NCBI RefSeq assembly: GCF_005796105.1
Contig: NZ_VAUO01000001.1
Span: 992,001-1,056,000, forward strand
From: Pseudomonas mosselii
Lineage (GTDB): Bacteria; Pseudomonadota; Gammaproteobacteria; Pseudomonadales; Pseudomonadaceae
Reading direction: 5' to 3'
Length of the DNA: 64,000 nt
Shown in pieces: positions 1 to 64,000 of this stretch. The notes beneath the pieces are model-generated. The model did not search any database, was not told the origin of the DNA, and was given only the letters and a program-made list of their open reading frames with translations. The position numbers and the translations under genes are program-made. How positions within the stretch are numbered: position 1 is the stretch's first letter; every line of letters begins with the position of its first letter.

Positions 1-372
1 GAACGAGGTGGTGGTGCGTTTGCCCTGGCCTACGAGGAACAGACCTTGCGCTACTTCACCTCGTTCCTGGGGGTACGCTCGGGCTACGACATCGACACCC
101 GCTTCGGCGTGCTGACGCCACGGGTGGGCCTGGCCTGGGGTCACAACTTCAGCCGCAACGAGGACTACCGCATGCGCTATGCCGACCAGGGCAGCGGCGG
201 TGTGCTGTACCGGCTGTCACCTGACCCGATGGACACCAACTTCATGGACCTGGACACCGGGCTCGACCTGAGCCTGGGGCGTAGCTGGCGTCTTGGCTTC
301 TCGTACAAGACCGCGCTGGGCACCAATGAGCGCAACGAGATGTTCCGCATCGGGCTGGATGGCAAGTTCTGA
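1..372 (+). CDS. Autotransporter beta-barrel C-terminus (5' truncated by window edge)
   Basis: The reading frame is open from base 1, so the start lies outside the window; about 123 codons are visible. The protein has the alternating aromatic/polar pattern of an outer-membrane beta-barrel (FLGVRSGYD, LTPRVGLAWGHNF, DTGLDLSLGRSWRLGFSY) and ends in a terminal Phe, the usual C-terminal signal of barrels inserted by the Bam complex. This is typical of the type V autotransporter translocator domain. The passenger, and so the function, cannot be seen. A TTG at base 46 could be misread as a start, but coding continues upstream of it. Confidence 0.7.
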   Translation, partial: ERGGGAFALAYEEQTLRYFTSFLGVRSGYDIDTRFGVLTPRVGLAWGHNFSRNEDYRMRYADQGSGGVLYRLSPDPMDTNFMDLDTGLDLSLGRSWRLGFSYKTALGTNERNEMFRIGLDGKF

Positions 373-390
373 CCGGCAGCTAAAATGCAG

Positions 391-418
391 AAGGCCGCTG
401 CCTTGCGGGAGCGGCCTT
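391..418. repeat. Short hairpin after the autotransporter gene
   Basis: AAGGCCGCT (391-399) pairs with AGCGGCCTT (410-418) just 3' of the autotransporter stop. No T-run follows, so it is better read as the first arm of the neighbouring REP block than as a proven intrinsic terminator, although it could slow transcription. Confidence 0.45.
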
Positions 419-535
419 GCCGGGGCGCCGGACCGGCCGGAAAGGGCTGCGTAGCAGCCACATCGGTATTGCATGAAGCTGAAATCCTGGGGCCGCTGCG
501 CGGCCCTTTCGCGGCACAAGGCCGCTCCTACAATA
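410..535. repeat. Composite REP-like element, copy A
   Basis: This segment starts AGCGGCCTTGCCGGGG, passes through GGACCGGCCGGAAAGGGCTG and ends GCACAAGGCCGCTCCTAC. The same succession of blocks, with substitutions, recurs at 11269-11385. The ends form putida-type REP half-palindromes. The element is non-coding and lies between the autotransporter tail and katG. Confidence 0.7.
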
Positions 536-615
536 TCCGCGTGAGCCTTTGAGTCCTGGCTTACGCGGTCGTGTAGGAGCGGCCTTGTGTCGCGAAAGGG
601 CCGCAAAGCGGCCCC
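489..615. repeat. Inverted REP pair (BIME-like) downstream of katG
   Basis: The 44-base stretch at 489-532 (starting GGGGCCGCTGCGCGGCCC) is matched in inverse orientation at 572-615 (ending GGGCCGCAAAGCGGCCCC), with only a few mismatches and a spacer of about 39 bases. Two REP palindromes facing each other in the gap between two convergent genes is the usual BIME arrangement. It may act as a bidirectional transcription attenuator for katG and the autotransporter. Confidence 0.8.
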
Positions 616-640
616 AACTACTTGTACTGCTGGCTAGCGC

Positions 641-2962
<2,322 letters not shown>

Positions 2963-3172
2963 TCAGGACAGCGCTGGCTGGGTCTTGCACCCAGGTGCTC
3001 AAGCGCCAGACGCATCGGCATTTCACGGGGCCACGGAAAAGACTAGCCGAGCTTGGCCAGAGGTCTAATAGAGCCGCTATTGAGTGCCGATAGCCTGCGC
3101 ACATCGGTACAAGCCAGGCGCGGCCGATCTGTGCTTGAATCGAGAGTCTTACTCCGTCCAAGGCCCCTGTGC

Positions 3173-4081
3173 ATGAACCGCAACGACCTGCGCCGCGTCG
3201 ACATGAACCTGTTGGTGGTGTTCGAAGCCCTGATGCTCGAACGCAACCTGACCCGCGTGGGCGAAAAGCTGTTCATCACCCAACCTACGGTGAGCGCTGC
3301 CCTGGCGCGCCTGCGCGACCTGTTCGACGACCCGTTGCTGATCCGCAACGGCCGGGCCATGGAGCCCACGCCCCGAGCCATGCAGATTTTCCACGAACTG
3401 GGCCCGGCCATGGACGTAATTTCCGCGGCAATCAGCCGTGCCAAGGCCTTCGACCCGGCTAGCAGCTGCAATGTGTTCCGTCTGGGCCTGTCGGATGATG
3501 CCGAGTTCGGCCTGTTCCCTGCCCTGCTCGAAGCGTTACGCCGTGAAGCGCCACAAATCAGCGTGGTGGTGCGCCGCGCCAACTTTCTATTAATGCCGGG
3601 GCTGCTGGCCAGCGGCGAAATCTCAGTGGGTGTCAGCTACACCACCGACCTGCCGGCCAACGCCAAGCGCCGCAAGCTACGCGACATTGGCGTACGAGTG
3701 CTGCGCGCCGACGACCGGCCAGGGCCGCTGACCCTCGACGAATACTGCAACCGCCCTCACGTGATGGTGTCGTTTTCTGGCGACATGAGCGGCAACATCG
3801 ACCTGGACCTAGCGCGCATAGGCCGCTGCCGCAAGGTGGTGTTGGCGGTGCCACAGTTCGGCAGTCTGCGGGCACTGCTGCGCAACACCGAGATGATCGC
3901 CACCGTCCCCGACTACGCCGCCTGTGCCCTGGCCGACGACGGCAGCTTGCGGGCAGACCCTGCGCCGTTCGAGATCAGCGAAGCGGAGCTGTCGATGGCC
4001 TGGAACAGCGCCCACGACAACGACCCCGCTGAACGCTGGCTGCGTGAGCGTATCCTGCACTTCATGAGCAGTGCCCGCTGA
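3173..4081 (+). CDS. LysR-family transcriptional regulator
   Basis: 302 residues from the ATG at 3173, which follows CAAGG. The frame is open 120 bases further upstream, but the family N-terminus begins here. Residues 1-65 form the winged helix-turn-helix (FEALMLERNLTRVGEKLFITQ then PTVSAALARLRDLFDDPLLIR), followed by the periplasmic-binding-like effector domain. The style is NodD/SyrM-like rather than OxyR-like. It is divergent from katG, so autoregulation from the 2888-3172 gap is likely; whether it controls katG is not shown. The effector is unknown. Confidence 0.88.
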   Translation: MNRNDLRRVDMNLLVVFEALMLERNLTRVGEKLFITQPTVSAALARLRDLFDDPLLIRNGRAMEPTPRAMQIFHELGPAMDVISAAISRAKAFDPASSCNVFRLGLSDDAEFGLFPALLEALRREAPQISVVVRRANFLLMPGLLASGEISVGVSYTTDLPANAKRRKLRDIGVRVLRADDRPGPLTLDEYCNRPHVMVSFSGDMSGNIDLDLARIGRCRKVVLAVPQFGSLRALLRNTEMIATVPDYAACALADDGSLRADPAPFEISEAELSMAWNSAHDNDPAERWLRERILHFMSSAR

Positions 4082-4182
4082 ATCATCGATCCTGTCGATA
4101 GCGACCATGCCTGCCATCGAGTTCCGTCGATGGCCGCAGACGACGAAGATAGCGCCATTGGATCTTCGACGAGGCACTCACC

Positions 4183-4776
4183 ATGAAAACCGGCATGCTC
4201 GCCGCCCTGCTGGCCCTGTTCGCGACGCTCGCAGGCTGCACCAGCCCTTCGACCAGCCAGGGGCACTTCTACTCAGCCACGGAACTGTCCAGCGTGTCCC
4301 TCAGCCATGGCCAGCATGTGGCAGTGTTGCTAGGCCGCAACGCCGCCGCCACCCTGGACTACCTACAGCGCCACCACGACGCCGCCGCACCGGCTAATGG
4401 CCAGGCCACCCCGGTGGCGACCCTGGGTGGTAACCAGGCGTACAACTGGCTGGCCAACTCCCTGGCCCAGCAGTTCGCCGAGGTGACGTTCTACGAAGAC
4501 CTCGACACCCTGCTGGCCGACCGCCCCGATGTGATCGTGCTACTGGACACCCAGAGCCGCGTGGCGAGTGGCCCTGGCGGCGATATCCAGGCCAGTGTGG
4601 TCGCGCGATTCTTCGACGAGCAATTAACGTATATCGGGCGTGCCGAAGGCGTGGCGCGCCAGGCGGCGCAAGGCGCCACGGTGCTGCGCCAACTGGCCGC
4701 CGTACAGGCGGTGCAGGCCGACGCGCTAAAACAGTTCGATGCGTCACTGCACCGGCTGATGCAAGGAGCCGCCTGA
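4183..4776 (+). CDS. Small predicted lipoprotein, unknown function
   Basis: 197 residues. The N-terminus MKTGMLAALLALFATLAGC is a lipoprotein signal with the lipobox L16-A-G-C19, so the mature protein should be lipid-anchored at Cys19. The next residues are Thr and Ser, with no Asp at +2, which favours the outer membrane. The rest is a soluble alpha/beta-looking domain (QHVAVLLGRNAAATLDYLQ, DVIVLLDTQSRV) with a helical C-terminus. I do not recognise the family. It stands alone about 100 bp after the LysR gene. Confidence 0.7.
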   Translation: MKTGMLAALLALFATLAGCTSPSTSQGHFYSATELSSVSLSHGQHVAVLLGRNAAATLDYLQRHHDAAAPANGQATPVATLGGNQAYNWLANSLAQQFAEVTFYEDLDTLLADRPDVIVLLDTQSRVASGPGGDIQASVVARFFDEQLTYIGRAEGVARQAAQGATVLRQLAAVQAVQADALKQFDASLHRLMQGAA

Positions 4777-4993
4777 GCCGCGCACCGACTGAAGACGCCA
4801 GCCAGCATCCTCGCACTGGCGCAACGGCAGCGGTGAGCTGCCGCCCGAGCAGCGCCGGTAATCACCTGCGAACAGGCGGTTACTGCGTCTGCAAGCCCTG
4901 CGTATGCACAACATAACCGGCGCTGCCCCCCACGAACACCGCGAAGCAGCACGCATGCAGTGTCAGAAAGCACTATCCCAGGATGAATAAATA

Positions 4994-5006
4994 GTTATAA
5001 GATAAC
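4994..5006. promoter_or_regulatory. Candidate Zur-type operator
   Basis: GTTATAAGATAAC is a palindrome with perfect 5-base arms (GTTAT/ATAAC) and a 3-base centre, in an AT-rich patch 40 bases before the DUF1624 gene. It resembles the zinc-uptake repressor (Zur) boxes known from gamma-proteobacteria. The match is from memory of the consensus and has not been scored against a matrix. Confidence 0.4.
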
Positions 5007-5045
5007 GTTTCATTTGACATCCATTCCTGCCTGCGACCTTTCCAG

Positions 5046-6212
5046 ATGACAAGCGCTTCAGCCACCCCCACCCTGCTTACCCAGCGCCTGCAGAGCATCG
5101 ACGCCCTGCGTGGCCTGGTGATCCTGTTCATGCTGCTCGACCACGTACGTGAGACCTTCTTCCTGCATCGCCAGGTCAACGACCCGATGAACGTCGACAT
5201 CACCGAACCCAGCCTGTTCGCCAGCCGCACCCTGGCACACCTGTGCGCGCCGGTGTTCGTGCTGCTGACCGGCCTGTCGGCATGGCTGTATGGCGAGAAG
5301 CACCAAGGCCGGGGCGATGTCTCGGCGTTCCTGTTCAAGCGCGGGCTGTTCCTAGTGGCGCTGGAGTTCACCCTGGTGAATTTCGCCTGGACCTTCCAAC
5401 TGCCACCCAGCGTGATCTACATGCAGGTGATCTGGGCCATCGGCGTGAGCATGATCGCCCTGTCACTGCTGGTGTGGCTGCCGCGTGCGGCGCTGGTGCT
5501 GCTGGGGGTCGCGATTGTCGCTGGGCATAACCTGCTCGATGGCCTGCACTTTGGCCCGGACTCGGCAATGCACGTGCCGTGGGCCATCCTGCATGACCGC
5601 GGCTGGCTGGAGGTATCCGACAGCCTGCGCCTACGCACTTCTTATCCGGTACTGCCGTGGATCGGGGTGATCACACTCGGTTATGCCCTGGGGCCGTGGT
5701 TCGGCCGCAACAGCCAGGCCTGCGTGCGTCAACGGCGCCTGCTGCTGGTCGGGGCTGGCGCGCTGTTGGGCTTTGCGGTGCTGCGTGCGTTCAATGGCTA
5801 TGGTGAAGCGCCATGGCACAGCTACCCGTCATTCACCCAGACCCTGATGAGCGTGTTCAACGTCACCAAGTACCCACCTTCGCTGCTGTTCCTGAGCCTG
5901 ACTCTGGGCTGCGGCCTGCTGTTGCTACGCGGCTTCGAGCGTGCAGGCACTGCACGCTGGATTGGCGTGCTGGCGGTATTCGGCGCCGCGCCGATGTTCT
6001 TCTACCTGCTGCACCTGTATGAGCTGAAGGTACTGTACGTGGCCTGCGTGGCACTGTTCGGGCTCAACCAAGGCGAGTACTTCGGCTTCAACGGCATCGC
6101 GGCGGTATGGCTCGCAGCAGTGCTGCTGGCCATCGCGCTGTACCTGCCGGTGCGCGCATTCGCCCGCCTGAAAGCCCGGCGCCGCGATATTGCCTGGCTC
6201 AAGTACCTTTGA
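5046..6212 (+). CDS. DUF1624 / HGSNAT-like multi-pass membrane protein
   Basis: 388 residues. The N-terminus has the DUF1624 signature: RLQSIDALRGLVILFMLLDHVRE (positions 13-35), with the paired Asp and the Arg-Gly seen in heparan-alpha-glucosaminide N-acetyltransferase-like and YeiB-like proteins. About ten hydrophobic segments follow (for example FLVALEFTLVNFAW, VIYMQVIWAIGVSMIALSLL). The family is linked to membrane-embedded acyl transfer, but no bacterial substrate can be named here. No strong Shine-Dalgarno sequence is visible. The Zur-like palindrome upstream would make it zinc-responsive if real; that is an inference. Confidence 0.8.
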   Translation: MTSASATPTLLTQRLQSIDALRGLVILFMLLDHVRETFFLHRQVNDPMNVDITEPSLFASRTLAHLCAPVFVLLTGLSAWLYGEKHQGRGDVSAFLFKRGLFLVALEFTLVNFAWTFQLPPSVIYMQVIWAIGVSMIALSLLVWLPRAALVLLGVAIVAGHNLLDGLHFGPDSAMHVPWAILHDRGWLEVSDSLRLRTSYPVLPWIGVITLGYALGPWFGRNSQACVRQRRLLLVGAGALLGFAVLRAFNGYGEAPWHSYPSFTQTLMSVFNVTKYPPSLLFLSLTLGCGLLLLRGFERAGTARWIGVLAVFGAAPMFFYLLHLYELKVLYVACVALFGLNQGEYFGFNGIAAVWLAAVLLAIALYLPVRAFARLKARRRDIAWLKYL

Positions 6213-6226
6213 AGACGCGCTGCGCG

Positions 6227-6306
6227 CTTCAAGTGGCTAGCTACAAGCTGCAAGAAAACACGCAACCGCTCTACTTGCAGCTTGCCGCTTGTAGCTTGCC
6301 ACTCAA
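6227..6306. repeat. Imperfect extragenic palindrome
   Basis: TTCAAGTGGCTAGCTACAAG and GCTGCAAG on the left (6227-6254) pair with CTTGCAGC and GCTTGTAGCTTGCCACTCAA on the right (6274-6306) across a short loop. This long, leaky inverted repeat between the DUF1624 gene and the riboswitch is of a kind scattered in Pseudomonas genomes. It may also end upstream transcription. Confidence 0.65.
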
Positions 6307-6323
6307 GGGGTCTACCATGCCCG

Positions 6324-6513
6324 CCGCCGGTTTCCACACGGAATTAATAGGGAACTCCCGGGCCGCCCAGTGCGTGCCCAAGGGAACTGCCCCCGCAACT
6401 GTAGGTGCCGAGCCCGTGCCATCGATGCCACTGGAGACTCATCCGGGAAGGCTGGCGCAGGGCCTGGACGCACCAGTCAGGAGACCTGCCGGCATACATT
6501 CACCAACCGGCGG
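6324..6513 (+). promoter_or_regulatory. Cobalamin riboswitch (B12 aptamer)
   Basis: The conserved elements occur in order: AATTAATAGGGAA, the core GGGAACTGCCCCCGCAACTG (6382-6401), GCCACTGG (6427-6434), CCGGGAAGGC (6443-6452) and the terminal GTCAGGAGACCTGCC (B12 box, 6476-6490). The outer stem is perfect over nine pairs: CCGCCGGTT (6324-6332) with AACCGGCGG (6505-6513). It lies 120 bases before the binding-protein gene with no other gene between, so it should repress the following operon when adenosylcobalamin is plentiful. Confidence 0.95.
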
Positions 6514-6529
6514 GGTGTCCGGGATGGTC

Positions 6530-6624
6530 ATCTCCCCCCCTTGCGGGTGCTGCCTGTCGACCTGTGCGCCAGGCCCGGCGATGCCTGTCCGTGCGCTCAT
6601 TCCGTGCACCGTTCGATAGGAGAT
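6530..6624 (+). promoter_or_regulatory. Possible riboswitch expression platform (anti-SD / SD)
   Basis: ATCTCC at 6530-6535, just after the aptamer, is fully complementary to the Shine-Dalgarno GGAGAT at 6619-6624 that serves the ATG at 6634. No GC hairpin with a U-run lies between them. This suggests control by hiding the ribosome site rather than by termination. The pairing is read by eye and has not been folded. Confidence 0.35.
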
Positions 6625-6633
6625 CGCCCGACC

Positions 6634-7647
6634 ATGCTGCCCCGTTTAGCCACCCTGCTCGCCAGCCTTTCGCTGGCAAGCGTCGCTCAGGCCGCGGCCA
6701 CTCAATACCCGCTCAGCGTCGACAACTGCGGCCTCGTGCAGACCTTCACCCAAGCGCCCGAGCGTGCGGTGACCATCGGCCAGGCCGGCACCGAAATACT
6801 CTACGCACTGGGCCTGGGCGACAAGCTGGCCGGCACTTCGCTGTGGTTCAACAACGTGCTGCCCGAGTTCGCCGCGCAGAATGCCAAGGTGCCACGTCTG
6901 GCCGACAACGATCCTAGCTTCGAGGCGGTAGTGGGCAAACGCCCGCAGTTAGTGACAGTGCAGTTCGAATGGATGGTCGGCGCCCAGGGCGTGGTGGCGA
7001 CCCGCGAGCAGTTCAGCGAGCTGAAGATCCCGACCTATCTGCTGCCCAGCGACTGCGAGGGCAAGGACAACCTGGTGGGCGCCGACGGCACCCGCCTGCA
7101 GCCGTTCCAGGTCGACACCCTCTACAAGAGCGTTAGCCAGCTGGCCGAGATCTTCGATGTACAAGACCGCGGCGATGCGCTCAATGCCACGCTCAAGGGC
7201 CAGTTGGCCCACGCACAGCAGCAACTGGCCGGCAAGGACCTGTCCGGCACCAGCGCGCTGTTCTGGTTCTCCAGCGCCGACCTTGAGATGGACCCGTACG
7301 TGGCCGGTCGCCAGGGCGTGGCCGACTTCATGCTACAGACCCTGGGCGTGCGCAACGTTGTCGAGTCCAACGAAGAATGGCCGACCGTAGGCTGGGAAAC
7401 CTTGGTAAAGGCCAACCCGACCTGGGTGATCATCGCCCGCATGGACCGCCGCCGCTTCCCCGCCGACGACTACCAGAAGAAGCTCGACTTCCTGCGTAAC
7501 GACCCGGTGGCCAAGCACATGGACGCGGTCAAGCACGGCCGGGTGATCGTGCTCGACGCCGACGCCATGCAGGCCGGCATTCGCCTGTTCCGTGGCCTGG
7601 AGCGTTTGTCCGACGCTTTTGCCAGTGGTAAAGCCCCGCAATCATGA
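6634..7647 (+). CDS. Periplasmic substrate-binding protein of a B12-controlled ABC importer
   Basis: 337 residues from the ATG at 6634, which follows AGGAG with good spacing; upstream in-frame sequence overlaps the riboswitch and is not coding. Residues 1-20 are a cleavable signal peptide ending in AQA, without a lipobox. The body is a class III (BtuF/FhuD-like) binding protein: PERAVTIGQAGTEILYALGLGDKLAGTS near the N-terminus and a long linking helix near residues 165-200. Members bind cobalamin, haem, siderophores or metal complexes. The B12 riboswitch points to cobalt or a corrinoid. Its stop overlaps the permease start (ATGA), so the two are translationally coupled. Confidence 0.85.
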   Translation: MLPRLATLLASLSLASVAQAAATQYPLSVDNCGLVQTFTQAPERAVTIGQAGTEILYALGLGDKLAGTSLWFNNVLPEFAAQNAKVPRLADNDPSFEAVVGKRPQLVTVQFEWMVGAQGVVATREQFSELKIPTYLLPSDCEGKDNLVGADGTRLQPFQVDTLYKSVSQLAEIFDVQDRGDALNATLKGQLAHAQQQLAGKDLSGTSALFWFSSADLEMDPYVAGRQGVADFMLQTLGVRNVVESNEEWPTVGWETLVKANPTWVIIARMDRRRFPADDYQKKLDFLRNDPVAKHMDAVKHGRVIVLDADAMQAGIRLFRGLERLSDAFASGKAPQS

Positions 7648-8660
7648 ACCGTTTGCTACCCCTGAGCCTCGCGACCCTGATCGCCCTGCTAATGGCCCTG
7701 CTGGCCGGTATCGCCATCGGTGAAACCCGCCTGGGCGCCGAGCTTGTGTGGCAGGTGCTGGGCAACCACCTGTGGCAAGCCGGGCATGTGCTCGACCCGA
7801 TCGACGCCGGCATCGTGTGGAACTACCGCCTGCCGCGCACCCTGGTGGCGGCGGCCTGTGGCGCAGGCCTGGCCACCTGCGGGGTGATCCTCCAGGCGCT
7901 GTTGCGCAACCCATTGGCCGAGCCGTACCTGCTGGGGCTGTCGGCCGGTGCCTCCACCGGCGCTGTTGCAGTGGGCCTGCTGGGTTTGGGCGGCGCGGCA
8001 TTATCGCTGTCCGGCGGCGCGTTCATCGGCGCCCTGGTGGCGTTCGGCCTGGTACTGGTGCTGGCGCGTGCCAGCGGCAGCAGCCAGAACAACGCCCAAG
8101 TGATCCTTGCGGGGATCGCCGGCTCGCAGTTGTTCACCGCGCTCACGGCGTTCCTGATCACCAAGTCGGCCACCGCCGAGCAGGCGCGCGGCATCATGTT
8201 CTGGCTGTTGGGTAACCTCAGCGGCGTGCGCTGGCCGTCGGTGTGGCAGGCGCTGCCGGTGGCCTTGCTGGGGCTGGGCGTTTGCCTGTGGCATCGGCGA
8301 GCACTGGACGCCTTCACCTTTGGCGCCGATTCGGCCGCCTCGCTGGGGGTACCGGTGCGCCGTACGCAGTTACTGTTGATCAGTTGCGCAGCGCTAGTCA
8401 CCGCTGTGATGGTCTCGATCGTCGGCGCCATCGGCTTCGTGGGGTTGGTGATTCCGCATGCCCTGCGCCTGCTGCTGGGCACCGGCCACAGCCGCCTGTT
8501 ACCCGCCAGTGCGCTCGGCGGCGCACTGTTCCTGATCCTCGCCGACATTCTCTCGCGCACCCTGATCACCGGCCAGGTGATCCCGGTGGGCGTGGTCACC
8601 GCGCTGATCGGTGCGCCAGTGTTCGCGCTGATCCTGATCAGCCGCCGGGGGCGCCCATGA
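7644..8660 (+). CDS. FecCD-family ABC permease
   Basis: 338 residues with about nine to ten membrane helices. It carries FecCD/BtuC hallmarks: RLPRTLVAAACGAGLATCGVILQALLRNPLAEPYLLGLSAGAS-type N-terminal motifs and the C-terminal GAIGFVGLVIPHALRLLLGTGH loop that contacts the ATPase. It overlaps the binding-protein gene at its start and the ATPase gene at its end by ATGA. It forms the inner-membrane channel of the riboswitch-controlled importer. Confidence 0.93.
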   Translation: MNRLLPLSLATLIALLMALLAGIAIGETRLGAELVWQVLGNHLWQAGHVLDPIDAGIVWNYRLPRTLVAAACGAGLATCGVILQALLRNPLAEPYLLGLSAGASTGAVAVGLLGLGGAALSLSGGAFIGALVAFGLVLVLARASGSSQNNAQVILAGIAGSQLFTALTAFLITKSATAEQARGIMFWLLGNLSGVRWPSVWQALPVALLGLGVCLWHRRALDAFTFGADSAASLGVPVRRTQLLLISCAALVTAVMVSIVGAIGFVGLVIPHALRLLLGTGHSRLLPASALGGALFLILADILSRTLITGQVIPVGVVTALIGAPVFALILISRRGRP

Positions 8661-9445
8661 CCGCCATGAACCTCTGCGCGCAGGCCCCGTTGAGCTGCCA
8701 AGGCCTCAGCCTGCGTCTGGCCGGCCGCGACGTGCTGCGGGGTATCGACCTCAGCGTGAACCCCGGTGAAACCTTGGGCCTGGTCGGCCCCAACGGCTCG
8801 GGCAAGTCGACTCTGCTCAAGCTGCTCGCCGGCCTGCGAGCGCCCAGCAGCGGCAGCGTACAGTTGCTCGGCGAGTCGCTGGCGAAGCTCCCGCGTCGGC
8901 GCATCGCCCAGTGCCTGGCGCTGGTCGAGCAGCAGGCCGATACCCTCGACAGCATCAGCGTGTTCGACGCCGTAGCCTTGGGCCGAACCCCGTGGCTGTC
9001 AGCCCTGACACCGTTCGGCAAGGCGGACCGAATCATCGTCGAACAGGCCTTGGCCGATGTCGACGCCACTCATTTGGCCGCGCGGCTATGGCGCGAGTTG
9101 TCCGGTGGCGAGCGCCAACGCGTGCACATCGCCCGCGCCCTGGCCCAACGCCCGCAGTTGTTGCTGCTGGACGAGCCAACCAACCACCTGGATATCCAGC
9201 ACCAGTTGAGCCTGCTGCAGCAGGTGCAGGCCTTGCCAGTGACTACCGTGGTAGCCCTGCACGACCTCAACCAGGCTCTCACCTGTGATCGCCTGGCTGT
9301 GCTCGACCAGGGCCGTCTGGTCGCCCTCGGCGCCCCCGAAGCGGTGCTCACGCCCGAATGCTTGCTGCGTACCTTCGGCGTGCACGCCCACTACCTCACC
9401 GACCCTTACGATGGCGCGCGCATCCTGCGCTTTCGCGCCCCCTGA
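8657..9445 (+). CDS. ABC transporter ATPase (BtuD/FecE type)
   Basis: 262 residues from the ATG at 8657, which overlaps the permease stop; the frame is open upstream but that part is antisense-like noise within the permease. Walker A is GPNGSGKST (44-52), the signature is LSGGERQR, Walker B is LLLLDEPTN, and the switch His lies in VVALHDLNQAL. This composition is typical of the iron-siderophore/B12 importer ATPases. It supplies energy to the importer encoded by the two preceding genes. Confidence 0.93.
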   Translation: MTAMNLCAQAPLSCQGLSLRLAGRDVLRGIDLSVNPGETLGLVGPNGSGKSTLLKLLAGLRAPSSGSVQLLGESLAKLPRRRIAQCLALVEQQADTLDSISVFDAVALGRTPWLSALTPFGKADRIIVEQALADVDATHLAARLWRELSGGERQRVHIARALAQRPQLLLLDEPTNHLDIQHQLSLLQQVQALPVTTVVALHDLNQALTCDRLAVLDQGRLVALGAPEAVLTPECLLRTFGVHAHYLTDPYDGARILRFRAP

Positions 9446-9462
9446 ACCAGGACGTTCCGCCC

Positions 9463-9897
9463 ATGCTGCCCCGCACCGCCGCCCTGCTGCTCGCCACGTT
9501 GCTGGCCACCCCCGTCGCCTACGCTGAGGTGCATGAGGTGAAGATGCTCAACCGTGGCGCCGATGGCGCCATGCTCTATGAGCCTGATCACCTGCACATT
9601 GCCCAAGGCGACACGGTGCGTTTCCTGCCAACCCAGGCCGGGCACAACGCCGCCAGCCTGCCTGAGTTACTCCCGGCCGGGGCCCGCGCGTTCAAGAGCA
9701 AGCTCAACCAAACCTTCGAGCACACCTTCGACGTCCCTGGTTTGTACGGCATCCAGTGCATCCCGCACCTGGCCATGGGCATGGTGATGCTGATTCAGGT
9801 CGGCGAGCGCAGCCACACGGCCCTGCCCGACACCCTTCCGGCCCGCGCCAAGGCACGTCTGGCGGCGCAGCTGCAACAACTGGAGGCCGGCCAATGA
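9463..9897 (+). CDS. Pseudoazurin-family blue copper protein
   Basis: 144 residues from the ATG at 9463, behind AGGA; the signal peptide is residues 1-21, ending in AYA. The fold signature matches pseudoazurin: EVKMLNRGADGAMLYEPDHL, GDTVRFLPTQAGHN, then CIPHLAMGM. All four type-1 copper ligands are visible: His61, Cys99, His102 and Met107, with the C-x2-H-x4-M spacing of pseudoazurin. It should be a periplasmic one-electron carrier. No nitrite reductase or other usual partner is near; instead it sits inside a B12-riboswitch operon between an importer ATPase and a porin. Confidence 0.88.
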   Translation: MLPRTAALLLATLLATPVAYAEVHEVKMLNRGADGAMLYEPDHLHIAQGDTVRFLPTQAGHNAASLPELLPAGARAFKSKLNQTFEHTFDVPGLYGIQCIPHLAMGMVMLIQVGERSHTALPDTLPARAKARLAAQLQQLEAGQ

Positions 9898-11231
9898 CGC
9901 GCCTGTTCATCGCCCTGCCCTTGCTTGGACTGAGCCCGCTGGCGCTGGCCGAATCTGCGCAATCCCAGGCCAATGGTTTTATCGAGGACAGCACCTGGGG
10001 CCTGCTCAACCGTATGCTCTTCGATCAGCGCGACTACCGCCACGGCGGGCGCAACAGCGGCGCCCGCAACGCCTACAAGCCGCGCAGCGAGCGCAATGGC
10101 ATGGCCGAAGAATGGGGCTACGGCCTGATGGGCACGTTCAGCTCGGGCTTCACCCAAGGCCTGGTCGGCGTCGGTGTCGATGCCCACGCCTACCTGGGGG
10201 GCAAGCTCGACAGCGGCGGCGGCCGCGCTGGCAAGGCCCGGCTGCTGAGCCTGGACAACCAAGGCCACCCCAAGGACGACTACAGTCGTGGCGGCGCAGC
10301 GGTGAAGTTGCGCGTGTCCAACACCGTGCTGTCGTATGGCGAGCAACGGGTCAAGACCCCGGTGTTCAGTTCCTCCGACAGCCGCCTGCTGCCCGAGACC
10401 TTCACCGGCTGGTTCCTCACTAGCAGCGAAATCGACACGCTCAAGCTAGTGGCTGGCCACTTCACCGAGAACGCCGACCGTAACGCCTCGAGCCACGACC
10501 AGGGCTTCGTGGTGAACTACTCCAACGGCCGCCAGGGCACTGCCTTCGACCTGGCCGGCGCGGTGTGGAACCCCAGCGCGAACGTCAGTTCCAGCCTGTA
10601 CACCTCGCGCTATGCAGACACCTGGAACCAGCACTACCTGGGCAGCACCCTGAGCCACGCCATCGATGCACAGCGCAGCCTCAGCCTCGACTTGAACCTG
10701 TACCGCACCACCGACACCGGCAAGGCTTTGTCCGGGCGCATCGACAACACCACCTGGAGCCTGGTCGGCCGCTACGCCCAAGGGCCCCACGCCTTCAGCC
10801 TGGGCTGGCAGCAGGTGGATGGCAACACACCGTTCGACTACGTCAGCCGCGGTGCGATCTATATCGCCAACGCCGTGCAGATGTCCGACTTCAATGCGCC
10901 GAACGAGAAGTCGTGGCAGGCGCGCTATGACCTGAACATGGGTGCATATGGCATCCCGGGGTTGAACCTGACGGCGCTGTACGTGCGCGGCTTCGCTATC
11001 GACGGCAGCCACGTCGACCCTAAAGGTGGGTACGCGTACCTGGGCTACGGGAAGGATGGCAAGCACTGGGAGCGCGACCTTGAAGCACGCTACGTGGTGC
11101 AGGCCGGCAAGGCCAAGGGGTTGGCGTTTTCGCTCAGGCACAACGTACACCGTGGGGATACGGCGCAGGCCGAGCTGGATGGCGATCAGATCAGACTAGC
11201 GGTGGAGTATCCGCTTACCGGTGGGCTCTAA
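9894..11231 (+). CDS. OprD-family outer-membrane porin
   Basis: 445 residues from the ATG at 9894, overlapping the pseudoazurin stop by ATGA; the signal peptide is residues 1-19, ending in ALA. The N-terminus GFIEDSTWGLLNRMLFDQRDYR and the long 16-18-stranded barrel pattern are those of the OprD/OccD-OccK group, and the length is normal. Such porins pass small charged solutes without TonB. As last gene of the riboswitch operon it is the likely outer-membrane entry for the importer, which would favour a small ligand such as a chelated metal over intact cobalamin. Confidence 0.88.
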   Translation: MTRLFIALPLLGLSPLALAESAQSQANGFIEDSTWGLLNRMLFDQRDYRHGGRNSGARNAYKPRSERNGMAEEWGYGLMGTFSSGFTQGLVGVGVDAHAYLGGKLDSGGGRAGKARLLSLDNQGHPKDDYSRGGAAVKLRVSNTVLSYGEQRVKTPVFSSSDSRLLPETFTGWFLTSSEIDTLKLVAGHFTENADRNASSHDQGFVVNYSNGRQGTAFDLAGAVWNPSANVSSSLYTSRYADTWNQHYLGSTLSHAIDAQRSLSLDLNLYRTTDTGKALSGRIDNTTWSLVGRYAQGPHAFSLGWQQVDGNTPFDYVSRGAIYIANAVQMSDFNAPNEKSWQARYDLNMGAYGIPGLNLTALYVRGFAIDGSHVDPKGGYAYLGYGKDGKHWERDLEARYVVQAGKAKGLAFSLRHNVHRGDTAQAELDGDQIRLAVEYPLTGGL

Positions 11232-11268
11232 AAAGCTGTCCTTCTAAGCTGACACCGTCCCCTGTAGG

Positions 11269-11385
11269 AGCGGCCTTGCCGGGGTGCCGGACCGGCCGGA
11301 AAGGGCTGCGCAGCAGCCCCGACGATCTTGCATGAGACTGAGATCCGGGGGCTGCTGCGCAGCCCATCGCGACGCAAGGCCGCCC
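11269..11385. repeat. Composite REP-like element, copy B
   Basis: This shares the block order of 410-535: AGCGGCCTTGCCGGGGTG, GGACCGGCCGGAAAGGGCTG, a CTTGCATGAGACTGAGATCC middle and a GCAAGGCCGC end. The stretch after the porin gene (11232-11741, 510 bp) holds no gene. It is filled by this copy and the two REP blocks that follow. Confidence 0.7.
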
Positions 11386-11423
11386 TCATAGAACTACACA
11401 TAACTTATTGATTTAGAAGGAAT

Positions 11424-11540
11424 CTGTGGGAGTGGGCTTGCCGGAGTGCCGGACCACCGCGAACACCGGCAAAGCCGGTGCCATACACCGAGTCGCCTGC
11501 TTCGCGGGCAAGTCGGGGCGCCGAACCGCCGCTCCCACAG
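11424..11540. repeat. REP pair with CTGTGGGAG / CTCCCACAG ends
   Basis: CTGTGGGAGTGGGCTTGCCGG at the left end and GCCGCTCCCACAG at the right end face each other. Inside are a perfect hairpin CACCGGC-AAA-GCCGGTG (11464-11480) and the block 11457-11509, which recurs inverted at 11660-11712. Confidence 0.75.
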
Positions 11541-11712
11541 GGTACGCGGAGCGCTTGCGAAATCAGTTCTCTGCGCGACAGCGCAGCCCAAAGGGCTGGG
11601 TGATCTCCTACAGGGGCAGCGTGGATTCAAGCTTTGCGCAGTCCTGTGGGTGCGGGCTTGCCCGCGAAATTGGCGACGCGGTACATGGCACCGGCTTTGC
11701 CGGTGTTCGCGG
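11457..11712. repeat. 53-bp inverted repeat within the REP cluster
   Basis: The 53 bases at 11457-11509 match the reverse complement of 11660-11712 at 47 of 53 positions by hand alignment, with the first 28 identical, separated by 150 bp. Each arm carries the CACCGGCAAAGCCGGTG hairpin and one CGCGGGC REP end. The RNA or extruded DNA could form a very large stem. Confidence 0.75.
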
Positions 11713-11765
11713 CACGAGGCAGCTCCAGGAGCCGCGTGGATTCAGGCGTTGCGCAGCCCTGCGAG
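11611..11765. repeat. Direct duplication of the acetyltransferase gene tail
   Basis: The bases at 11619-11650 (GCGTGGATTCAAGCTTTGCG...) match 11734-11765 (GCGTGGATTCAGGCGTTGCG...) at about 27 of 32 positions. The second copy encodes the last codons (GLRNA-stop) of the acetyltransferase; the first is an orphan copy beyond the REP unit. The repeats flank the REP block 11651-11730. Confidence 0.6.
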
Positions 11766-12257
11766 CCCATCGAGCTGCATATGCGTGGTCTGCCAGACCG
11801 GGTCGGGCTCGATGTCGACGATCTCGAACCCTTGGCGCTCCCAGAAGCGAATCGCCCCCGCCAGGAATGGGTGGGTATGCAGGTACAGGCACTCCACACC
11901 AGCCCCTTGCGCATGCGCGCGAAGCGCTGCGAACAAGGCACCAGCCAGGCCATGACGGCGATACTCGGGGCTGACGAACAGGCGCACGATTTCCACGGTG
12001 TTACGGGCCTGATAGTCGAGCTGGGGGAAGCGGTGGTCATACGGCAGGTAGCCCACGCCTGCGATCAACCGGCCCTGGTCGTGGGCCACCAGAAAGTGCC
12101 CATCCCCCTCAATGAAGGTTTCGCAAAAGCGCGCCAGGTCCCGCGGCAGCGGTGAATCGGCGAGTATCGGGAAAAGCTGCCGGCGCGCGTTATCGATAAA
12201 GCGCACAGTTTCGGCAATAGCGTGGCGGCTGACAGGGCTGATGGTCCAGGTAGGCAT
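11742..12257 (-). CDS. GNAT-family N-acetyltransferase
   Basis: 171 residues from the ATG at 12257; an upstream in-frame codon at 12317 is less likely because the conserved region begins at MPTWTISPVSR. The acetyl-CoA-binding core is VEIVRLFVSPEYRRHGLAGALFAAL (motif A, with the R-x2-G-x-A loop), followed by CLYLHTHPFLAGAIRFWERQGFE (motif B). The substrate is not predictable. It is a monocistronic gene whose 3' end abuts the REP cluster. Confidence 0.85.
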   Translation of the reverse strand: MPTWTISPVSRHAIAETVRFIDNARRQLFPILADSPLPRDLARFCETFIEGDGHFLVAHDQGRLIAGVGYLPYDHRFPQLDYQARNTVEIVRLFVSPEYRRHGLAGALFAALRAHAQGAGVECLYLHTHPFLAGAIRFWERQGFEIVDIEPDPVWQTTHMQLDGLAGLRNA

Positions 12258-12515
12258 TGCTCGGTGCACAACGACGGGTGGGCTGGCTGTTCTACCGCAG
12301 CAAAGGCCCCGGCGCAATGCCGTTCACCTGTCGCCCGGCTGGGCCTGGCAGGGATGGTCAACGCCGCTGGCAGGCTGACACAAGACGACCTACCAGCCGT
12401 TAGCCAAACTGCGCCTCAGCTCTCGACGCCCCGCATCCTCATCTGCATGGGCGAGCCCCAACAAGAAACCCGATCGCAGCGGTGCCCTTGAGCGCCCTGC
12501 GCAGTGAGACCCGCC

Positions 12516-13655
12516 ATGACTTTCGACACCCGTATCGACTTCATCTACCTCAGCGAACAGGACATGATTCGCGCCGGCGTGACCGACATGCCGGCTTGCG
12601 TAGACACCATGGAAGAAATGTTCGGCCTGCTTTACCAGGGTGACTATCGCATGGCCGGGCCGAACAGCGACTCCCATGGGGCGATGATCACTTTCCCCGA
12701 GCACTCGCCCTTCCCGAACATGCCTAAGCCGACTGCTGACCGCCGCATGATGGCCATGCCGGCCTACCTGGGCGGCAACTTCCAGACCGCCGGGGCCAAG
12801 TGGTACGGCTCGAACATCGCCAACCGCGAGAAGGGCCTGCCGCGCTCGATCCTGATGCTCACCCTCAACGACGCCGACACCGGCGCACCGCTGGCGCACA
12901 TGTCGGCCAACCTGCTCTCGGCCTACCGTACCGGCGCCATCCCCGGCGTAGGCGCCCGCCACCTGGCGCGCAAGGACGCGAAAGTCATCGGCCTGGCCGG
13001 CCCCGGGGTGATGGGAAAGACCACCGTGGCAGCGTTCATGGCGGTCTGCCCACAGGTGGACACGCTCAAGATCAAGGGCCGTGGCCAGAAGAGCCTCGAC
13101 GCCTTCGTCACCTGGGTGCACGCGACCTTCCCGCAGATCGTCAATGTCCACGTCGTACAAACCCTCGAGGAGGTGGTGCGCGGCTCGGACCTGGTCAGCT
13201 ATTGCAGCTCGGGCGAGGTCGGCGACCCGTCGCAGTACCCGCTGGTACGCCGCGAGTGGGTCAAGCCCGGCGCATTCCTGGCCATGCCCGCGCCATGCAG
13301 CATCGACGCCGGCATGGAGCAGGCCGACGTGCGCAAGGTGGTGGACAACACCGGCCTGTACGAGGCTTGGTTCGAAGAACTGCCCAAGCCGGCGCACAAC
13401 CACGTGCCACTGGTGGGCGTGCGCTTCATGGACATGATCGCCGAAGGCAAGCTCGACGCCGCCCAGGTCGAGGACATCGGCAAGATCATCGCCGGTGACG
13501 CACCAGGCCGGCTCAACGACGAGGAAATCATCCTCATGTCGGTCGGCGGCATGCCCGTGGAGGACGTCGCCTGGGGCACCGTGGTGTACCGCAACGCCAT
13601 CGCCCGAGGCATCGGCGTCAAGCTCAACCTCTGGGAAACCCCGGTCTTGAGCTGA
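12516..13655 (+). CDS. Ornithine cyclodeaminase / mu-crystallin family protein
   Basis: 379 residues from the ATG at 12516; a GTG four codons earlier is the alternative. The family fold is clear: substrate-pocket segment GAKWYGSNIANREKGLPRS, Rossmann loop VIGLAGPGVMGKTTV (about residues 155-169), and SDLVSYCSSGE after it. It is longer than classical ornithine cyclodeaminase (about 350). From memory, close relatives are sometimes labelled tyramine oxidase subunit B; I could not check this. It leads a trio with RidA and an FAD oxidase (spacing 32 and 51 bp), suggesting amine or amino-acid catabolism with imine intermediates. Confidence 0.82.
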   Translation: MTFDTRIDFIYLSEQDMIRAGVTDMPACVDTMEEMFGLLYQGDYRMAGPNSDSHGAMITFPEHSPFPNMPKPTADRRMMAMPAYLGGNFQTAGAKWYGSNIANREKGLPRSILMLTLNDADTGAPLAHMSANLLSAYRTGAIPGVGARHLARKDAKVIGLAGPGVMGKTTVAAFMAVCPQVDTLKIKGRGQKSLDAFVTWVHATFPQIVNVHVVQTLEEVVRGSDLVSYCSSGEVGDPSQYPLVRREWVKPGAFLAMPAPCSIDAGMEQADVRKVVDNTGLYEAWFEELPKPAHNHVPLVGVRFMDMIAEGKLDAAQVEDIGKIIAGDAPGRLNDEEIILMSVGGMPVEDVAWGTVVYRNAIARGIGVKLNLWETPVLS

Positions 13656-13687
13656 CCCTTTCACCCACTGACAACAAGGCAATCAGC

Positions 13688-14110
13688 ATGACCCAAATCA
13701 CCAAACTCAAGACCGGCTCCAAATTCGAAGACATGGCCAGCTACTCCCGCCTGGTGGCCGTGGACAACTGGATCTACGTCTCCAACACCGCAGGCCGTAA
13801 CCCGCAGACCCAAGTGATTCCCGAAGACGTCATCGAGCAGACCCAACAAGTGTTCGCCAACATCGAAACCGCCTTGGCGGCGGTCGATGCCAGCCTGGCG
13901 GATGTGATCTGCTCACGCGTGTTCATCCAAGACCCGAACGATGTGCCCAAGGTGATGGAGGCCATTGGCGAGAAGTTTCGTGGAATCGACCCGGCCACCA
14001 CGGTGACTTGCCCGCCGCTGGGCTCGACCGTGTACAAGGTCGAGCTTGAGGTCACAGCCTATCGCGGCGCTTCGCGCGCCGATGTTGCGCTGATCCGCCT
14101 GGGCCAGTGA
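13688..14110 (+). CDS. RidA/YjgF-family imine deaminase-like protein
   Basis: 140 residues. The family features are VDNWIYVSNTAGRNP near the N-terminus, the helix VIEQTQQVFANIETALAAVDASLADVICSRVFIQD, and the C-terminal strand VYKVELEVTAYRG. The Arg that binds carboxylate in active RidA is best matched by R60s-80s CSRVF; the C-terminal Glu-Val-x-A is close to the usual EIEAVA. RidA proteins hydrolyse reactive enamine/imine products. Its place between a cyclodeaminase-like protein and an FAD amine oxidase fits removal of the imine those enzymes form. Confidence 0.85.
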   Translation: MTQITKLKTGSKFEDMASYSRLVAVDNWIYVSNTAGRNPQTQVIPEDVIEQTQQVFANIETALAAVDASLADVICSRVFIQDPNDVPKVMEAIGEKFRGIDPATTVTCPPLGSTVYKVELEVTAYRGASRADVALIRLGQ

Positions 14111-14161
14111 AAGCACACGCCACCGTTTTGCCTACCCTGTTCCACTGCCCTGAGTAATGCC

Positions 14162-15457
14162 ATGTCCCCCACCATCACCCCTGTCCAGACCCACCCCCGC
14201 CAGCCGGACGCGACCACCGTCGTGATCATCGGCGGCGGCATCATCGGCCTGACCGCCGCACTGACGCTGGCCGAGCGCAACATCCCAGTGGTGGTGCTGG
14301 AGAAGGGGCGTATTGCCGGCGAGCAGTCCTCGCGCAACCTGGGCTGGGTGCGCAAGACCAACCGCCATGCCGACGACATTCCACTGGCCCTGGCGGCCGA
14401 TCGGTTGTGGGCCGAAATGCCCCAGCGGGTGGGCAGCGAAGTGGGCTACCGGCAAGCGGGCATCCTGTTCGTCGCACGCAACGATGCGCAGATGGGCATG
14501 CACGAAGGCTGGCTCAAGAGCGTCGAGCACCTGAACCTGGATTCGCGGCTGCTGAGCAACAGTGAGATCGCGCAAAAGGTGCCCGGTGGCAGTACAACGT
14601 GGTCCGGCGGTCTCTACACACCCTCGGACGCTCGCGCCGAACCGACGCTGGCCGCCAGTGCGATTGCCCGCGCGGCCATCGCCAAGGGCGCGATCATCGT
14701 CGAGCATTGCGCGGTGCGCACCTTGGTGACCGCTGCCGGGCGAGTCAGTGGCGTGGTCACCGAGCAAGGCGAGATCCGTTGCGAGCAGGTGCTGCTGGCG
14801 GGCGGCCTGTGGTCGCGCAAGTTCCTCGGCAACCTGGGCGTCAACCTGCCGACCCTGCCGCTGACCTGCTCGGTGTTGCGCACCGAGCCCATGGACGGGC
14901 CCACCGACATCGCCGTGGGCGCACCGGACTTTTCCTTCCGCAAACACCAGGACGGCGGCTTCATCATCACCCAGCGCGGCAAACTGGATGCCTTCCTGAC
15001 CCTCGATCACCTGCTGCTGGGCACGCGTTTCCTGCCGCAACTGCGTGCCCAGCGCGACTTCCTGAAGATCAGTCTGGGTGGCTACTTCTTCAAGGACCTG
15101 GCCCTGGCGCGGCGCTGGAAGGCCACCGACGTCACCCCGTTCGAACGTGTTCGGGTACAAGACCCTGCGGCCAACACGGCGCTCAATTCCCAGGCGCTGA
15201 CCAACCTCAAGGCCGCGTGGCCAGCGTTCGAACAGGCGCGCATCGCGTCGGCCTGGGCTGGCACCATCGATGTGACCCCCGACTCGAACCCGGTGATCGG
15301 CGCGGTGGCGAGCATTCCTGGCCTGACCCTGGCCAGCGGTTTTTCCGGGCATGGCTTCGGCACCTCGCCTGCAGCCGGCCAACTGGCCGCCGACCTGGTC
15401 GCCCAGCACACCCCGCTGATCGACCCGACACCTTACCGTTTCGAACGCTTCGCCTGA
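14162..15457 (+). CDS. FAD-dependent amine/D-amino-acid oxidase (DAO family)
   Basis: 431 residues. The FAD-binding Rossmann motif is VVIIGGGIIGLTAALTLAERNIPVVVLEK (residues 19-48, G-x-G-x2-G with a terminal Glu). SSRNLGWVRK follows, as in DadA/glycine-oxidase-like proteins. The C-terminal FAD motif is TPDSNPVIGAVASIPGLTLASGFSGHGFGTSPAAGQL. It should oxidise a C-N bond of an amine or amino acid, giving an imine for the neighbouring RidA protein. The exact substrate is not shown. The gene lies 51 bp after ridA, probably in one operon. Confidence 0.85.
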   Translation: MSPTITPVQTHPRQPDATTVVIIGGGIIGLTAALTLAERNIPVVVLEKGRIAGEQSSRNLGWVRKTNRHADDIPLALAADRLWAEMPQRVGSEVGYRQAGILFVARNDAQMGMHEGWLKSVEHLNLDSRLLSNSEIAQKVPGGSTTWSGGLYTPSDARAEPTLAASAIARAAIAKGAIIVEHCAVRTLVTAAGRVSGVVTEQGEIRCEQVLLAGGLWSRKFLGNLGVNLPTLPLTCSVLRTEPMDGPTDIAVGAPDFSFRKHQDGGFIITQRGKLDAFLTLDHLLLGTRFLPQLRAQRDFLKISLGGYFFKDLALARRWKATDVTPFERVRVQDPAANTALNSQALTNLKAAWPAFEQARIASAWAGTIDVTPDSNPVIGAVASIPGLTLASGFSGHGFGTSPAAGQLAADLVAQHTPLIDPTPYRFERFA

Positions 15458-15547
15458 GTGCACCAGCTCGGCCGGAGCCCACGGAAACCAGCATGAGCAT
15501 CCATATGCGGTATGGTTACGCGCATATTGATTGCAACGGAGATCTTC

Positions 15548-17401
15548 ATGCTGGGTGCCTTTGAACGACGCCTCGACCCCTTCCCACCCGACGAGGCGCC
15601 ACCGCCGCCGATGGGCCTGATGCGTTTCATGTGGGCGTGCACACGCGGTGCACGCGGCTACATCCTGGCCTTCGCGCTGCTCAGCGCCAGCGTGTCGATC
15701 TACGAAGCCTGGCTGTTCGCCTTCCTCGGCCAGGTAGTGGACCTGCTCGCCACCTGGCAGGCCGGTGGCGAGGCCGCGGCCCAGGAGCAACGTGCGCTGT
15801 GGGGCATCGGCAGCGTGCTGGTGGCCAGTGTCGGTCTGGTAGCCTTGCGCACCATGGTCCAGCACCAGGTACTGGCCATCAACCTGCCCTTGCGCCTGCG
15901 TTGGGACTTCCACCGCCTGATGCTGCGCCAGAGCCTGTCGTTCTTCTCCGACGAATTCTCCGGGCGGGTCACCACCAAGGTCATGCAGACCGCGCTGGCC
16001 GTGCGCGAGGTGCTATTCACCCTGATCGAGATCATCCCCGGCATCGGCGTGTACTTCATTGCCATCATCGCCCTGGCCGGCGGCTTCGCGCTCAAGCTGA
16101 TGCTGCCGTTCGTGGCCTGGATCGTGCTGTTCGGCCTGGCCATGCTGTACTTCGTGCCGCGCCTGGGCAAAGTCGGCCAAGAGCAGGCCCACGCCCGCTC
16201 ATCGATGACCGGACGCGTCTCGGATGCCTACACCAACATCACCACGGTCAAGCTGTTCTCCCACGCCAAGCGCGAGGCGCACTTCGCCCGTGCGGCAATG
16301 GAAGACTTCAAGCTCACCGGCTTTCGCCAGATGCGTCTGGTCAGCCAGTTCGAGATCGTCAACCAGGCGCTGGTGGTCGGCCTGATCCTGAGTGCCGGCG
16401 GCTATGCGCTGTGGCTTTGGCACCAGGGCGAGGTCGGCACCGGTGCGGTGGCCGCGATCACCGCCATGGCCCTGCGCATCAACGGCATGTCGCACTGGAT
16501 CATGTGGCAGATGACCTCGCTGTTCGAAAGCATCGGCACCGTGCAGGACGGCATGGACACCCTGACCCGCGGCCCCAAGGTGCAGGATGCTCCCAACGCC
16601 GGCCAGCTACAGACCCACGGCGGCGCGGTGAGCTTCGAGCAGGTGCAGTTCAACTACAACGGCGAGCGCCAGGTACTCGACGGCCTGACCCTGCACATCA
16701 AGGCGGGTGAAAAAGTCGGCCTGGTGGGCCGCTCCGGCGCGGGCAAGTCGACCCTGATCAACCTGCTGCTGCGCTTCTACGACGTGAACAGCGGGGTGAT
16801 CCGTATCGATGGCCAGGACATCGCCCAGGTGACCCAGGACAGCCTGCGCAGCGCCATCGGCATGGTCACCCAGGATACCTCGCTGCTGCACCGCTCAATC
16901 CGCGACAACATCGCCTACGGCCGCCCCGAGGCCACCGATGCACAAATCCGCCAGGCAGCGGCCAACGCTCAAGCCGACGGTTTCATCAGCCAGCTCAGCG
17001 ACAAACAGGGTCACAGCGGCTACGACACCCTGGTAGGCGAGCGCGGCATCAAGCTTTCCGGTGGCCAGCGCCAACGCATCGCGATTGCCCGGGTAATGCT
17101 CAAGAATGCGCCGATCCTGCTGCTGGACGAGGCCACCAGTGCGCTGGATTCGGAGGTCGAGGTGGCAATCCAGGAAAGCCTGGATGAAATGATGCAGGGC
17201 AAGACGGTGATCGCCATCGCCCACCGGCTGTCCACCATCGCGGCGATGGACCGGCTGATCGTGATGGACGAGGGGCGCATCATCGAGCAAGGCACCCACG
17301 CAGAACTGCTGGCGCGCAACGGCACCTATGCGCGCTTGTGGCAGCACCAGAGCGGCGGGTTCCTGGGGGAAGACCAGGGGGTGGTCGAGGCGCTGGAGTA
17401 A
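15548..17401 (+). CDS. ABC exporter, fused permease and ATPase
   Basis: 617 residues from the ATG at 15548, chosen because GGAG stands 6-10 bases before it; twelve upstream in-frame codons are unlikely to be translated. The N-terminal half has about six membrane helices (YILAFALLSASVSIYEAWLFAFLGQVVDL, VLFTLIEIIPGIGVYFIAIIALAGGFAL). The C-terminal half has Walker A GRSGAGKST, signature LSGGQRQR, Walker B ILLLDEATS and the H-loop AIAHRLSTI. It is a type IV half-transporter that should work as a homodimer, like MsbA or lipid/drug exporters. The substrate is unknown. Confidence 0.92.
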   Translation: MLGAFERRLDPFPPDEAPPPPMGLMRFMWACTRGARGYILAFALLSASVSIYEAWLFAFLGQVVDLLATWQAGGEAAAQEQRALWGIGSVLVASVGLVALRTMVQHQVLAINLPLRLRWDFHRLMLRQSLSFFSDEFSGRVTTKVMQTALAVREVLFTLIEIIPGIGVYFIAIIALAGGFALKLMLPFVAWIVLFGLAMLYFVPRLGKVGQEQAHARSSMTGRVSDAYTNITTVKLFSHAKREAHFARAAMEDFKLTGFRQMRLVSQFEIVNQALVVGLILSAGGYALWLWHQGEVGTGAVAAITAMALRINGMSHWIMWQMTSLFESIGTVQDGMDTLTRGPKVQDAPNAGQLQTHGGAVSFEQVQFNYNGERQVLDGLTLHIKAGEKVGLVGRSGAGKSTLINLLLRFYDVNSGVIRIDGQDIAQVTQDSLRSAIGMVTQDTSLLHRSIRDNIAYGRPEATDAQIRQAAANAQADGFISQLSDKQGHSGYDTLVGERGIKLSGGQRQRIAIARVMLKNAPILLLDEATSALDSEVEVAIQESLDEMMQGKTVIAIAHRLSTIAAMDRLIVMDEGRIIEQGTHAELLARNGTYARLWQHQSGGFLGEDQGVVEALE

Positions 17402-17421
17402 CCTTACCCAAGACGCCGGGC

Positions 17422-17450
17422 AGCGGCTGGAACCCGATGGGTCAGCCGCT
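17422..17450 (+). terminator. Possible terminator hairpin after the ABC exporter
   Basis: AGCGGCTG (17422-17429) and CAGCCGCT (17443-17450) form an 8-bp perfect stem with a 13-base loop, 20 bases after the exporter stop. No T-run follows, so this is only a weak terminator candidate. Confidence 0.3.
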
Positions 17451-17594
17451 CTACCTCGCGCGCTTTATCGATCACGCTGATGATTACTATCGAGCCGCTC
17501 GCCTGTCGGGCCAGCACACCCGACTTTTATAATCGCCGTCTATTTTCCCTCTCCCCCCGCCTACTCCAGGCGCCATCTCCTTGGAACCCACACC

Positions 17595-18821
17595 ATGCCA
17601 AGTGCCAACCCTGCCCCACGCGGGCGTCCCGAACATGATCAACAAAGCGTCTTGCAGCAGTGGCTGGCGATTCTCTCAGTTGCCGTAGGCGCGTTTGCGC
17701 TGGTCACCAGCGAGTTTCTTCCGGTGGGCGTGCTCAACGATGTCGCCAATGACCTGGGCATCAGCGCCGGGCATGCCGGCCTGATGGTCACCCTGCCTGG
17801 CATCATGGCGGCCCTCGCCGCCCCACTGCTGTCGGTGGGCATCGGCGCCATGGACCGACGCTACCTGCTGACCGGCCTGACGCTGATCATGATCATCGCC
17901 AACTCGGTGGTGGCCTACGCCAGCGACTTCAGCCTGCTGCTGTTCGGCCGCGTGCTGCTGGGCATCAGTATCGGCGGGTTCTGGGCAACCGCCATCGCCC
18001 TAAGCGGACGCCTAGCGCCCAAAGGCGTGGGCGTGGCCCAGGCCACCTCGATCATCATGGTCGGGGTGACCCTGGCCACCGTGCTGGGCGTGCCCGTCGG
18101 CACCTGGCTGAGCGGCCTGCTGGGATGGCGCATGACCTTCCTGGTGACCGCGCTTCTGGGCGTCCCCGTGCTGCTGGCGCAAGTCTTCCTGCTGCCCCGT
18201 CTAAACCCGGAAAAAGCCATTCGCGTCAGTGACCTGCCGGCGCTGTTCATCAACCCACAAGCACGGGTTGGCCTGATCGCTGTACTGCTGATCGGCCTTG
18301 CGCACTTTGCCGCTTACACCTATGTCGCGCCATTCTTCAAGCACAGCGCCGGTTTCGATGGGCCGACCATCGGCTCGCTGTTGCTGCTGTATGGCGTGGC
18401 GGGCGTGCTGGGCAACCTCTTCGCCGGGTTCGCCGCCAACCAGAGCGTGCGCCACACCCTGATGCTGGTGGCGCTGATGATCGCCATCAGCACCGCACTG
18501 TTCCCTTACTTCGCCACCGGCCTGACGGGCGCCGCCATGCTAATCGCGCTGTGGGGCTTCGCCTTCGGCGCCTTCCCGGCCTGTGCCAGCATCTGGATGT
18601 TCGTCGTCGCGCCGAAGGATGTCGAACGCGGCATGCCACTGTTCGTGGCGATGTTCCAGGTGATCATCGCCCTGGGTTCGTTCTTCGGTGGGCAAATCGT
18701 CGATCAGGCAGGCAGCGCGGCGCTGATGAGCCTGGCCACCGCCCTGGTAGGCTGCGGCCTGGTCACTGTGCTGGTACTGGGGCGTAACGTCAGCAATAGC
18801 CTGGCGGCGCAGCCGGGCTGA
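17595..18821 (+). CDS. MFS transporter (DHA1 sugar/drug efflux type)
   Basis: 408 residues and about twelve membrane helices. The N-terminal region reads AFALVTSEFLPVGVLNDVANDLGISAGHAGLMVTLPGIMAALAAPLLS, as in the PbuE/NepI/AraJ-like DHA1 group. The loop GIGAMDRRYLL and the helix LLLFGRVLLGISIGGFWATAIALSGRL are family motifs. Such proteins expel sugars, nucleosides or drugs. It is a lone gene with 190 bp upstream. Confidence 0.87.
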   Translation: MPSANPAPRGRPEHDQQSVLQQWLAILSVAVGAFALVTSEFLPVGVLNDVANDLGISAGHAGLMVTLPGIMAALAAPLLSVGIGAMDRRYLLTGLTLIMIIANSVVAYASDFSLLLFGRVLLGISIGGFWATAIALSGRLAPKGVGVAQATSIIMVGVTLATVLGVPVGTWLSGLLGWRMTFLVTALLGVPVLLAQVFLLPRLNPEKAIRVSDLPALFINPQARVGLIAVLLIGLAHFAAYTYVAPFFKHSAGFDGPTIGSLLLLYGVAGVLGNLFAGFAANQSVRHTLMLVALMIAISTALFPYFATGLTGAAMLIALWGFAFGAFPACASIWMFVVAPKDVERGMPLFVAMFQVIIALGSFFGGQIVDQAGSAALMSLATALVGCGLVTVLVLGRNVSNSLAAQPG

Positions 18822-18887
18822 TCAGCGATAGCGTGACGCGTGACGCCTGCCGCCAGGGCCGAGATCGAATCGGCTCTGGCCGCCCAG

Positions 18888-19316
18888 GCGCAGCAGCTAG
18901 CCGTGCGCGTGCAGGCCGATGAGGCTGTCGAGTAGTACCTGCTACATGTGCTTGCCATGTTCGCCAATGGCGTGCGCGTCCCAATGCTCAACCTGCATCA
19001 TCAGGTACTGTTTGATACTGTCGATGCTGTTGGTCTGGTAAAGCTCTTTCTTCGTCGCCGGCATGAAGTTGCTCAGACGCGCATTCTTCTCATGGCTGAT
19101 CAGGCAGAGATTGCCAAACGCATTCAACGGTTCGGTGTCGAGCGGAGCATGGCCGTCCAAAGGGCGCTGTGGATAGTGATGCTCCACCGAACTGCGGAAG
19201 GTAAATGCGTAGGACCTCACACCGTTCACAACCTGCAAGACGCGGTGTACAACACGCTTGCGCCGCCTCGATGGATTCCCTTCACGCGTGAACCCTTGCC
19301 AGAGTATGCAGTCTCA
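18888..19316 (-). pseudogene. Remnant of a GmrSD/DUF262-DUF1524-type nuclease C-terminus
   Basis: The minus strand reads [10 protein letters not shown], then [28 protein letters not shown], and [13 protein letters not shown]. These are the H-H-x-P and GN-x-L-x-N motifs of the HNH-like DUF1524 domain and the C-terminal W-x3-I-x2-H tail of DUF262/DUF1524 (type IV restriction, GmrSD-like) proteins. It is broken at both ends. A TAG stop follows KHM although reading through gives QVLLDSLIGL, a normal family ending. A TGA precedes DCILWQGF, where the protein should continue. No N-terminal ParB-like (DUF262) half is present. The 700-bp gap 18822-19522 holds nothing else I can support. Confidence 0.65.
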
Positions 19317-19522
19317 GTGGGGGCCTTCGATCAGCACGGCCACCGCCTAATGCCACGCTGTGTGCCCCATGCGAATCTCGGACCTGCCCTTTGCTCCTCT
19401 GCACTTGCTGAGGGGCCCCCTAAGGTGTATTCAAACAGGATGTCCTGGCACTGAACGGCGCCAGGCAAAACGGCCTTATGCCCAGAGACACATTCACCAT
19501 GAAGCACAGGTTGGGATAATGG

Positions 19523-21613
19523 ATGGACGCGGATAACTCTCAAGCCACCGGCCACAGCGCCGGTACTGTCCACCCCCCCTTCACGGCCGATGCTTCGGAA
19601 CGTCTGCAACTGGCGTTGGACGCCGGGGCCATCGTGGGCACCTGGGTGTGGGACATTCCCAGCGACTGTGTCACGGCCGATGAGCGTTTCGCGCGTTCAT
19701 TCGGCCTGTCGCCGGTCAGATGCCAGCAGGGTATTCCCATCGAAGAAGCGTTCACCTCGATCCACCCTGACGACCACGCCCGTGTGAACCAGGCCATCGC
19801 CGAGGCCATGGCCTGTGGCGGCCTGTTTCGCTGTGAGTATCGCGTTCGCCAGCCCGACGCCAGCTTCAGGTGGGTCGAAGCCAATGGCCGTGCCGAGCTT
19901 GATGCCAACGGCGTAGCGGTCCGGTTTCCCGGGGTGCTGATGGACATCGAGTCGCGCAAGGTGGCTGAGGCCGAGCGTGACCGGGTGTCGGCGTTGTTGC
20001 GCTCTTTCACGGCTGCGGTCCCGGGGGTGGTGTATGCCAAGGACCTGGACGGCAGGCTGCTGGTGGCCAATGACGGGGCCACGCGACTGATTGGTAAGCC
20101 GCCAGAGTTCTACCTGGGCAAGACGGACCTGGAAATCCTCGAGGACAAGGCGCAAGCCCTAAAGGTGATGGCCACCGACCAGCGCGTCATGCACGGCGGC
20201 AAGGCGATACAGATCGAAGAGCAGGTCGACATGCCCGACGGCTCGGAAACCTACTGGCTGTCCGTCAAGGCACCGATGTACAGCGAGACTGGCGAGCTGA
20301 TCGGGCTGATCGGCTCATCCATCGATGTGACCGCCCGAAAAACCGCCGAAGCGTCGCTGGTGGAACTCAACCAGCACCTGGAAGCCAGGGTCAACGCCGC
20401 CATCGCCGAAAACGAGGCAGCCCAGGCTGCACTGCGCCAGTCCCAGAAAATGGAGGCCGTCGGGCAGTTGACCGGAGGCATCGCCCACGACTTCAACAAT
20501 TTGCTGGCCGGCATCGTCGGCAGCCTCGACTTGATCAAGCTGCAACTGAGCAAAGGCCGCACGGCGGACCTGGAGCGCTACCTGTCGGTAGCCTACGGCG
20601 CTGCGCAACGCGCCGCCGCGCTGACCCATCGCCTGCTGGCGTTCTCGCGGCGCCAGACGCTGGTGCCAGTGCTCACCGACGTCAATGCCTTGATCGGCGG
20701 CATGGAGGACCTGATCCGCCGTACCGTCGGGCCTTCGGTGCGCCTTGAGGTGCAGTTGTCGGCAACACAGGCCACCTGCCTGGTCGACCCTACTCAGGTC
20801 GAGAACGCATTGCTCAACCTGTGCATCAACGCCAGGGATGCGCTGCCCACAGGCGGCTCGATCATCCTGGAAACACTGAACCAGACGCTGGAAGCGGCTG
20901 AGTTGCACAACCCAGAGGTGCAGCCCGGCAGCTACTTGACCATCCGGGTCACCGACAACGGCACCGGTATGAGCGATGAAACCCTGGCCAAGGCCTGCGA
21001 GCCCTTCTTCACCACCAAACCCGTGGGCGCAGGTAGCGGCCTTGGCTTATCGATGATTTATGGATTTACCCGGCAGTCGCAAGGGCAACTGGGAATCGAA
21101 TCGCAACTGGGCAAAGGTACGCGAGTCACCCTGCAACTGCCCTGCCGCCACGAACCGGCGACAGCACCCGCAGCGGCAGACACAACCACGCAGATACCCA
21201 GTGCAAAGCACGGCGCCACCGTGCTGGTGGTCGACGACGAGCCTTCGGTGCGCATGTTCGTCAGCGAAGTGCTCGGCCGACTCGGCTATGTCGTCGTAGA
21301 GGCCGCCGATTCGAAGGCGGGCTTGCAGCTCTTGAACTCAGATACCCGTATCGACCTACTGGTCACGGATATCGGCCTGCCCGGAGGCACCGACGGGCGT
21401 AGGATGGCGCAAATCGCCCGCCAGCGCAGGCCCGACTTACCGATCTTGTTCATGACCGGCTATGTCGACCCTCAAGCGCTACAGGATTGCCCGCTGGAGC
21501 CGCACATGGCGATCGTTACCAAGCCATTCAGCCTGGAGTCGCTCAAGGTGCAACTGAACGCGCTCGTACAGCAGACGCCGCCACCTTCCTGTCTCCAGGC
21601 GCCGCGCGCTTGA
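19523..21613 (+). CDS. Hybrid sensor histidine kinase with two PAS domains
   Basis: 696 residues, with no membrane segment, so cytoplasmic. Order: PAS 1 (about 25-150, with the PAS_3-type FRCEYRVRQPDASFRWVE), PAS 2 (about 155-275), HisKA with phosphorylatable His322 in [11 protein letters not shown], HATPase (N-box near 432-440 LCINARDA, G-boxes DNGTGM and GSGLGLSM), and a C-terminal receiver with Asp616 in LLVTDIGLPGG. The kinase-receiver part is a close relative of the LOV kinase encoded next to it on the other strand. The PAS domains lack the LOV cysteine motif, so the signal is unknown. No DNA-binding partner is adjacent. Confidence 0.92.
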   Translation: MDADNSQATGHSAGTVHPPFTADASERLQLALDAGAIVGTWVWDIPSDCVTADERFARSFGLSPVRCQQGIPIEEAFTSIHPDDHARVNQAIAEAMACGGLFRCEYRVRQPDASFRWVEANGRAELDANGVAVRFPGVLMDIESRKVAEAERDRVSALLRSFTAAVPGVVYAKDLDGRLLVANDGATRLIGKPPEFYLGKTDLEILEDKAQALKVMATDQRVMHGGKAIQIEEQVDMPDGSETYWLSVKAPMYSETGELIGLIGSSIDVTARKTAEASLVELNQHLEARVNAAIAENEAAQAALRQSQKMEAVGQLTGGIAHDFNNLLAGIVGSLDLIKLQLSKGRTADLERYLSVAYGAAQRAAALTHRLLAFSRRQTLVPVLTDVNALIGGMEDLIRRTVGPSVRLEVQLSATQATCLVDPTQVENALLNLCINARDALPTGGSIILETLNQTLEAAELHNPEVQPGSYLTIRVTDNGTGMSDETLAKACEPFFTTKPVGAGSGLGLSMIYGFTRQSQGQLGIESQLGKGTRVTLQLPCRHEPATAPAAADTTTQIPSAKHGATVLVVDDEPSVRMFVSEVLGRLGYVVVEAADSKAGLQLLNSDTRIDLLVTDIGLPGGTDGRRMAQIARQRRPDLPILFMTGYVDPQALQDCPLEPHMAIVTKPFSLESLKVQLNALVQQTPPPSCLQAPRA

Positions 21614-21632
21614 GGTGCGGCCGGGGTGCCGC

Positions 21633-23231
21633 TCAGACCACCCCCGTCGGACCATCCAGGACCTGCCTCACCCGCCGAGCCAGGTCATGCGGCTGGCAGG
21701 GCTTGGAGATGACCTCGAACTCAGCGCCGCCGATATCGGTCCGCTCAATCGCACTCTGCGCATAGCCTGTCGTCAGCAATACCTTGATCTGAGGTTGCAA
21801 GCGCCGCACTTCCCGGGCAAGCATCACCCCGTTCATGCCGCCCGGCATGATCAAGTCGGTAAACAGCAAGTCGTAGCGCTCCCCGGCCTGAATCAGCTTG
21901 AGCGCCTCTCGGGCGTTGAGCACCATATCGGCGGCATAGCCGTAGTCCTCCAGCACCATTTTCGCCAGCTCCGCCACATCAGGCCGGTCTTCTACGATCA
22001 GGATCCGCTCGCTGCCTGCACTGCGCTGCGCCACTTTAAGCGGTGGTTGCTGCACCACCTTGGCGTCATCGACCGGGAAGTACAACCGCAGAGTGGTCCC
22101 TTCGCCCTCTTCGGTGTAGATCCGCGCCGTACCGTCAGACTGACGGGCAAAGCCATACACCATCGACAGCCCTAGACCCGACCCCTTGCCCTCTTCCTTG
22201 GTCGTGAAAAACGGGTCCATCACCCGCTCGCGAATACCCGCCGGTATGCCGATGCCATTATCGGTGATGGAAATGCTGACGTAACTGCCCGGCAGCAAGC
22301 CATCGAACGACAGGCTCAGGTCGGTGATCTGGACATTGCGAGTTTCAATGAACACGTGCGGGCGTTTACGCCCGATGAGCGCGTCCCGGGCATTGATGAA
22401 GATGTTCAGCAACGCCACTTCGGCCTGGGTCGCATCGATCCGGCAGTTGCGTAACTGGGTTTCGAGGTCGAACTCCACCGTCACATCGGCACCGAAGGTA
22501 CGCTCGATGATCGGCCGGACATCGTCTATCAGGTGATTCAGGTTGAGCACGCGCCCATGCAGTTTCTGCTTACGAGCGAACGCCAGCAGTTGCTTGGTCA
22601 AGGTGCTGGCGCGGTCCACTGCCGATTGCGCATGGCCGACACTGCGCCGGACCCTATCCAGGTCCGGCTGGGTCTTGTCTGCCTCACGCGCGATCAACCC
22701 CAGGTACCCGCCCATGACTTGGAGCAGGTTATTGAAGTCGTGGGCGATCCCGCCGGTCAATTGGCCCAAGGCTTCCATTTTCTGTGCCTGACGTAGCGCA
22801 TCCTCGGCATCGCGGCGCCGGCTCACATCCAGTTGCGAGGCGAAGTAGTAAATCAGATCGCCGCGCTCGTTGAAGATTGGCGAGATGAACAAGGCATTCC
22901 AGAAACTCGAACCGTCCTTGCGGTAGTTGAGAATCTCCGTGGCGATATCGACACGCTGCGTGATCGCCTCGCGCAGGCTGTCGACCATCGAGCGATCGGT
23001 GTCGGTTCCCTGCAGGAACCTGCAATTGCGGCCCAGTATTTCGTCCAACGCATAACCGGTCATTTCCAGAAATGCGCGGTTGGCGAAGATGATCGGGTTA
23101 TCGTCACGGTTAGGGTCGGTGACGATCATCGGCATCCGCGTGGTTTGCACGGCCGCGAAAAACATGTCATGGGGCAACCCGGAAATGTCGCCCGAAGCCT
23201 GGTTGCTGACCCGCGCCTTCTGGTCGGTCAC
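21633..23231 (-). CDS. LOV-domain blue-light hybrid histidine kinase
   Basis: 532 residues. The start is GTG at 23231, decided by a full GAGGAGGAG Shine-Dalgarno at 23238-23246. The LOV domain (about 20-135) contains GRNCRFLQG (67-75) with the adduct-forming Cys70 that links to FMN on blue light. HisKA follows (His164 in [11 protein letters not shown]), then HATPase ([21 protein letters not shown]) and a receiver with Asp459 in [11 protein letters not shown]. The architecture equals the LOV-HK known from plant-associated Pseudomonas syringae. It converges on the PAS kinase gene with 19 bp between stops and is divergent from the phytochrome gene across 231 bp. Confidence 0.95.
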
Positions 23232-23462
23232 GGTTATCTCCTCCTCGTTGCGTCTGACCGGTCACATCTGGACAACGCCGCGCGGCAGGTTACTCCCCGG
23301 CCCGCCGCGACGGCGGCTGGATAACGAACACGCACCGCCTGCGATTAACCGCCTAGACTGAGCAAATCTGTTGGGCAGTAACGCCCGCGAACCCGTAACA
23401 TGCCGCCAACACGCCACGGCAGCTGAACCTGCCAATGCCCCTATCGCCAACAGGCTGGACCG

Positions 23463-26024
23463 ATGGTTTCACACACTCACGTCAACCTGAGCAACTGCGA
23501 CCGCGAGCCGATCCATATCCCAGGCAGCATCCAACCGCACGGCTGCCTGCTCGCCTGCGATGCAGGCGCCGCCTTTGTACTGCGCCATTCGGCCAACGCC
23601 GGGGACATGCTGGGCACGACCCAAAGCATCAATGGTCAGACCCTGCACGCACTGCTTGGTGATGACGTCGCGCATGACATCCGCAACGCCCTGGCCCGTA
23701 CCCGCGAAGCCGGTCGGCCGGCCTTGATGTTCAATGTCAGCTTGGCCGGTGGGCGACTGTTCGACATTGCCGCGCATCTGTTCAAAGGCTGCGCGATCAT
23801 CGAGTTCGAGCCTGCCGGGAGCAGCGCCACAGAGCCGGTTGAACTGGCCCGTGCACTAATCGCCCAACTGCGCGAAGTCGACCAAACCAGCAAATTGTTC
23901 CGGGATTCGGCGCGTTTCGTGCGCGCCGTGCTGGGCTATGACCGGGTGATGATCTACCAACTGAGTGCCGACGGTGCCGGCAAGGTGGTGGCCGAAGCCA
24001 AGCGCGGCGACCTCGAAAGCTTCATGGGCCAGTATTTCCCGGCTTCGGACATACCCCAGCAGGCGCGTGCCCTGTATGTGCGCAACCGCATCCGGGTCAT
24101 CGCCGACGCCACCGTCAAGACCGTACCGATCGCTCCGCTGCGCGACCTCTCCGGCGAACCGCTTGACCTCTCCTACGCGCACCTGCGCAGCGTCTCGCCG
24201 ATTCATTGCGAGTACCTATGCAACATGGGGGTGGGCGCCTCGATGTCGATCTCGATCGTCGTCAACGGTGAGTTGTGGGGGCTGATCGCCTGCCATCACT
24301 ACGCACCCCGTACATTGGCCATGGGCCAGCGGGTGGCAGCCGAGATGTTCGGCGAGTTCTTCTCGCTGCACATCGAGACGCTGCGTACCCGCCAGCACCT
24401 AAACGCCGCGATGCACGTTCACAAAGCCTTGGACATCCTGCTGCGCAACGCTGGCCAGGCTACGGACATGGCCGAGTTCCTGCACTCACGGCTGGCGCAA
24501 TTCCAGCCCCTGATCGCCTGCGACGGCATAGGTATGTCGCTACAGGGCCGCTGGTCCTCGCTTGGGCTCACGCCACCGCTCAGTGCCATTCCCGATCTGC
24601 TGCGCCTGGCCGAAGGGGTCGCCGAAAGCCAGATCTGGGCCAGCAACCGGCTGTCCATGGCCCATCCAGCGGCCCAGGACTATTACGCGGAGGTTTCGGG
24701 AGTCTTGGTGATACCCATGTCGCAACAACCGCGGGATTACCTGCTGCTGTTTCGCAAGGAAGTGGTCGAAACCCTCGACTGGGCGGGCGACCCGAACAAG
24801 ACCTACGCCACCGGTACACACGGTGAACGGCTGACCCCGCGTAAAAGCTTCGCCATCTGGAAAGAGACCGTGCACCAGCAGTCACTGCCCTGGTCCGAGC
24901 AGGACCGGCAGTTCGGCGAGGCGATTCGCAGGGCCATCGTCGAGGTGGCCCTGCGCAACAGCGAACTGCTGGCCGACGAACGCGCCAAGGCCGAAGTACG
25001 CCAGCGCATGCTCAATGAAGAGCTCAACCACCGGGTCAAAAATATCCTGTCGCTGATCGGCGCACTGGTGGCCCACCCCAGCGCAGAAAACCAGACCCTG
25101 CAGGACTACGTCGCCACCCTCAAAGGGCGTATTCAGGCGCTGTCGTTTGCGCATGACCAGGTGATACGCGGCGATGGCGGTGGCCAGTTGGGCACGCTGC
25201 TGGAGGCCGAGCTGTCACCCTATGGCCGCCAAGCCGGGGCGATCGAACTCGAAGGGCCGCAGGTCTTGCTCGACGCCCGCGCCTATTCGGTGATGGCGCT
25301 GGTGCTGCACGAGCTGGCCACCAACGCAGCCAAGTATGGTGCGCTGTCGCGGGCCGGAGGCCAACTGCACGTGCAGTGGACGCTCGATGCCGGCGGTGCC
25401 TGCCAGATCAACTGGCTGGAGCGCGCAGGTCCAACCGTTCGCCCGCCCACCCGCCGCGGCTTCGGTTCGGTCCTGATTGACCGCAGCATCCCTTTCGATC
25501 TGGGCGGTACCAGCCAGGTTGAATACCTTCCCGAAGGCCTGCGCGGGCTGTTCCGAATCCCGGGGCGGCACCTGACGGTGTGCGAGAGCACCGACAGCCC
25601 CGCCCCGGCGGCAACCTCGGCACTGGCGCCTGCATCTGCCTGCGAGACACTGGCGCCTCTGTGTGTACTGATTCTTGAGGATCAACTGGTAATCGCCGTG
25701 GGCCTGGAGCAGATCCTGGCCGATGCCGGTATCGACGATGTGGTCACCACCAGCGCCGAGGACGAGGCCATGCGCTCGATTGGCCTGCGCGCGCCGGATA
25801 TCGCGGTGCTCGACATCAACCTGGGGCATGGCACGTCCATCGCCGTGGCCGAGGAGCTGGCCCGGCGCCAGATCCCATTCGTGTTCGCGACCGGCTACGG
25901 CGAAGGCGCCAACATTCCGCGCCACTTACTGCACGTCCCAGTGGTGCGCAAGCCCTACGATGCGCCAGGCATTCTGGCAAGCCTGCGCAACCTTGTGCAA
26001 AACCGCGCGCGGATAGATAGGTAG
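23463..26024 (+). CDS. bphP: Bacteriophytochrome, HWE-type hybrid histidine kinase
   Basis: 853 residues. The photosensory module is complete: N-terminal PAS with biliverdin-binding Cys12 (SNCDREPIHIPGSIQPHG), GAF with YFPASDIP (Asp196), His248 and His278, and PHY with the tongue motif PRKSF (459-463). The kinase is HWE type: His523 in ELNHRVKN, N-box His616 in LHELATNAAKYGAL and the W-x-E at 651-653. A receiver follows, with Asp784 in IAVLDINLG and Lys830. It should be a red/far-red photoreceptor. The biliverdin-making haem oxygenase (bphO), often next door in this family, is absent from the window. It is divergent from the LOV kinase. Confidence 0.96.
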   Translation: MVSHTHVNLSNCDREPIHIPGSIQPHGCLLACDAGAAFVLRHSANAGDMLGTTQSINGQTLHALLGDDVAHDIRNALARTREAGRPALMFNVSLAGGRLFDIAAHLFKGCAIIEFEPAGSSATEPVELARALIAQLREVDQTSKLFRDSARFVRAVLGYDRVMIYQLSADGAGKVVAEAKRGDLESFMGQYFPASDIPQQARALYVRNRIRVIADATVKTVPIAPLRDLSGEPLDLSYAHLRSVSPIHCEYLCNMGVGASMSISIVVNGELWGLIACHHYAPRTLAMGQRVAAEMFGEFFSLHIETLRTRQHLNAAMHVHKALDILLRNAGQATDMAEFLHSRLAQFQPLIACDGIGMSLQGRWSSLGLTPPLSAIPDLLRLAEGVAESQIWASNRLSMAHPAAQDYYAEVSGVLVIPMSQQPRDYLLLFRKEVVETLDWAGDPNKTYATGTHGERLTPRKSFAIWKETVHQQSLPWSEQDRQFGEAIRRAIVEVALRNSELLADERAKAEVRQRMLNEELNHRVKNILSLIGALVAHPSAENQTLQDYVATLKGRIQALSFAHDQVIRGDGGGQLGTLLEAELSPYGRQAGAIELEGPQVLLDARAYSVMALVLHELATNAAKYGALSRAGGQLHVQWTLDAGGACQINWLERAGPTVRPPTRRGFGSVLIDRSIPFDLGGTSQVEYLPEGLRGLFRIPGRHLTVCESTDSPAPAATSALAPASACETLAPLCVLILEDQLVIAVGLEQILADAGIDDVVTTSAEDEAMRSIGLRAPDIAVLDINLGHGTSIAVAEELARRQIPFVFATGYGEGANIPRHLLHVPVVRKPYDAPGILASLRNLVQNRARIDR

Positions 26025-26046
26025 GTGAGCGGGGACCGACGTTGGC

Positions 26047-26736
26047 CTAGACGCCCTGCTCACGCACCTGCTCGCGCGCCCGACCCAGGCTGTTGGTCAG
26101 GTGCAGGCGCATCGCGGCGCGCGCGAGCTCGGCGTCCTGCTGCGCGATAGCGGCGTACACCTGCTCGCGCTCGCGGATTTCCGCGTCGCGCTGAGGCGCC
26201 GGGCTTGGCCGTGCGGCAGCCATCAGGGTGTTGTGCAGGTGGGTCATGGAGTCGATGAAAAAACTGTTGCCCGTGCACTGAGCCACCAGCAGGTGAAAGA
26301 CGAAGTCGACACCTGCGGGCTGCGGATCGAGGCGCGTCGCATCGAGCGCTGCGCGCATCGCCTGTAACTGCTCCTCGCTTGCGCGTTGCGCGGCAATCGC
26401 GGCGGCTTCGATTTCCAGGCACAGGCGCAATTCGATGATCGCCACGGCGTTGTAGGCCGTGCTTTTTTCAGCGCCCGCCGCCTGTAGGTCGCCGGCCGGA
26501 ATCGCATCGACCACGAACGTGCCGATACCACGGCGCGTCTCTACCAGGCCTGCGGCCTGCAAGCGCGACATGGCCTCGCGCACCACCGTGCGGCTGACGC
26601 CACGCGCTTGGGTAACCGCTTGTTCGGTGGGAAGCTTGCTGCCCGCCGGCAACTCGCCCGAGAGGATCTGCTGCGAAAAGTCCTGCACCAATTGCTGGGC
26701 AAGGCTCAGGCGTCGATCGGAAGTGGCGTGCACCAT
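26047..26736 (-). CDS. GntR regulator, FadR/FCD subfamily (first of divergent pair)
   Basis: 229 residues. The N-terminal winged HTH is LPAGSKLPTEQAVTQARGVSRTVVREAMSRLQAAGLVETRRGIGTFV (about 30-76); the C-terminal FCD helical domain carries the metal/ligand residues in ELRLCLEIEAAAIA, FHLLVAQCTGN and the final H-x3-S (MRLHLTNSLGRAR). FCD regulators answer to sugar acids or other carboxylates. It is divergent from a second FCD regulator and next to the pectin cluster, so an acid-sugar effector is plausible. Confidence 0.9.
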   Translation of the reverse strand: MVHATSDRRLSLAQQLVQDFSQQILSGELPAGSKLPTEQAVTQARGVSRTVVREAMSRLQAAGLVETRRGIGTFVVDAIPAGDLQAAGAEKSTAYNAVAIIELRLCLEIEAAAIAAQRASEEQLQAMRAALDATRLDPQPAGVDFVFHLLVAQCTGNSFFIDSMTHLHNTLMAAARPSPAPQRDAEIREREQVYAAIAQQDAELARAAMRLHLTNSLGRAREQVREQGV

Positions 26737-26768
26737 TGGTTAGACCCATTCAAAACCGAAGAGGCTGG

Positions 26769-26774
26769 ATTATA
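26769..26774 (-). promoter_or_regulatory. -10 element of the leftward GntR gene
   Basis: The minus strand reads a perfect TATAAT here, 32 bases before the ATG at 26736. A weak -35 (CTTTCA-like) stands 16 bases further upstream. A rightward TATACT lies at 26800-26805, so two promoters face away from each other within the 96-bp gap. Confidence 0.45.
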
Positions 26775-26832
26775 GCCGCAGCCCAATGACTGAAAGCACT
26801 ATACTGGGTGCTGTTCACCGACGAGCACGACC

Positions 26833-27576
26833 ATGCCGGAACTCACCGCCAACACGCTGCAACAGCCCCGCCGCCTTGCCGAACAGCTGGTCGAACGCTT
26901 TGCCCAGCGCATGCGTGAGGGCACCCTAAAGCGCGGTGACAAGCTGCCTACCGAGGCAGCCATCATCCAGGCCGAGGGAGTCAGCCGCGCGGTGGTGCGC
27001 GAGGCCATGTCACGCATGCAGGCCGCAGGCCTGGTTGAAACCCGCCACGGCGTGGGCACCTTCGTGCTGGACATGCCAGCCCCGGAAAGCTTCAACGTCG
27101 GTCCCGCGACCATCGCCTTGCTGTCGGATGTGCTCGATCTGCTGGAATTTCGTCTGAGCCTGGAAGTACAGGCCGCCGGCATGGCCGCCGAACGGGCCAC
27201 ACCACAGGCGCTCGACGAGCTTGCCCAAGCCCTGGAAGCGTTGATGCAGGGGCCGGAAAAATCCGGCAGCACCACCAATGCCGACTTCCAGTTCCACCTG
27301 AAAATCGCCAAGGCCGCAGACAATCAATACCTGATCGACATCATGAAGCACCTGGGCACCAAGATGATCCCACGCACGCGGATGAACTCGGCCTACACCG
27401 GGCAAAGCAACCGCAGCACCTACCTGGCCGGTATCAACGTTGAGCATCAGCAGATCTTCGACGCCATCGCCAGCCGTCAGGTCGATGCCGCGCGGGCCGC
27501 CATGTACCTGCACCTGAGCAACAGCCGCGCGCGCCTGCGCGAGGCGCAGAAGGTGCAGGCATTCTACGGCGAGTAA
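26833..27576 (+). CDS. GntR regulator, FadR/FCD subfamily (second of divergent pair)
   Basis: 247 residues. The HTH (LKRGDKLPTEAAIIQAEGVSRAVVREAMSRMQAAGLVETRHGVGTFV) is very like that of the divergent neighbour, so the two are paralogues and may bind related sites. The FCD domain has LLEFRLSLEVQAAGMAAERA, DFQFHLKIAKAADN and YLHLSNSRARL. It ends 2 bp from the stop of the GH28 gene, which is transcribed toward it. The best guess is the local regulator of the galacturonate cluster, in the manner of GudR/ExuR-type FCD proteins; unproven. Confidence 0.9.
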   Translation: MPELTANTLQQPRRLAEQLVERFAQRMREGTLKRGDKLPTEAAIIQAEGVSRAVVREAMSRMQAAGLVETRHGVGTFVLDMPAPESFNVGPATIALLSDVLDLLEFRLSLEVQAAGMAAERATPQALDELAQALEALMQGPEKSGSTTNADFQFHLKIAKAADNQYLIDIMKHLGTKMIPRTRMNSAYTGQSNRSTYLAGINVEHQQIFDAIASRQVDAARAAMYLHLSNSRARLREAQKVQAFYGE

Positions 27577-27578
27577 GC

Positions 27579-29360
27579 CTAGGGCTGGGCCGGTGCAGGC
27601 TCGACATCGGTGAACGCCAAGCCTTGGCTGTCACCGATCTGCCACGGGTTTTGACTGGCGGCCTGGCTCAAGCGCAGGTGGTCGAAGCGTGAGTCCTTCA
27701 AGCCATCGATCTTCACCGGCGCAGGCCCACTGAAGCGCACGCGCTCGAACGCCAAGCCCTGGTGATAGGCGCCGCGCTGGCTATCGCCCTTGACTTCGAT
27801 TGCCGCCATGCCCGCGTTCTCCACGGTCACATCGCTGACGCTGATATCGCGAAACTGCCCTGCTATCGTCGAGCGTTTGTAGTCGAGCTTGGCATTCGGG
27901 TCGCTGTAGTCGAGGGTGAAGATAAACGCCTGCTTGACGGTGTTGCGCATCGCCGAGTCGCGGAAGGTAACATTTCGCGCGCCGCCGCCCATGAAGTGGG
28001 TACTTTTCATGCGCAGCCCCGCATCGGTGCCATCGGACACGTTGTCCTCGGCCAGGATGTCCTGGATCCATGCCCCGGTGTGGCTGCCCGCCACCACCAT
28101 GCCGTGGCCTTTGCGGAAGAAGTTGTTGAAGATCCAGGCGCCCTCCTGGGGCTTTTGCCGCACCGCGTCCGCCCCGGTGCCGGCCGCGAAGTTGACGCAA
28201 TCGTCGCCGGTGTCGAAGAAGTTGTTGAAGACCATCGCCCCCCGGCTGTTGGCGAATTCGATACCGTCTGCATTATTGGCATCGAAGGTCTTGTGGGTGG
28301 TGTTGGCGACCACCACGTTCTCGGTTTCCAGGTTCATGATGCCGTGGTAGGCCGGGTTGAGGACGGTGATACCGCCGTAGAACACGTTGGTCACGTTGCG
28401 CAACGTGATCAATGACGAGCGCATCTGCCCATACGCGTCCTTGACATTCATGCCTTCGGCCACGGCCCGTTCCACCTGGGCCTTGGCCAGCACGCCGTCG
28501 TGCATGTAGCGGGTGTTGTCGCTGGCCCGATAGACCGGCAACGGCCGACCCGTTTCATCGCCTACATCGGCATTGCGCTTCCAACCGTTACCGTCGATGG
28601 TGCCTTGGCCCACGATGCGGATGTTCTGGAAAGCCTGGTGCTGGCGAGGGTCGCGGGGCAAGGCGTTGATCAGCGAAGCCGGGCGCACGGTGGTGGAATA
28701 CGGGTACTGGATATAGCCTTCGCGGGGGTAATCCTCGGCACGCTCAGACCCGAGCAAGGTCGCGCCCTCGGCGATTTCCAGGGTCATGTCGCTTTTCAGG
28801 TACAACGCCCCACTGCGGTAGGTGCCGGCGGGCAGCAATACCTTGCAACCAATGCTGCAGGCATCGATGGCACGCTGGATGGCAAGCGTGTCGAGGCTCA
28901 CGCCATCGCCCTTGGCACCGTAGCGTTTCACATCGAACAGCGCTGGCACCGGGGTAGTGCGCTGCACCACGCTGGCACTGTCGCTCGACTCGCGTCCCTG
29001 CCGATCGACCGAACGCACAGTGAAACGGTACTCGGTGTCGGGGCTCAGCCCCTGGGCGGTGAAGCTGTGGATCGCAATGCGGTGGTGGAAGCGCTCGGTA
29101 TCCTGCGCATAGAAACGATCGATATAAGGTTTGGCCGGCGATACCTGGTCATTGTTGGCATTGCTGGCGCCCAGCAAGCGGCCATTGGCGTATACGTGGT
29201 AATCGACGATATCGGCGTGATCGGCTGGCTTCTCCCAGACCAGGATGATCTGTCGGTCATCGTAGGCCAGAGTGGGCACTTGCACCTTGAGCGGCGCTTG
29301 CACGGCCCATAGCGGCAAGCTACAGGTCATGGTCAGGGTGGCGAGGATGGCGTTGCGCAT
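27579..29360 (-). CDS. GH28 polygalacturonase with N-terminal fibronectin type III domain
   Basis: 593 residues from the ATG at 29360, which has AAGGA upstream; the frame opens earlier without support. Signal peptide about 1-22. An FnIII-like domain spans about 25-135 (IILVWEKPADHADIVDYHVYANG, LSPDTEYRFTVRSVD). The parallel beta-helix that follows has the GH28 motifs: NADG (363-366), TGDD (384-387, catalytic Asp386/387 with Asp365), GHG (418-420) and RMK (450-452). The FnIII-GH28 layout is that of exo-polygalacturonases from Ralstonia/Yersinia-type bacteria. It should release galacturonate or digalacturonate from pectate in the periplasm or outside. It is the last gene of the leftward operon, 93 bp after the importer ATPase. 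Confidence 0.9.
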   Translation of the reverse strand: MRNAILATLTMTCSLPLWAVQAPLKVQVPTLAYDDRQIILVWEKPADHADIVDYHVYANGRLLGASNANNDQVSPAKPYIDRFYAQDTERFHHRIAIHSFTAQGLSPDTEYRFTVRSVDRQGRESSDSASVVQRTTPVPALFDVKRYGAKGDGVSLDTLAIQRAIDACSIGCKVLLPAGTYRSGALYLKSDMTLEIAEGATLLGSERAEDYPREGYIQYPYSTTVRPASLINALPRDPRQHQAFQNIRIVGQGTIDGNGWKRNADVGDETGRPLPVYRASDNTRYMHDGVLAKAQVERAVAEGMNVKDAYGQMRSSLITLRNVTNVFYGGITVLNPAYHGIMNLETENVVVANTTHKTFDANNADGIEFANSRGAMVFNNFFDTGDDCVNFAAGTGADAVRQKPQEGAWIFNNFFRKGHGMVVAGSHTGAWIQDILAEDNVSDGTDAGLRMKSTHFMGGGARNVTFRDSAMRNTVKQAFIFTLDYSDPNAKLDYKRSTIAGQFRDISVSDVTVENAGMAAIEVKGDSQRGAYHQGLAFERVRFSGPAPVKIDGLKDSRFDHLRLSQAASQNPWQIGDSQGLAFTDVEPAPAQP

Positions 29361-29453
29361 GGGGTAGCGTCCTTGTTCTTGTTGTGGGTACGGCGGGGTA
29401 AGGCCTGCATTCGCCCCCTCGCAGACCATCGCCTGCGAGGGGCGATGGCCGGA

Positions 29454-30230
29454 TCAGACGGCGTGGGCCCTGGGCGAATCGGCACTGAAGTCGCGACTGG
29501 CCTGCACCAGCATGCGGGTGTAGGCGTGGCTGGCTTCATCTCGACTCAAGGCCTGGCTGTCGAGGCGCTCGACGATGCGCCCGTGCTGCATCACGGCCAC
29601 CTTGTCGCACAAGTGGCTGACTACGCCCAGGTCGTGAGTCACCATCAGGTAGGTGAGTTTCTCGCGCTGGCGCAGGTCCGCCAGCAGGTTGAGGATCTCG
29701 GCCTGCACCGATACATCCAGCGCCGAAGTCGGCTCATCCAGCAGCAATACGCGTGGCTGGAGGATCAGCGCGCGGGCAATCGCCACACGCTGGCGCTGAC
29801 CGCCAGACAACTGGTGCGGGTAGCGGTAGCGGAAGCTGTCGTTGAGCCCGACCTTGACCAGGATGTCGTTGATACGTGCATCCCGCTCGTCCAACCCATG
29901 AATGACCAGCGGCTCGCGCAGCGCCGTGTCGATGGTGTGGCGTGGGTGCAGCGAGCCGTAAGGGTCCTGGAAGACCATCTGGACCTTGCGAAAGTGCGCC
30001 TTGGGCAAGCTGTGCTGCAACGCGGTGCCATCGATGCTCAACGCCCCGCGCCAGTGCCGGTACTGCCCCGCCAGACAGCGCAGTACCGTGGTCTTGCCCG
30101 AGCCAGACTCGCCCACCAGGCCGAACGACTCGCCATCTTCGACGCTGAGGTCGACATCATGCAGCACCTGGTTGAGCCCGGCGCCGACGCCGAAGCTCAG
30201 GTTCAAGCCTTGTACGTGAATCATGGACAT
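29454..30230 (-). CDS. Opp/Dpp-type ABC importer ATPase (OppF-like)
   Basis: 258 residues. Walker A is GESGSGKTT, the signature LSGGQRQR, Walker B LLLDEPTSALD and the H-loop MVTHDLGVV. The C-terminal extension SHAYTRML is typical of the peptide/opine/nickel importer ATPases. The ATG follows GAGG that sits on the stop of the upstream ATPase gene, showing coupling. A second ATG two codons later is possible. It works with the OppD-like ATPase as a heterodimer. Confidence 0.92.
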   Translation of the reverse strand: MSMIHVQGLNLSFGVGAGLNQVLHDVDLSVEDGESFGLVGESGSGKTTVLRCLAGQYRHWRGALSIDGTALQHSLPKAHFRKVQMVFQDPYGSLHPRHTIDTALREPLVIHGLDERDARINDILVKVGLNDSFRYRYPHQLSGGQRQRVAIARALILQPRVLLLDEPTSALDVSVQAEILNLLADLRQREKLTYLMVTHDLGVVSHLCDKVAVMQHGRIVERLDSQALSRDEASHAYTRMLVQASRDFSADSPRAHAV

Positions 30231-30241
30231 GATCGGTTACC

Positions 30242-31081
30242 TCAGCAGGTGAGCCACAGCGGGTCGCGTTGCAACACAGGCAGGCGCGGGCGGCGATTGT
30301 CCATGCTCGGCAACGCGGCCAGCAGGCCACGGGTATAGGGATGTTCGGCGTGATGCAGGTCACAGGCTGCGAGCGACTCCACCACCCGCCCGGCATACAT
30401 CACCAGTACCCGGTCGCAATAGTTGCGCACCAGGTTGAGGTCGTGGCTGACGAAGATCAGGCCCATTCGCTGCTCGACCACCAGCTCTTCGAGTACGTTG
30501 AGCACCTGCTGGCGCACCGAAACGTCGAGTGCCGAGGTGGGCTCATCGGCGATAATCACTTCGGGACTGGTAATCACCATCATGGCGATCATGATGCGCT
30601 GGCCCATACCGCCGCTGACCTCGTGGGGGTACAGGTTGTAGACCCGTCCGGGGTCGCGGATATGCACCTTTTCGAGCATCAGCAACGCACGCTCGCGGGC
30701 TTCGCTGCGGCTGGCCTTGTGGTGCGCCAGATACGCCTCGGCAATCTGCTCACCCACCTTGACCACCGGGTTGAGCGAGTACTTGGGGTCCTGCATGATC
30801 ATCGAGATGCGTTGGCCGCGGATCTTCTGCATGGCCTTTTCGCTGGCACTGAGCAGGTCGATATCGCCGAACTGCAAGGCCTTGGCGGTGATCTGAGCGC
30901 TGGTTGGATGCAGCTTGAGCAGGCTGCGTCCGACGGTGGACTTGCCCGAGCCGGACTCGCCGACAATGGCGAGTTTTTCCTGGCCCAGGGTGAACGACAC
31001 ATCGCGTACGGCGTGCATCACTTTCTTGCCATTGACGAAGCGTACGTTGAGCGCATCGACGGTGAGTTTGGGTACAGACAT
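30242..31081 (-). CDS. Opp/Dpp-type ABC importer ATPase (OppD-like)
   Basis: 279 residues, somewhat shorter than classic OppD (about 330). Walker A is GESGSGKST (about 40-48), the signature VSGGMGQR, Walker B VIIADEPTSALD and the H-loop FVSHDLNLV. The C-terminus EHPYTRGLLAALPS is the family-specific PYT motif; the iron-sulphur cysteine cluster seen in many DppD proteins is not evident. Its start lies 12 bp after the permease stop. It is part of the pectin-cluster importer. Confidence 0.92.
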   Translation of the reverse strand: MSVPKLTVDALNVRFVNGKKVMHAVRDVSFTLGQEKLAIVGESGSGKSTVGRSLLKLHPTSAQITAKALQFGDIDLLSASEKAMQKIRGQRISMIMQDPKYSLNPVVKVGEQIAEAYLAHHKASRSEARERALLMLEKVHIRDPGRVYNLYPHEVSGGMGQRIMIAMMVITSPEVIIADEPTSALDVSVRQQVLNVLEELVVEQRMGLIFVSHDLNLVRNYCDRVLVMYAGRVVESLAACDLHHAEHPYTRGLLAALPSMDNRRPRLPVLQRDPLWLTC

Positions 31082-31092
31082 GATGCCTCCGG

Positions 31093-32013
31093 TTATTCGC
31101 TACGCGGGTCGAGAATGTCCCGCAGGCCATCGCCGAGCAGGTTGAACGCCAGGCTCACCAACATGATTGCCGCCCCAGGGACCGCCACCAGCCACCAGCA
31201 CTCGAGCATGTAGCGACGGCCGGTGGAAATCATCGCGCCCCACTCCGGCAACGGCGCCTGCGCACCCAGTCCGAGAAAGCCCAGGGCCGCTGCCGTGAGG
31301 ATGATGCCCGCCATGTTCATGGTCAGGCGGATGATCACCGAGGACAGGCACATCGGTACGATGTGACGCAGGATGATGCGCGTCGACGAGGCACCCTGCA
31401 GCTCCACCGCCACAACGAAATCGGCCTTGCGCAGCGACAAGGTTTCGGCGCGCGCCAAGCGGGCGATCGGTGGCCACGAAGTCAGCGCGATGGCCACCAC
31501 CGCATGTTCGAGGCCCGGGCCGAGTGCGGCGATGAACGCCAGTGCCAACACCAGGCTGGGGAACGAGATGAAGATGTCGGTGACACGCATGAACAGGGTG
31601 TCGACGAAGCCGCCGAAGTAGCCCGAGACAGTGCCGATGAACAGCCCGATCGGCCCCACGATAATGGTCACCAGAGCGATGATGTACAGCGTGATCCGTG
31701 CGCCGTAGACCAGGCGGCTGAAAATGTCGCGGCCATATTCATCGGTGCCGAACCAGTGTGCGGCACTGGGGGCCTGCAAGGCGTTGGCGAGGTTCTGCAA
31801 CACCGGGTCGTGGGTGGCGATCCACGGGGCGAAGCTGGCCACCACGACCAGTAGCAGCGCCACCAGCAGCCCGGCCAGGGTCATTGGATTGCGCACCAGC
31901 AGGCGCAATACCCGCAGGCTGCTGCGGCCCAGCGCGTGGAAGCTGGAGGCAGGCGTATCGGCCTGGCGCTTGGCGGCCGTTTCAGAGGAAGAGATGTTGG
32001 CAATCATCGGCAT
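31093..32013 (-). CDS. Opp/Dpp-type ABC permease (OppC-like)
   Basis: 306 residues. A cytoplasmic N-terminus with the OppC_N helix (RNPMTLAGLLVALLLVVVASFAPWI) is followed by five helices. The family motif LGTDEYGRDIFSRLVYGAR appears as FGTDEYGRDIFSRLVYGAR, and the EAA loop is RAETLSLRKADFVVAVELQGASSTRIILRHIVP. It pairs with the OppB-like permease encoded two genes upstream, from which it is separated by a second binding-protein gene. Confidence 0.92.
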   Translation of the reverse strand: MPMIANISSSETAAKRQADTPASSFHALGRSSLRVLRLLVRNPMTLAGLLVALLLVVVASFAPWIATHDPVLQNLANALQAPSAAHWFGTDEYGRDIFSRLVYGARITLYIIALVTIIVGPIGLFIGTVSGYFGGFVDTLFMRVTDIFISFPSLVLALAFIAALGPGLEHAVVAIALTSWPPIARLARAETLSLRKADFVVAVELQGASSTRIILRHIVPMCLSSVIIRLTMNMAGIILTAAALGFLGLGAQAPLPEWGAMISTGRRYMLECWWLVAVPGAAIMLVSLAFNLLGDGLRDILDPRSE

Positions 32014-32069
32014 GCTCTCGATGTGAAATCATGGCCACACGGGGCGCCCGCAGGCGCCACCGGTGGTAC

Positions 32070-33680
32070 TCAGCGTTGTTTGTAGACGCCCAGATAACGC
32101 GTGGCCTCGGCGTCATCGCCCACAAAACCCTTGACGTCGGCAGCGCTCACGGCGGTGTCGGTCATCTGCGAGATCATCATGATCGGCCCGACCTGCTGCT
32201 CGTACAGCGTCTGCGCCTGGTGATACATCGCCAGACGCTTGCTGGCGTCACGCTCGACACCGACCTGGTCGATCAGCGTATTGAGCTGGGGACTGAAGAA
32301 CGAGGCGCGCCAGCCCTGGAAGTTGGGCAGTCCGGCGTTGTCGCTGTTGTCGGGGTTGTAGACGAACGTGCGCAGGCTGAAGTAAGGATGCGGGTAACGC
32401 TCGGCACCCCGCGCGACGATCATCTCGAAGTTGCGCGCGCGCATGGCGCCGTACACCTGGTTACCGGTGCCAGTCACGATGGTGGCCTTGATACCGCCCT
32501 CGGCCAGGGTCGACTGCATGCGCGCGGCAATGTCGATGAACGGCGGCTCGGACAGTGTGCGGATGGTGGTGCTGAAGCCTTGCGGGTAGCCGGCTTCAGC
32601 CAGCAACGCTTTGGCCTTGGCGACGTTCAGCCGATAACCCGGATCGGGCAGGCGAGCCTCCAGGCCCAGTTGCATCGGCCGCTGGTTGAGCGTGCCGTAG
32701 TGCGGCATCACCTGTTCATCCAGCCCCTGGTAGTCGATCAGGTTACGCACCGCCTCGCGCACTTTCTGGTTGGCGAAAGGTGGCTGTTTCATGCTCATCG
32801 CCACGTAGTACATCGTGCCGCGCTGCAATGCCTGAACCTGCAGGGCAGCGTGACCTTCGATGGCTTTGATGTCCGGTGCGGCCATGCCGTAGGCCAGGTC
32901 CAGGTCGCCACGTTCGAGCATCAGGCGCAGCGATTGCGACTCGGTCATGTGCCGCAACAGAACCCGTTTCATCTTGGCCGGGCCCGCCCAGTAGCCGTCG
33001 AAGCGGGTCATCACCAAGGCGTCGTTAGCGCTCCACTTGCTCAAGGTGAACGGGCCGCTGCCGGCTTCGTTGGTGACCAGCCAGGCAGCCCCAAGATCGC
33101 CGTTTTTCTCGTGCTTGAGGACCTGCTCGCGGTCCACCACCACTGCGCTGGGCGAGACCGCCAGCGAGTCGATCACCAGCAACGGGTCGGTGGGTTGTGG
33201 CAGCTCGACCACCAACGTGTGTGCATCGGTGGCACGGATCAACCCCTGGATGTTCTCGGCCGTGTAGCCATAGGCTTTCCAGGTGGTCGCCAGGCCATAG
33301 TTGAGTTTCATCACACGGTACAACGACCAGGCCACGTCCTCGGCGGTCAGGGGATTGCCGGAGTGAAAGCGCACGTCACTGCGCAAGTGGAAGGTGATCT
33401 GCCGCGCGTCCTCGCTTATCGTCCAGCGCTCGGCCAGTTGCGGCAGGTGTTTGTCGGGATTGCCATGGTCACGCTTGATGAGCGTGTCGTAGAGGTTGGC
33501 ATTGACCCCCGAGGCGTCCAGGCCTGGCGCGTTGGCCGGGTCGATGGAGAACAGGTTGACCAGGCTCATGCCGACGATCAACTGATCGTTCGGCGTCTTG
33601 GCCTGCACCGCGGCCAGCGGAGTCAGCAACAGCGCCGCGCCCAGCAGGCCGGCGCACAGTGGCGAAAATACACGTTTCAT
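32070..33680 (-). CDS. Opp/Dpp-type substrate-binding protein 2
   Basis: 536 residues; signal peptide about 1-27, ending in VQA. The SBP_bac_5 body includes FHLRSDVRFHSGNPLTAEDVAWSL and the C-terminal FFSPQLNTLIDQ. It has the same length as, and about 60 % identity by eye with, the binding protein at 34781-36391, so the two arose by duplication. Even the leaders match: AACTATAAAAAAGG before this gene and AACTATAAAAAGG before the other. Two binding proteins for one permease suggests related ligands of different length or linkage. Confidence 0.9.
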   Translation of the reverse strand: MKRVFSPLCAGLLGAALLLTPLAAVQAKTPNDQLIVGMSLVNLFSIDPANAPGLDASGVNANLYDTLIKRDHGNPDKHLPQLAERWTISEDARQITFHLRSDVRFHSGNPLTAEDVAWSLYRVMKLNYGLATTWKAYGYTAENIQGLIRATDAHTLVVELPQPTDPLLVIDSLAVSPSAVVVDREQVLKHEKNGDLGAAWLVTNEAGSGPFTLSKWSANDALVMTRFDGYWAGPAKMKRVLLRHMTESQSLRLMLERGDLDLAYGMAAPDIKAIEGHAALQVQALQRGTMYYVAMSMKQPPFANQKVREAVRNLIDYQGLDEQVMPHYGTLNQRPMQLGLEARLPDPGYRLNVAKAKALLAEAGYPQGFSTTIRTLSEPPFIDIAARMQSTLAEGGIKATIVTGTGNQVYGAMRARNFEMIVARGAERYPHPYFSLRTFVYNPDNSDNAGLPNFQGWRASFFSPQLNTLIDQVGVERDASKRLAMYHQAQTLYEQQVGPIMMISQMTDTAVSAADVKGFVGDDAEATRYLGVYKQR

Positions 33681-33721
33681 GTGGGCATCCTTTTTTATAG
33701 TTGTTCAATGTGCCGCAGGGG

Positions 33722-34759
33722 CTAGCGAGTCCTTGGGTCGAACACCTTGTACAAGGCATCGCTGATCAGGTTGAGGGCGACGAAGATCAGTCCGATCACC
33801 AGCACACAGCCCATCACTGCGTTCATGTCGCCGAGCATCAGGCTACTGGTGAGGTACTGGCCAAAGCCCGGCCAGGCGAACACCGTCTCGATCAGCACCG
33901 CGCCTTCGAGCAGCGAGCCATAGGCCAGCGCCACCACGGTCAGCAGTTGCACGAGGATGTTGCGAAACGCATGGCCCCAGACCACCTGGCGCCGTGATAG
34001 GCCTTTGACCCGAGCGGTGATGATGTACTCCTGGGACAGTTGCTCGAGCATGAAGCTGCGGGTCATGCGGCTGATGTAGGCCACCGAGTTCAAGCCCAGG
34101 ATCAGTGCCGGTAGCACGATATGCCGCAAGGCACTGCTGAAGGCTTCCCAATCGCGGGCCAGGGCCGTGTCGACGAGCAGCAGGCCGGTGACCTCATCGA
34201 CCATGCCGTCATAGGCAAGGTCGATGCGCCCTGCCCCGCCGGCCCAGCCGAGCCAGGCATAGAACACCAACAAACCCATCATGCCGACCCAGAAGATCGG
34301 CGTGGAGTAACCGAACAAGGTGATGACCCGCGCCACATGGTCACCGATGCGCCCTTGGTTGCTGGCCGCGACCACCCCCAGCGGCAGACCGATGAACACG
34401 CCGAACAGAATCGCCAGGGTGGCCAACTCCAGGGTCGCCGGGAACACCCGCTTGATATCGTCCAGTACCGGGTGGCCGGTGAGCAACGCATTGCCGAAGT
34501 CACCGTGCAGCAAGTCGTTCAGGTACAGCCCGAACTGGGTCCAGATCGGCTTGTCCAGGCCCATGGCACGGTACACTTGATCGTAGGTGGAGCTGTCGGC
34601 GTCCGGCCCGACCACAGCCAGCACCGGGTCCAACGGCATCACCCGGCCAATGAAGAAGGTCAGCGCCAGCAGGCCGAGCAGGGTCACCAGAACCGTGCTG
34701 GCCCGGCGGGCCGTCCCAGACACACGAGGGCCCAGCACAGAGGCAGTCGAAGCAAACAT
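33722..34759 (-). CDS. Opp/Dpp-type ABC permease (OppB-like)
   Basis: 345 residues with six helices. The N-terminal helix LVTLLGLLALTFFIGRVMPLDPV and the following D-x-Y-x-Q-V-Y-R-A-M-G-L-D-K-P segment are OppB family features. The EAA loop is SQEYIITARVKGLSRRQVVWGHAFRN, with the C-terminal ALEG-like stretch GSLLEGAVLIETVFAWPGFGQYL. It lies between the two binding-protein genes, an unusual order. Confidence 0.92.
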   Translation of the reverse strand: MFASTASVLGPRVSGTARRASTVLVTLLGLLALTFFIGRVMPLDPVLAVVGPDADSSTYDQVYRAMGLDKPIWTQFGLYLNDLLHGDFGNALLTGHPVLDDIKRVFPATLELATLAILFGVFIGLPLGVVAASNQGRIGDHVARVITLFGYSTPIFWVGMMGLLVFYAWLGWAGGAGRIDLAYDGMVDEVTGLLLVDTALARDWEAFSSALRHIVLPALILGLNSVAYISRMTRSFMLEQLSQEYIITARVKGLSRRQVVWGHAFRNILVQLLTVVALAYGSLLEGAVLIETVFAWPGFGQYLTSSLMLGDMNAVMGCVLVIGLIFVALNLISDALYKVFDPRTR

Positions 34760-34780
34760 ATCAGGCTCCTGAAAAGTCGG

Positions 34781-36391
34781 TCAGCGCGCCTTGTAGACGT
34801 CTTTGTAGCGCGTGGTGGCAGCGGTATGGCCTTGATAGCCCTGAACATCGTGGTACAGCACCACCGTGTCGGTCATCTGCGACACCGGCAGAATCGCCCC
34901 TACCTGGGTGTCCAGAGTGCGCTGGATTTGCTGGTACTGCGCCAGTTGCCGGGCTTTGTCGGGCTCGACCTCGGCCTGCTCGATCAGGCTGTTCAGCTCA
35001 GGGCTGTAGAATGAGGTTCGCCAACCCTGGAAGTTGCTCAACTTGGCTTCGTCGCGGTTGTCAGGGTTGTACACCAGCGTGCGTAGGCTCGAGTGCGGGT
35101 GCCGCTCGGCACCGCCGCCGCCGCGCCCGACCAGGATGTCGAAGCTGCGCTCGCGCATGGCGCCGTAGATCTGGTTGCCGGTGCCAGTGACGATGGTCGC
35201 CTGGATACCCGCCTGGGCCAGGGTCGCTTGCAGGCTGGATGCGATATTGATGAATGGCGGCTCGGTGAGCACGCGGATGGTGGTCTTGAAACCGTTCGGG
35301 TAACCGGCTTCGCTCAGCAGTTGCTTGGCCTGGGCCACATTCAGCGTGTAACCCGGATCGTCCAGGCGCGCCGGCAGGCCCAATGGCAGCGGTCGCTGGT
35401 TGAGCTGGCCGTAGTGCGGCATCACGCTCCGGTCGATGCCTTGATAGTCGATCAGCGCGCGCACTGCCTTGCGTACCCGGACATCGTCGAAAGGCTTGTT
35501 CTTGACGCTCAGGGCCACGTAATACAAGGTGCCGCGCTGTACGGTCTGGGTACGCACGTTGTCTGATTTTTCCAGTGCCTCGATGTCTGGAGCCGACATG
35601 CCCTTGGCCAGGTCAAGGTCGCCGCGCTCGACCATCAAGCGCAGCGATTGCGACTCGGTCATGTTGCGCATCACGATGCGCTTGAGCTTGGCAGGCCCAC
35701 CCCAATAGCCATCGAAGCGGTTCATCAGGATCACATCGTTGGCGCGCCATTCCTTGAGCACGAACGGACCGCTGCCGGCGGCATGGGTGGTGAGCCATGC
35801 CCCGCCCATGTCATCGCCCTTCTGGTGTTGCTGCACCACCTTGCGGTCGAGGATGAACGCGCTGGGCGAGGTGGCCAGGGTGTTGAGCACCAACATTGGG
35901 TCAGTCGGGCGTGGCAGCTCGACGACGAAGGTGTACTCATCGACGGCGCGCATGTACTGGGCGACGTTGCCAGCGGTGAACCCGTAGGCCTTCCAGGTCG
36001 AGGCCAAGGCCAGGTTGAGGGTCAGCACGCGTTGCAGCGACCAGGCCACATCCTCGGCGCTCAGGGGGTTGCCGGAATGGAACGTGACACCACGGCGCAG
36101 GTGGAACGTGAGGGTCTTACGGTCGTCACTGATCTGCCAGCTTTCGGCGAGTGCCGGGACCAACTGGTCTGGCTGGCGGACATCCTGCACCAACAGCATG
36201 TCGTACAGGTTGGCATTGACCTCCGAGACGTCCAGGCCCGTCGCGGCGGCTGGGTCCAGGGACAGCAGGTTGATCATGCTCATGCCGACGATCAACTGGT
36301 CGGCCGGTGTCTTGGCGAACGCGGCATGGACCGGAGACAGCGCCAGCGAGGCGGCCAGGACTCCCGCCCAGAAGGTGGGTAGAACGTTCAT
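34781..36391 (-). CDS. Opp/Dpp-type substrate-binding protein 1
   Basis: 536 residues; signal peptide about 1-26, ending in AFA. The SBP_bac_5 core is FHLRRGVTFHSGNPLSAEDVAWSL, with DYQGIDRSVMPHYGQLNQRP in the second lobe. It is a close paralogue of the protein at 32070-33680. AAAAAGG stands about 10 bases before the ATG. Family members bind peptides, opines, nickel or, in several bacteria, plant cell-wall oligosaccharides. Next to GH28, KdgM and Udh genes, an oligogalacturonide or acid-sugar ligand is the best inference. Confidence 0.9.
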   Translation of the reverse strand: MNVLPTFWAGVLAASLALSPVHAAFAKTPADQLIVGMSMINLLSLDPAAATGLDVSEVNANLYDMLLVQDVRQPDQLVPALAESWQISDDRKTLTFHLRRGVTFHSGNPLSAEDVAWSLQRVLTLNLALASTWKAYGFTAGNVAQYMRAVDEYTFVVELPRPTDPMLVLNTLATSPSAFILDRKVVQQHQKGDDMGGAWLTTHAAGSGPFVLKEWRANDVILMNRFDGYWGGPAKLKRIVMRNMTESQSLRLMVERGDLDLAKGMSAPDIEALEKSDNVRTQTVQRGTLYYVALSVKNKPFDDVRVRKAVRALIDYQGIDRSVMPHYGQLNQRPLPLGLPARLDDPGYTLNVAQAKQLLSEAGYPNGFKTTIRVLTEPPFINIASSLQATLAQAGIQATIVTGTGNQIYGAMRERSFDILVGRGGGGAERHPHSSLRTLVYNPDNRDEAKLSNFQGWRTSFYSPELNSLIEQAEVEPDKARQLAQYQQIQRTLDTQVGAILPVSQMTDTVVLYHDVQGYQGHTAATTRYKDVYKAR

Positions 36392-36460
36392 GTGAGATAG
36401 CCTTTTTATAGTTATTGGACTCTCGGGCGACGCGCTTGGGCGCGCGCCGCCATGTACGCA

Positions 36461-37615
36461 TCAGAAACGTTGCAGCGTGTGCGCCTCGACGTAATCGAAA
36501 TTGATGTCCTCGCCCAGACCAGGCAGGTCCGACAGGTGCACGAAGCCGTCTTCATCCATCGGGTCGACCAGGCGATTGAGGTAGGCTGGCACCTCGTCGT
36601 AGTCCAGGAACGGGTGCAGCAGACCGCGCTCGTACCAGGTGCAGTTCTTGATCGCGCCGACCACTGCCAGGTTGGCCGCACCGTTGCCGTGGATCTCGCA
36701 GTCCATGCCGAACGCCTCGGCCATGTGCGCCACTTTCAGGCACGGCGCGATCCCGCCGACGCCAGCAACCCCGGCGCGCAGAATGTCACAGACATCGTTC
36801 TTGACCCAGCTGGCGCGGCTCAGGTGTTTGCCACCCAGGCTTTCCGGGCCGAGCACCGGGATGTCCAGCTGACTGGACAACCAGGCGTAAGACTCGGCGG
36901 AGTCTTCCATCATCGGCTCTTCGAACCAGGCGAAGTCGAGTTTTTCCAGGGCGCGGCCGATGGTCAAGGCCTCGGTGCGACTGTACCAGTGGTAGCCGTC
37001 GATCATCAGCGCGATGTCCGGGCCAACGGCCTCGCGCACCGCCGCGCAGGCCTTGATGTCCATGCTCACGCTCGGCGCGAACGACACCGGCGGCATCCAG
37101 GTATGTAGCTTGATCGCCTTGTAGCCGCGCTGCACCAAGGTTTCGGCGAAACGGCCGTATTCCTCTGGCGTCGACAAACCGCCCGGCAGCTCGTCACCGC
37201 ACATGGTCGAGCCATACGCCGGCACCTTGTCGCGGTAACCACCGATGAGCTTGTGCACTGGCAGGTTCAGCTTGCGCCCGGCCAAGTCCCATAGAGCCTG
37301 CTCCACCAGCGCCAGAGCGCGGTCGGTCAGTTGGCTGGCGCTGCCGCGCTGCCAATGCGCAAGGTCATGCCAGATTTTTTCACGATCGAAGGCATTGGCG
37401 CCGACCAGCACCTTGCGCACGAAATTATCCAGCACATAGGGACGAATCAACTCAGGCGCCCCCAGGGCATAGCCTTCGCTGCCGCACTCGGTACGGATGC
37501 GCAGCAAGGCCATCCTGGCCTGGGTTACGTCACCCGGATGGGCATGGCCGGCACTGTCTACGGCGCGGCGTGTGGGGTAGGAAAAAACCTGGACGTTAAC
37601 AGCGGTGATGATCAT
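36461..37615 (-). CDS. Enolase-superfamily (mandelate racemase-like) acid-sugar enzyme
   Basis: 384 residues with an N-terminal capping domain and a C-terminal (beta/alpha)7-beta barrel. Visible catalytic groups: the second-strand K169-x-H171 (AIKLHTW), metal ligands Asp206 (LMIDGYHW), Glu232 (WFEEP) and Glu258 (LGPES), and barrel-end His309 (CEIHGNG). The K-x-H with the later His is a dehydratase/cycloisomerase-type arrangement. Udh in the same cluster makes galactarolactone, so galactaro-lactone cycloisomerase or a galactarate-type dehydratase are the leading options. The exact reaction is open. It is the first gene of the leftward operon. Confidence 0.8.
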   Translation of the reverse strand: MIITAVNVQVFSYPTRRAVDSAGHAHPGDVTQARMALLRIRTECGSEGYALGAPELIRPYVLDNFVRKVLVGANAFDREKIWHDLAHWQRGSASQLTDRALALVEQALWDLAGRKLNLPVHKLIGGYRDKVPAYGSTMCGDELPGGLSTPEEYGRFAETLVQRGYKAIKLHTWMPPVSFAPSVSMDIKACAAVREAVGPDIALMIDGYHWYSRTEALTIGRALEKLDFAWFEEPMMEDSAESYAWLSSQLDIPVLGPESLGGKHLSRASWVKNDVCDILRAGVAGVGGIAPCLKVAHMAEAFGMDCEIHGNGAANLAVVGAIKNCTWYERGLLHPFLDYDEVPAYLNRLVDPMDEDGFVHLSDLPGLGEDINFDYVEAHTLQRF

Positions 37616-37965
37616 GGACGTCTGAGCCTTCTTATTGGATTTGTGGCGGGTGAGTCACGCTCTGGGAAGGATCCTACGTCATCATACAACTTTTGAAAAG
37701 CACCTTGTTCAACATCGATAAAAACCGATAAAACCCTGCTTTAAATGCGCATTACGCCCCAAAAAAAATCACACGATGCCGTATAAAAGCCTGAAATAGA
37801 GCCATCACAAAAAGAGATCAGACAACATTTCAAGAAATCGTAGACAGTCACATAGTCGTACGATAACTTATTCGAAAACCCACGGAGGATAGCCGCACAC
37901 CCAGACCGCCCTACCGCGCCAACCGCCTCATAACGACCTCGACAAAAACAAAAAAAGAAGATCGC
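37616..37965. promoter_or_regulatory. Divergent control region of the pectin/galacturonate cluster
   Basis: A 350-bp AT-rich gap with no gene separates the leftward enolase-importer-GH28 operon from the rightward KdgM-Udh-lactonase operon. Candidate sites: ATCATACAAC at 37681-37690, a direct repeat of CGATAAAA(A)CC near 37717-37735, a TATAAA at 37782-37787 and the perfect palindrome TCGTACGA at 37856-37863 within TAGTCGTACGATAAC. The first and last resemble the half-sites used by FCD-type GntR proteins, two of which are encoded at the end of the cluster. Not tested against any matrix. Confidence 0.4.
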
Positions 37966-38691
37966 ATGAACAACACAATCCGCCGCCTCATTGCCGTCAG
38001 CACCCTCGGCCTGTCCTTCTACGCCTGCGCAGACTCGGCCAACATCAACTATCGCCACGGTTTTACCGAAGACGACAGCATGCACTCCGACCGGATCAAG
38101 CTCAGTTACCGCAAAGACAGCGGCCTGGGTTTCGCCGCCGAGATCAAGTACAAGACCGCCGGCGACCGCGAGGACGTGGCCTACGACAATATGGTCAACA
38201 ACGGCCATGAGTTCACCGTCGACTACAACTACAAGCTCAGTCCGCGCTCGACCCTGACCCCGGCGTTCCAGATGGACAGCTCCAAGGACGCCACGACCTA
38301 CAAGTTCGGCCTCAAGTACAGCTACAAGATCAGCGACACCTGGTATGTCGCCACGCGTCTGCGCCACGACGCCCGCAGCCTTGACCGCGACCAGATCGAC
38401 CACAGCAAGAGCGACCGCGCCAAGGACAACCAGAACACCACCCGTTACGAGGGCTGGCTCGGCTACACCCCGACAGGTCCGTGGGCCTTCGAGTACCAGT
38501 ACATCCACTTCGCCACCGACTACATCCGCTACGACAACAAGAAGAGCGACTACGAGCAGAACCTGATCATCAAGTACAAGCTCAACAAACAGTGGTCCCC
38601 GTTCATGGAAGTCGGCGATATCAAGGTCAACTCCACCACCGATGACCGCCAGGCACGCTGGCGCGTGGGCATCCAGTACAACTTCCTGTAA
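37966..38691 (+). CDS. KdgM-family oligogalacturonate-specific porin
   Basis: 241 residues; signal peptide about 1-22 (YACA|DS). The 12-stranded small barrel pattern and composition match KdgM/NanC porins: INYRHGFTEDDSMHSDRIKLSY at the N-terminus, WLGYTPTGPWAFEYQYIHF in the middle and a final RWRVGIQYNFL with terminal strand ending in a hydrophobic residue. It is rich in Lys and Arg, as expected for passage of acidic oligogalacturonides. It opens the rightward operon, directly before udh. AAGAAG stands before the ATG. Confidence 0.88.
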   Translation: MNNTIRRLIAVSTLGLSFYACADSANINYRHGFTEDDSMHSDRIKLSYRKDSGLGFAAEIKYKTAGDREDVAYDNMVNNGHEFTVDYNYKLSPRSTLTPAFQMDSSKDATTYKFGLKYSYKISDTWYVATRLRHDARSLDRDQIDHSKSDRAKDNQNTTRYEGWLGYTPTGPWAFEYQYIHFATDYIRYDNKKSDYEQNLIIKYKLNKQWSPFMEVGDIKVNSTTDDRQARWRVGIQYNFL

Positions 38692-38754
38692 AGCACGGCC
38701 GGGCGTGCGCATCGCGCCCTGCACCCTCGTCGAACCCAGCAAAAGGCTTTCCCC

Positions 38755-39582
38755 GTGACCGTTACCCCCATCGCTGCGACCAAGCCGTTCAACCGCCTGC
38801 TGCTCACCGGCGCTGCCGGTGGGCTCGGGCAGGTACTGCGCGAAGCGCTGCATGCCCACGCCCATGTGATCCGCGCCTCGGACATCAGCCCGATGGCAGC
38901 CCCCGCCGGCGAGCATGAAGAAGTGATCCTCTGCGACCTGGCAGACAAAGCCGGCGTGCAGGCCCTGGCCGAGGGCGTGGATGCCATCGTGCACCTGGGT
39001 GGCATTTCCACCGAGCGCGCCTTCGAAGACATCCTGCAGGCCAACATCGTCGGTACATTCCACCTCTATGAGGCGGCGCGCCGGCACGGCATCAAACGCG
39101 TGGTGTTCGCCAGTTCCAATCATGTCACCGGTTTCTACCCCCAGGACCAGCAGGTGGACGCGCACTCCCCGCGTCGCCCGGACGGCTATTACGGCTTGTC
39201 GAAAGCCTATGGCGAAGACCTGGCGAGCTTCTACTACTACCGCTACGGCATCGAAACCGTGAGCCTGCGCATCGGCTCCTCGTTCCCCGAGCCGCGCAAC
39301 CTGCGCATGCTCAGCACCTGGCTGAGCTATGCCGACCTGAGCCATCTGGTCGAGCGCGCGCTGCTCGCCGAAAACGTCGGGCATAGCGTGGTGTATGGGG
39401 TGTCGGACAACCGCGAGGTGTGGTGGAGCAACCGCCACGCGGCGCACCTGGGCTTTACCCCACAGGACAGTTCCGAGCGTTATCGCGCAGCGCTCGAACT
39501 GCAGCCCAAGCCGGCCGCCGATGACCCCAACGTCCGCTGGCAAGGCGGTGCGTTCACCGCCGCTGGCCCTTTTGGCGACTGA
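38755..39582 (+). CDS. udh: Uronate dehydrogenase
   Basis: 275 residues, the length of characterised Pseudomonas Udh; start GTG at 38755 behind AAAAGG. It is an extended-SDR enzyme: NAD-binding GAAGGLG (19-25), DISPMA with Asp43 for the adenine ribose, SSN near 120-122 and the catalytic Tyr146-x3-Lys150 (YYGLSKAYGED). IGSSFPEPRNLRML and the NREVWWSNRHAAHLGF segment are typical of Udh. It oxidises D-galacturonate (or glucuronate) with NAD+ to the aldaro-lactone. It is followed by a lactonase gene 23 bp on. Confidence 0.95.
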   Translation: MTVTPIAATKPFNRLLLTGAAGGLGQVLREALHAHAHVIRASDISPMAAPAGEHEEVILCDLADKAGVQALAEGVDAIVHLGGISTERAFEDILQANIVGTFHLYEAARRHGIKRVVFASSNHVTGFYPQDQQVDAHSPRRPDGYYGLSKAYGEDLASFYYYRYGIETVSLRIGSSFPEPRNLRMLSTWLSYADLSHLVERALLAENVGHSVVYGVSDNREVWWSNRHAAHLGFTPQDSSERYRAALELQPKPAADDPNVRWQGGAFTAAGPFGD

Positions 39583-39605
39583 ACGCTGACCTCAGGAGCA
39601 GCACC

Positions 39606-40499
39606 ATGACCGCTGAACTGATCATCAATGCGCGCAACGCCACGGGCGAAAGCCCGGTCTGGCAAGCGCAGGAAAATGCCCTGTACTGGGTGGATATTCC
39701 CGCCGGGCGCCTGCACCGCTGGCAACTGGACGGCACCATCAGCCAATGGAGCGCCGACGAAATGCTCGGCTGTATCGTGCGCAGTCCACAAGGGCACTGG
39801 CTGGGCGCCCAGCAGACCGGGATCTTCCAGCTCACCCCGCAGGCCAACGGACGACTGCTGGCGCACAAATGCGCCAGCGTCGAGCACGCCAGGCCTGACA
39901 TGCGCTTCAACGACGGACGCTGCGACCGCCAGGGACGTTTCTGGACCGGCACGTTGCACACCGGCATGGGCACCGATCCGGTGGGTAAGCTCTACCGCTA
40001 CGACCCGACCGTAGACGCGGCCGTACAGCCCATGCAGGCGCAGCTCGAAGGCCTGTGCGTGCCCAACGGACTGGCCTTCAGCCCCGATGGCAAGACCCTG
40101 TACCTCTCCGACTCGCATCCCAGCGTGCAGTTGATCTGGGCCTTCGACTACGACATCGACAGCGGCACACCCTACAACCGCCGAGTATTCGTAGACATGA
40201 ACCAGCACCCCGGCCGCCCGGACGGGGCCGCCGTGGACGCCGAGGGCTGCTACTGGATCTGCGCGATCGATGCCGGCCAGGTACTGCGCTTCACCCCACA
40301 GGGTAAACTTGACCGTGCCTTGGACCTGCCGGTGAAAAAGCCGACGATGTGCACATTCGGCGGGCCCCAGCTGGACACCTTGTTCGTGACCTCGATCCGC
40401 CCCCAGCACACCGACCTGAGCGACCAACCGCTGGCCGGTGGTGTGTTCGCCCTGACCCCTGGGGTGAAAGGGCTGCCCGAACCTATGGCGAGGGTGTGA
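39606..40499 (+). CDS. SMP-30/gluconolactonase-family lactonase
   Basis: 297 residues. The six-bladed propeller metal ligands can be assigned: Glu in ARNATGESPVW, Asn in FNDGRCDRQGRFW and CVPNGLAFSPDGKTLYLSDS, and Asp in GRPDGAAVDAEGCYW. AGGAG lies just before the ATG. Placed after udh, it most likely hydrolyses the galactaro-lactone that Udh makes; some relatives act on other sugar lactones. It is the last gene of the rightward operon. Confidence 0.9.
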   Translation: MTAELIINARNATGESPVWQAQENALYWVDIPAGRLHRWQLDGTISQWSADEMLGCIVRSPQGHWLGAQQTGIFQLTPQANGRLLAHKCASVEHARPDMRFNDGRCDRQGRFWTGTLHTGMGTDPVGKLYRYDPTVDAAVQPMQAQLEGLCVPNGLAFSPDGKTLYLSDSHPSVQLIWAFDYDIDSGTPYNRRVFVDMNQHPGRPDGAAVDAEGCYWICAIDAGQVLRFTPQGKLDRALDLPVKKPTMCTFGGPQLDTLFVTSIRPQHTDLSDQPLAGGVFALTPGVKGLPEPMARV

Positions 40500-40529
40500 C
40501 CGATGGCCGACAGGGCACGCTGCGCGCGA

Positions 40530-41072
40530 TCAACGGCGCTGCGCCTGCAACCCTAGCAGGCGCTCGCGCAACTGTGGGTCGCGGGCGCGCGGGTCGAGCC
40601 AGATACCGAAGAACGCACGTGCAAACGCCGGGTCGGCCACTTCATGTTGGAGTTGATCACCCACGTAGAACCGACCTCCCTGCCCTGGCAGATATACCCC
40701 AGTAATGCGCATGCCTGGCTGCACATCGACAAAGGCCGCGCGCATGCCTTGCGCCCAGCGGCGCTCGGTCGCTTCGTCGACCGGCCCTGCGGCCAGGCGG
40801 CGCATTTCTTCCACGCTGGCCTGCACCAGGGTGTCCCGACTCAAGGCACGATGGTAAATCAGCTCAAGCGCGAAGGGCGTATCCCAGCCGCTGACCGGGC
40901 CGGTACTCCATAGACGAGCGTCGTACAGGCGCAGCCCAAACCAGCGGAATTCGCCCTCACCGATCAGCCGCGCCTCAGGCAACGCGGTGCGCCACTGCGC
41001 CGAGGCGCCAGGGAGCACGATCAACAGGGCAATCAGGGCGAACAGGCGTGTAACCGAAGAGCGACTGGCCAT
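40530..41072 (-). CDS. Chalcone isomerase-like domain protein, exported
   Basis: 180 residues from the ATG at 41072, which gives a proper signal peptide (SSVTRLFALIALLIVLPGASA, cleavage near residue 25); longer in-frame starts place it internally. The body has the bacterial chalcone-isomerase-like pattern: GEGEFRWFGLRLYDARLW, ELIYHRALSRDTLVQASVEEMRRL and GVYLPGQGGRFYVGD. These periplasmic proteins have no settled function and are not expected to act on flavonoids. It stands alone, convergent with the lactonase gene. Confidence 0.75.
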   Translation of the reverse strand: MASRSSVTRLFALIALLIVLPGASAQWRTALPEARLIGEGEFRWFGLRLYDARLWSTGPVSGWDTPFALELIYHRALSRDTLVQASVEEMRRLAAGPVDEATERRWAQGMRAAFVDVQPGMRITGVYLPGQGGRFYVGDQLQHEVADPAFARAFFGIWLDPRARDPQLRERLLGLQAQRR

Positions 41073-41209
41073 GGCGTTTCCAGGGGCGGCGGCGATCATG
41101 CCAGTATAAATGTCTATCGCCCTCAGCACAGGCTCGCCGAACGCTCCCATGCCACGCCCGCCTGTGGCATGCTGCGCGCCGACCGAACCCCGCAAAGAGA
41201 CACATCGCG

Positions 41210-41506
41210 ATGACCCAGACCACCGACCAGGCCTTCTATGACCGCGCCGATGCGCACATCGAGCTGGCCAACCAGCACATCGACAAGCTCGAGGACCTGG
41301 GCAAGGTCAGCGCCTCGATGACCTTCGCCGCCACGCGCTTCAACGCCTGGATGACTGCCCGCAGCTTCAAGAGCAGCGAAGAGATGGCCAAGGCCCGTGG
41401 GGAAATCCTCAAGTACTTCTGCGACCAGTACCGCATGATGCTCGAAGACAACCTCGACGAGCACATCGAACACTTCGAGCGTTATGTACTGGGCAAGGAC
41501 GCCTGA
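41210..41506 (+). CDS. DUF3144 small cytoplasmic protein
   Basis: 98 residues, mostly helical: FYDRADAHIELANQHIDK, SASMTFAATRFNAWMTAR and CDQYRMMLEDNLDEHIEHFERY. These match the DUF3144 family, which is widespread in gamma-proteobacteria and of unknown role. The length is normal. Nothing in the context suggests a partner. Confidence 0.8.
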   Translation: MTQTTDQAFYDRADAHIELANQHIDKLEDLGKVSASMTFAATRFNAWMTARSFKSSEEMAKARGEILKYFCDQYRMMLEDNLDEHIEHFERYVLGKDA

Positions 41507-41535
41507 TTCCATCGCACGCGTGATGCACGCGCAGG

Positions 41536-41967
41536 CTAGGTGAGCAACAGCCTGGCAAGCTGGGCACGCAGGCCGCCGTGCAACGCTTCATCGTAGGGTG
41601 GCGCTGATTGCCAGTCGTAGAACCAAACCGGCATTCTGCGTTTTCCTTCAGGCTCACTGGCGTAACGGGGAAACACATGGCAATGCAACTCAGGCTCTGA
41701 GTTTCCCAGTATTTCGTAATTCACCCGCAGGGCGCCGGTCACCTGTAAAAGCGCATCCCCGAGGCGCGCCATGTCGAGCAGATAGGCGGCCCTCGCTTGC
41801 TCGCTCAAGTCGTTCAGGCTGGGCACGACGGGGTCTGGAAGGAGCAGGCAGTATCCTTCGAGAAATTGCACGTCGCCCATCACCGCCCAACCGGATGGCA
41901 TGCGGCATATCACCTTGTCATTCGCCCCCCTACGGGCGAGTTCGACACGCTCTGCAATCAGCGGCAT
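41536..41967 (-). CDS. HIT-family nucleotide hydrolase/transferase
   Basis: 143 residues. The histidine-triad region is ELHCHVFPRY: only two of the usual three alternating His are present (H-x-H-x-F), as in several Ap4A-hydrolase-like HIT proteins where the third is replaced. YCLLLPDPVVPSLNDLSE is the N-terminal substrate strand. Its start lies 4 bp after the stop of the DHCW-cupin gene, so the two are co-transcribed. The substrate is unknown. Confidence 0.8.
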   Translation of the reverse strand: MPLIAERVELARRGANDKVICRMPSGWAVMGDVQFLEGYCLLLPDPVVPSLNDLSEQARAAYLLDMARLGDALLQVTGALRVNYEILGNSEPELHCHVFPRYASEPEGKRRMPVWFYDWQSAPPYDEALHGGLRAQLARLLLT

Positions 41968-41971
41968 GAGG

Positions 41972-42301
41972 TCAGTCCACGATAAACAGTTTGGCGCCGA
42001 TGCGGCTCGACGAGCGATGGGCTTGTGCGTTATCGGCGACCTGGTAGCTCATCCCTGGGTTCAAGGTCACCACGCGGCCATCTTCCAGCTCAGTCTCCAG
42101 ACGCCCTTCCAGGCACAACAGAATATGCCCCTTCAGGCACCAGTGGTCGGCCAGATAACCGGGGGTATATTCCACCAGCCGCACCCGAATATTGGAAAAC
42201 TGGCAGGTGCGCCAATAGGCAGTGCCGACTTCACCGGGATGCACGGTGGGCTCTATTGTCGACCAATCGGTGATGCCAAAAGGGATAGCGGTCAGTTCCA
42301 T
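41972..42301 (-). CDS. DHCW-motif cupin protein
   Basis: 109 residues. A single small beta-barrel with the motif DHWCLKGHILLCLEGRLETEL in the first cupin box and PGMSYQVADNAQAHRS in the second. The Asp-His-(Trp/Cys) signature gives the family its name; the biochemical role is unknown. It is co-transcribed with the downstream HIT gene. Confidence 0.78.
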   Translation of the reverse strand: MELTAIPFGITDWSTIEPTVHPGEVGTAYWRTCQFSNIRVRLVEYTPGYLADHWCLKGHILLCLEGRLETELEDGRVVTLNPGMSYQVADNAQAHRSSSRIGAKLFIVD

Positions 42302-42436
42302 GGCTAACTCGAACGATTCAAAATGCAGACCCTATCCACAAGACCGGGCCACCGATAGACACAGATCGCTGCCAATTTGCGCATACACCCCCACGCGGCC
42401 AATGCGAATGTGAGGCACGTCGCTGCGCCGTTGCAC

Positions 42437-43291
42437 TCACGAGCCCAGCACCTGCCCCAGCAACCACTGCCCCGCGACGCCCAATGGCGCCTTACGCGAC
42501 CAGGCCACATCGATCTCGACACTGCGCGGATATCCGCGTACATCCAACTCCACCAGCCCCTCCCCAAAGCGCTCGACCATCGCCCGAGGCAGCACTGCCC
42601 ACCCAAAACCGCGCCCGGCGAATTCCATCAGGGTCAGGTAATCGGGTGCCGACCAGGCTTGGCTGCTCGAAGGCTCGGCGCTGCGCACGTAGGTGCGAAT
42701 GAACAATTGCCGCTCGGCCGCCAGGTGCGCGGGCGTCACCTGCGCCACCTGTGCCAGGCGGTGAGCAGCCCCCACGTACACGGCAAATTGCGCCTTCACC
42801 GCTAGGCGCTGGGCGACCACATCAGGCGGGTATTGCTCCTGCGCCGCGAGAATGCCCAGGTGCACCTGGCCGGTCTGGATCAGGTCGATCACATCGGCGT
42901 CCTCCGAAGGGCCGCAGCGCAGCTCGGTGTCGGGAAAGCGCTCGGCGAAGCGCGCCGCCACATCGCCGAAGAACACCAGGCTGTAGATATCGGTCATGAC
43001 CACCGACAGCAGTGGCTCGACTTGCGCGCTCAGGCGCATGGCCAAGGCATCGAGGCGCTCGCTGGCGGCGAGAATCGCGTCGACCCTGGCCAGCACCTGA
43101 CGCCCGGCATCGTTGAGCACGGGATGGCGACCACCCCGGTCGAAGAGCTGGCAGCCCACGTCTGCCTCGAAGTTGGCGATGGCGATGCTGATGGTGGACT
43201 GGCTCTTGTTGAGCTTGCGCGCAGCCGCCGAGAACGAGCCCAAGGCTGCGGCCTCGACGAACGCAACAAGAGATTCGGGTGAGTAGCGCAT
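42437..43291 (-). CDS. LysR regulator divergent from a PACE efflux gene
   Basis: 284 residues. HTH at about 1-60: LVAFVEAAALGSFSAAARKLNKSQSTISIAIANFEADVGCQLFDR. The effector domain has VVMTDIYSLVFFG and HLGILAAQ. It is short for LysR but complete. The divergent layout with a PACE transporter copies the AceR/AceI arrangement, so it likely activates that gene. A 15-base inverted repeat in the 92-bp gap is a candidate operator. Confidence 0.9.
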   Translation of the reverse strand: MRYSPESLVAFVEAAALGSFSAAARKLNKSQSTISIAIANFEADVGCQLFDRGGRHPVLNDAGRQVLARVDAILAASERLDALAMRLSAQVEPLLSVVMTDIYSLVFFGDVAARFAERFPDTELRCGPSEDADVIDLIQTGQVHLGILAAQEQYPPDVVAQRLAVKAQFAVYVGAAHRLAQVAQVTPAHLAAERQLFIRTYVRSAEPSSSQAWSAPDYLTLMEFAGRGFGWAVLPRAMVERFGEGLVELDVRGYPRSVEIDVAWSRKAPLGVAGQWLLGQVLGS

Positions 43292-43296
43292 AGATA

Positions 43297-43342
43297 TTGA
43301 TAAAACCGATAGCTGCTAAGTGTTCAGTATCAGTTTAATCAA
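43297..43342. promoter_or_regulatory. Candidate LysR operator between the regulator and PACE gene
   Basis: TTGATAAAACCGATA (43297-43311) and TATCAGTTTAATCAA (43328-43342) are inverted repeats matching at 13 of 15 positions, with a 16-base spacer. Each arm contains the T-N11-A geometry favoured by LysR proteins. The position, between two divergent starts, is right for a shared operator. Confidence 0.45.
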
Positions 43343-43383
43343 CGAGCATGGGAAGCATCCTCCACAGCACTTCAGGTGAAGTC

Positions 43384-43818
43384 ATGCAGCACAACACCGT
43401 CTCCCTCACTGAGCGGCTCATCCACGCGGCCGGCTATGAAGCCGGCGCAGTGGTCCTGTCGGCACCGGTCATGGCGTGGCTATTCGACAAGCCGATGCAC
43501 ACCACAGGGGCACTGGCGCTGGTGATCTCGTTGATCGCGATGGTCTGGAACATGCTCTACAACGCCATCGTCGACCATTGTTTCAGCTTGCCTCGGCATC
43601 AATGGCGGGTCTCTGCGCGCCTGCTGCACGGGCTGGGCTTCGAGGGCGGCATCATCGCCTTGTGTCTGCCAGTGGCGGTGTGGATGCTCGACATCACGCT
43701 GGCCCAGGCCTTCTGGCTGGAAGCTGGGTTTTTCGTGTTCATCCTGCCCTACACGGTGTTGTACAACTGGGGCTTCGACAAAGCCAAGTATCGGTTGCAG
43801 GCCGTGACGCTCACCTGA
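43384..43818 (+). CDS. PACE-family proton-coupled multidrug/biocide efflux protein
   Basis: 144 residues from the ATG at 43384, behind AGGTGA; the in-frame codon 36 bases earlier lacks a ribosome site. There are two tandem bacterial transmembrane pair domains and four helices. The hallmark motifs RLIHAAGYEAGAVVLSAPVMAWL, WNMLYNAIVDHCF, RLLHGLGFEGG and YTVLYNWGFDKAKY match the family, including the conserved Glu in helix 1 (YEAG). AceI-type members expel chlorhexidine or short-chain diamines. Confidence 0.92.
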   Translation: MQHNTVSLTERLIHAAGYEAGAVVLSAPVMAWLFDKPMHTTGALALVISLIAMVWNMLYNAIVDHCFSLPRHQWRVSARLLHGLGFEGGIIALCLPVAVWMLDITLAQAFWLEAGFFVFILPYTVLYNWGFDKAKYRLQAVTLT

Positions 43819-43836
43819 GCAAGGCGCCTGCTCAGG

Positions 43837-46668
43837 TCAGCGCTCCAGCTCACCCAACCAGTACGCCACATCCACCTCGTCGATCTGCTCGGGCCGCAGG
43901 AAACGCTCGGCGTAATGCTGGTAAACCCCGCTACTCAGGAACAGGCGCAGCAACTGCGGATCGACATGCCGGTCACGCGCCATGAACACCAGGATCTTGA
44001 TCGACTCGCTGAGGCTCTTGGGCGCCTTGTACGGGCGGTCGGCGGCGGTCAGCGCCTCGAAGATATCGGCGATGGCCATCACCCGCTCGGGGATGCTCAA
44101 GGCCTCTTCGCCTAAGCGGCGCGGATAACCGGTGCCGTCGAGTTTTTCGTGGTGATTGCCGGCGATAGAGGGCACTCGCCTGAGCTGACGCGGGAACGGC
44201 AGCGAGCTGAGCATGATGATGGTTTGCACGATATGTTCGTTGATCTTGAAGCGTTCCTCATCGTTGAGGGTGCCGCGACGAATCGACAGGTTGTACAGCT
44301 CGCCCAGGTCGCTGGCATGCGCCGGCAGGCGCATGTCGAACCCCCAGACATTACGCGGGTCCTCCCGGGTAACCGGCGGTTTGCGCGCCCCCCAGGGCAC
44401 GCGATGCTCGGGACGGTCGGCGAGCAACGGCTCGGCCACCGGCAGCGGTGCCGCTGGCACTTGGGCCAGGCGCGCCTGCTCATCGCGGGAAATTCCCAAG
44501 CGGTCATCGAAATGCCGTAACCACCGACGCTGACCAATACGTTGCAAGCGCTCGACATCAGCCTGCTGCATGAACTCGCCACCGATATTGGCCTGGGCGA
44601 CGAAGGCGAATTCCTCTTGCAACGCGGCCTGGCAACGCTCCCGCGCCTGTTGCAAGGGTATGGCCTGCCCACCAGCGGCCAGACCCTGCCAGTAGGCAAT
44701 ATCAGCGTCGCGCCAAAGCACTTCGAAGCGCATGCGAACTTCGTGAATGCGGTTGTACAGCGCCTCAAGCTTGGTCGCCTTGTCCACCACGTACTCGGGG
44801 CTGGTGATCTTGCCGCAATCGTGCAGCCAGGCGGCCACGCGAAACTCATAACGTTCGGCCGCGCTCATGCTGAAGTCGGCGTAAGGCCCGCTGTCGGCTT
44901 GTACGGCTTGATCCAGCAGCATCTGAGCCAACTGCGGGACGCGCTCGCAATGTCCGCCGGTGTAGGGACTCTTGGCGTCGATGGCATCGGCCAGCAGCTT
45001 GATCAACGCGTCCATCAAGCGCTGCTGCGCCTCTACCAACTGACGCGTCTCGATGGCCACCGCTGCGGCGCCGGACAGCTCCTCGACGAAGCGCCGGAAC
45101 GGCTCGCCTGCGGGCGCGTCGTCCAGTTGCAGCACCAGCATGCCAAGCAGAGCCTGGCTGCGGTCATCCAGCGCAACCGCAAGGCTGTGCCCCTGCAGTG
45201 CCATGCCTTGGATGACTTCGGCGGCCAACGCCTGGCGATCCCCCTCGCCCAACGCCAGCTCGGCCGGATACCCCTCGCCCCGACAGGCAGCCGCCAGACA
45301 CAGACGTCCACGCTCAGGTTCGAACAGGTACACCGCGCCCGCGCGCACCCCAGCAGCTTCCACCAAATGTGTCAGCACGCCATCGAGCATGCGCTCCAGG
45401 TCGCTTTCCCGGCTCAAGGTCAAGGTCATGGCCTGAAAGCCGCGAATCGTACCGGACATGCCGCTGAGCACCTGACTCAGCTCGCGCACCTCGCAGACCC
45501 GCGAGGCCACCCCCATCTGGCGACTGAAGTCGAAGCTGGCCAGGTCGCGCACCTGGTCGGCGAGCAAGCGCAACGGGCGCCCGATACGCTGGCCGAGCAA
45601 GACACCGACCAGCAGCAGAACGGCAATCAGCGCTGCCGTCCAGAGAAGTTGCTCGAACAATACCTTGCGGGCACTGGCCAACAGCTCGTGGGCCGGTACG
45701 GCGATCAGCACCTGCAGGTCCTGCCCGGCCAGCGTCAGTTGTATGCGCATGCCGTACCAGGCCTGCCCGTCCACTTCGTACCGCATTGGCCGGGCCCCCT
45801 GTGCAGGGTCGGCGTGAAGCCGCTCAAGGCTGGGAATCCCCAGCTCGGCCAAACGCGACAGACGTACCTGCTCGTTCTCACGCACGATGACCCGCTGCAG
45901 GTCCGGGTAGGCCACCACACTGCCCTGGCTGTCGAGCACAGCGATTTCGGTGCCGGGCGTCATGCGCAGGTCACGGCTCTCGCTGGCCAGGTCATTGACC
46001 GAGACATCCATGCCGATCACCGCAGCGCCGTCGACACTGCGCTGGGCCATGCTCAGGCCGATCTCGCGCGTGGTGAAGAACACATAAGGGTGCGTGAGTA
46101 CCGTTGCGGGTTGGGCCGAGGCATCGATGAACCAGGGGCGCGTACGTGGATCGTAGCGGTAGTCCGGCCGCGACTGGGTCGCCAACAGGCTCAAGGCGCG
46201 GTCGTAGAAACGCCATTCTCCGCGCGGCGTACCGTCAGCCCCGTGGCTGACGCTCTGCACCAGAAATGCCGTGCCTTCAGGGGCGGCGAAGCGTTCGCGC
46301 AACGCCTGGTCGCGCAGGCCACGCACCAGCAGGAAGTCGCCGTTGGAATAGCCGAGATAGGCGGCGCTGAGCATACGGTTGGCGTCGAGGGTGGCGACCA
46401 GCGGCGCCAGGCGTTGCTGTAACTCGCCGCCCGTCGGCATGACCGCCAGCAGGCGCAGGCTGCTTTGCGCAGGATCGACCAGGCGCCGGGCGCGCTCATC
46501 GATGGTCTTGCCGACTTGCTGCGCGGCGTCACCGGCAGCGGCCACCAAGGTCTGGCTCAGCCCCCGATAACCTTGCCAGGCAAGGCCAGCGCCCAGCAGC
46601 AGCATCCCCAGCACGATCGCCAGCGCCACCACCACCTGCAACGAAATACCTCGTCCCGACGGGTTCAT
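43837..46668 (-). CDS. Membrane HD-GYP phosphodiesterase with Cache-like sensor and GAF domain
   Basis: 943 residues. TM1 about 10-31, a periplasmic dCache-like sensor (about 32-335; YDPRTRPWFIDA is a Cache motif), TM2 about 340-360, HAMP-like linker, GAF-like domain (about 420-545), then HD-GYP. Metal and GYP residues are present: GGHCERVP (His573), LHDCGK (His616-Asp617), NHHEKLDGTGYP (839-849). About 190 residues are inserted between the HD half and the GYP half (roughly 640-800), far longer than in typical HD-GYP. It should hydrolyse cyclic di-GMP in response to an external small ligand. It is a lone gene. Confidence 0.9.
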   Translation of the reverse strand: MNPSGRGISLQVVVALAIVLGMLLLGAGLAWQGYRGLSQTLVAAAGDAAQQVGKTIDERARRLVDPAQSSLRLLAVMPTGGELQQRLAPLVATLDANRMLSAAYLGYSNGDFLLVRGLRDQALRERFAAPEGTAFLVQSVSHGADGTPRGEWRFYDRALSLLATQSRPDYRYDPRTRPWFIDASAQPATVLTHPYVFFTTREIGLSMAQRSVDGAAVIGMDVSVNDLASESRDLRMTPGTEIAVLDSQGSVVAYPDLQRVIVRENEQVRLSRLAELGIPSLERLHADPAQGARPMRYEVDGQAWYGMRIQLTLAGQDLQVLIAVPAHELLASARKVLFEQLLWTAALIAVLLLVGVLLGQRIGRPLRLLADQVRDLASFDFSRQMGVASRVCEVRELSQVLSGMSGTIRGFQAMTLTLSRESDLERMLDGVLTHLVEAAGVRAGAVYLFEPERGRLCLAAACRGEGYPAELALGEGDRQALAAEVIQGMALQGHSLAVALDDRSQALLGMLVLQLDDAPAGEPFRRFVEELSGAAAVAIETRQLVEAQQRLMDALIKLLADAIDAKSPYTGGHCERVPQLAQMLLDQAVQADSGPYADFSMSAAERYEFRVAAWLHDCGKITSPEYVVDKATKLEALYNRIHEVRMRFEVLWRDADIAYWQGLAAGGQAIPLQQARERCQAALQEEFAFVAQANIGGEFMQQADVERLQRIGQRRWLRHFDDRLGISRDEQARLAQVPAAPLPVAEPLLADRPEHRVPWGARKPPVTREDPRNVWGFDMRLPAHASDLGELYNLSIRRGTLNDEERFKINEHIVQTIIMLSSLPFPRQLRRVPSIAGNHHEKLDGTGYPRRLGEEALSIPERVMAIADIFEALTAADRPYKAPKSLSESIKILVFMARDRHVDPQLLRLFLSSGVYQHYAERFLRPEQIDEVDVAYWLGELER

Positions 46669-46936
46669 GCCGACCCCGCCCCGCAGCCTGACGGCCGAAC
46701 AGCGTGAATGCTCGATACGCAGCCCATCCGGGGTGCTCCCTGTGACCGTTGGATCAGTGTAATCAGCCAGGACGATCGTGCCGGCCTGATGGCGACCACA
46801 GGCAACTAGGCTGTATGAAGCGTGGCACAGGGATGATGAAGGCTCCAGTTTCGAGGCGATTGAGTCGCGCGTGCGTGAGGGGCAGGCTCACTCAGCCCTT
46901 CAGGCCAAGCGACGCCCCGGCTTCACTGCGGCCTGA

Positions 46937-47932
46937 TCACTTGGCCGAGGCGGCCTCGACCATGGCCGCCTCAGGGCGGCGGGCATATCGCTGGGCGAGC
47001 GCTGCGCAGACCATCAGCTGGATCTGGTGGAAGATCATCAGCGGCAGGATCAACAGGCCGATGGTGCTGCCGGCGAACAGCACCTGGGCCATCGGCACGC
47101 CGGTGGCCAGACTTTTTTTCGAGCCACAGAACAGGATGGTGATGCGGTCTTCGATGCAGAAGCCCAGCCACTTGCCCAACAGCGCAGTGATACCCAGCGA
47201 CAACGCCAGCACCACACAGCAACCCAGCACGATCATCGCCAGCATGCTCGGCGGCACTTGTTGCCACAGCCCCCCGATCACCGCAGCACCAAACGCCGAG
47301 TACACCACCAGCAGGATCGACCCTTGGTCGACGAACTTCAGCCACGCCTTGTTACGTCCGACCCAGTCACCGATCCAGCGGCGCGCAATCTGCCCGGCGA
47401 CGAACGGCACCAGCAGTTGCAGGCTGATCTTGCGAATCGCCTCCAGGGTGGAGCCGCTGTCTCCGTGCACGCCCATCAGCAGTGCCACCAGCATCGGCGT
47501 GACGAAGATACCGATCAGGCTCGACGCCGCCGCGCTACAAATGGCCGCCGGCACGTTACCGCGCGCCAGCGAGGTGAAAGCAATCGCCGATTGCACGGTA
47601 GCCGGCAGCGCGCACAGGTACAAAAAGCCCAGGTACAGCTCGTTGCCCACCAGCGGCAACAGCACCGGTTTCAGCGCAATACCGATCAGCGGGAACAGCA
47701 CGAAGGTGCAAACGAATACCAACAGGTGCAAACGCCAGTGCCCGGCACCGGCAAAGATCGCCTCGCGTGAAAGCTTGGCGCCATGCAGGAAGAACAACAG
47801 GCCGATGGCCAGATTGGTGATCCAGTCGAAGATCACTGCCACGTGGTCGCGCGCCGGCAGCACGGTGGCGATCGCCACCACGGCGATCAAGGTCAAGGTG
47901 AAATTGTCCGGCAAGAAACGCGAGCGGGCCAT
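46937..47932 (-). CDS. Bile-acid:sodium symporter-like transporter (SBF-like, BASS superfamily)
   Basis: 331 residues from the ATG at 47932 (AGGACTGGACAG upstream); an ATG 45 bases earlier is less supported. There are about ten helices. DNFTLTLIAVVAIATVLPA and NLAIGLLFFLHGAKLSREAI mark the SBF-like (YfeH-type) group, as do LCALPATVQSAIAFTSLARGN and ILFCGSKKSLATGVPMAQVLF (the sodium-site crossover helices). The substrate is unknown. It is divergent from an AraC regulator, which probably controls it. Confidence 0.88.
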   Translation of the reverse strand: MARSRFLPDNFTLTLIAVVAIATVLPARDHVAVIFDWITNLAIGLLFFLHGAKLSREAIFAGAGHWRLHLLVFVCTFVLFPLIGIALKPVLLPLVGNELYLGFLYLCALPATVQSAIAFTSLARGNVPAAICSAAASSLIGIFVTPMLVALLMGVHGDSGSTLEAIRKISLQLLVPFVAGQIARRWIGDWVGRNKAWLKFVDQGSILLVVYSAFGAAVIGGLWQQVPPSMLAMIVLGCCVVLALSLGITALLGKWLGFCIEDRITILFCGSKKSLATGVPMAQVLFAGSTIGLLILPLMIFHQIQLMVCAALAQRYARRPEAAMVEAASAK

Positions 47933-48013
47933 CTGTCCAGTCCTGTGTTGTGCGGGTTGCCGGCCTACCTTAGCCATGTTCGAATTAACCGACTAACGGG
48001 ATGAGGGCAAAAA

Positions 48014-48811
48014 ATGTCGATAAACGGACAACCTACAGTTCATCAGCGCATCGTTCCCGCCCTGAAAACCTTGCCGCGCCCGGTGTACGCTCGCACCGAG
48101 TCGCTGGTGCGCCCGGAGCGCACCCCCATGCACCGCCACCCCTGGGTGCAGTTGTCCTACGCAATCCGCGGGGTATTGCACGTGCATACCCCCACCGGCA
48201 GCTTCGTCGCCCCGCCGCAGCGTGCGGTGTGGATGCCACCGGATATGGACCATGAGGTGTTCAGCTTCGCCAACACCGAAATGCGCGGTCTGTACCTGGA
48301 TCCGCAACTGTTCGACGCGGCGCACAGCCGTTGCCGGGTGATCGAGATTACGTCACTGACCCACGAGCTGATCAAGCAGTTCTCGTCACGCCCGCCCGAG
48401 TACGACGAAGACGGCGAGGATGGCCGGCTGGCCAGGGTACTGGTAGACCAACTGCGCGCAGCGCGTGAGGTCAGCCTGTCGCTGCCACTGCCACAGGATG
48501 CACGGGTGTTGCAGCTGTGCCGGCAGTTGCAGGATGCCCCGGACGACAATCGCACCCTGGGCGAATGGGGCGAGGCGCTGGGCGCGTCGGAGAAAACCTT
48601 ACGGCGCATTTTGCTGCGCGAGACTGGCTTGACCTTTCGCAGTTGGCGCCAGCGTATGCGCCTGCTGGGCGCGCTGGAAGCGCTGGGGCGTGGCACGGCA
48701 GTAACCCAAGTGGCGTTGAATGCAGGGTATTCATCGACATCGGCGTTCATTGCCGCGTTTCGCGAGCAATTTGGCGTAACGCCAGGCGATTTTTTCCCCG
48801 CAGTGCGTTGA
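48014..48811 (+). CDS. AraC-family regulator (NimR-like, cupin plus HTH)
   Basis: 265 residues. N-terminal cupin: RTPMHRHPWVQLSYAIRGVLHVHTPTGSFVAPPQRAVWMPPDMDHEV (about 36-80). C-terminal AraC domain: TLGEWGEALGASEKTLRRILLRETGLTFRSWRQRMRLLGALEAL, then VALNAGYSSTSAFIAAFREQFGVTPGDFF. GAGGG stands 6 bases before the ATG. The gene is divergent from the SBF-like transporter, the usual set-up for this group of regulators. Confidence 0.9.
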   Translation: MSINGQPTVHQRIVPALKTLPRPVYARTESLVRPERTPMHRHPWVQLSYAIRGVLHVHTPTGSFVAPPQRAVWMPPDMDHEVFSFANTEMRGLYLDPQLFDAAHSRCRVIEITSLTHELIKQFSSRPPEYDEDGEDGRLARVLVDQLRAAREVSLSLPLPQDARVLQLCRQLQDAPDDNRTLGEWGEALGASEKTLRRILLRETGLTFRSWRQRMRLLGALEALGRGTAVTQVALNAGYSSTSAFIAAFREQFGVTPGDFFPAVR

Positions 48812-49001
48812 GAGGATGGGGCCTGACGGCGCCCCTCTAAAACGTCGGTAACAACGATACATACTACGTATGACTAGTACCTCGCACAGGCCGATCCCTG
48901 CCTTGGCATACGCCAGGGCGTGCGCTGACTGGCTGCGTGATGGCACTCGCGCCAGTATCCAAACCCTTCTAGCACGCGTCCTGTAGTCGGATTTTCCTGC
49001 G

Positions 49002-49007
49002 TATAAT
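49002..49007 (+). promoter_or_regulatory. -10 element of the endonuclease gene
   Basis: A perfect TATAAT within GCGTATAATCGCGG, 31 bases before the ATG at 49039. No good -35 is seen at the usual spacing. Confidence 0.4.
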
Positions 49008-49038
49008 CGCGGCTTTTTCCGACACTGATCTACGCCTC

Positions 49039-49986
49039 ATGAAAACACTGTTGTATGCGGCATCGTTATTCTTCACCCTCCTCCCCAGTGCCTTCGCCAG
49101 TCCCCCGGCGACCTTCACCGAAGCCAAGGTCGTCGCCAAGCAGAAGATCTACCTCGACCAAGCCAGCAGCGCGCAGGGTGACCTGTACTGCGGTTGCAAA
49201 TGGACCTGGGTAGGCAAGTCCGGCGGGCGAATCGACCCAGCCTCTTGCGGCCTGCAGGCGCGCAAGCAACAAACCCGTGCCGAGCGCACCGAGTGGGAGC
49301 ACATCGTCCCGGCCTGGACCTTCGGGCACCAGCGCCAATGCTGGCAGAACGGCGGGCGTGAAGCCTGTGTCGACAACGACCCAACCTTCCGCGCCATGGA
49401 AGCCGACCTGTTCAACCTCTACCCAGCCGTGGGCGAGGTCAATGGCGACCGCAGCAACTTCAACTACGGCATGGTCAGCGGCAATACCCAGCAATACGGC
49501 CAGTGCACGACCAAGATCGACTTCGTGCAAAAGACCGCCGAGCCGCGCGACGCGGTCAAGGGCCTGGTGGCGCGCACTACGTTCTACATGTTCGACCGCT
49601 ACCAACTGAGCATGTCGCGCCAGCAACAGCAGGTGCTGATGGCGTGGAACAAACAATACCCGGTGAGCGCCTGGGAACGGCAGCGCGACCAGCGCATCGC
49701 TGCTGTAATGGGCCACCACAACCCGTTCGTCACCGGTGAGCGCACCTGGATCATGGGCTACAAACCGGCCGGCGCCAGTGCCACGCTCGCCAGCGCCCCG
49801 CGCAAGCCCTCCACCGCCCCCAATGCCAGCCAGGGCGCCGTGCTGGGCAACCGCAACAGCCAGGTCTATCACCTGGCCAGCGGCTGCCCTGGCTACAGCC
49901 AGGTTTCAGCCAAGAACCAAGTAGCGTTCGAATCCGAAGCCCAGGCGCAGGCGGCGGGCTATCGCAAAGCGGGTAACTGCAAATAA
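49039..49986 (+). CDS. endA: Endonuclease I (EndA/NucM), extended C-terminus
   Basis: 315 residues; signal peptide 1-20 (SAFA|SP), so periplasmic or secreted. The catalytic beta-beta-alpha-metal site is EWEHIVPAW (His88), with DLFNLYPAVGEVNGDRSNF (Asn126 and neighbours) binding Mg. Several Cys (51, 53, 70, 101, 110) fit the disulphides of the family. EndA itself is about 235 residues; here a linker and about 50 extra residues (LGNRNSQVYHLASGCPGYSQV to GYRKAGNC) form a second small Cys-containing domain, like the one at the end of some secreted thermonuclease-like proteins. It degrades DNA non-specifically. Confidence 0.9.
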   Translation: MKTLLYAASLFFTLLPSAFASPPATFTEAKVVAKQKIYLDQASSAQGDLYCGCKWTWVGKSGGRIDPASCGLQARKQQTRAERTEWEHIVPAWTFGHQRQCWQNGGREACVDNDPTFRAMEADLFNLYPAVGEVNGDRSNFNYGMVSGNTQQYGQCTTKIDFVQKTAEPRDAVKGLVARTTFYMFDRYQLSMSRQQQQVLMAWNKQYPVSAWERQRDQRIAAVMGHHNPFVTGERTWIMGYKPAGASATLASAPRKPSTAPNASQGAVLGNRNSQVYHLASGCPGYSQVSAKNQVAFESEAQAQAAGYRKAGNCK

Positions 49987-50130
49987 GCCAGGCCCACGGC
50001 CAGATGAACGAATCTTCATTTTGGCCGTAGCGCCCTGATCGCGCGGCGCATCGCCGCTGGCGCCCACTGGCCGGGCGCCAGCGTCTTGAGACATGGCCAG
50101 GGCTTGCGTAGCATCCGCGACCCTTGCCAG

Positions 50131-50158
50131 CTTCTGTGGGAGCGGGCTTACCACGCGA
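50131..50158. repeat. Single REP half-palindrome
   Basis: CTTCTGTGGGAGCGGGCTTA then CCACGCGA resembles the TGTGGGAGCGGGCTTG REP family seen at 11424-11540. It is a solitary copy in the 240-bp gap between endA and the PBP2 gene. Confidence 0.5.
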
Positions 50159-50226
50159 CTGCATGCGCAGCCTGGCCGACGTTGCCAGCGCGGCCCCCCC
50201 CCACGCCTGATCTCGCCGAGCCACCG

Positions 50227-52116
50227 ATGCCACAACCCATTCCCCTCAAGGACCACGAAACGGAAAAGAGCCTGGTCAACCGCCGGTTGCTGGCCTGCGC
50301 CGCACTGGTAATGGGACTGGTGGCCGTACTGGTCGGCCGACTCTACGTGCTGCAGGTGTTGCAGCATGATCAACAGAGCGCGGTGTCGGAAAACAACCGC
50401 GTGCACGTACTGCCCATCGCGCCGGAGCGCGGCCTGATCTACGACCGTAACGGCGTGGTGCTGGCCGACAACAAGCCCAGCTTCAACCTCACCATGACCC
50501 GTGAGCGGGCCGGCGACACGGCCAAGGTACTCGACACCCTCACGCAGATCCTCGGCCTGTCCGAAGATGACCGCCACCAGTTCGACAAGGACTTGCGCCG
50601 TGGGCGCAAACCGTTCGAGCCGGTCACGGTGATGGTCGGGCTCAGCGAAGAGCAGATTGCCCTGATCGCGGTGAACCAATTCCGCCTGCCAGGGCTTGAG
50701 GTCGAGCCGCAGTTCATCCGCCAATACCCGCTGGCCGAACACTTCGCCCATTCGGTGGGTTACGTGGGGCGCATCAACGAAAAGGAAGCCAAGACCCTCG
50801 ACAGCACCGAGTACCGTGGTACCGAGTCGATCGGCAAGACCGGTATCGAGCGCTTCTACGAAAACGAACTGCACGGCCATGTGGGCTATGAAGAAGTCGA
50901 GACCAATGCCCAAGGTCGGGTGATGCGCGTGCTGCGCCACCACGACCCGATACCGGGCAAAGACATCGTCCTTAGCCTGGATGCGCACCTGCAACAGGCC
51001 GCGGAAAAAGCCCTGGGCGACCGGCGCGGCGCGGTCGTGGTACTGGACCCGTCCAACGGTGACGTGCTGGCGATGGTCAGCAACCCGAGCTTCGATCCCA
51101 ACCTGTTCGTCAAGGGCATCAGCTACAAGCAATACGCCGCGCTGCGCGACTCGCTCGACCGGCCATTGTTCAACCGCGTGCTGCGTGGGCTTTACGCACC
51201 GGGCTCGACGGTCAAGCCCGAGGTGGCCATCGCCGGCCTGGACAGCGGCGTGATCACCCCCGGCAGCCGGGTGTTCGACCCCGGCTACTACGAGCTGCCC
51301 AACTATGACCACAAGTACCGCAACTGGAACCGCAGCGGCGACGGCTGGGTGGACATGTACACCGCCATCATGCGCTCCAACGACACCTATTTCTACGACC
51401 TGGCCCATAAGCTCGGCATCGACCGCCTGCACGACTACATGGCCGAGTTCGGCCTGGGGCAGAAGGTTTCGCTGGATATGTTCGAAGAGGCGCCTGGGTT
51501 GATGCCCTCGCAGGCCTGGAAGCGCGCCACTCGGCGTCAGGCCTGGTTCCCCGGCGAGACGTTGATCCTCGGCATCGGCCAAGGCTACATGCAGGTCACC
51601 CCGCTGCAACTGGCCCAAGCCACCAGCCTGCTTGCCAGCAAAGGCGTTTGGCACCGCCCGCACCTGGCAACACGCGTCGGCGACCAGACGCCGGTCGATC
51701 CTCATCCAATGCCCGACATCGTGCTGCACGACAAACGCGCCTGGGATCAGGTCAGCCAGGGTATGCAGATGGTCATGCACGACCCGCGCGGTATCGCCCG
51801 TGCCGCCGCAGCGGGCGCGCAGTATCGCATTGCGGGCAAGAGCGGCACGGCGCAAGTGGTCGCGATCAAGCAGGGGGAGCGCTACGACCGTAACAAGACC
51901 CTTGAGCGTCACCGCGACAATGCCCTGTTCGTCGGCTTCGCCCCCGCCGATCACCCGGCGATGGTCGTGGCAGTAATGATCGAGAACGGCGAGGCCGGCG
52001 GACGCGTGGCCGGTCCGGTGGTGCGGGAGGTGATGGATGCCTGGCTACTCGACGACCAGGGCCACTTGAAAGCGCAATTTGCGGGCAATACGGGATCGGC
52101 GGTGCCACACAGCTAG
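50227..52116 (+). CDS. mrdA: Penicillin-binding protein 2 paralogue (transpeptidase)
   Basis: 629 residues from the ATG at 50227; upstream in-frame sequence includes REP DNA and is not coding. One membrane anchor at about 20-43 (LLACAALVMGLVAVLVGRLYVLQVL), the PBP dimerisation domain, and a transpeptidase domain with Ser327-T-V-Lys330 (APGSTVKPE), Ser384-Asn-Asp and Lys538-Ser-Gly (GKSGTAQVV). It makes cell-wall cross-links during elongation. It stands alone; rodA, mltB and rlpA, which usually accompany the main mrdA, are not here, so this is probably the second PBP2 copy known in the P. putida group. Confidence 0.9.
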   Translation: MPQPIPLKDHETEKSLVNRRLLACAALVMGLVAVLVGRLYVLQVLQHDQQSAVSENNRVHVLPIAPERGLIYDRNGVVLADNKPSFNLTMTRERAGDTAKVLDTLTQILGLSEDDRHQFDKDLRRGRKPFEPVTVMVGLSEEQIALIAVNQFRLPGLEVEPQFIRQYPLAEHFAHSVGYVGRINEKEAKTLDSTEYRGTESIGKTGIERFYENELHGHVGYEEVETNAQGRVMRVLRHHDPIPGKDIVLSLDAHLQQAAEKALGDRRGAVVVLDPSNGDVLAMVSNPSFDPNLFVKGISYKQYAALRDSLDRPLFNRVLRGLYAPGSTVKPEVAIAGLDSGVITPGSRVFDPGYYELPNYDHKYRNWNRSGDGWVDMYTAIMRSNDTYFYDLAHKLGIDRLHDYMAEFGLGQKVSLDMFEEAPGLMPSQAWKRATRRQAWFPGETLILGIGQGYMQVTPLQLAQATSLLASKGVWHRPHLATRVGDQTPVDPHPMPDIVLHDKRAWDQVSQGMQMVMHDPRGIARAAAAGAQYRIAGKSGTAQVVAIKQGERYDRNKTLERHRDNALFVGFAPADHPAMVVAVMIENGEAGGRVAGPVVREVMDAWLLDDQGHLKAQFAGNTGSAVPHS

Positions 52117-52279
52117 TACCCTGTCTGGCAAATAGGCGATTCGCTTTCGCCGATGCCTTGGCTGCCTGCCCCCAGGACACTCGTGTGCTCACGATCGCAA
52201 CGCGGTGCCCGGCCCCTTTGCGGTAGGGTCCATAGGCCCTGCGTCAATAAGAGCCATCCGCATCTGCAAGGTTTTTCAT

Positions 52280-52298
52280 ACAATTGATAGTCATTCGC
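52280..52298. promoter_or_regulatory. Candidate Fur box upstream of the orphan fecR-like gene
   Basis: ACAATTGATAGTCATTCGC matches the 19-base Fur consensus at about 12 positions, including the central TGATA-TCATT core. It lies 62-80 bases before the FecR-type start. Score it with a Pseudomonas Fur matrix before relying on it. Confidence 0.4.
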
Positions 52299-52359
52299 CA
52301 TTAATCCGTTCTCGCGCCCCCCTTCCCGGAGGTAGAATGCCGCAAAACCGGGAGCCCCA

Positions 52360-53364
52360 ATGAACCAGGACCGCCTCATCCCCAGCCAAGACGATGCCAT
52401 CACCGATGCCGCTGCGCATTGGTGCATGCGCCTGCACGCCGACGATTGCAGTGAGCTGGAGCGAGAGGCGTTTGGCCAATGGCTGGCGGCTGACCCGCGA
52501 CATGCCGAGGAATACCAGGCCATGCTGGAGATTTGGGAGACCGCCGACCTGTTGCCACGCCCGCACCCGGTTGTCGAACTCAAGCCCCAGCGCCGCCAAC
52601 CTGTGGCGCGTCACTGGCGGCCATTCGCCTCAGCAGCGGCGATTGCACTGCTCGTCCTGCCCGTGGCCGGCTGGATCGGCTGGGAGCAAGGCTGGCTACC
52701 CAACAGCTACCAGCACTTCGAGACGGGCGACCAACTGCAACAGGTACAACTGAGCGATGGCAGTCGCGTCGACCTGAACCTGCACACCGAGCTGCGCTAC
52801 CTGAACTACAAAGATGAGCGCCGGGTCACCCTGGTCAAGGGCGAAGCCTTCTTCAAAGTCACCCACGACAGCAGCCATCCGTTCATCGTGCATGCCGGCA
52901 ACGGCCAGACGCGAGTCACCGGCACCGAGTTCAACGTGTGGAAGTACCAGGACCATGTCAAGGTGACCCTGATCGAGGGCTCGGTGTTGGTCAGCAATGA
53001 CGGCAACAACGGTGGCTACCGTCTGGGCCCAGGCATGCAGGTCAGCTACGACAAGGGTGACTTCGAGCCGCACCTGGCCCAGAGCGACGACTACGCCAAT
53101 GCCCTGGCCTGGCGCAGCGGCAAGCTGGTGCTGGACAACCTGAGCCTGCGCCAGGCCTTGCCGGTGATCAACCGCTACCTCGACAAGCCGCTGCTACTGG
53201 CCGACGACAGTACCGCGCGGATTCGCATAAGCGGCATCTACAACACCCGCGAAGTGGCCCGGCTCGTCGACACGCTGCCCAAGGTGCTGCCGGTCTATCT
53301 GACCCGCAGCAAGGACGGCAGTACCGTGCTCAACCGCATCGTGCCAGCGCCCAGCCGCGGTTGA
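52360..53364 (+). CDS. FecR-family anti-sigma/sigma regulator, orphan
   Basis: 334 residues. The N-terminal cytoplasmic part has the DUF4880-type helix pair (AAHWCMRLHADDCSELEREAFGQWLAADPRHAEEYQAMLEIWE), one membrane segment lies near 87-107 (FASAAAIALLVLPVAGWIGW), and the periplasmic FecR domain runs 115-210 (GSRVDLNLHTELRYLNY, VKGEAFFKVTHD, GTEFNVWKYQDHVKVTLIEGSV). The C-terminal STN-like part follows (LSLRQALPVINRYLDKPLLL). Such proteins relay a TonB-receptor signal to an ECF sigma factor. No ECF sigma or TonB receptor gene lies next to it. A Fur-like site upstream suggests iron control. Confidence 0.88.
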   Translation: MNQDRLIPSQDDAITDAAAHWCMRLHADDCSELEREAFGQWLAADPRHAEEYQAMLEIWETADLLPRPHPVVELKPQRRQPVARHWRPFASAAAIALLVLPVAGWIGWEQGWLPNSYQHFETGDQLQQVQLSDGSRVDLNLHTELRYLNYKDERRVTLVKGEAFFKVTHDSSHPFIVHAGNGQTRVTGTEFNVWKYQDHVKVTLIEGSVLVSNDGNNGGYRLGPGMQVSYDKGDFEPHLAQSDDYANALAWRSGKLVLDNLSLRQALPVINRYLDKPLLLADDSTARIRISGIYNTREVARLVDTLPKVLPVYLTRSKDGSTVLNRIVPAPSRG

Positions 53365-53404
53365 CGGCGGGCGCAGGCGTTCCACAGCGGCAAGTGCGCA
53401 GGGC

Positions 53405-54613
<1,209 letters not shown>

Positions 54614-54627
54614 TTACGGTTCGCTTG

Positions 54628-54693
54628 TGCATTTTTACGGTCCATCCAGGCCGAAAAAGTGTGCTATCCGCTAGAAAAACTGCACTTTTAGAA
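54628..54693. promoter_or_regulatory. Candidate PobR half-sites between pobA and pobR
   Basis: TGCATTTTTACGG (54628-54640) and TGCACTTTTAGAA (54681-54693) are direct repeats sharing TGCAyTTTTA, 53 bp apart (about five helical turns), in the 134-bp divergent gap. AraC-family activators commonly bind direct repeats. Shorter repeats (TTACGGT, TAGAAAAA) also occur here. Confidence 0.3.
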
Positions 54694-54726
54694 AAAACGT
54701 TCGATTACCGGACAAGGCGCACCCTC

Positions 54727-55599
54727 ATGTCCAGCCCCCTCCCCGGCATTGCGCAATTTCAGTTGTACGGCGAAAACCACGCCTGGCCCGGTACCGACCT
54801 GCTGCATTGCGAGTCGATCCCCGCGCGCAGCCGCCTGCACCACTGGGAGATCAAGCCGCACCGACATGCCGAACTGTTCCAACTGCTGTACGTTCAGGGC
54901 GGTGAAGCGCAGGTGGAGATTGAAGGGGTACGCAGCACCATTCACACAGCAGCGATCCAAGTCGTACCGCCACTGACCGTGCATGGTTTTCGCTTCAGCG
55001 CCGATATCCAAGGCCACGTGCTGTCCTTCGGCACCGCGTTGGTCGCCGAGCTTGAGCAGCGCCTGGGCGCACCGCTGAGCGTGCTGACCGCGCCCGGCTG
55101 CTATGCACTGGGCCGCGACCGGCGGCACCTGCATACATTGATCGACAGTCTCCAGCGCGAATTCCAAGGCAATGCCCCGGCGCGCTCGGCGCTGCTGCAA
55201 GCATTGGTCACGGCATTGATGGTGTGGATCAGCCGCCAGCAGCATGCCCTGCCCCCACGCACCCGCAGCGAGCGCGACCGTCAGTTGCTCGGGCAATACC
55301 TGCGCCTGGTGGAGGCGCATTACCGCGAGCACCTGGCGGTGGAGGTGTTCGCGGCGCGACTGGGGGTGACCAGCCTGCAACTCAACCAGCTATGCCGTGC
55401 GCTGGCAGGGCAGACTGCGTTGCAGGTGATTCACCAGCGGCTGTTACTAGAGGCACGGCGCAACCTGGCGTACACGCGCATGAGCATCGGGCAGCTGTCC
55501 GATAGCCTGGGCTTCAGCGACCCAACGTACTTCGCGCGGTTCTTCAAAAGGCTCAGCGGGCAGACGCCGAATGCCTATCGGCGGCTGCAACACCTCTAG
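54727..55599 (+). CDS. pobR: AraC-family activator of pobA
   Basis: 290 residues from the ATG at 54727, with CAAGG upstream. N-terminal cupin-like sensor (HHWEIKPHRHAELFQLLYVQGGEAQVEIEG) and two HTH motifs (LAVEVFAARLGVTSLQLNQLCRALAG; IGQLSDSLGFSDPTYFARFFKRLSGQTPNAYR). It is homologous to the AraC/XylS-type PobR/PobC of pseudomonads, not the IclR-type PobR of Acinetobacter. The position opposite pobA supports the name. It should respond to 4-hydroxybenzoate. Confidence 0.92.
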   Translation: MSSPLPGIAQFQLYGENHAWPGTDLLHCESIPARSRLHHWEIKPHRHAELFQLLYVQGGEAQVEIEGVRSTIHTAAIQVVPPLTVHGFRFSADIQGHVLSFGTALVAELEQRLGAPLSVLTAPGCYALGRDRRHLHTLIDSLQREFQGNAPARSALLQALVTALMVWISRQQHALPPRTRSERDRQLLGQYLRLVEAHYREHLAVEVFAARLGVTSLQLNQLCRALAGQTALQVIHQRLLLEARRNLAYTRMSIGQLSDSLGFSDPTYFARFFKRLSGQTPNAYRRLQHL

Positions 55600-55650
55600 A
55601 CCCAAGCCTGCTGGCCACGCGGCGTAATTTGCAAGCTGCCGCCGACGCCC

Positions 55651-56277
55651 TTACCCGGCCACGCGCGGCATCAGCTCATACGGATGCTTCCAGCCCGGCA
55701 GCGCCTGGATCCGCGCCTTCCACGCCTCAATGTGGACGAACTCGCTCAGGTCGATGCCGGTGTCCTCCGGCATGAATACATAGCCAGCCAACGACAGGTC
55801 GGCGATGGTCAAGCGGCCGCCGACCATGAACGGGGTCTTGGCCAGGTGCGCATCGACGATCCGGTATGCCGCCGTGGCCCGACCGCGCAGGAACTTCGTG
55901 ACATCGGTTTCACCGGAATGGGTCAGGCAATAGATGAACCGCAACGCCGCGTAGTAGGCGGTGAACTTGTGGTTATCGAACAGCATCCAACGCCAGATGT
56001 CTCGCTTCTCGGCCTCATCACGCGGGCCGAACTGGCCGCTGCGCTCGGCCAGGTACTCCAGAATCAACGCCGACTGGGTCAGGCGTTCACCCGCGTGCTC
56101 CAGCACCGGCACTTCGCCCTGCTCGTTGACCTCGTCGCGCCAGGCTTGCTCACGGGTTTGACCATTGAAGAAGTCCACGAACACCGGCTGCCAGGATTGG
56201 CCAGTGAGTTCCAGCATCAGCGCGACTTTGTAGGCGTTGCCAGATTCGGCGAAGCAATGCAGTTTGTACTCGGACAT
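55651..56277 (-). CDS. Glutathione S-transferase family protein
   Basis: 208 residues. N-terminal thioredoxin-fold domain with the glutathione-binding cis-Pro segment NEQGEVPVLEHAGERLTQSALILEYLAE (Gln-Ser at 68-69 region). The C-terminal all-helical domain has TIADLSLAGYVFMPEDTGIDL, containing the N-capping T-x-AD motif. Cytosolic GST. The substrate is unknown. Its only close neighbour is the proline-racemase-family gene 76 bp upstream on the same strand. Confidence 0.9.
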   Translation of the reverse strand: MSEYKLHCFAESGNAYKVALMLELTGQSWQPVFVDFFNGQTREQAWRDEVNEQGEVPVLEHAGERLTQSALILEYLAERSGQFGPRDEAEKRDIWRWMLFDNHKFTAYYAALRFIYCLTHSGETDVTKFLRGRATAAYRIVDAHLAKTPFMVGGRLTIADLSLAGYVFMPEDTGIDLSEFVHIEAWKARIQALPGWKHPYELMPRVAG

Positions 56278-56353
56278 GGGTCTTCAGTTTCCTTTGAAGG
56301 GGGCGTGCGTTACCGAGCAGATCACGTCCGGTCGGAAACGGTCAATGCCAACC

Positions 56354-57355
56354 TCAGGCGATCTGGAACCCATGCGCCAGTGGATCGCGATCATCGACGA
56401 TGATCGTGTTGTAACCGATCACCCGCGCCCACCCAGCCACACTCGGACGCACTGCGGGGTACTGCCCGACTTGAGCCAGCGCTTCGGCTCGGCAGTCAAA
56501 CGTGGTGCCGGTGATGCTTTCGTGGATGAACGTCTCGCCCACCTGAAGGCGCCCGCGCGCCACCAACTGCGCCACGCGGGCCGAGGACCCGGTCCCGCCG
56601 GGCGAACGGTCGATGGCCTTTTCACCGTAGAACACCGCGTTACGCGCCGTCGCCCCTGGGGTCTTGGGCTGGTCGCACCACATCACGTGCTCTACTCCGG
56701 CAATGCGTGAGTCCTCAGGATGAACCGGGTGCAGCACCTGCTGCGCGGCCTCGCGCAACAAACGGCTCATGCGCACCAGGTCGTCAGCCTTCAAGGCATC
56801 CAGGCCGGGGTAGTTCGGTTGCGGCTCGACGATGAGGTAGTAATTGCCGCCATAGGCCAAGTCCACGCTCAGCGGACCGATCTGCGGCACGTCGATCACG
56901 ATGTCGCGGGCGTGCAGATAGCTGTTGACGTTGAATAGCCGCACCTGCTCGACAAAGGCGCCCTTGCGCTGGTACTCGATATCCACTCGACCGGCCGGGG
57001 TTTCCAAGGCCAGGCGACCCTCCTCGCGCGGCACCACCAGGCCCTCCTCAAGGGCCACGGTCACAGTGCCCACGGTGCCGGCGCCGCACATCGGGAGGCA
57101 GCCACTGACCTCGATGAACAGCACTCCCACATCGCAGTCATCGCGAAACGGCGGATACAGAATCGAGCCGGACATGACGTCATGGCCGCGCGGCTCGAAC
57201 ATCAGCGCCCGGCGCACCCAATCGTGCTTCTCGATGAACAACAGGCGCTTTTCGGCCATCGGTACGTTGGGCAGCAGCGGGCCGCCACCGGCAACTACGC
57301 GCACAGGGTTGCCACAGGCATGGGAATCGATGCAGAAGAAAATATTGCGAGCCAT
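56354..57355 (-). CDS. Proline racemase / hydroxyproline epimerase family protein with Gly at second catalytic site
   Basis: 333 residues from the ATG at 57355 (AAGGA upstream); an open frame to 57484 is unsupported. The pseudo-symmetric PLP-independent racemase fold is clear: IDSHACGNPVRVV at the N-terminus, the first catalytic region LPMCGAGT with Cys90, and the second DRSPGGTGSSARV. In proline racemase and 4-hydroxyproline epimerase the residue after DRSP is Cys, in the 3-hydroxyproline dehydratases Thr; here it is Gly253, read clearly as GGC. With only one acid/base the enzyme may not do classical two-base racemisation. No hydroxyproline genes lie nearby. Confidence 0.85.
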   Translation of the reverse strand: MARNIFFCIDSHACGNPVRVVAGGGPLLPNVPMAEKRLLFIEKHDWVRRALMFEPRGHDVMSGSILYPPFRDDCDVGVLFIEVSGCLPMCGAGTVGTVTVALEEGLVVPREEGRLALETPAGRVDIEYQRKGAFVEQVRLFNVNSYLHARDIVIDVPQIGPLSVDLAYGGNYYLIVEPQPNYPGLDALKADDLVRMSRLLREAAQQVLHPVHPEDSRIAGVEHVMWCDQPKTPGATARNAVFYGEKAIDRSPGGTGSSARVAQLVARGRLQVGETFIHESITGTTFDCRAEALAQVGQYPAVRPSVAGWARVIGYNTIIVDDRDPLAHGFQIA

Positions 57356-57588
57356 GTTCAGTTCGTCCTTCTTCTTGATGCAGGTCCGCCATAGGATGGC
57401 GGGACGTCGATGCGCAAGACCTGCGTGTGCATGCAGACCTGGCGCTGTCAGGCCATCAACGTAGTCACATTCCTGCATCGCCAATGGCGCGATCCAGACA
57501 TCTGGACGCCTACAGGCACGACAGGTCTTTCCCAGACCACAACACGTCCGTCAGCGACCATTTTTCCTTGGGCACCTGCCGCTCGCAG

Positions 57589-58341
57589 TCAAAGGCTGAG
57601 GTTCAATGCCTGACGCAACGACTCTCCCCGCTGGTCGTGCGCCGCACTGACTAAGGCGAAGTTGTAGTCGCCATGCGACCAATAGCGCGCCTCCAACTGG
57701 CCATCGGTGCGCTGCCCGCTTGGCATGCGCTCGAAACGCTCGCCGGGCGAGCGCAAGAACAGGCTCACCCGCTGCCCGTCGCGATCCTCGAACACCAGCA
57801 GGGCCGCCGGCCCCGCTTCGTTGCTCAGCAACCGAGCACCCACCGGCTGCAAGCCATAGCCGGTCAGGTCAGGCAGACGTCCCACGCGATTGAAATGCCG
57901 GCCCAGCCAGGCTTGCAGGCGCGCAGGGTCATTGGCCTGGATATCCAGTGCGCGGGCGTCGGCGAACAGCCGGTGCGCCTGGACCGCGTCGGCCATGGGC
58001 AGTTCGCGGGCGACCAAGGTCACCTCGCGGGCCTGCCAACCGCCCAGCCCGCCCACGCCCACCGCCAATAGCAGCACGGCGGCCGTCGCCAGGCGCCGCT
58101 GACGCCGCTGGCGCAGGCGCCGACGCAATGGCGCCAGGTCCAAAGCCGGGTCGCTGGGTTGCTCGGCAAACCCGGCCAGGGCCGCGCGCAAGCGCCGCGC
58201 ATCATTGCGCCAAGCCTCAAGCTGCGCCGCCTGCTGTGGATTGGCGGCAAGCCAGGCCTCGACTTGCGCCCGGCGCAGCGGCTCAAGTCGATCATCGACG
58301 AAGGCATGCAGTTCGTATTCGGTGGGGGTCTGGGGGGTCAT
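57589..58341 (-). CDS. Membrane anti-sigma factor partner of the ECF sigma gene
   Basis: 250 residues. N-terminal cytoplasmic part EYELHAFVDDRLEPLRRAQVEAWLAANPQQAAQLEAWR, like the anti-sigma domains called putative transmembrane regulators but without zinc-binding Cys. One helix at about 84-101 (ATAAVLLLAVGVGGLGGWQ) and a periplasmic domain follow. Its ATG overlaps the sigma stop (ATGA), so stoichiometry is coupled. It should hold the sigma factor inactive until a periplasmic signal arrives. Confidence 0.88.
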   Translation of the reverse strand: MTPQTPTEYELHAFVDDRLEPLRRAQVEAWLAANPQQAAQLEAWRNDARRLRAALAGFAEQPSDPALDLAPLRRRLRQRRQRRLATAAVLLLAVGVGGLGGWQAREVTLVARELPMADAVQAHRLFADARALDIQANDPARLQAWLGRHFNRVGRLPDLTGYGLQPVGARLLSNEAGPAALLVFEDRDGQRVSLFLRSPGERFERMPSGQRTDGQLEARYWSHGDYNFALVSAAHDQRGESLRQALNLSL

Positions 58342-58856
58342 TTGAGTCTCCGCAGGGCCGTAGATGAGGGGCGGCCTTCGGTCAGTTCGCGCAAGGCGGC
58401 CCGCGCACGCGACAGACGCGACATCACGGTGCCGATGGGAATGCCCAGGGCGTCGGCGGCCTCCTTGTAGCTCAGGCCCTCGACGCTGACCAGCAGCAGT
58501 AGCGCACGCTGCTCGGCCGACAGGCGCGCGAAGGCCTGCAAGTCAGCCTGAGCCATAACGATGCTTTCGGTGTCGGCGCCGCAAGGCTCTTCAGCCTGGG
58601 CCCGACCGAACCAGTTCAGCCAGCGCGCGTGCAGGCGCTCGCGGCGTTTGCCGTCCAGGTACAGCCGATAAAGAATAGTGAACAGCCATGGGCGCAGGCT
58701 CTCGCTATCGCGCTGCTGGCCCCAGCGGCCCAGGGCGCGTTCGACAGTGGCCTGCACCAGGTCGTCGGCAGCGCCCGCATCACGGCTCAGCCACACGGCG
58801 AAACGGCGTAGCCTTTGCAGCAGTTCGCGCCAGTGTTGATCGTCCAGTTCCTGCAT
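58338..58856 (-). CDS. ECF RNA polymerase sigma factor
   Basis: 172 residues from the ATG at 58856; the frame is open further upstream but runs across the divergent promoters. Region 2 is FAVWLSRDAGAADDLVQATVERALGRW with PWLFTILYRLYLDGKRR; region 4 is LSAEQRALLLLVSVEGLSYKEAADALGIPIGTVMSRLSRARAALRELT. It is an ECF group IV sigma factor. It lies opposite catalase-like and cytochrome b561 genes, and identical -35/-10 elements face both genes, so it very probably controls both. Confidence 0.93.
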   Translation of the reverse strand: MQELDDQHWRELLQRLRRFAVWLSRDAGAADDLVQATVERALGRWGQQRDSESLRPWLFTILYRLYLDGKRRERLHARWLNWFGRAQAEEPCGADTESIVMAQADLQAFARLSAEQRALLLLVSVEGLSYKEAADALGIPIGTVMSRLSRARAALRELTEGRPSSTALRRLK

Positions 58857-58891
58857 GCTCAGACCCCAGTGGGCAGTCAGTGTAAGAGACA

Positions 58892-58916
58892 GACGCGCTG
58901 GTGCGAAATCTATTCC
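58892..58916 (-). promoter_or_regulatory. ECF-type promoter of the sigma/anti-sigma operon
   Basis: On the minus strand GGAATA (58911-58916) is followed, after exactly 15 bases, by CGTC (58892-58895), 36 bases before the sigma ATG. The element equals the one facing the catalase-like gene, which indicates autoregulation. Confidence 0.65.
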
Positions 58917-58924
58917 ACCACTTG

Positions 58925-58949
58925 GGAATAAATCCGCCGCCCTTGCGTC
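58925..58949 (+). promoter_or_regulatory. ECF-type promoter of the catalase-like / cytochrome b561 operon
   Basis: GGAATA (58925-58930), 15 bases, CGTC (58946-58949), then 34 bases to the ATG at 58984. The -35 hexamer, spacer length and -10 core are the same as in the opposite promoter at 58892-58916. The two -35 elements are only 8 bases apart. Confidence 0.65.
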
Positions 58950-58983
58950 GTACCAGCTCATTTGCACGTTAACGGATGGCCTG

Positions 58984-60027
58984 ATGAACACTCCTTTGAA
59001 CGGCCCGGCCAAGGCCCTACGCCTGGCCGCCATCGGCACCACGCTCGCAGCCCTGGGCGCAGGTTTTGCCTACGCGGCAGGCTGGATCGGCACCCCCACG
59101 CTCACCCCACAGCGCATCATCGATACCTTCGAAGCCCAGGCCGGCAAGCACCCTGGCTATCGCAAGAACCACGCCAAGGGCCTGTGCGTCAGCGGTTATT
59201 TCCAAGCCAGCGGCCAGGCGGCGAAGCTCTCCAGCGCGCGGGTCTTCAGCCAGCAGCAAGTGCCGGTGATCGGCCGCTTCGCCATCGGCGGCGCCAATCC
59301 CTTCGCTGCCGACACCGCCGTGCCCGTGCGCAGCTTGGCGATCCAACTGAGCACCGACGACGGGCAGGTCTGGCGCACCGGCATGAATACCCCACCGGTG
59401 CTGGCAGTCAGCACCGTGCAAGGCTTTTATGACCAGGTACTGGCCAGCACCCCGGACCCAAGCACCGGCAAGCCGGACCCCGGCAAGATACAGGCGTTCT
59501 TCGCCGCACACCCCGAAAGCGCGGCGTTTCGCCAGTGGGCGGCGGGCTACCAAGCCAGCGACAGCTTCGCCAGCACGGCGTACCACAGCATCAACGCCTT
59601 CAAGCTGATCGATGCCAAGGGCCACGCTCAGCCGGTGCGTTGGGCACTGCTGCCGCAGGCCCCCTTCGTGGCATTGCCCGCCCAAGTGAACGATACGCTG
59701 TACCTGCAACACGACCTCAAGCAACGCCTGGATCAAGGGCCGCTACGCTGGACCCTGCGCCTGACCCTCGCCGAACCTGGCGATGCGGTGGACGACCCGG
59801 CCCGCCCTTGGCCCACCGAGCGGCGCACAATCGATGCCGGGACCTTGGTGTTGCAGCAGGTGGACGCCCCCGAGCAAGGCGCGTGCCGTGACCTGAACTT
59901 CGACCCGTTGATCCTGCCCCACGGCATCGAACCGTCTGCCGACCCGATCCTCGCCGCCCGTTCGGCCGCCTATTCCGTGTCATTCAACCGTCGCAGCCAT
60001 GAAGCCCTGGAAGGAGCCCAACCATGA
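58984..60027 (+). CDS. Catalase-related peroxidase (SrpA-like), membrane-anchored or exported
   Basis: 347 residues from the ATG at 58984; earlier in-frame codons overlap the promoter. An N-terminal hydrophobic segment (LRLAAIGTTLAALGAGFAYAAGWI, about 13-36) is a signal or anchor. The mini-catalase body has HPGYRKNHAKGLCVSGYFQASG (His/Asn region), VIGRFAIGGANPFAADTAVPVRSLAIQL, STAYHSINAFKLID, and a haem-side RxxxY-like tail LAARSAAYSVSFNRRSHEAL. It is shorter than full catalases, as usual for this group. It should use peroxide or organic peroxides in the periplasm, with electrons from the b561 encoded next. Confidence 0.9.
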   Translation: MNTPLNGPAKALRLAAIGTTLAALGAGFAYAAGWIGTPTLTPQRIIDTFEAQAGKHPGYRKNHAKGLCVSGYFQASGQAAKLSSARVFSQQQVPVIGRFAIGGANPFAADTAVPVRSLAIQLSTDDGQVWRTGMNTPPVLAVSTVQGFYDQVLASTPDPSTGKPDPGKIQAFFAAHPESAAFRQWAAGYQASDSFASTAYHSINAFKLIDAKGHAQPVRWALLPQAPFVALPAQVNDTLYLQHDLKQRLDQGPLRWTLRLTLAEPGDAVDDPARPWPTERRTIDAGTLVLQQVDAPEQGACRDLNFDPLILPHGIEPSADPILAARSAAYSVSFNRRSHEALEGAQP

Positions 60028-60557
60028 GCGTCACCGCTTTTCACCCTCTGGCCCGGCTGCTGCACTGGCTGATGGCTGTGCTGATCCTGGGCATGCTGTT
60101 CATCGGCGTAAGCATGGTCGGCGACCTGTCGCCCCGCCACACACTGCTGATCGAACTGCACAAGGCCACCGGCCTTGCCTTGCTGGCCCTGGTGGTCTTA
60201 CGCATCGTCCTGCGCCTGACGCTGCGCCACCCAGCGCTGCCCCGCGAGCTGCCAAGCGCACAACGGCGGATCGCAGCGGCCTCGCACCTGCTGCTGTACC
60301 TGCTGATGCTGGGCATGCCATTGCTGGGCTGGGCGATGCTCTCGGCCGGTGGCTACCCTCGCCCACTCCAACTCCCGGCCATCGCGCCGCACGACCTACA
60401 GTTGTACGCTGTGCTGCGCCAGGCGCACGGTTGGGCCGGGTATGTGCTGTTCGCCACGGTGCTAGCGCACGTGGGTGCTGCCTTGACGCATGCACTGGTA
60501 CGGCGTGACGCGGTGATGCGCAGCATGTGGCCAGGCCCGTTGCAGCGCCGAGGGTGA
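60024..60557 (+). CDS. Cytochrome b561 (YodB/CybB-like)
   Basis: 177 residues, four helices with His at positions suited to haem b: LARLLHWLMAVL (His14), IELHKATGLALL (His46), AASHLLLYLLML (His87) and RQAHGWAGYVLF. The start overlaps the catalase-like stop by ATGA, so the two are coupled. It likely passes quinol electrons to the periplasmic peroxidase. Both belong to the ECF regulon by promoter evidence. Confidence 0.92.
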   Translation: MSVTAFHPLARLLHWLMAVLILGMLFIGVSMVGDLSPRHTLLIELHKATGLALLALVVLRIVLRLTLRHPALPRELPSAQRRIAAASHLLLYLLMLGMPLLGWAMLSAGGYPRPLQLPAIAPHDLQLYAVLRQAHGWAGYVLFATVLAHVGAALTHALVRRDAVMRSMWPGPLQRRG

Positions 60558-60636
60558 ATCCGCCCAGGCGCAAAGCCCCGATAACTGTCACTATTGCCAG
60601 CCTCGAGGCGCTTTCGCCCAACTGCCTGGACTGCCC

Positions 60637-61842
60637 ATGAACGTTGCACAGGACCCTGCCACCTTCACCCCGCACAGCACCCTGGACCTGCGGCCACTGT
60701 TGCTGGTCAACATGGCCTGCACGCTGTCGATGATGGCCTTCGTCGCGCTGATCGGCCCGATCGCGCGCCTGCTGGGCATGGCCACCTGGCAAGCCGGGGC
60801 GGCGGTCACCGTGGCCGGGGTGGTGTGGGTGCTGCTGGCGCGGCCCTGGGGACGCCTGGCCGATCGCCTGGGGCGGCGCCGGGTGTTGCTGCTCGGCAGC
60901 GCAGGATACGCCCTGGCCTATTGGCTCTTGTGCCTGTTCATCGACGGCGCCCTGCGCTGGTTGCCAGGGGCGAGCGTGGCGTTCGTCGGCCTGATGCTCA
61001 GCCGTGGGTTGATCGGCGCCTTCTATGCGGCACTGCCGGTGGCCGGCAACGCACTGATCGCTGACCATATCGAGCCACGACAGCGCGCCCGGGCCATGGC
61101 GTCGCTGGGAGCAGCCAACGCCGTCGGCATGGTGCTGGGCCCGGCACTGGCGGCGCTGTTGGCGCGCTACAGCCTGAGCTTGCCGTTCTATGTCTTATCA
61201 GTGCTGCCGGCCACAGCATTCGTGGTGCTGCTGCTCACGCTAAAACCACAACCGCTGCCCCAGCGCCATGAACCCAGCCCGGTACGTCTGCGCGATCCGC
61301 GTCTACGTCGACCGCTGTTGGTAGCCTTCAGCGCCATGCTCAGCGTGACCGTGTCGCAGATCGTGGTGGGTTTCTTCGCCCTCGACCGCCTGCAACTGCC
61401 CGCCGCCGAGGCCGCACAAGCTGCCGGTATCGCGCTGACCACCGTGGGTGGCGCGTTGATCCTGGCCCAGGTGCTGCTGCGCCGACTCCAATGGCCGCCG
61501 CTGAAGATGATCCGGGTCGGTGCTTGCGTGTCCGCGCTGGGCTTTGCCTGCGCCTCGCTGGCCGCCAGTGCGGCATGGCTATGGGCCGCTTTCGCTGTCG
61601 CGGCGTTTGGCATGGGTTTCGTGTTCCCGGCATTCTCGGCGCTGGCCGCCAACGCCATGCACGCCCATGAACAGGGCGCCACCGCAGGTTCGGTCAGCGC
61701 GGCCCAAGGCCTGGGCGCGGTGATCGGGCCACTGGCCGGCACCCTGATGTACGCCCTCGACCCACGCCTGCCGTTCATGGCCGTGGCCGCCCTGTTGCTA
61801 GTGCTGGGGCTGTGGCCGGCGCCGCCTGACCGGCGTCATTGA
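60637..61842 (+). CDS. MFS transporter
   Basis: 401 residues, twelve predicted helices. The motif-A loop is GRLADRLGRRRVLLLG; LMLSRGLIGAFYAALPVAGNALIADHIEPRQRARAMASLGAANAVGMVLGPALAALL is motif C, marking a proton antiporter of the DHA1 drug type. Members also export siderophores or metabolites. It is 80 bp after the cytochrome gene and 80 bp before a XRE regulator; neither link is certain. Confidence 0.87.
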   Translation: MNVAQDPATFTPHSTLDLRPLLLVNMACTLSMMAFVALIGPIARLLGMATWQAGAAVTVAGVVWVLLARPWGRLADRLGRRRVLLLGSAGYALAYWLLCLFIDGALRWLPGASVAFVGLMLSRGLIGAFYAALPVAGNALIADHIEPRQRARAMASLGAANAVGMVLGPALAALLARYSLSLPFYVLSVLPATAFVVLLLTLKPQPLPQRHEPSPVRLRDPRLRRPLLVAFSAMLSVTVSQIVVGFFALDRLQLPAAEAAQAAGIALTTVGGALILAQVLLRRLQWPPLKMIRVGACVSALGFACASLAASAAWLWAAFAVAAFGMGFVFPAFSALAANAMHAHEQGATAGSVSAAQGLGAVIGPLAGTLMYALDPRLPFMAVAALLLVLGLWPAPPDRRH

Positions 61843-61921
61843 CGCACAGGGGCGCAAGGCGTGCAGAGTGTGTTTTAATGCGTCGCCCATTATTTTTGAC
61901 ACCTCTGCAAACAAGGCGGCT

Positions 61922-62467
61922 ATGGACACCGGGACACGACTCAAACTGGTGCGTGAACGCAACAACCTCTCGCAACGGGAACTGGCCCGCCGCAGCGGCC
62001 TGACCAACTCGACCATCTCGCAGATCGAGCAGAATCGCGTCAGCCCGTCGGTCAGTTCGCTGAAAAAGCTGCTCGAAGGCATTCCGATGTCGCTGGCGGA
62101 GTTCTTCAGCTTCGACGAGCCGGTGCGTGAAGAGCGCTATGTGTTCCGTGGCGCTGAGCAGCCGGACCTGGGCCGCAATGGCCTGCGCATGCTGCTGGTC
62201 GGCGCCAGCGTCGAAGGTCGGCAGATGCGTATGCTGCGCGAGCTGTATGCGCCTGGCGCGGACTCCGGCGAGCCGATCGTGCACTCGGTAGGTGAAGAGT
62301 GCGGCCTGGTCACCCGTGGCACCATGGAACTGTGGGTCGATGGCCAAGTCAGCATTCTTAATGCGGGCGACGGCTACTACATCCCCACCACCCTGCCGCA
62401 CAGTTTCAAGAACATCGGCCCCGACGAAGCCGAGATCATCAGCGCCAACACCCCGGCGAACTTCTGA
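61922..62467 (+). CDS. XRE-family regulator with C-terminal cupin (PuuR-like)
   Basis: 181 residues from the ATG at 61922. HTH at 1-57 (RLKLVRERNNLSQRELARRSGLTNSTISQIEQNRVSPSVSSLKKLLEGI) and a cupin at about 105-178 (GEECGLVTRGTMELWVDGQVSILNAGDGYYIPTTLPHSFKNIGPDEAEIISANTP). The combination is that of PuuR and related regulators of polyamine or amino-acid genes. No such genes are adjacent. A small gene follows 6 bp later. Confidence 0.9.
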   Translation: MDTGTRLKLVRERNNLSQRELARRSGLTNSTISQIEQNRVSPSVSSLKKLLEGIPMSLAEFFSFDEPVREERYVFRGAEQPDLGRNGLRMLLVGASVEGRQMRMLRELYAPGADSGEPIVHSVGEECGLVTRGTMELWVDGQVSILNAGDGYYIPTTLPHSFKNIGPDEAEIISANTPANF

Positions 62468-62473
62468 TCGGCC

Positions 62474-62785
62474 ATGCCAGGCATCAGCAGCCGCGAAACC
62501 TACCAGCAATTGCGTGACGCCGCCTTGGGCGTCGCGCCGTTGCAGGTGCTTGCCCAAATGCCGGGCGGCATCTGGCAAGTGCATATCGGCGGCTGGCAGC
62601 TCGTCCTGCTGATCGATGACGAAGGCCTGGCCAGTTGTACCGAGGCCACCCGCCCCGACGGGTGCCAGGCGAGCCAGGCCGACTGGCCACGCTACGGCAC
62701 CAACCCGGTGGACCACTTGAGCCTTTGGGAACGCCGCCAGATCGAGCGGGCGCTAACCGGCCAGGGCCTGCTCGACGAAATCTAG
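62474..62785 (+). CDS. Small conserved protein, unknown function
   Basis: 103 residues, starting 6 bp after the XRE-cupin stop, so probably co-transcribed. One compact domain: QLRDAALGVAPLQVLAQMPGGIWQVHIGGWQLVLLIDDEGLASCTEATRPDG, then NPVDHLSLWERRQIERAL. It resembles a DUF7693-type Pseudomonas protein from memory; no function is known. Its last 33 bases overlap the 3' end of the convergent isomerase-like gene. Confidence 0.7.
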   Translation: MPGISSRETYQQLRDAALGVAPLQVLAQMPGGIWQVHIGGWQLVLLIDDEGLASCTEATRPDGCQASQADWPRYGTNPVDHLSLWERRQIERALTGQGLLDEI

Positions 62786-63346
62786 CCGGTCCTGGCCGAA
62801 GAACATCTGATTACCGACGAAACACGTCGGCGCCCCGAACACGCCGCGTTCCACCGCCTGCTCAGTGGCGTGCTTGAGGGCGTGCTTGACCTCGGGGCGG
62901 GCGGCCAGGTCATGCAGCGACGCAGCGTCGAAGCCGCCTTCGGCCAGCGTTCGGTCCAGTACCGCCGGATCGGACAGGTTACGTTTGTGCACCCAAAGCC
63001 CCTCGAACAGCACTTTGAGTAGCGCCTCGAAACGCGTCGGCTCATGCAGCTGGGTGCCTATCACCGCGCGCATCAGGTGCAGCGTATTGAGCGGGAACCC
63101 CGCTGGCAGGCCAAACGGCACAGCGTAGCGCTCGGCAAAGCGTGCGAGGTCGACGAACATGTAGCGCCCCTTGGCCGGGACCATCGCCGGTGATGCATTG
63201 CCGGTGGCCTGGAACACCCCGCCCAGCAGCATCGGGCGGTACAGCAGTTGCGCATCGCAACGGGCGCAGAGCGCCGGAAGCTGGGTCCAGGCCAGATAAC
63301 TGGCGGGGCTGCCCAGGTCGAAGAAGAACTCGACGGTTTTGCTCAT
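62753..63346 (-). CDS. 2-Hydroxychromene-2-carboxylate isomerase-like (DsbA/kappa-GST fold)
   Basis: 197 residues; AAGGA before the ATG. FFFDLGSPASYLAWTQLPAL at the N-terminus carries the active-site Ser of the family in place of the DsbA Cys pair; RGVFGAPTCFVGNQMFFGQDRLDFV is the C-terminal glutathione-binding signature with the cis-Pro. Family members use glutathione in aromatic breakdown (naphthalene) or related reactions. It follows an SDR gene by 45 bp on the same strand, likely in one operon. It overlaps the end of the opposite small gene. Confidence 0.87.
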   Translation of the reverse strand: MSKTVEFFFDLGSPASYLAWTQLPALCARCDAQLLYRPMLLGGVFQATGNASPAMVPAKGRYMFVDLARFAERYAVPFGLPAGFPLNTLHLMRAVIGTQLHEPTRFEALLKVLFEGLWVHKRNLSDPAVLDRTLAEGGFDAASLHDLAARPEVKHALKHATEQAVERGVFGAPTCFVGNQMFFGQDRLDFVEQALAG

Positions 63347-63391
63347 GATGTAGTCCTTGCTTGAAGTGGCTTGAAAGCTGCTGGGCCGCGC

Positions 63392-64000
63392 TCACCAACG
63401 CTCCATCCAAGGGCGCAGGTCGAGTTCGAAGGTCCAGGCATCGCGCGGCTGGCTGTGCAGGTACCAGTAGCTGTCTGCGATGTGCGCGGGGTCGAGGATG
63501 CCGTCCTGGTCTTTCAGTGCGTAGCGCTCGGGGAAGCTGTCGCGGATGAACGCCGTGTCGATGGCCCCATCCACTAGCACATGGGCCACGTGGATGTTGC
63601 GTGGCCCCAGCTCCCGGGCCATGCTCTGGGCTAACGCACGCAAGGCATGCTTGGCTCCGGCGAATGCGGCAAAGCCCGCTGCACCACGCGTGCCGGCGGT
63701 GGCACCGGTGAACAACAACGTACCGCGCCCGCGCTGTAGCATGCGCCGGGCCACGGCCTGGGCGTTCAGAAATCCGGCGAAACAGGCCATTTCCCAGATC
63801 TTGAAATACTTGCGCGGCGTTTCGTCGAGGATGCTGCACGGCACGTTGGCGCCAATATTGAAGACGAACGCCTCGATCGGGCCGATATCGCGCTCGATGG
63901 TCTCGATCAAATCGGCCACCTCATCCTCCTTGCGCGCATCGGAACCAAAGCCATATGACTGCCCGCCAGTTGCGCGGATTTGCTCCACCAACGGTTGCAA
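63392..64000 (-). CDS. SDR-family protein (5' end beyond window), catalytic Tyr replaced by Phe
   Basis: 202 codons are visible; the N-terminus with the dinucleotide Gly motif lies past base 64000. Rossmann features: EAFVFNIGANVP (the NAG-like motif as NIG), GTLLFTGATAGTRG at the Ser/Thr position, and AGFAAFAGAKHALRALAQSMARELGPRNIHVAHVLVDGAIDT. The Y-x3-K pair reads F-A-G-A-K, so the usual catalytic Tyr is Phe (codon TTC on the minus strand). It may be a non-classical SDR or lack dehydrogenase activity. It probably shares an operon with the isomerase-like gene. Confidence 0.8.
   Translation of the reverse strand: MQPLVEQIRATGGQSYGFGSDARKEDEVADLIETIERDIGPIEAFVFNIGANVPCSILDETPRKYFKIWEMACFAGFLNAQAVARRMLQRGRGTLLFTGATAGTRGAAGFAAFAGAKHALRALAQSMARELGPRNIHVAHVLVDGAIDTAFIRDSFPERYALKDQDGILDPAHIADSYWYLHSQPRDAWTFELDLRPWMERW

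Follow-up and report, generated by a model that had tools for sequence, protein, structure and literature searches.

The operon and its riboswitch

The window, by which we mean the whole stretch of 64 kb that was analyzed, contains a cobalamin riboswitch followed by five tightly packed genes. These encode an ABC importer, a pseudoazurin and an OprD-family porin, and lie behind a gene for a membrane protein (gene coordinates within the operon include the stop codons):

5046..6212, + strand: membrane protein (HGSNAT_cat), upstream neighbour
6311..6507, + strand: cobalamin riboswitch aptamer, RF00174 (Rfam 90.8 bits, model positions 1-189 of 189)
6508..6633, + strand: leader, from the aptamer to the first gene
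6634..7647, + strand: periplasmic binding protein, CbtJ-type (Peripla_BP_2, over the Pfam cut-off)
7644..8660, + strand: FecCD-type permease, CbtK-type (FecCD, over the Pfam cut-off)
8657..9445, + strand: ABC ATPase, CbtL-type (ABC_tran, over the Pfam cut-off)
9463..9897, + strand: pseudoazurin of the importer-linked group (Copper-bind; Pfam and NCBIfam TIGR02375)
9894..11231, + strand: OprD-family porin (PF03573, Pfam 457.6 bits against a cut-off of 25)

The aptamer is matched over its full length by the covariance model (E 3.6e-21, gathering score 31.5), is the only Rfam match at the gathering threshold in the 64 kb, and begins 13 bases before position 6324, at which the earlier note on this DNA had started. 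RF00174 riboswitches permit expression when adenosylcobalamin is low. Neither of two tests placed an expression platform in the leader: no terminator-like site was found on its + strand, and shuffled sequences folded equally well (z -0.68). The genes are joined by three ATGA overlaps (at 7644, 8657 and 9894) and a single 17-base gap between the ATPase and pseudoazurin genes (9445 to 9463), so that the earlier description of a full riboswitch followed by five genes that overlap by ATGA or lie within 20 bp of each other stands, with the gene families over their Pfam cut-offs. The same is true of its statement that the pseudoazurin has all four copper ligands: the protein exceeds the cut-off of the TIGR02375 model (119.2 against 109.85 bits), and H61, C99, H102 and M107 align with the positions that we take to be the copper ligands of solved pseudoazurins. 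The nearest solved relatives of the porin are OprD itself (343 bits) and then OpdC (265 bits).

Identity and cargo of the importer

The ABC part of the operon is already of a known kind. Two RF00174 sites lie on pSymB of Sinorhizobium meliloti 1021, one before a CbiM gene and the other before an ABC trio in the same order as in the window (binding protein, FecCD permease, ATPase), with identities of 50, 66 and 54% to the window binding protein, permease and ATPase. By sequence comparison, the window importer is an orthologue of this riboswitch-controlled system. We deduce that the pSymB locus is the published cbtJKL, the name being a deduction since the pSymB record carries no annotation. According to a review, CbtJKL is encoded on pSymB under adenosylcobalamin riboswitch control and carries Co(II), and its knock-out grew only with 1-10 uM CoCl2 (PMC7689651). 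The claim that no system with the window's gene set had been described therefore fails for the ABC part. The S. meliloti locus differs in what follows, with a SAM methyltransferase gene next and both pseudoazurin and OprD absent from the 9.5 kb examined.

Other importers resemble that of the window less closely, and the BtuF, EitA, F420-0 and haem models all stay below their cut-offs. EitABCD, a siderophore-type system of an E. coli plasmid, has the window's gene order, but the binding protein reaches 282 bits against the EitA cut-off of 640, and the EitC model gives 256.1 against 485; a true EitA relative (L196) scores 688.6 bits on the EitA model. At the Eit comparison loci (L195-L197), Rfam finds no riboswitch, and none of their genomes has CobI over its cut-off. 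Downstream of its true EitA relative, L196 has an MFS gene, and so have some Pseudomonas modules. The best NCBIfam models for the permease and ATPase are those of a putative F420-0 ABC transporter (TIGR03868, TIGR03869 and TIGR03873), and the best solved structure is 4mlz, from Jonesia denitrificans, but all three models fall short of their cut-offs (169.7 against 392.4, 300 against 437.35 and 282.3 against 372.4). Haem-transport models likewise score the window importer below cut-off.

The earlier note had proposed either a small cobalt species or a corrinoid fragment as cargo. Uptake of B12 or such a fragment by a BtuFCD-like system would fit the cobalamin riboswitch and the FecCD permease, for which BtuC models rank directly behind those of F420-0; the binding protein, however, scores 23.2 bits on the BtuF model (cut-off 234), BtuF is absent among the 50 structural matches listed, and both the orthology with the S. 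meliloti locus and the co-occurrence with corrin synthesis make this cargo improbable. Of 36 genomes that carry the pseudoazurin module, 35 have the corrin-synthesis gene CobI over its cut-off, against 152 of 398 in a phylum sample; in that sample, CobI is present in 22 of the 26 genomes that encode the binding protein (Fisher p 7e-7, kinship not corrected for). In addition, six relatives of the importer that have no pseudoazurin adjoin cob genes: L069 stands before a riboswitch-CobW-CobN-ChlI group, CobF is next in L072 and L073 (313 bits, cut-off 195.8), L180 and L182 diverge from CobW and CobB relatives, and the importer of L189 lies 2.1 kb behind CobI. Given the CbtJKL orthology, the failure of the BtuF, EitA, haem and F420-0 models, these cob-gene neighbours and the co-occurrence with CobI, the cargo is very probably cobalt, in agreement with the first of the two proposals. 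The binding protein has no conserved histidine, and the cobalt is therefore probably bound as a small complex. The window genome carries CobI, CobN, CobW and CbtAB, the last under another riboswitch, so the window importer need not be the genome's sole cobalt route.

Distribution of the pseudoazurin and the outer-membrane partners

The tie between importer and pseudoazurin that the earlier note had drawn from a single locus proved to be real. Binding protein, permease, ATPase and pseudoazurin genes occur in that order at 61 of 78 pseudoazurin loci, and 60 of these 61 full modules, spread over alpha-, beta- and gammaproteobacteria, are preceded by a riboswitch. The riboswitches were called by a sequence pattern that also matches inside genes and was counted only at 100-600 bases before the binding protein; Rfam confirmed 10 of 11 that were checked, and found a riboswitch in none of nine pseudoazurin loci without the importer. 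The pattern misses variants: Rfam places RF01482 immediately ahead of the binding protein of both L072 and L073 and finds a short RF00174 at L189, and these three loci carry the label 'no riboswitch' in the binding-protein tree. Pattern and Rfam agree for L182, and the RF00174 site of L180 points toward the cob genes, on the strand opposite to the importer. Two loci depart from the usual arrangement: in Wohlfahrtiimonas (L153) all four module genes are present and riboswitch and CobI are both absent, and a single strain, represented by both L102 and L039, keeps the genes for binding protein, pseudoazurin and OprD, with permease and ATPase absent there.

The earlier note held that absence of either the riboswitch or the pseudoazurin from most relatives would speak against its proposal, and the two parts fared differently. 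Among the Pseudomonas importer orthologues (34 loci and the window), the riboswitch is kept in 33 of 35 (two pattern misses were checked with Rfam), but the pseudoazurin is present in only 8 and absent in 27. Since it is missing from these 27 relatives and from the S. meliloti locus, the pseudoazurin is accessory and not a core component. The pseudoazurin label changes 10 times on the binding-protein tree (which left out 19 near-duplicate rows, 18 of Pseudomonas and one of Falsigemmobacter, as well as 5 duplicates), and so the gene was often lost or gained.

The porin is more narrowly distributed. OprD follows 36 of the 61 modules, all of them in Pseudomonas apart from one in Lampropedia, and is thus mainly a Pseudomonas addition and no general partner. 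A siderophore-type TonB receptor is encoded upstream of 12 of the 61. The view of the porin as the outer-membrane partner thus applies to the window operon and not to the modules at large. As had been claimed, the window operon has no TonB receptor; a close relative of the relatives' receptor was not found in the window genome, where the best-scoring match has 27% identity. Its absence is a local feature, given those 12 modules. An early impression that TonB receptor and pseudoazurin exclude each other in Pseudomonas was dropped with the larger set, in which the 12 full modules have both. The HGSNAT_cat neighbour is found upstream in 25 of the 61, and in some relatives its gene separates the importer operon from a TonB receptor under riboswitch control.

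A possible role for the pseudoazurin

As judged from alignment and tree, the importer-linked pseudoazurins are nearly one group, apart from the respiratory ones. All 63 linked proteins fall within one group of 65, and placing them in a single clade was not rejected against the free tree (p 0.204), which is no proof of a clade. The four copper ligands are present in 63 of 63 linked rows. P122 occurs in 62 of the 63 against 0 of 30 non-linked rows, and E86 in 60 against 4. Near the ligand H61 the pattern is reversed: D58, K59 and E64 are found in 26, 22 and 19 of the 30 non-linked rows and in 1, 2 and 0 of the 63 linked ones, the window protein having Q, A and A. These three residues are a majority pattern of canonical pseudoazurins and no strict definition; they had seemed fixed outside the linked group with 13 non-linked rows, and became merely predominant when 17 more were added. 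The fragmentary pseudoazurin of L176, which is among the 61 modules, was left out of both the pseudoazurin tree and the residue counts, and the non-linked side of these counts also omits L143 and L145. Respiratory pseudoazurins of the Paracoccus and Achromobacter type share the family and the copper ligands (solved relatives at E ~1e-32) but lie outside the importer-linked group and have other surface residues.

We propose, with a probability of roughly 0.6, that the operon encodes a cobalt importer of the CbtJKL type that is repressed by B12, together with a pseudoazurin dedicated to it and a lineage-specific, co-transcribed OprD. By analogy with known riboswitches, low adenosylcobalamin would let the operon be expressed; a small cobalt complex may then enter via OprD and be captured, probably still as a complex, by the binding protein, and the permease and ATPase would, as the CbtJKL orthology suggests, carry the cobalt inward for corrin synthesis. 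The pseudoazurin would act in the periplasm on the cobalt supply, and some role of this kind in cobalt uptake is likely. Our first choice for its action, offered tentatively, is that it reduces inert Co(III) complexes by one electron and so yields Co(II) that can be captured. In that case, and we regard this too as a speculative reading, a cupredoxin subfamily would have been drawn into metal import as a functioning component, through periplasmic redox control of cobalt, with Co(III) reduced for CbtJ-type capture; blue copper proteins would gain a role beyond respiration and photosynthesis, and bacterial cobalt uptake a reductive step. Beyond the inner membrane, little is understood of how cobalt for B12 is taken up, and a copper partner there may show how cells handle the scarce metal. 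The operon supplies periplasmic and outer-membrane candidates (the pseudoazurin, OprD and the relatives' riboswitch-controlled siderophore-type TonB receptor) that belong to an importer type of known physiology. A literature search, with most subscription papers beyond reach, found no paper linking a blue copper protein to a metal importer; this partner, tied to the importer by gene order and riboswitch in three bacterial classes, appears undescribed so far, as the earlier note had supposed for the gene set as a whole.

The main alternative to Co(III) reduction is that the pseudoazurin removes Cu(II), to which Co(II) would otherwise lose out: by binding Cu(II) tightly, the protein would keep copper off the cobalt-binding protein and from riding in. 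Retention of all four ligands while surface positions changed is consistent with this, as is the suggestion, noted in the review PMC7689651, that periplasmic copper is more available than cytosolic copper. Yet P122 and E86 are near-fixed in the linked group, which speaks for a partner rather than a free sponge, and the capacity of such a sink would be limited by protein number; we consider it fairly unlikely. It is improbable that the type-1 site itself hands Co(II) to the binding protein. Blue copper sites do accept Co(II) in vitro, and the pseudoazurin gene has a fixed place behind the importer, but copper would outcompete cobalt at such a site according to the Irving-Williams series, and nothing in the sequence favours cobalt.

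Reduction of Co(III) by a dedicated pseudoazurin must also be weighed against the possibility that the protein is an ordinary respiratory electron carrier, co-expressed by chance when B12 is short. Pseudoazurin is known to carry electrons in denitrification (PMC5987163), and the 10 label changes on the binding-protein tree would also fit. This explanation is nonetheless quite unlikely, as D58, K59 and E64 predominate outside the linked group and are nearly absent inside it. The protein is also an unlikely donor to copper nitrite reductase, which exceeds its cut-off in only one of the eight Pseudomonas genomes that have the pseudoazurin, and the host genomes of four loci (L141, L150, L155 and L158) have further pseudoazurins outside the linked group.

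The operon and its relatives

The earlier note's account of a cobalamin riboswitch followed by five closely spaced genes was borne out by Rfam, the gene coordinates and family matches, with the true start of the riboswitch 13 bases earlier than given there (Rfam). The features are as follows.

5046-6212: HGSNAT_cat membrane protein, kept beside the operon in 25 of 61 modules
6311-6507, plus strand: complete cobalamin riboswitch, RF00174 (Rfam, 90.8 bits)
6634-7647, plus strand: binding protein
7644-8660, plus strand: FecCD permease
8657-9445, plus strand: ATPase
9463-9897, plus strand: pseudoazurin
9894-11231, plus strand: OprD porin

The five genes are joined by three ATGA overlaps and one 17-base gap, all on the strand of the riboswitch, which is the sole Rfam match at the gathering threshold in the 64-kb window. 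Outside the operon, a 748-aa reading frame on the minus strand (641-2887) looks by eye like a catalase-peroxidase; the overlapping plus-strand frame at 644-3046 is probably its shadow.

In a survey of 144 genomes, the window's included (89 in its genus), we found a pseudoazurin in eight genomes of the genus, six of them with it behind a complete importer; in the other two, it follows the binding protein alone (G009) or the contig breaks inside the permease (G075). Six genomes of other families gave a more distant match. The eight same-genus pseudoazurins, aligned and used to scan 84,980 species genomes, yielded 78 loci, and 61 of these carry binding protein, permease, ATPase and pseudoazurin in that order (the module), a proportion that does not give the linked share of all pseudoazurins because the seed motifs were of the importer-linked type. 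In 60 of the 61 modules a riboswitch, called by sequence pattern, lies 100-600 bases upstream. When checked with Rfam, 10 of 11 importer loci proved to have the riboswitch, against none of nine pseudoazurin loci without an importer.

Pseudomonas accounts for 43 modules (one labelled Pantoea); the 18 others include Paracoccus, Pseudoroseomonas, Roseovarius, Microvirga, Afifella, Falsigemmobacter, Pseudovibrio, Pseudaminobacter (where the pseudoazurin is a fragment), Lautropia, Lampropedia and Wohlfahrtiimonas. The 17 non-module loci comprise L102 (no permease or ATPase), L129 (cut by a contig end), L145 (at a contig edge) and 14 whose surroundings hold no importer, though three of these have a contig edge at most 1.4 kb away. 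L102, from Pseudomonas putida GM4FR (the strain of L039), has riboswitch, binding protein, pseudoazurin and OprD at 5000-9800. A module labelled Mesoflavibacter (Bacteroidota; L157) groups with Roseovarius in both trees and probably comes from a mislabelled genome. Behind the pseudoazurin lie an extra binding-protein-like gene in L138 and an apparent second FecCD-type ABC set in L150.

Cargo of the importer

A review reports that CbtJKL, encoded on pSymB of Sinorhizobium meliloti, imports Co(II) under adenosylcobalamin riboswitch control and that the knock-out grows only with 1-10 uM CoCl2 (PMC7689651). On pSymB, Rfam finds two RF00174 sites: one lies before a CbiM gene; downstream of the other, at 66246, come a binding protein, permease and ATPase with 50, 66 and 54% identity to those of the window. 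The record bears no annotation; we deduce the latter locus to be cbtJKL because it alone of the two fits the published description. By orthology, the window importer would then carry cobalt.

With NCBIfam models, BtuF (23.2 bits, cut-off 234), EitA (282, cut-off 640), F420-0 (169.7, cut-off 392.4) and IsdE (29.7, cut-off 298.65) were rejected as identities of the window's binding protein. The S. meliloti protein scores alike (EitA 336.8, F420-0 182.7, BtuF 26.5; all below cut-off), whereas a true EitA relative (L196) passes the EitA model at 688.6. The AlphaFold2 model of the binding protein is confident (mean pLDDT 91.9); among the 50 structural matches listed, the closest is 4mlz, a Jonesia denitrificans protein with its ligand unstated, and BtuF is absent. 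Across 84 binding proteins in the riboswitch-bearing part of the tree, C32, C141, E54, E97, E248, E255, M270 and D278 are fixed and no histidine is conserved at >=90%, suggesting a cobalt complex more than the bare ion.

Six importers without a pseudoazurin adjoin cob genes. One (L069) lies directly before riboswitch-CobW-CobN-ChlI; two (L180, L182) point away from genes related to CobW and CobB of the window genome and from one for a ChlI/ChlD-like protein (the last by eye), in divergent orientation; and one (L189) is 2.1 kb behind a CobI over cut-off. The remaining two, L072 and L073, have a CobF gene behind the ATPase (313 bits, cut-off 195.8) and, directly before the binding protein, the AdoCbl-type riboswitch RF01482 (52 bits, gathering score 50), an arrangement that favours the cobalt reading.

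L072:10012-10151, minus strand: RF01482 (Rfam)
L073:5852-5936, plus strand: RF01482 (Rfam)

In these two Pseudomonas loci the importer is 43-45% identical and RF01482 takes the place of RF00174, so that the riboswitch class has changed and the kind of gene has not. All 11 pseudoazurin-free importer loci L178-L188 (46-55% identical) have RF00174 by Rfam, just upstream on the importer strand in 10; that of L180 faces the cob genes.

CobI, a methylase of corrin synthesis, exceeded its cut-off in 55 of the 61 tested genomes and in 35 of 36 pseudoazurin-module genomes (the window's, L102 and L176 included), the exception being Wohlfahrtiimonas (L153), which also has no riboswitch. Four genomes (G314, G435, G508 and G412, with L195, L196, L197 and L193) had no CobI over cut-off and importers without a riboswitch by Rfam; in G079 (L074) the CobI match is split into two partial ones, and no riboswitch turned up. 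Of 398 evenly drawn Pseudomonadota, 152 had CobI over cut-off and 26 the binding protein at E <= 1e-40, with CobI in 22 of these 26 (Fisher p 7e-7, species not being independent). Because of the S. meliloti orthology, the cob-gene neighbours, the co-occurrence with CobI and the riboswitches of relatives, the cargo is most likely cobalt.

The window genome has four RF00174 sites. Besides that of the operon, they stand before cobW-cobN-ChlI, before cbtB-cbtA with corrin genes and before CobO-CobB-type genes, which makes it probable that the strain synthesises B12 itself and has a second predicted cobalt route, CbtAB. Its other near-full-length FecCD permease matches lie in haem-like, unassigned and siderophore-like clusters (gene order, by eye). 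Five Pseudomonas loci (L075-L079) hold a second importer, 26-30% identical and ordered ATPase, binding protein, permease. In all except L077 it is preceded by a TonB receptor belonging to the same cluster, and in L078 and L079 this receptor in turn has a pattern-based riboswitch before it.

The pseudoazurin: surface, history and role

A quick tree of 95 pseudoazurins (129 columns, midpoint root in the drawing) places all 63 importer-linked sequences within one group of 65 (support 87, or 95 without L153), together with L145, from a contig edge, and L143. The host genomes of L141, L150, L155 and L158 bear further pseudoazurins outside the linked group. All 63 linked sequences keep the four copper ligands. 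Near the ligand H61, residues common in non-linked sequences (D58 in 26/30, K59 in 22/30, E64 in 19/30) are nearly absent from linked ones (1/63, 2/63 and 0/63). Linked sequences are instead marked by P122 (62/63 vs 0/30), E86 (60/63 vs 4/30) and L125 (59/63 vs 4/30); R132 is present in 63/63, yet also in 15/30 non-linked sequences. Position 98 is Q in 50/63 linked and K in 16/30 non-linked sequences, and K78 is kept in 56/63 linked ones. K59 and K98 (38 and 77 in mature numbering) we take to be part of the nitrite-reductase docking patch. Copper nitrite reductase was over cut-off in one of eight pseudoazurin-bearing Pseudomonas genomes. Given the grouping, the changed residues and the rarity of this reductase, the linked pseudoazurin appears to be a specialised paralogue whose surface has changed, and not the denitrification protein.

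On a quick binding-protein tree of 107 rows, the pseudoazurin label changes 10 times and the riboswitch label five times, the latter being pattern-based and overlooking the RF01482 sites of L072 and L073 and the short RF00174 of L189. The simplest reading would be an old riboswitch-controlled importer that the pseudoazurin joined later, with several losses in Pseudomonas.

The near-fixed surface residues of the linked pseudoazurin argue for a protein partner. As to its role, we rank first that it would reduce Co(III) complexes, since under oxic conditions cobalt complexes tend towards inert Co(III) and blue copper proteins carry single electrons; a role as copper sink comes close to this in plausibility. 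The earlier note knew of no described system with this gene set. This does not hold for the importer, which is of the known CbtJKL kind; it may stand for the combination with pseudoazurin and porin, which appears to be new. The literature searched did not tie a pseudoazurin to a cobalamin riboswitch or cobalt uptake, which is weak evidence of absence as subscription papers were mostly outside the search; the papers found there that mention pseudoazurin, cobalamin and ABC transporter together concern Paracoccus denitrification and Haloferax copper genes.

Outer-membrane and other partners

Of the 61 modules, 29 have OprD directly behind the pseudoazurin, and seven more have it with an MFS gene in between; the OprD-bearing modules are from Pseudomonas and Lampropedia. 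In 12 of 61 modules a siderophore-type TonB receptor (TIGR01783, scored for the L036 receptor) lies upstream, 11 with their own pattern-based riboswitch; in the twelfth (L108) the locus starts inside the receptor. This receptor is a candidate cobalt-complex receptor. In L036, L037, L038, L040, L041 and L043, the receptor, with a pattern-based cobalamin riboswitch of its own, lies some 4 kb before the binding protein. In the window genome, no close relative of the receptor was found (top-scoring match 27% identity). The HGSNAT_cat gene at 5046-6212 is a neighbour common to the TonB-receptor arrangement, and in some relatives it lies between the riboswitch-controlled receptor and the importer.

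In several alphaproteobacteria the gene immediately behind the importer or the pseudoazurin encodes a SAM methyltransferase (Methyltransf_11 in S. meliloti): L216 (4053-4832), L183, L154, L158 and L159. It is possibly another component of the cobalt system. In 11 of the 61 modules (L124, L128, L130, L132, L136, L137, L138, L139, L142, L172 and L173) the pseudoazurin has an MFS transporter gene behind it; the EitA relative L196 also has an MFS gene behind it, which shares 32% identity with that of the modules.
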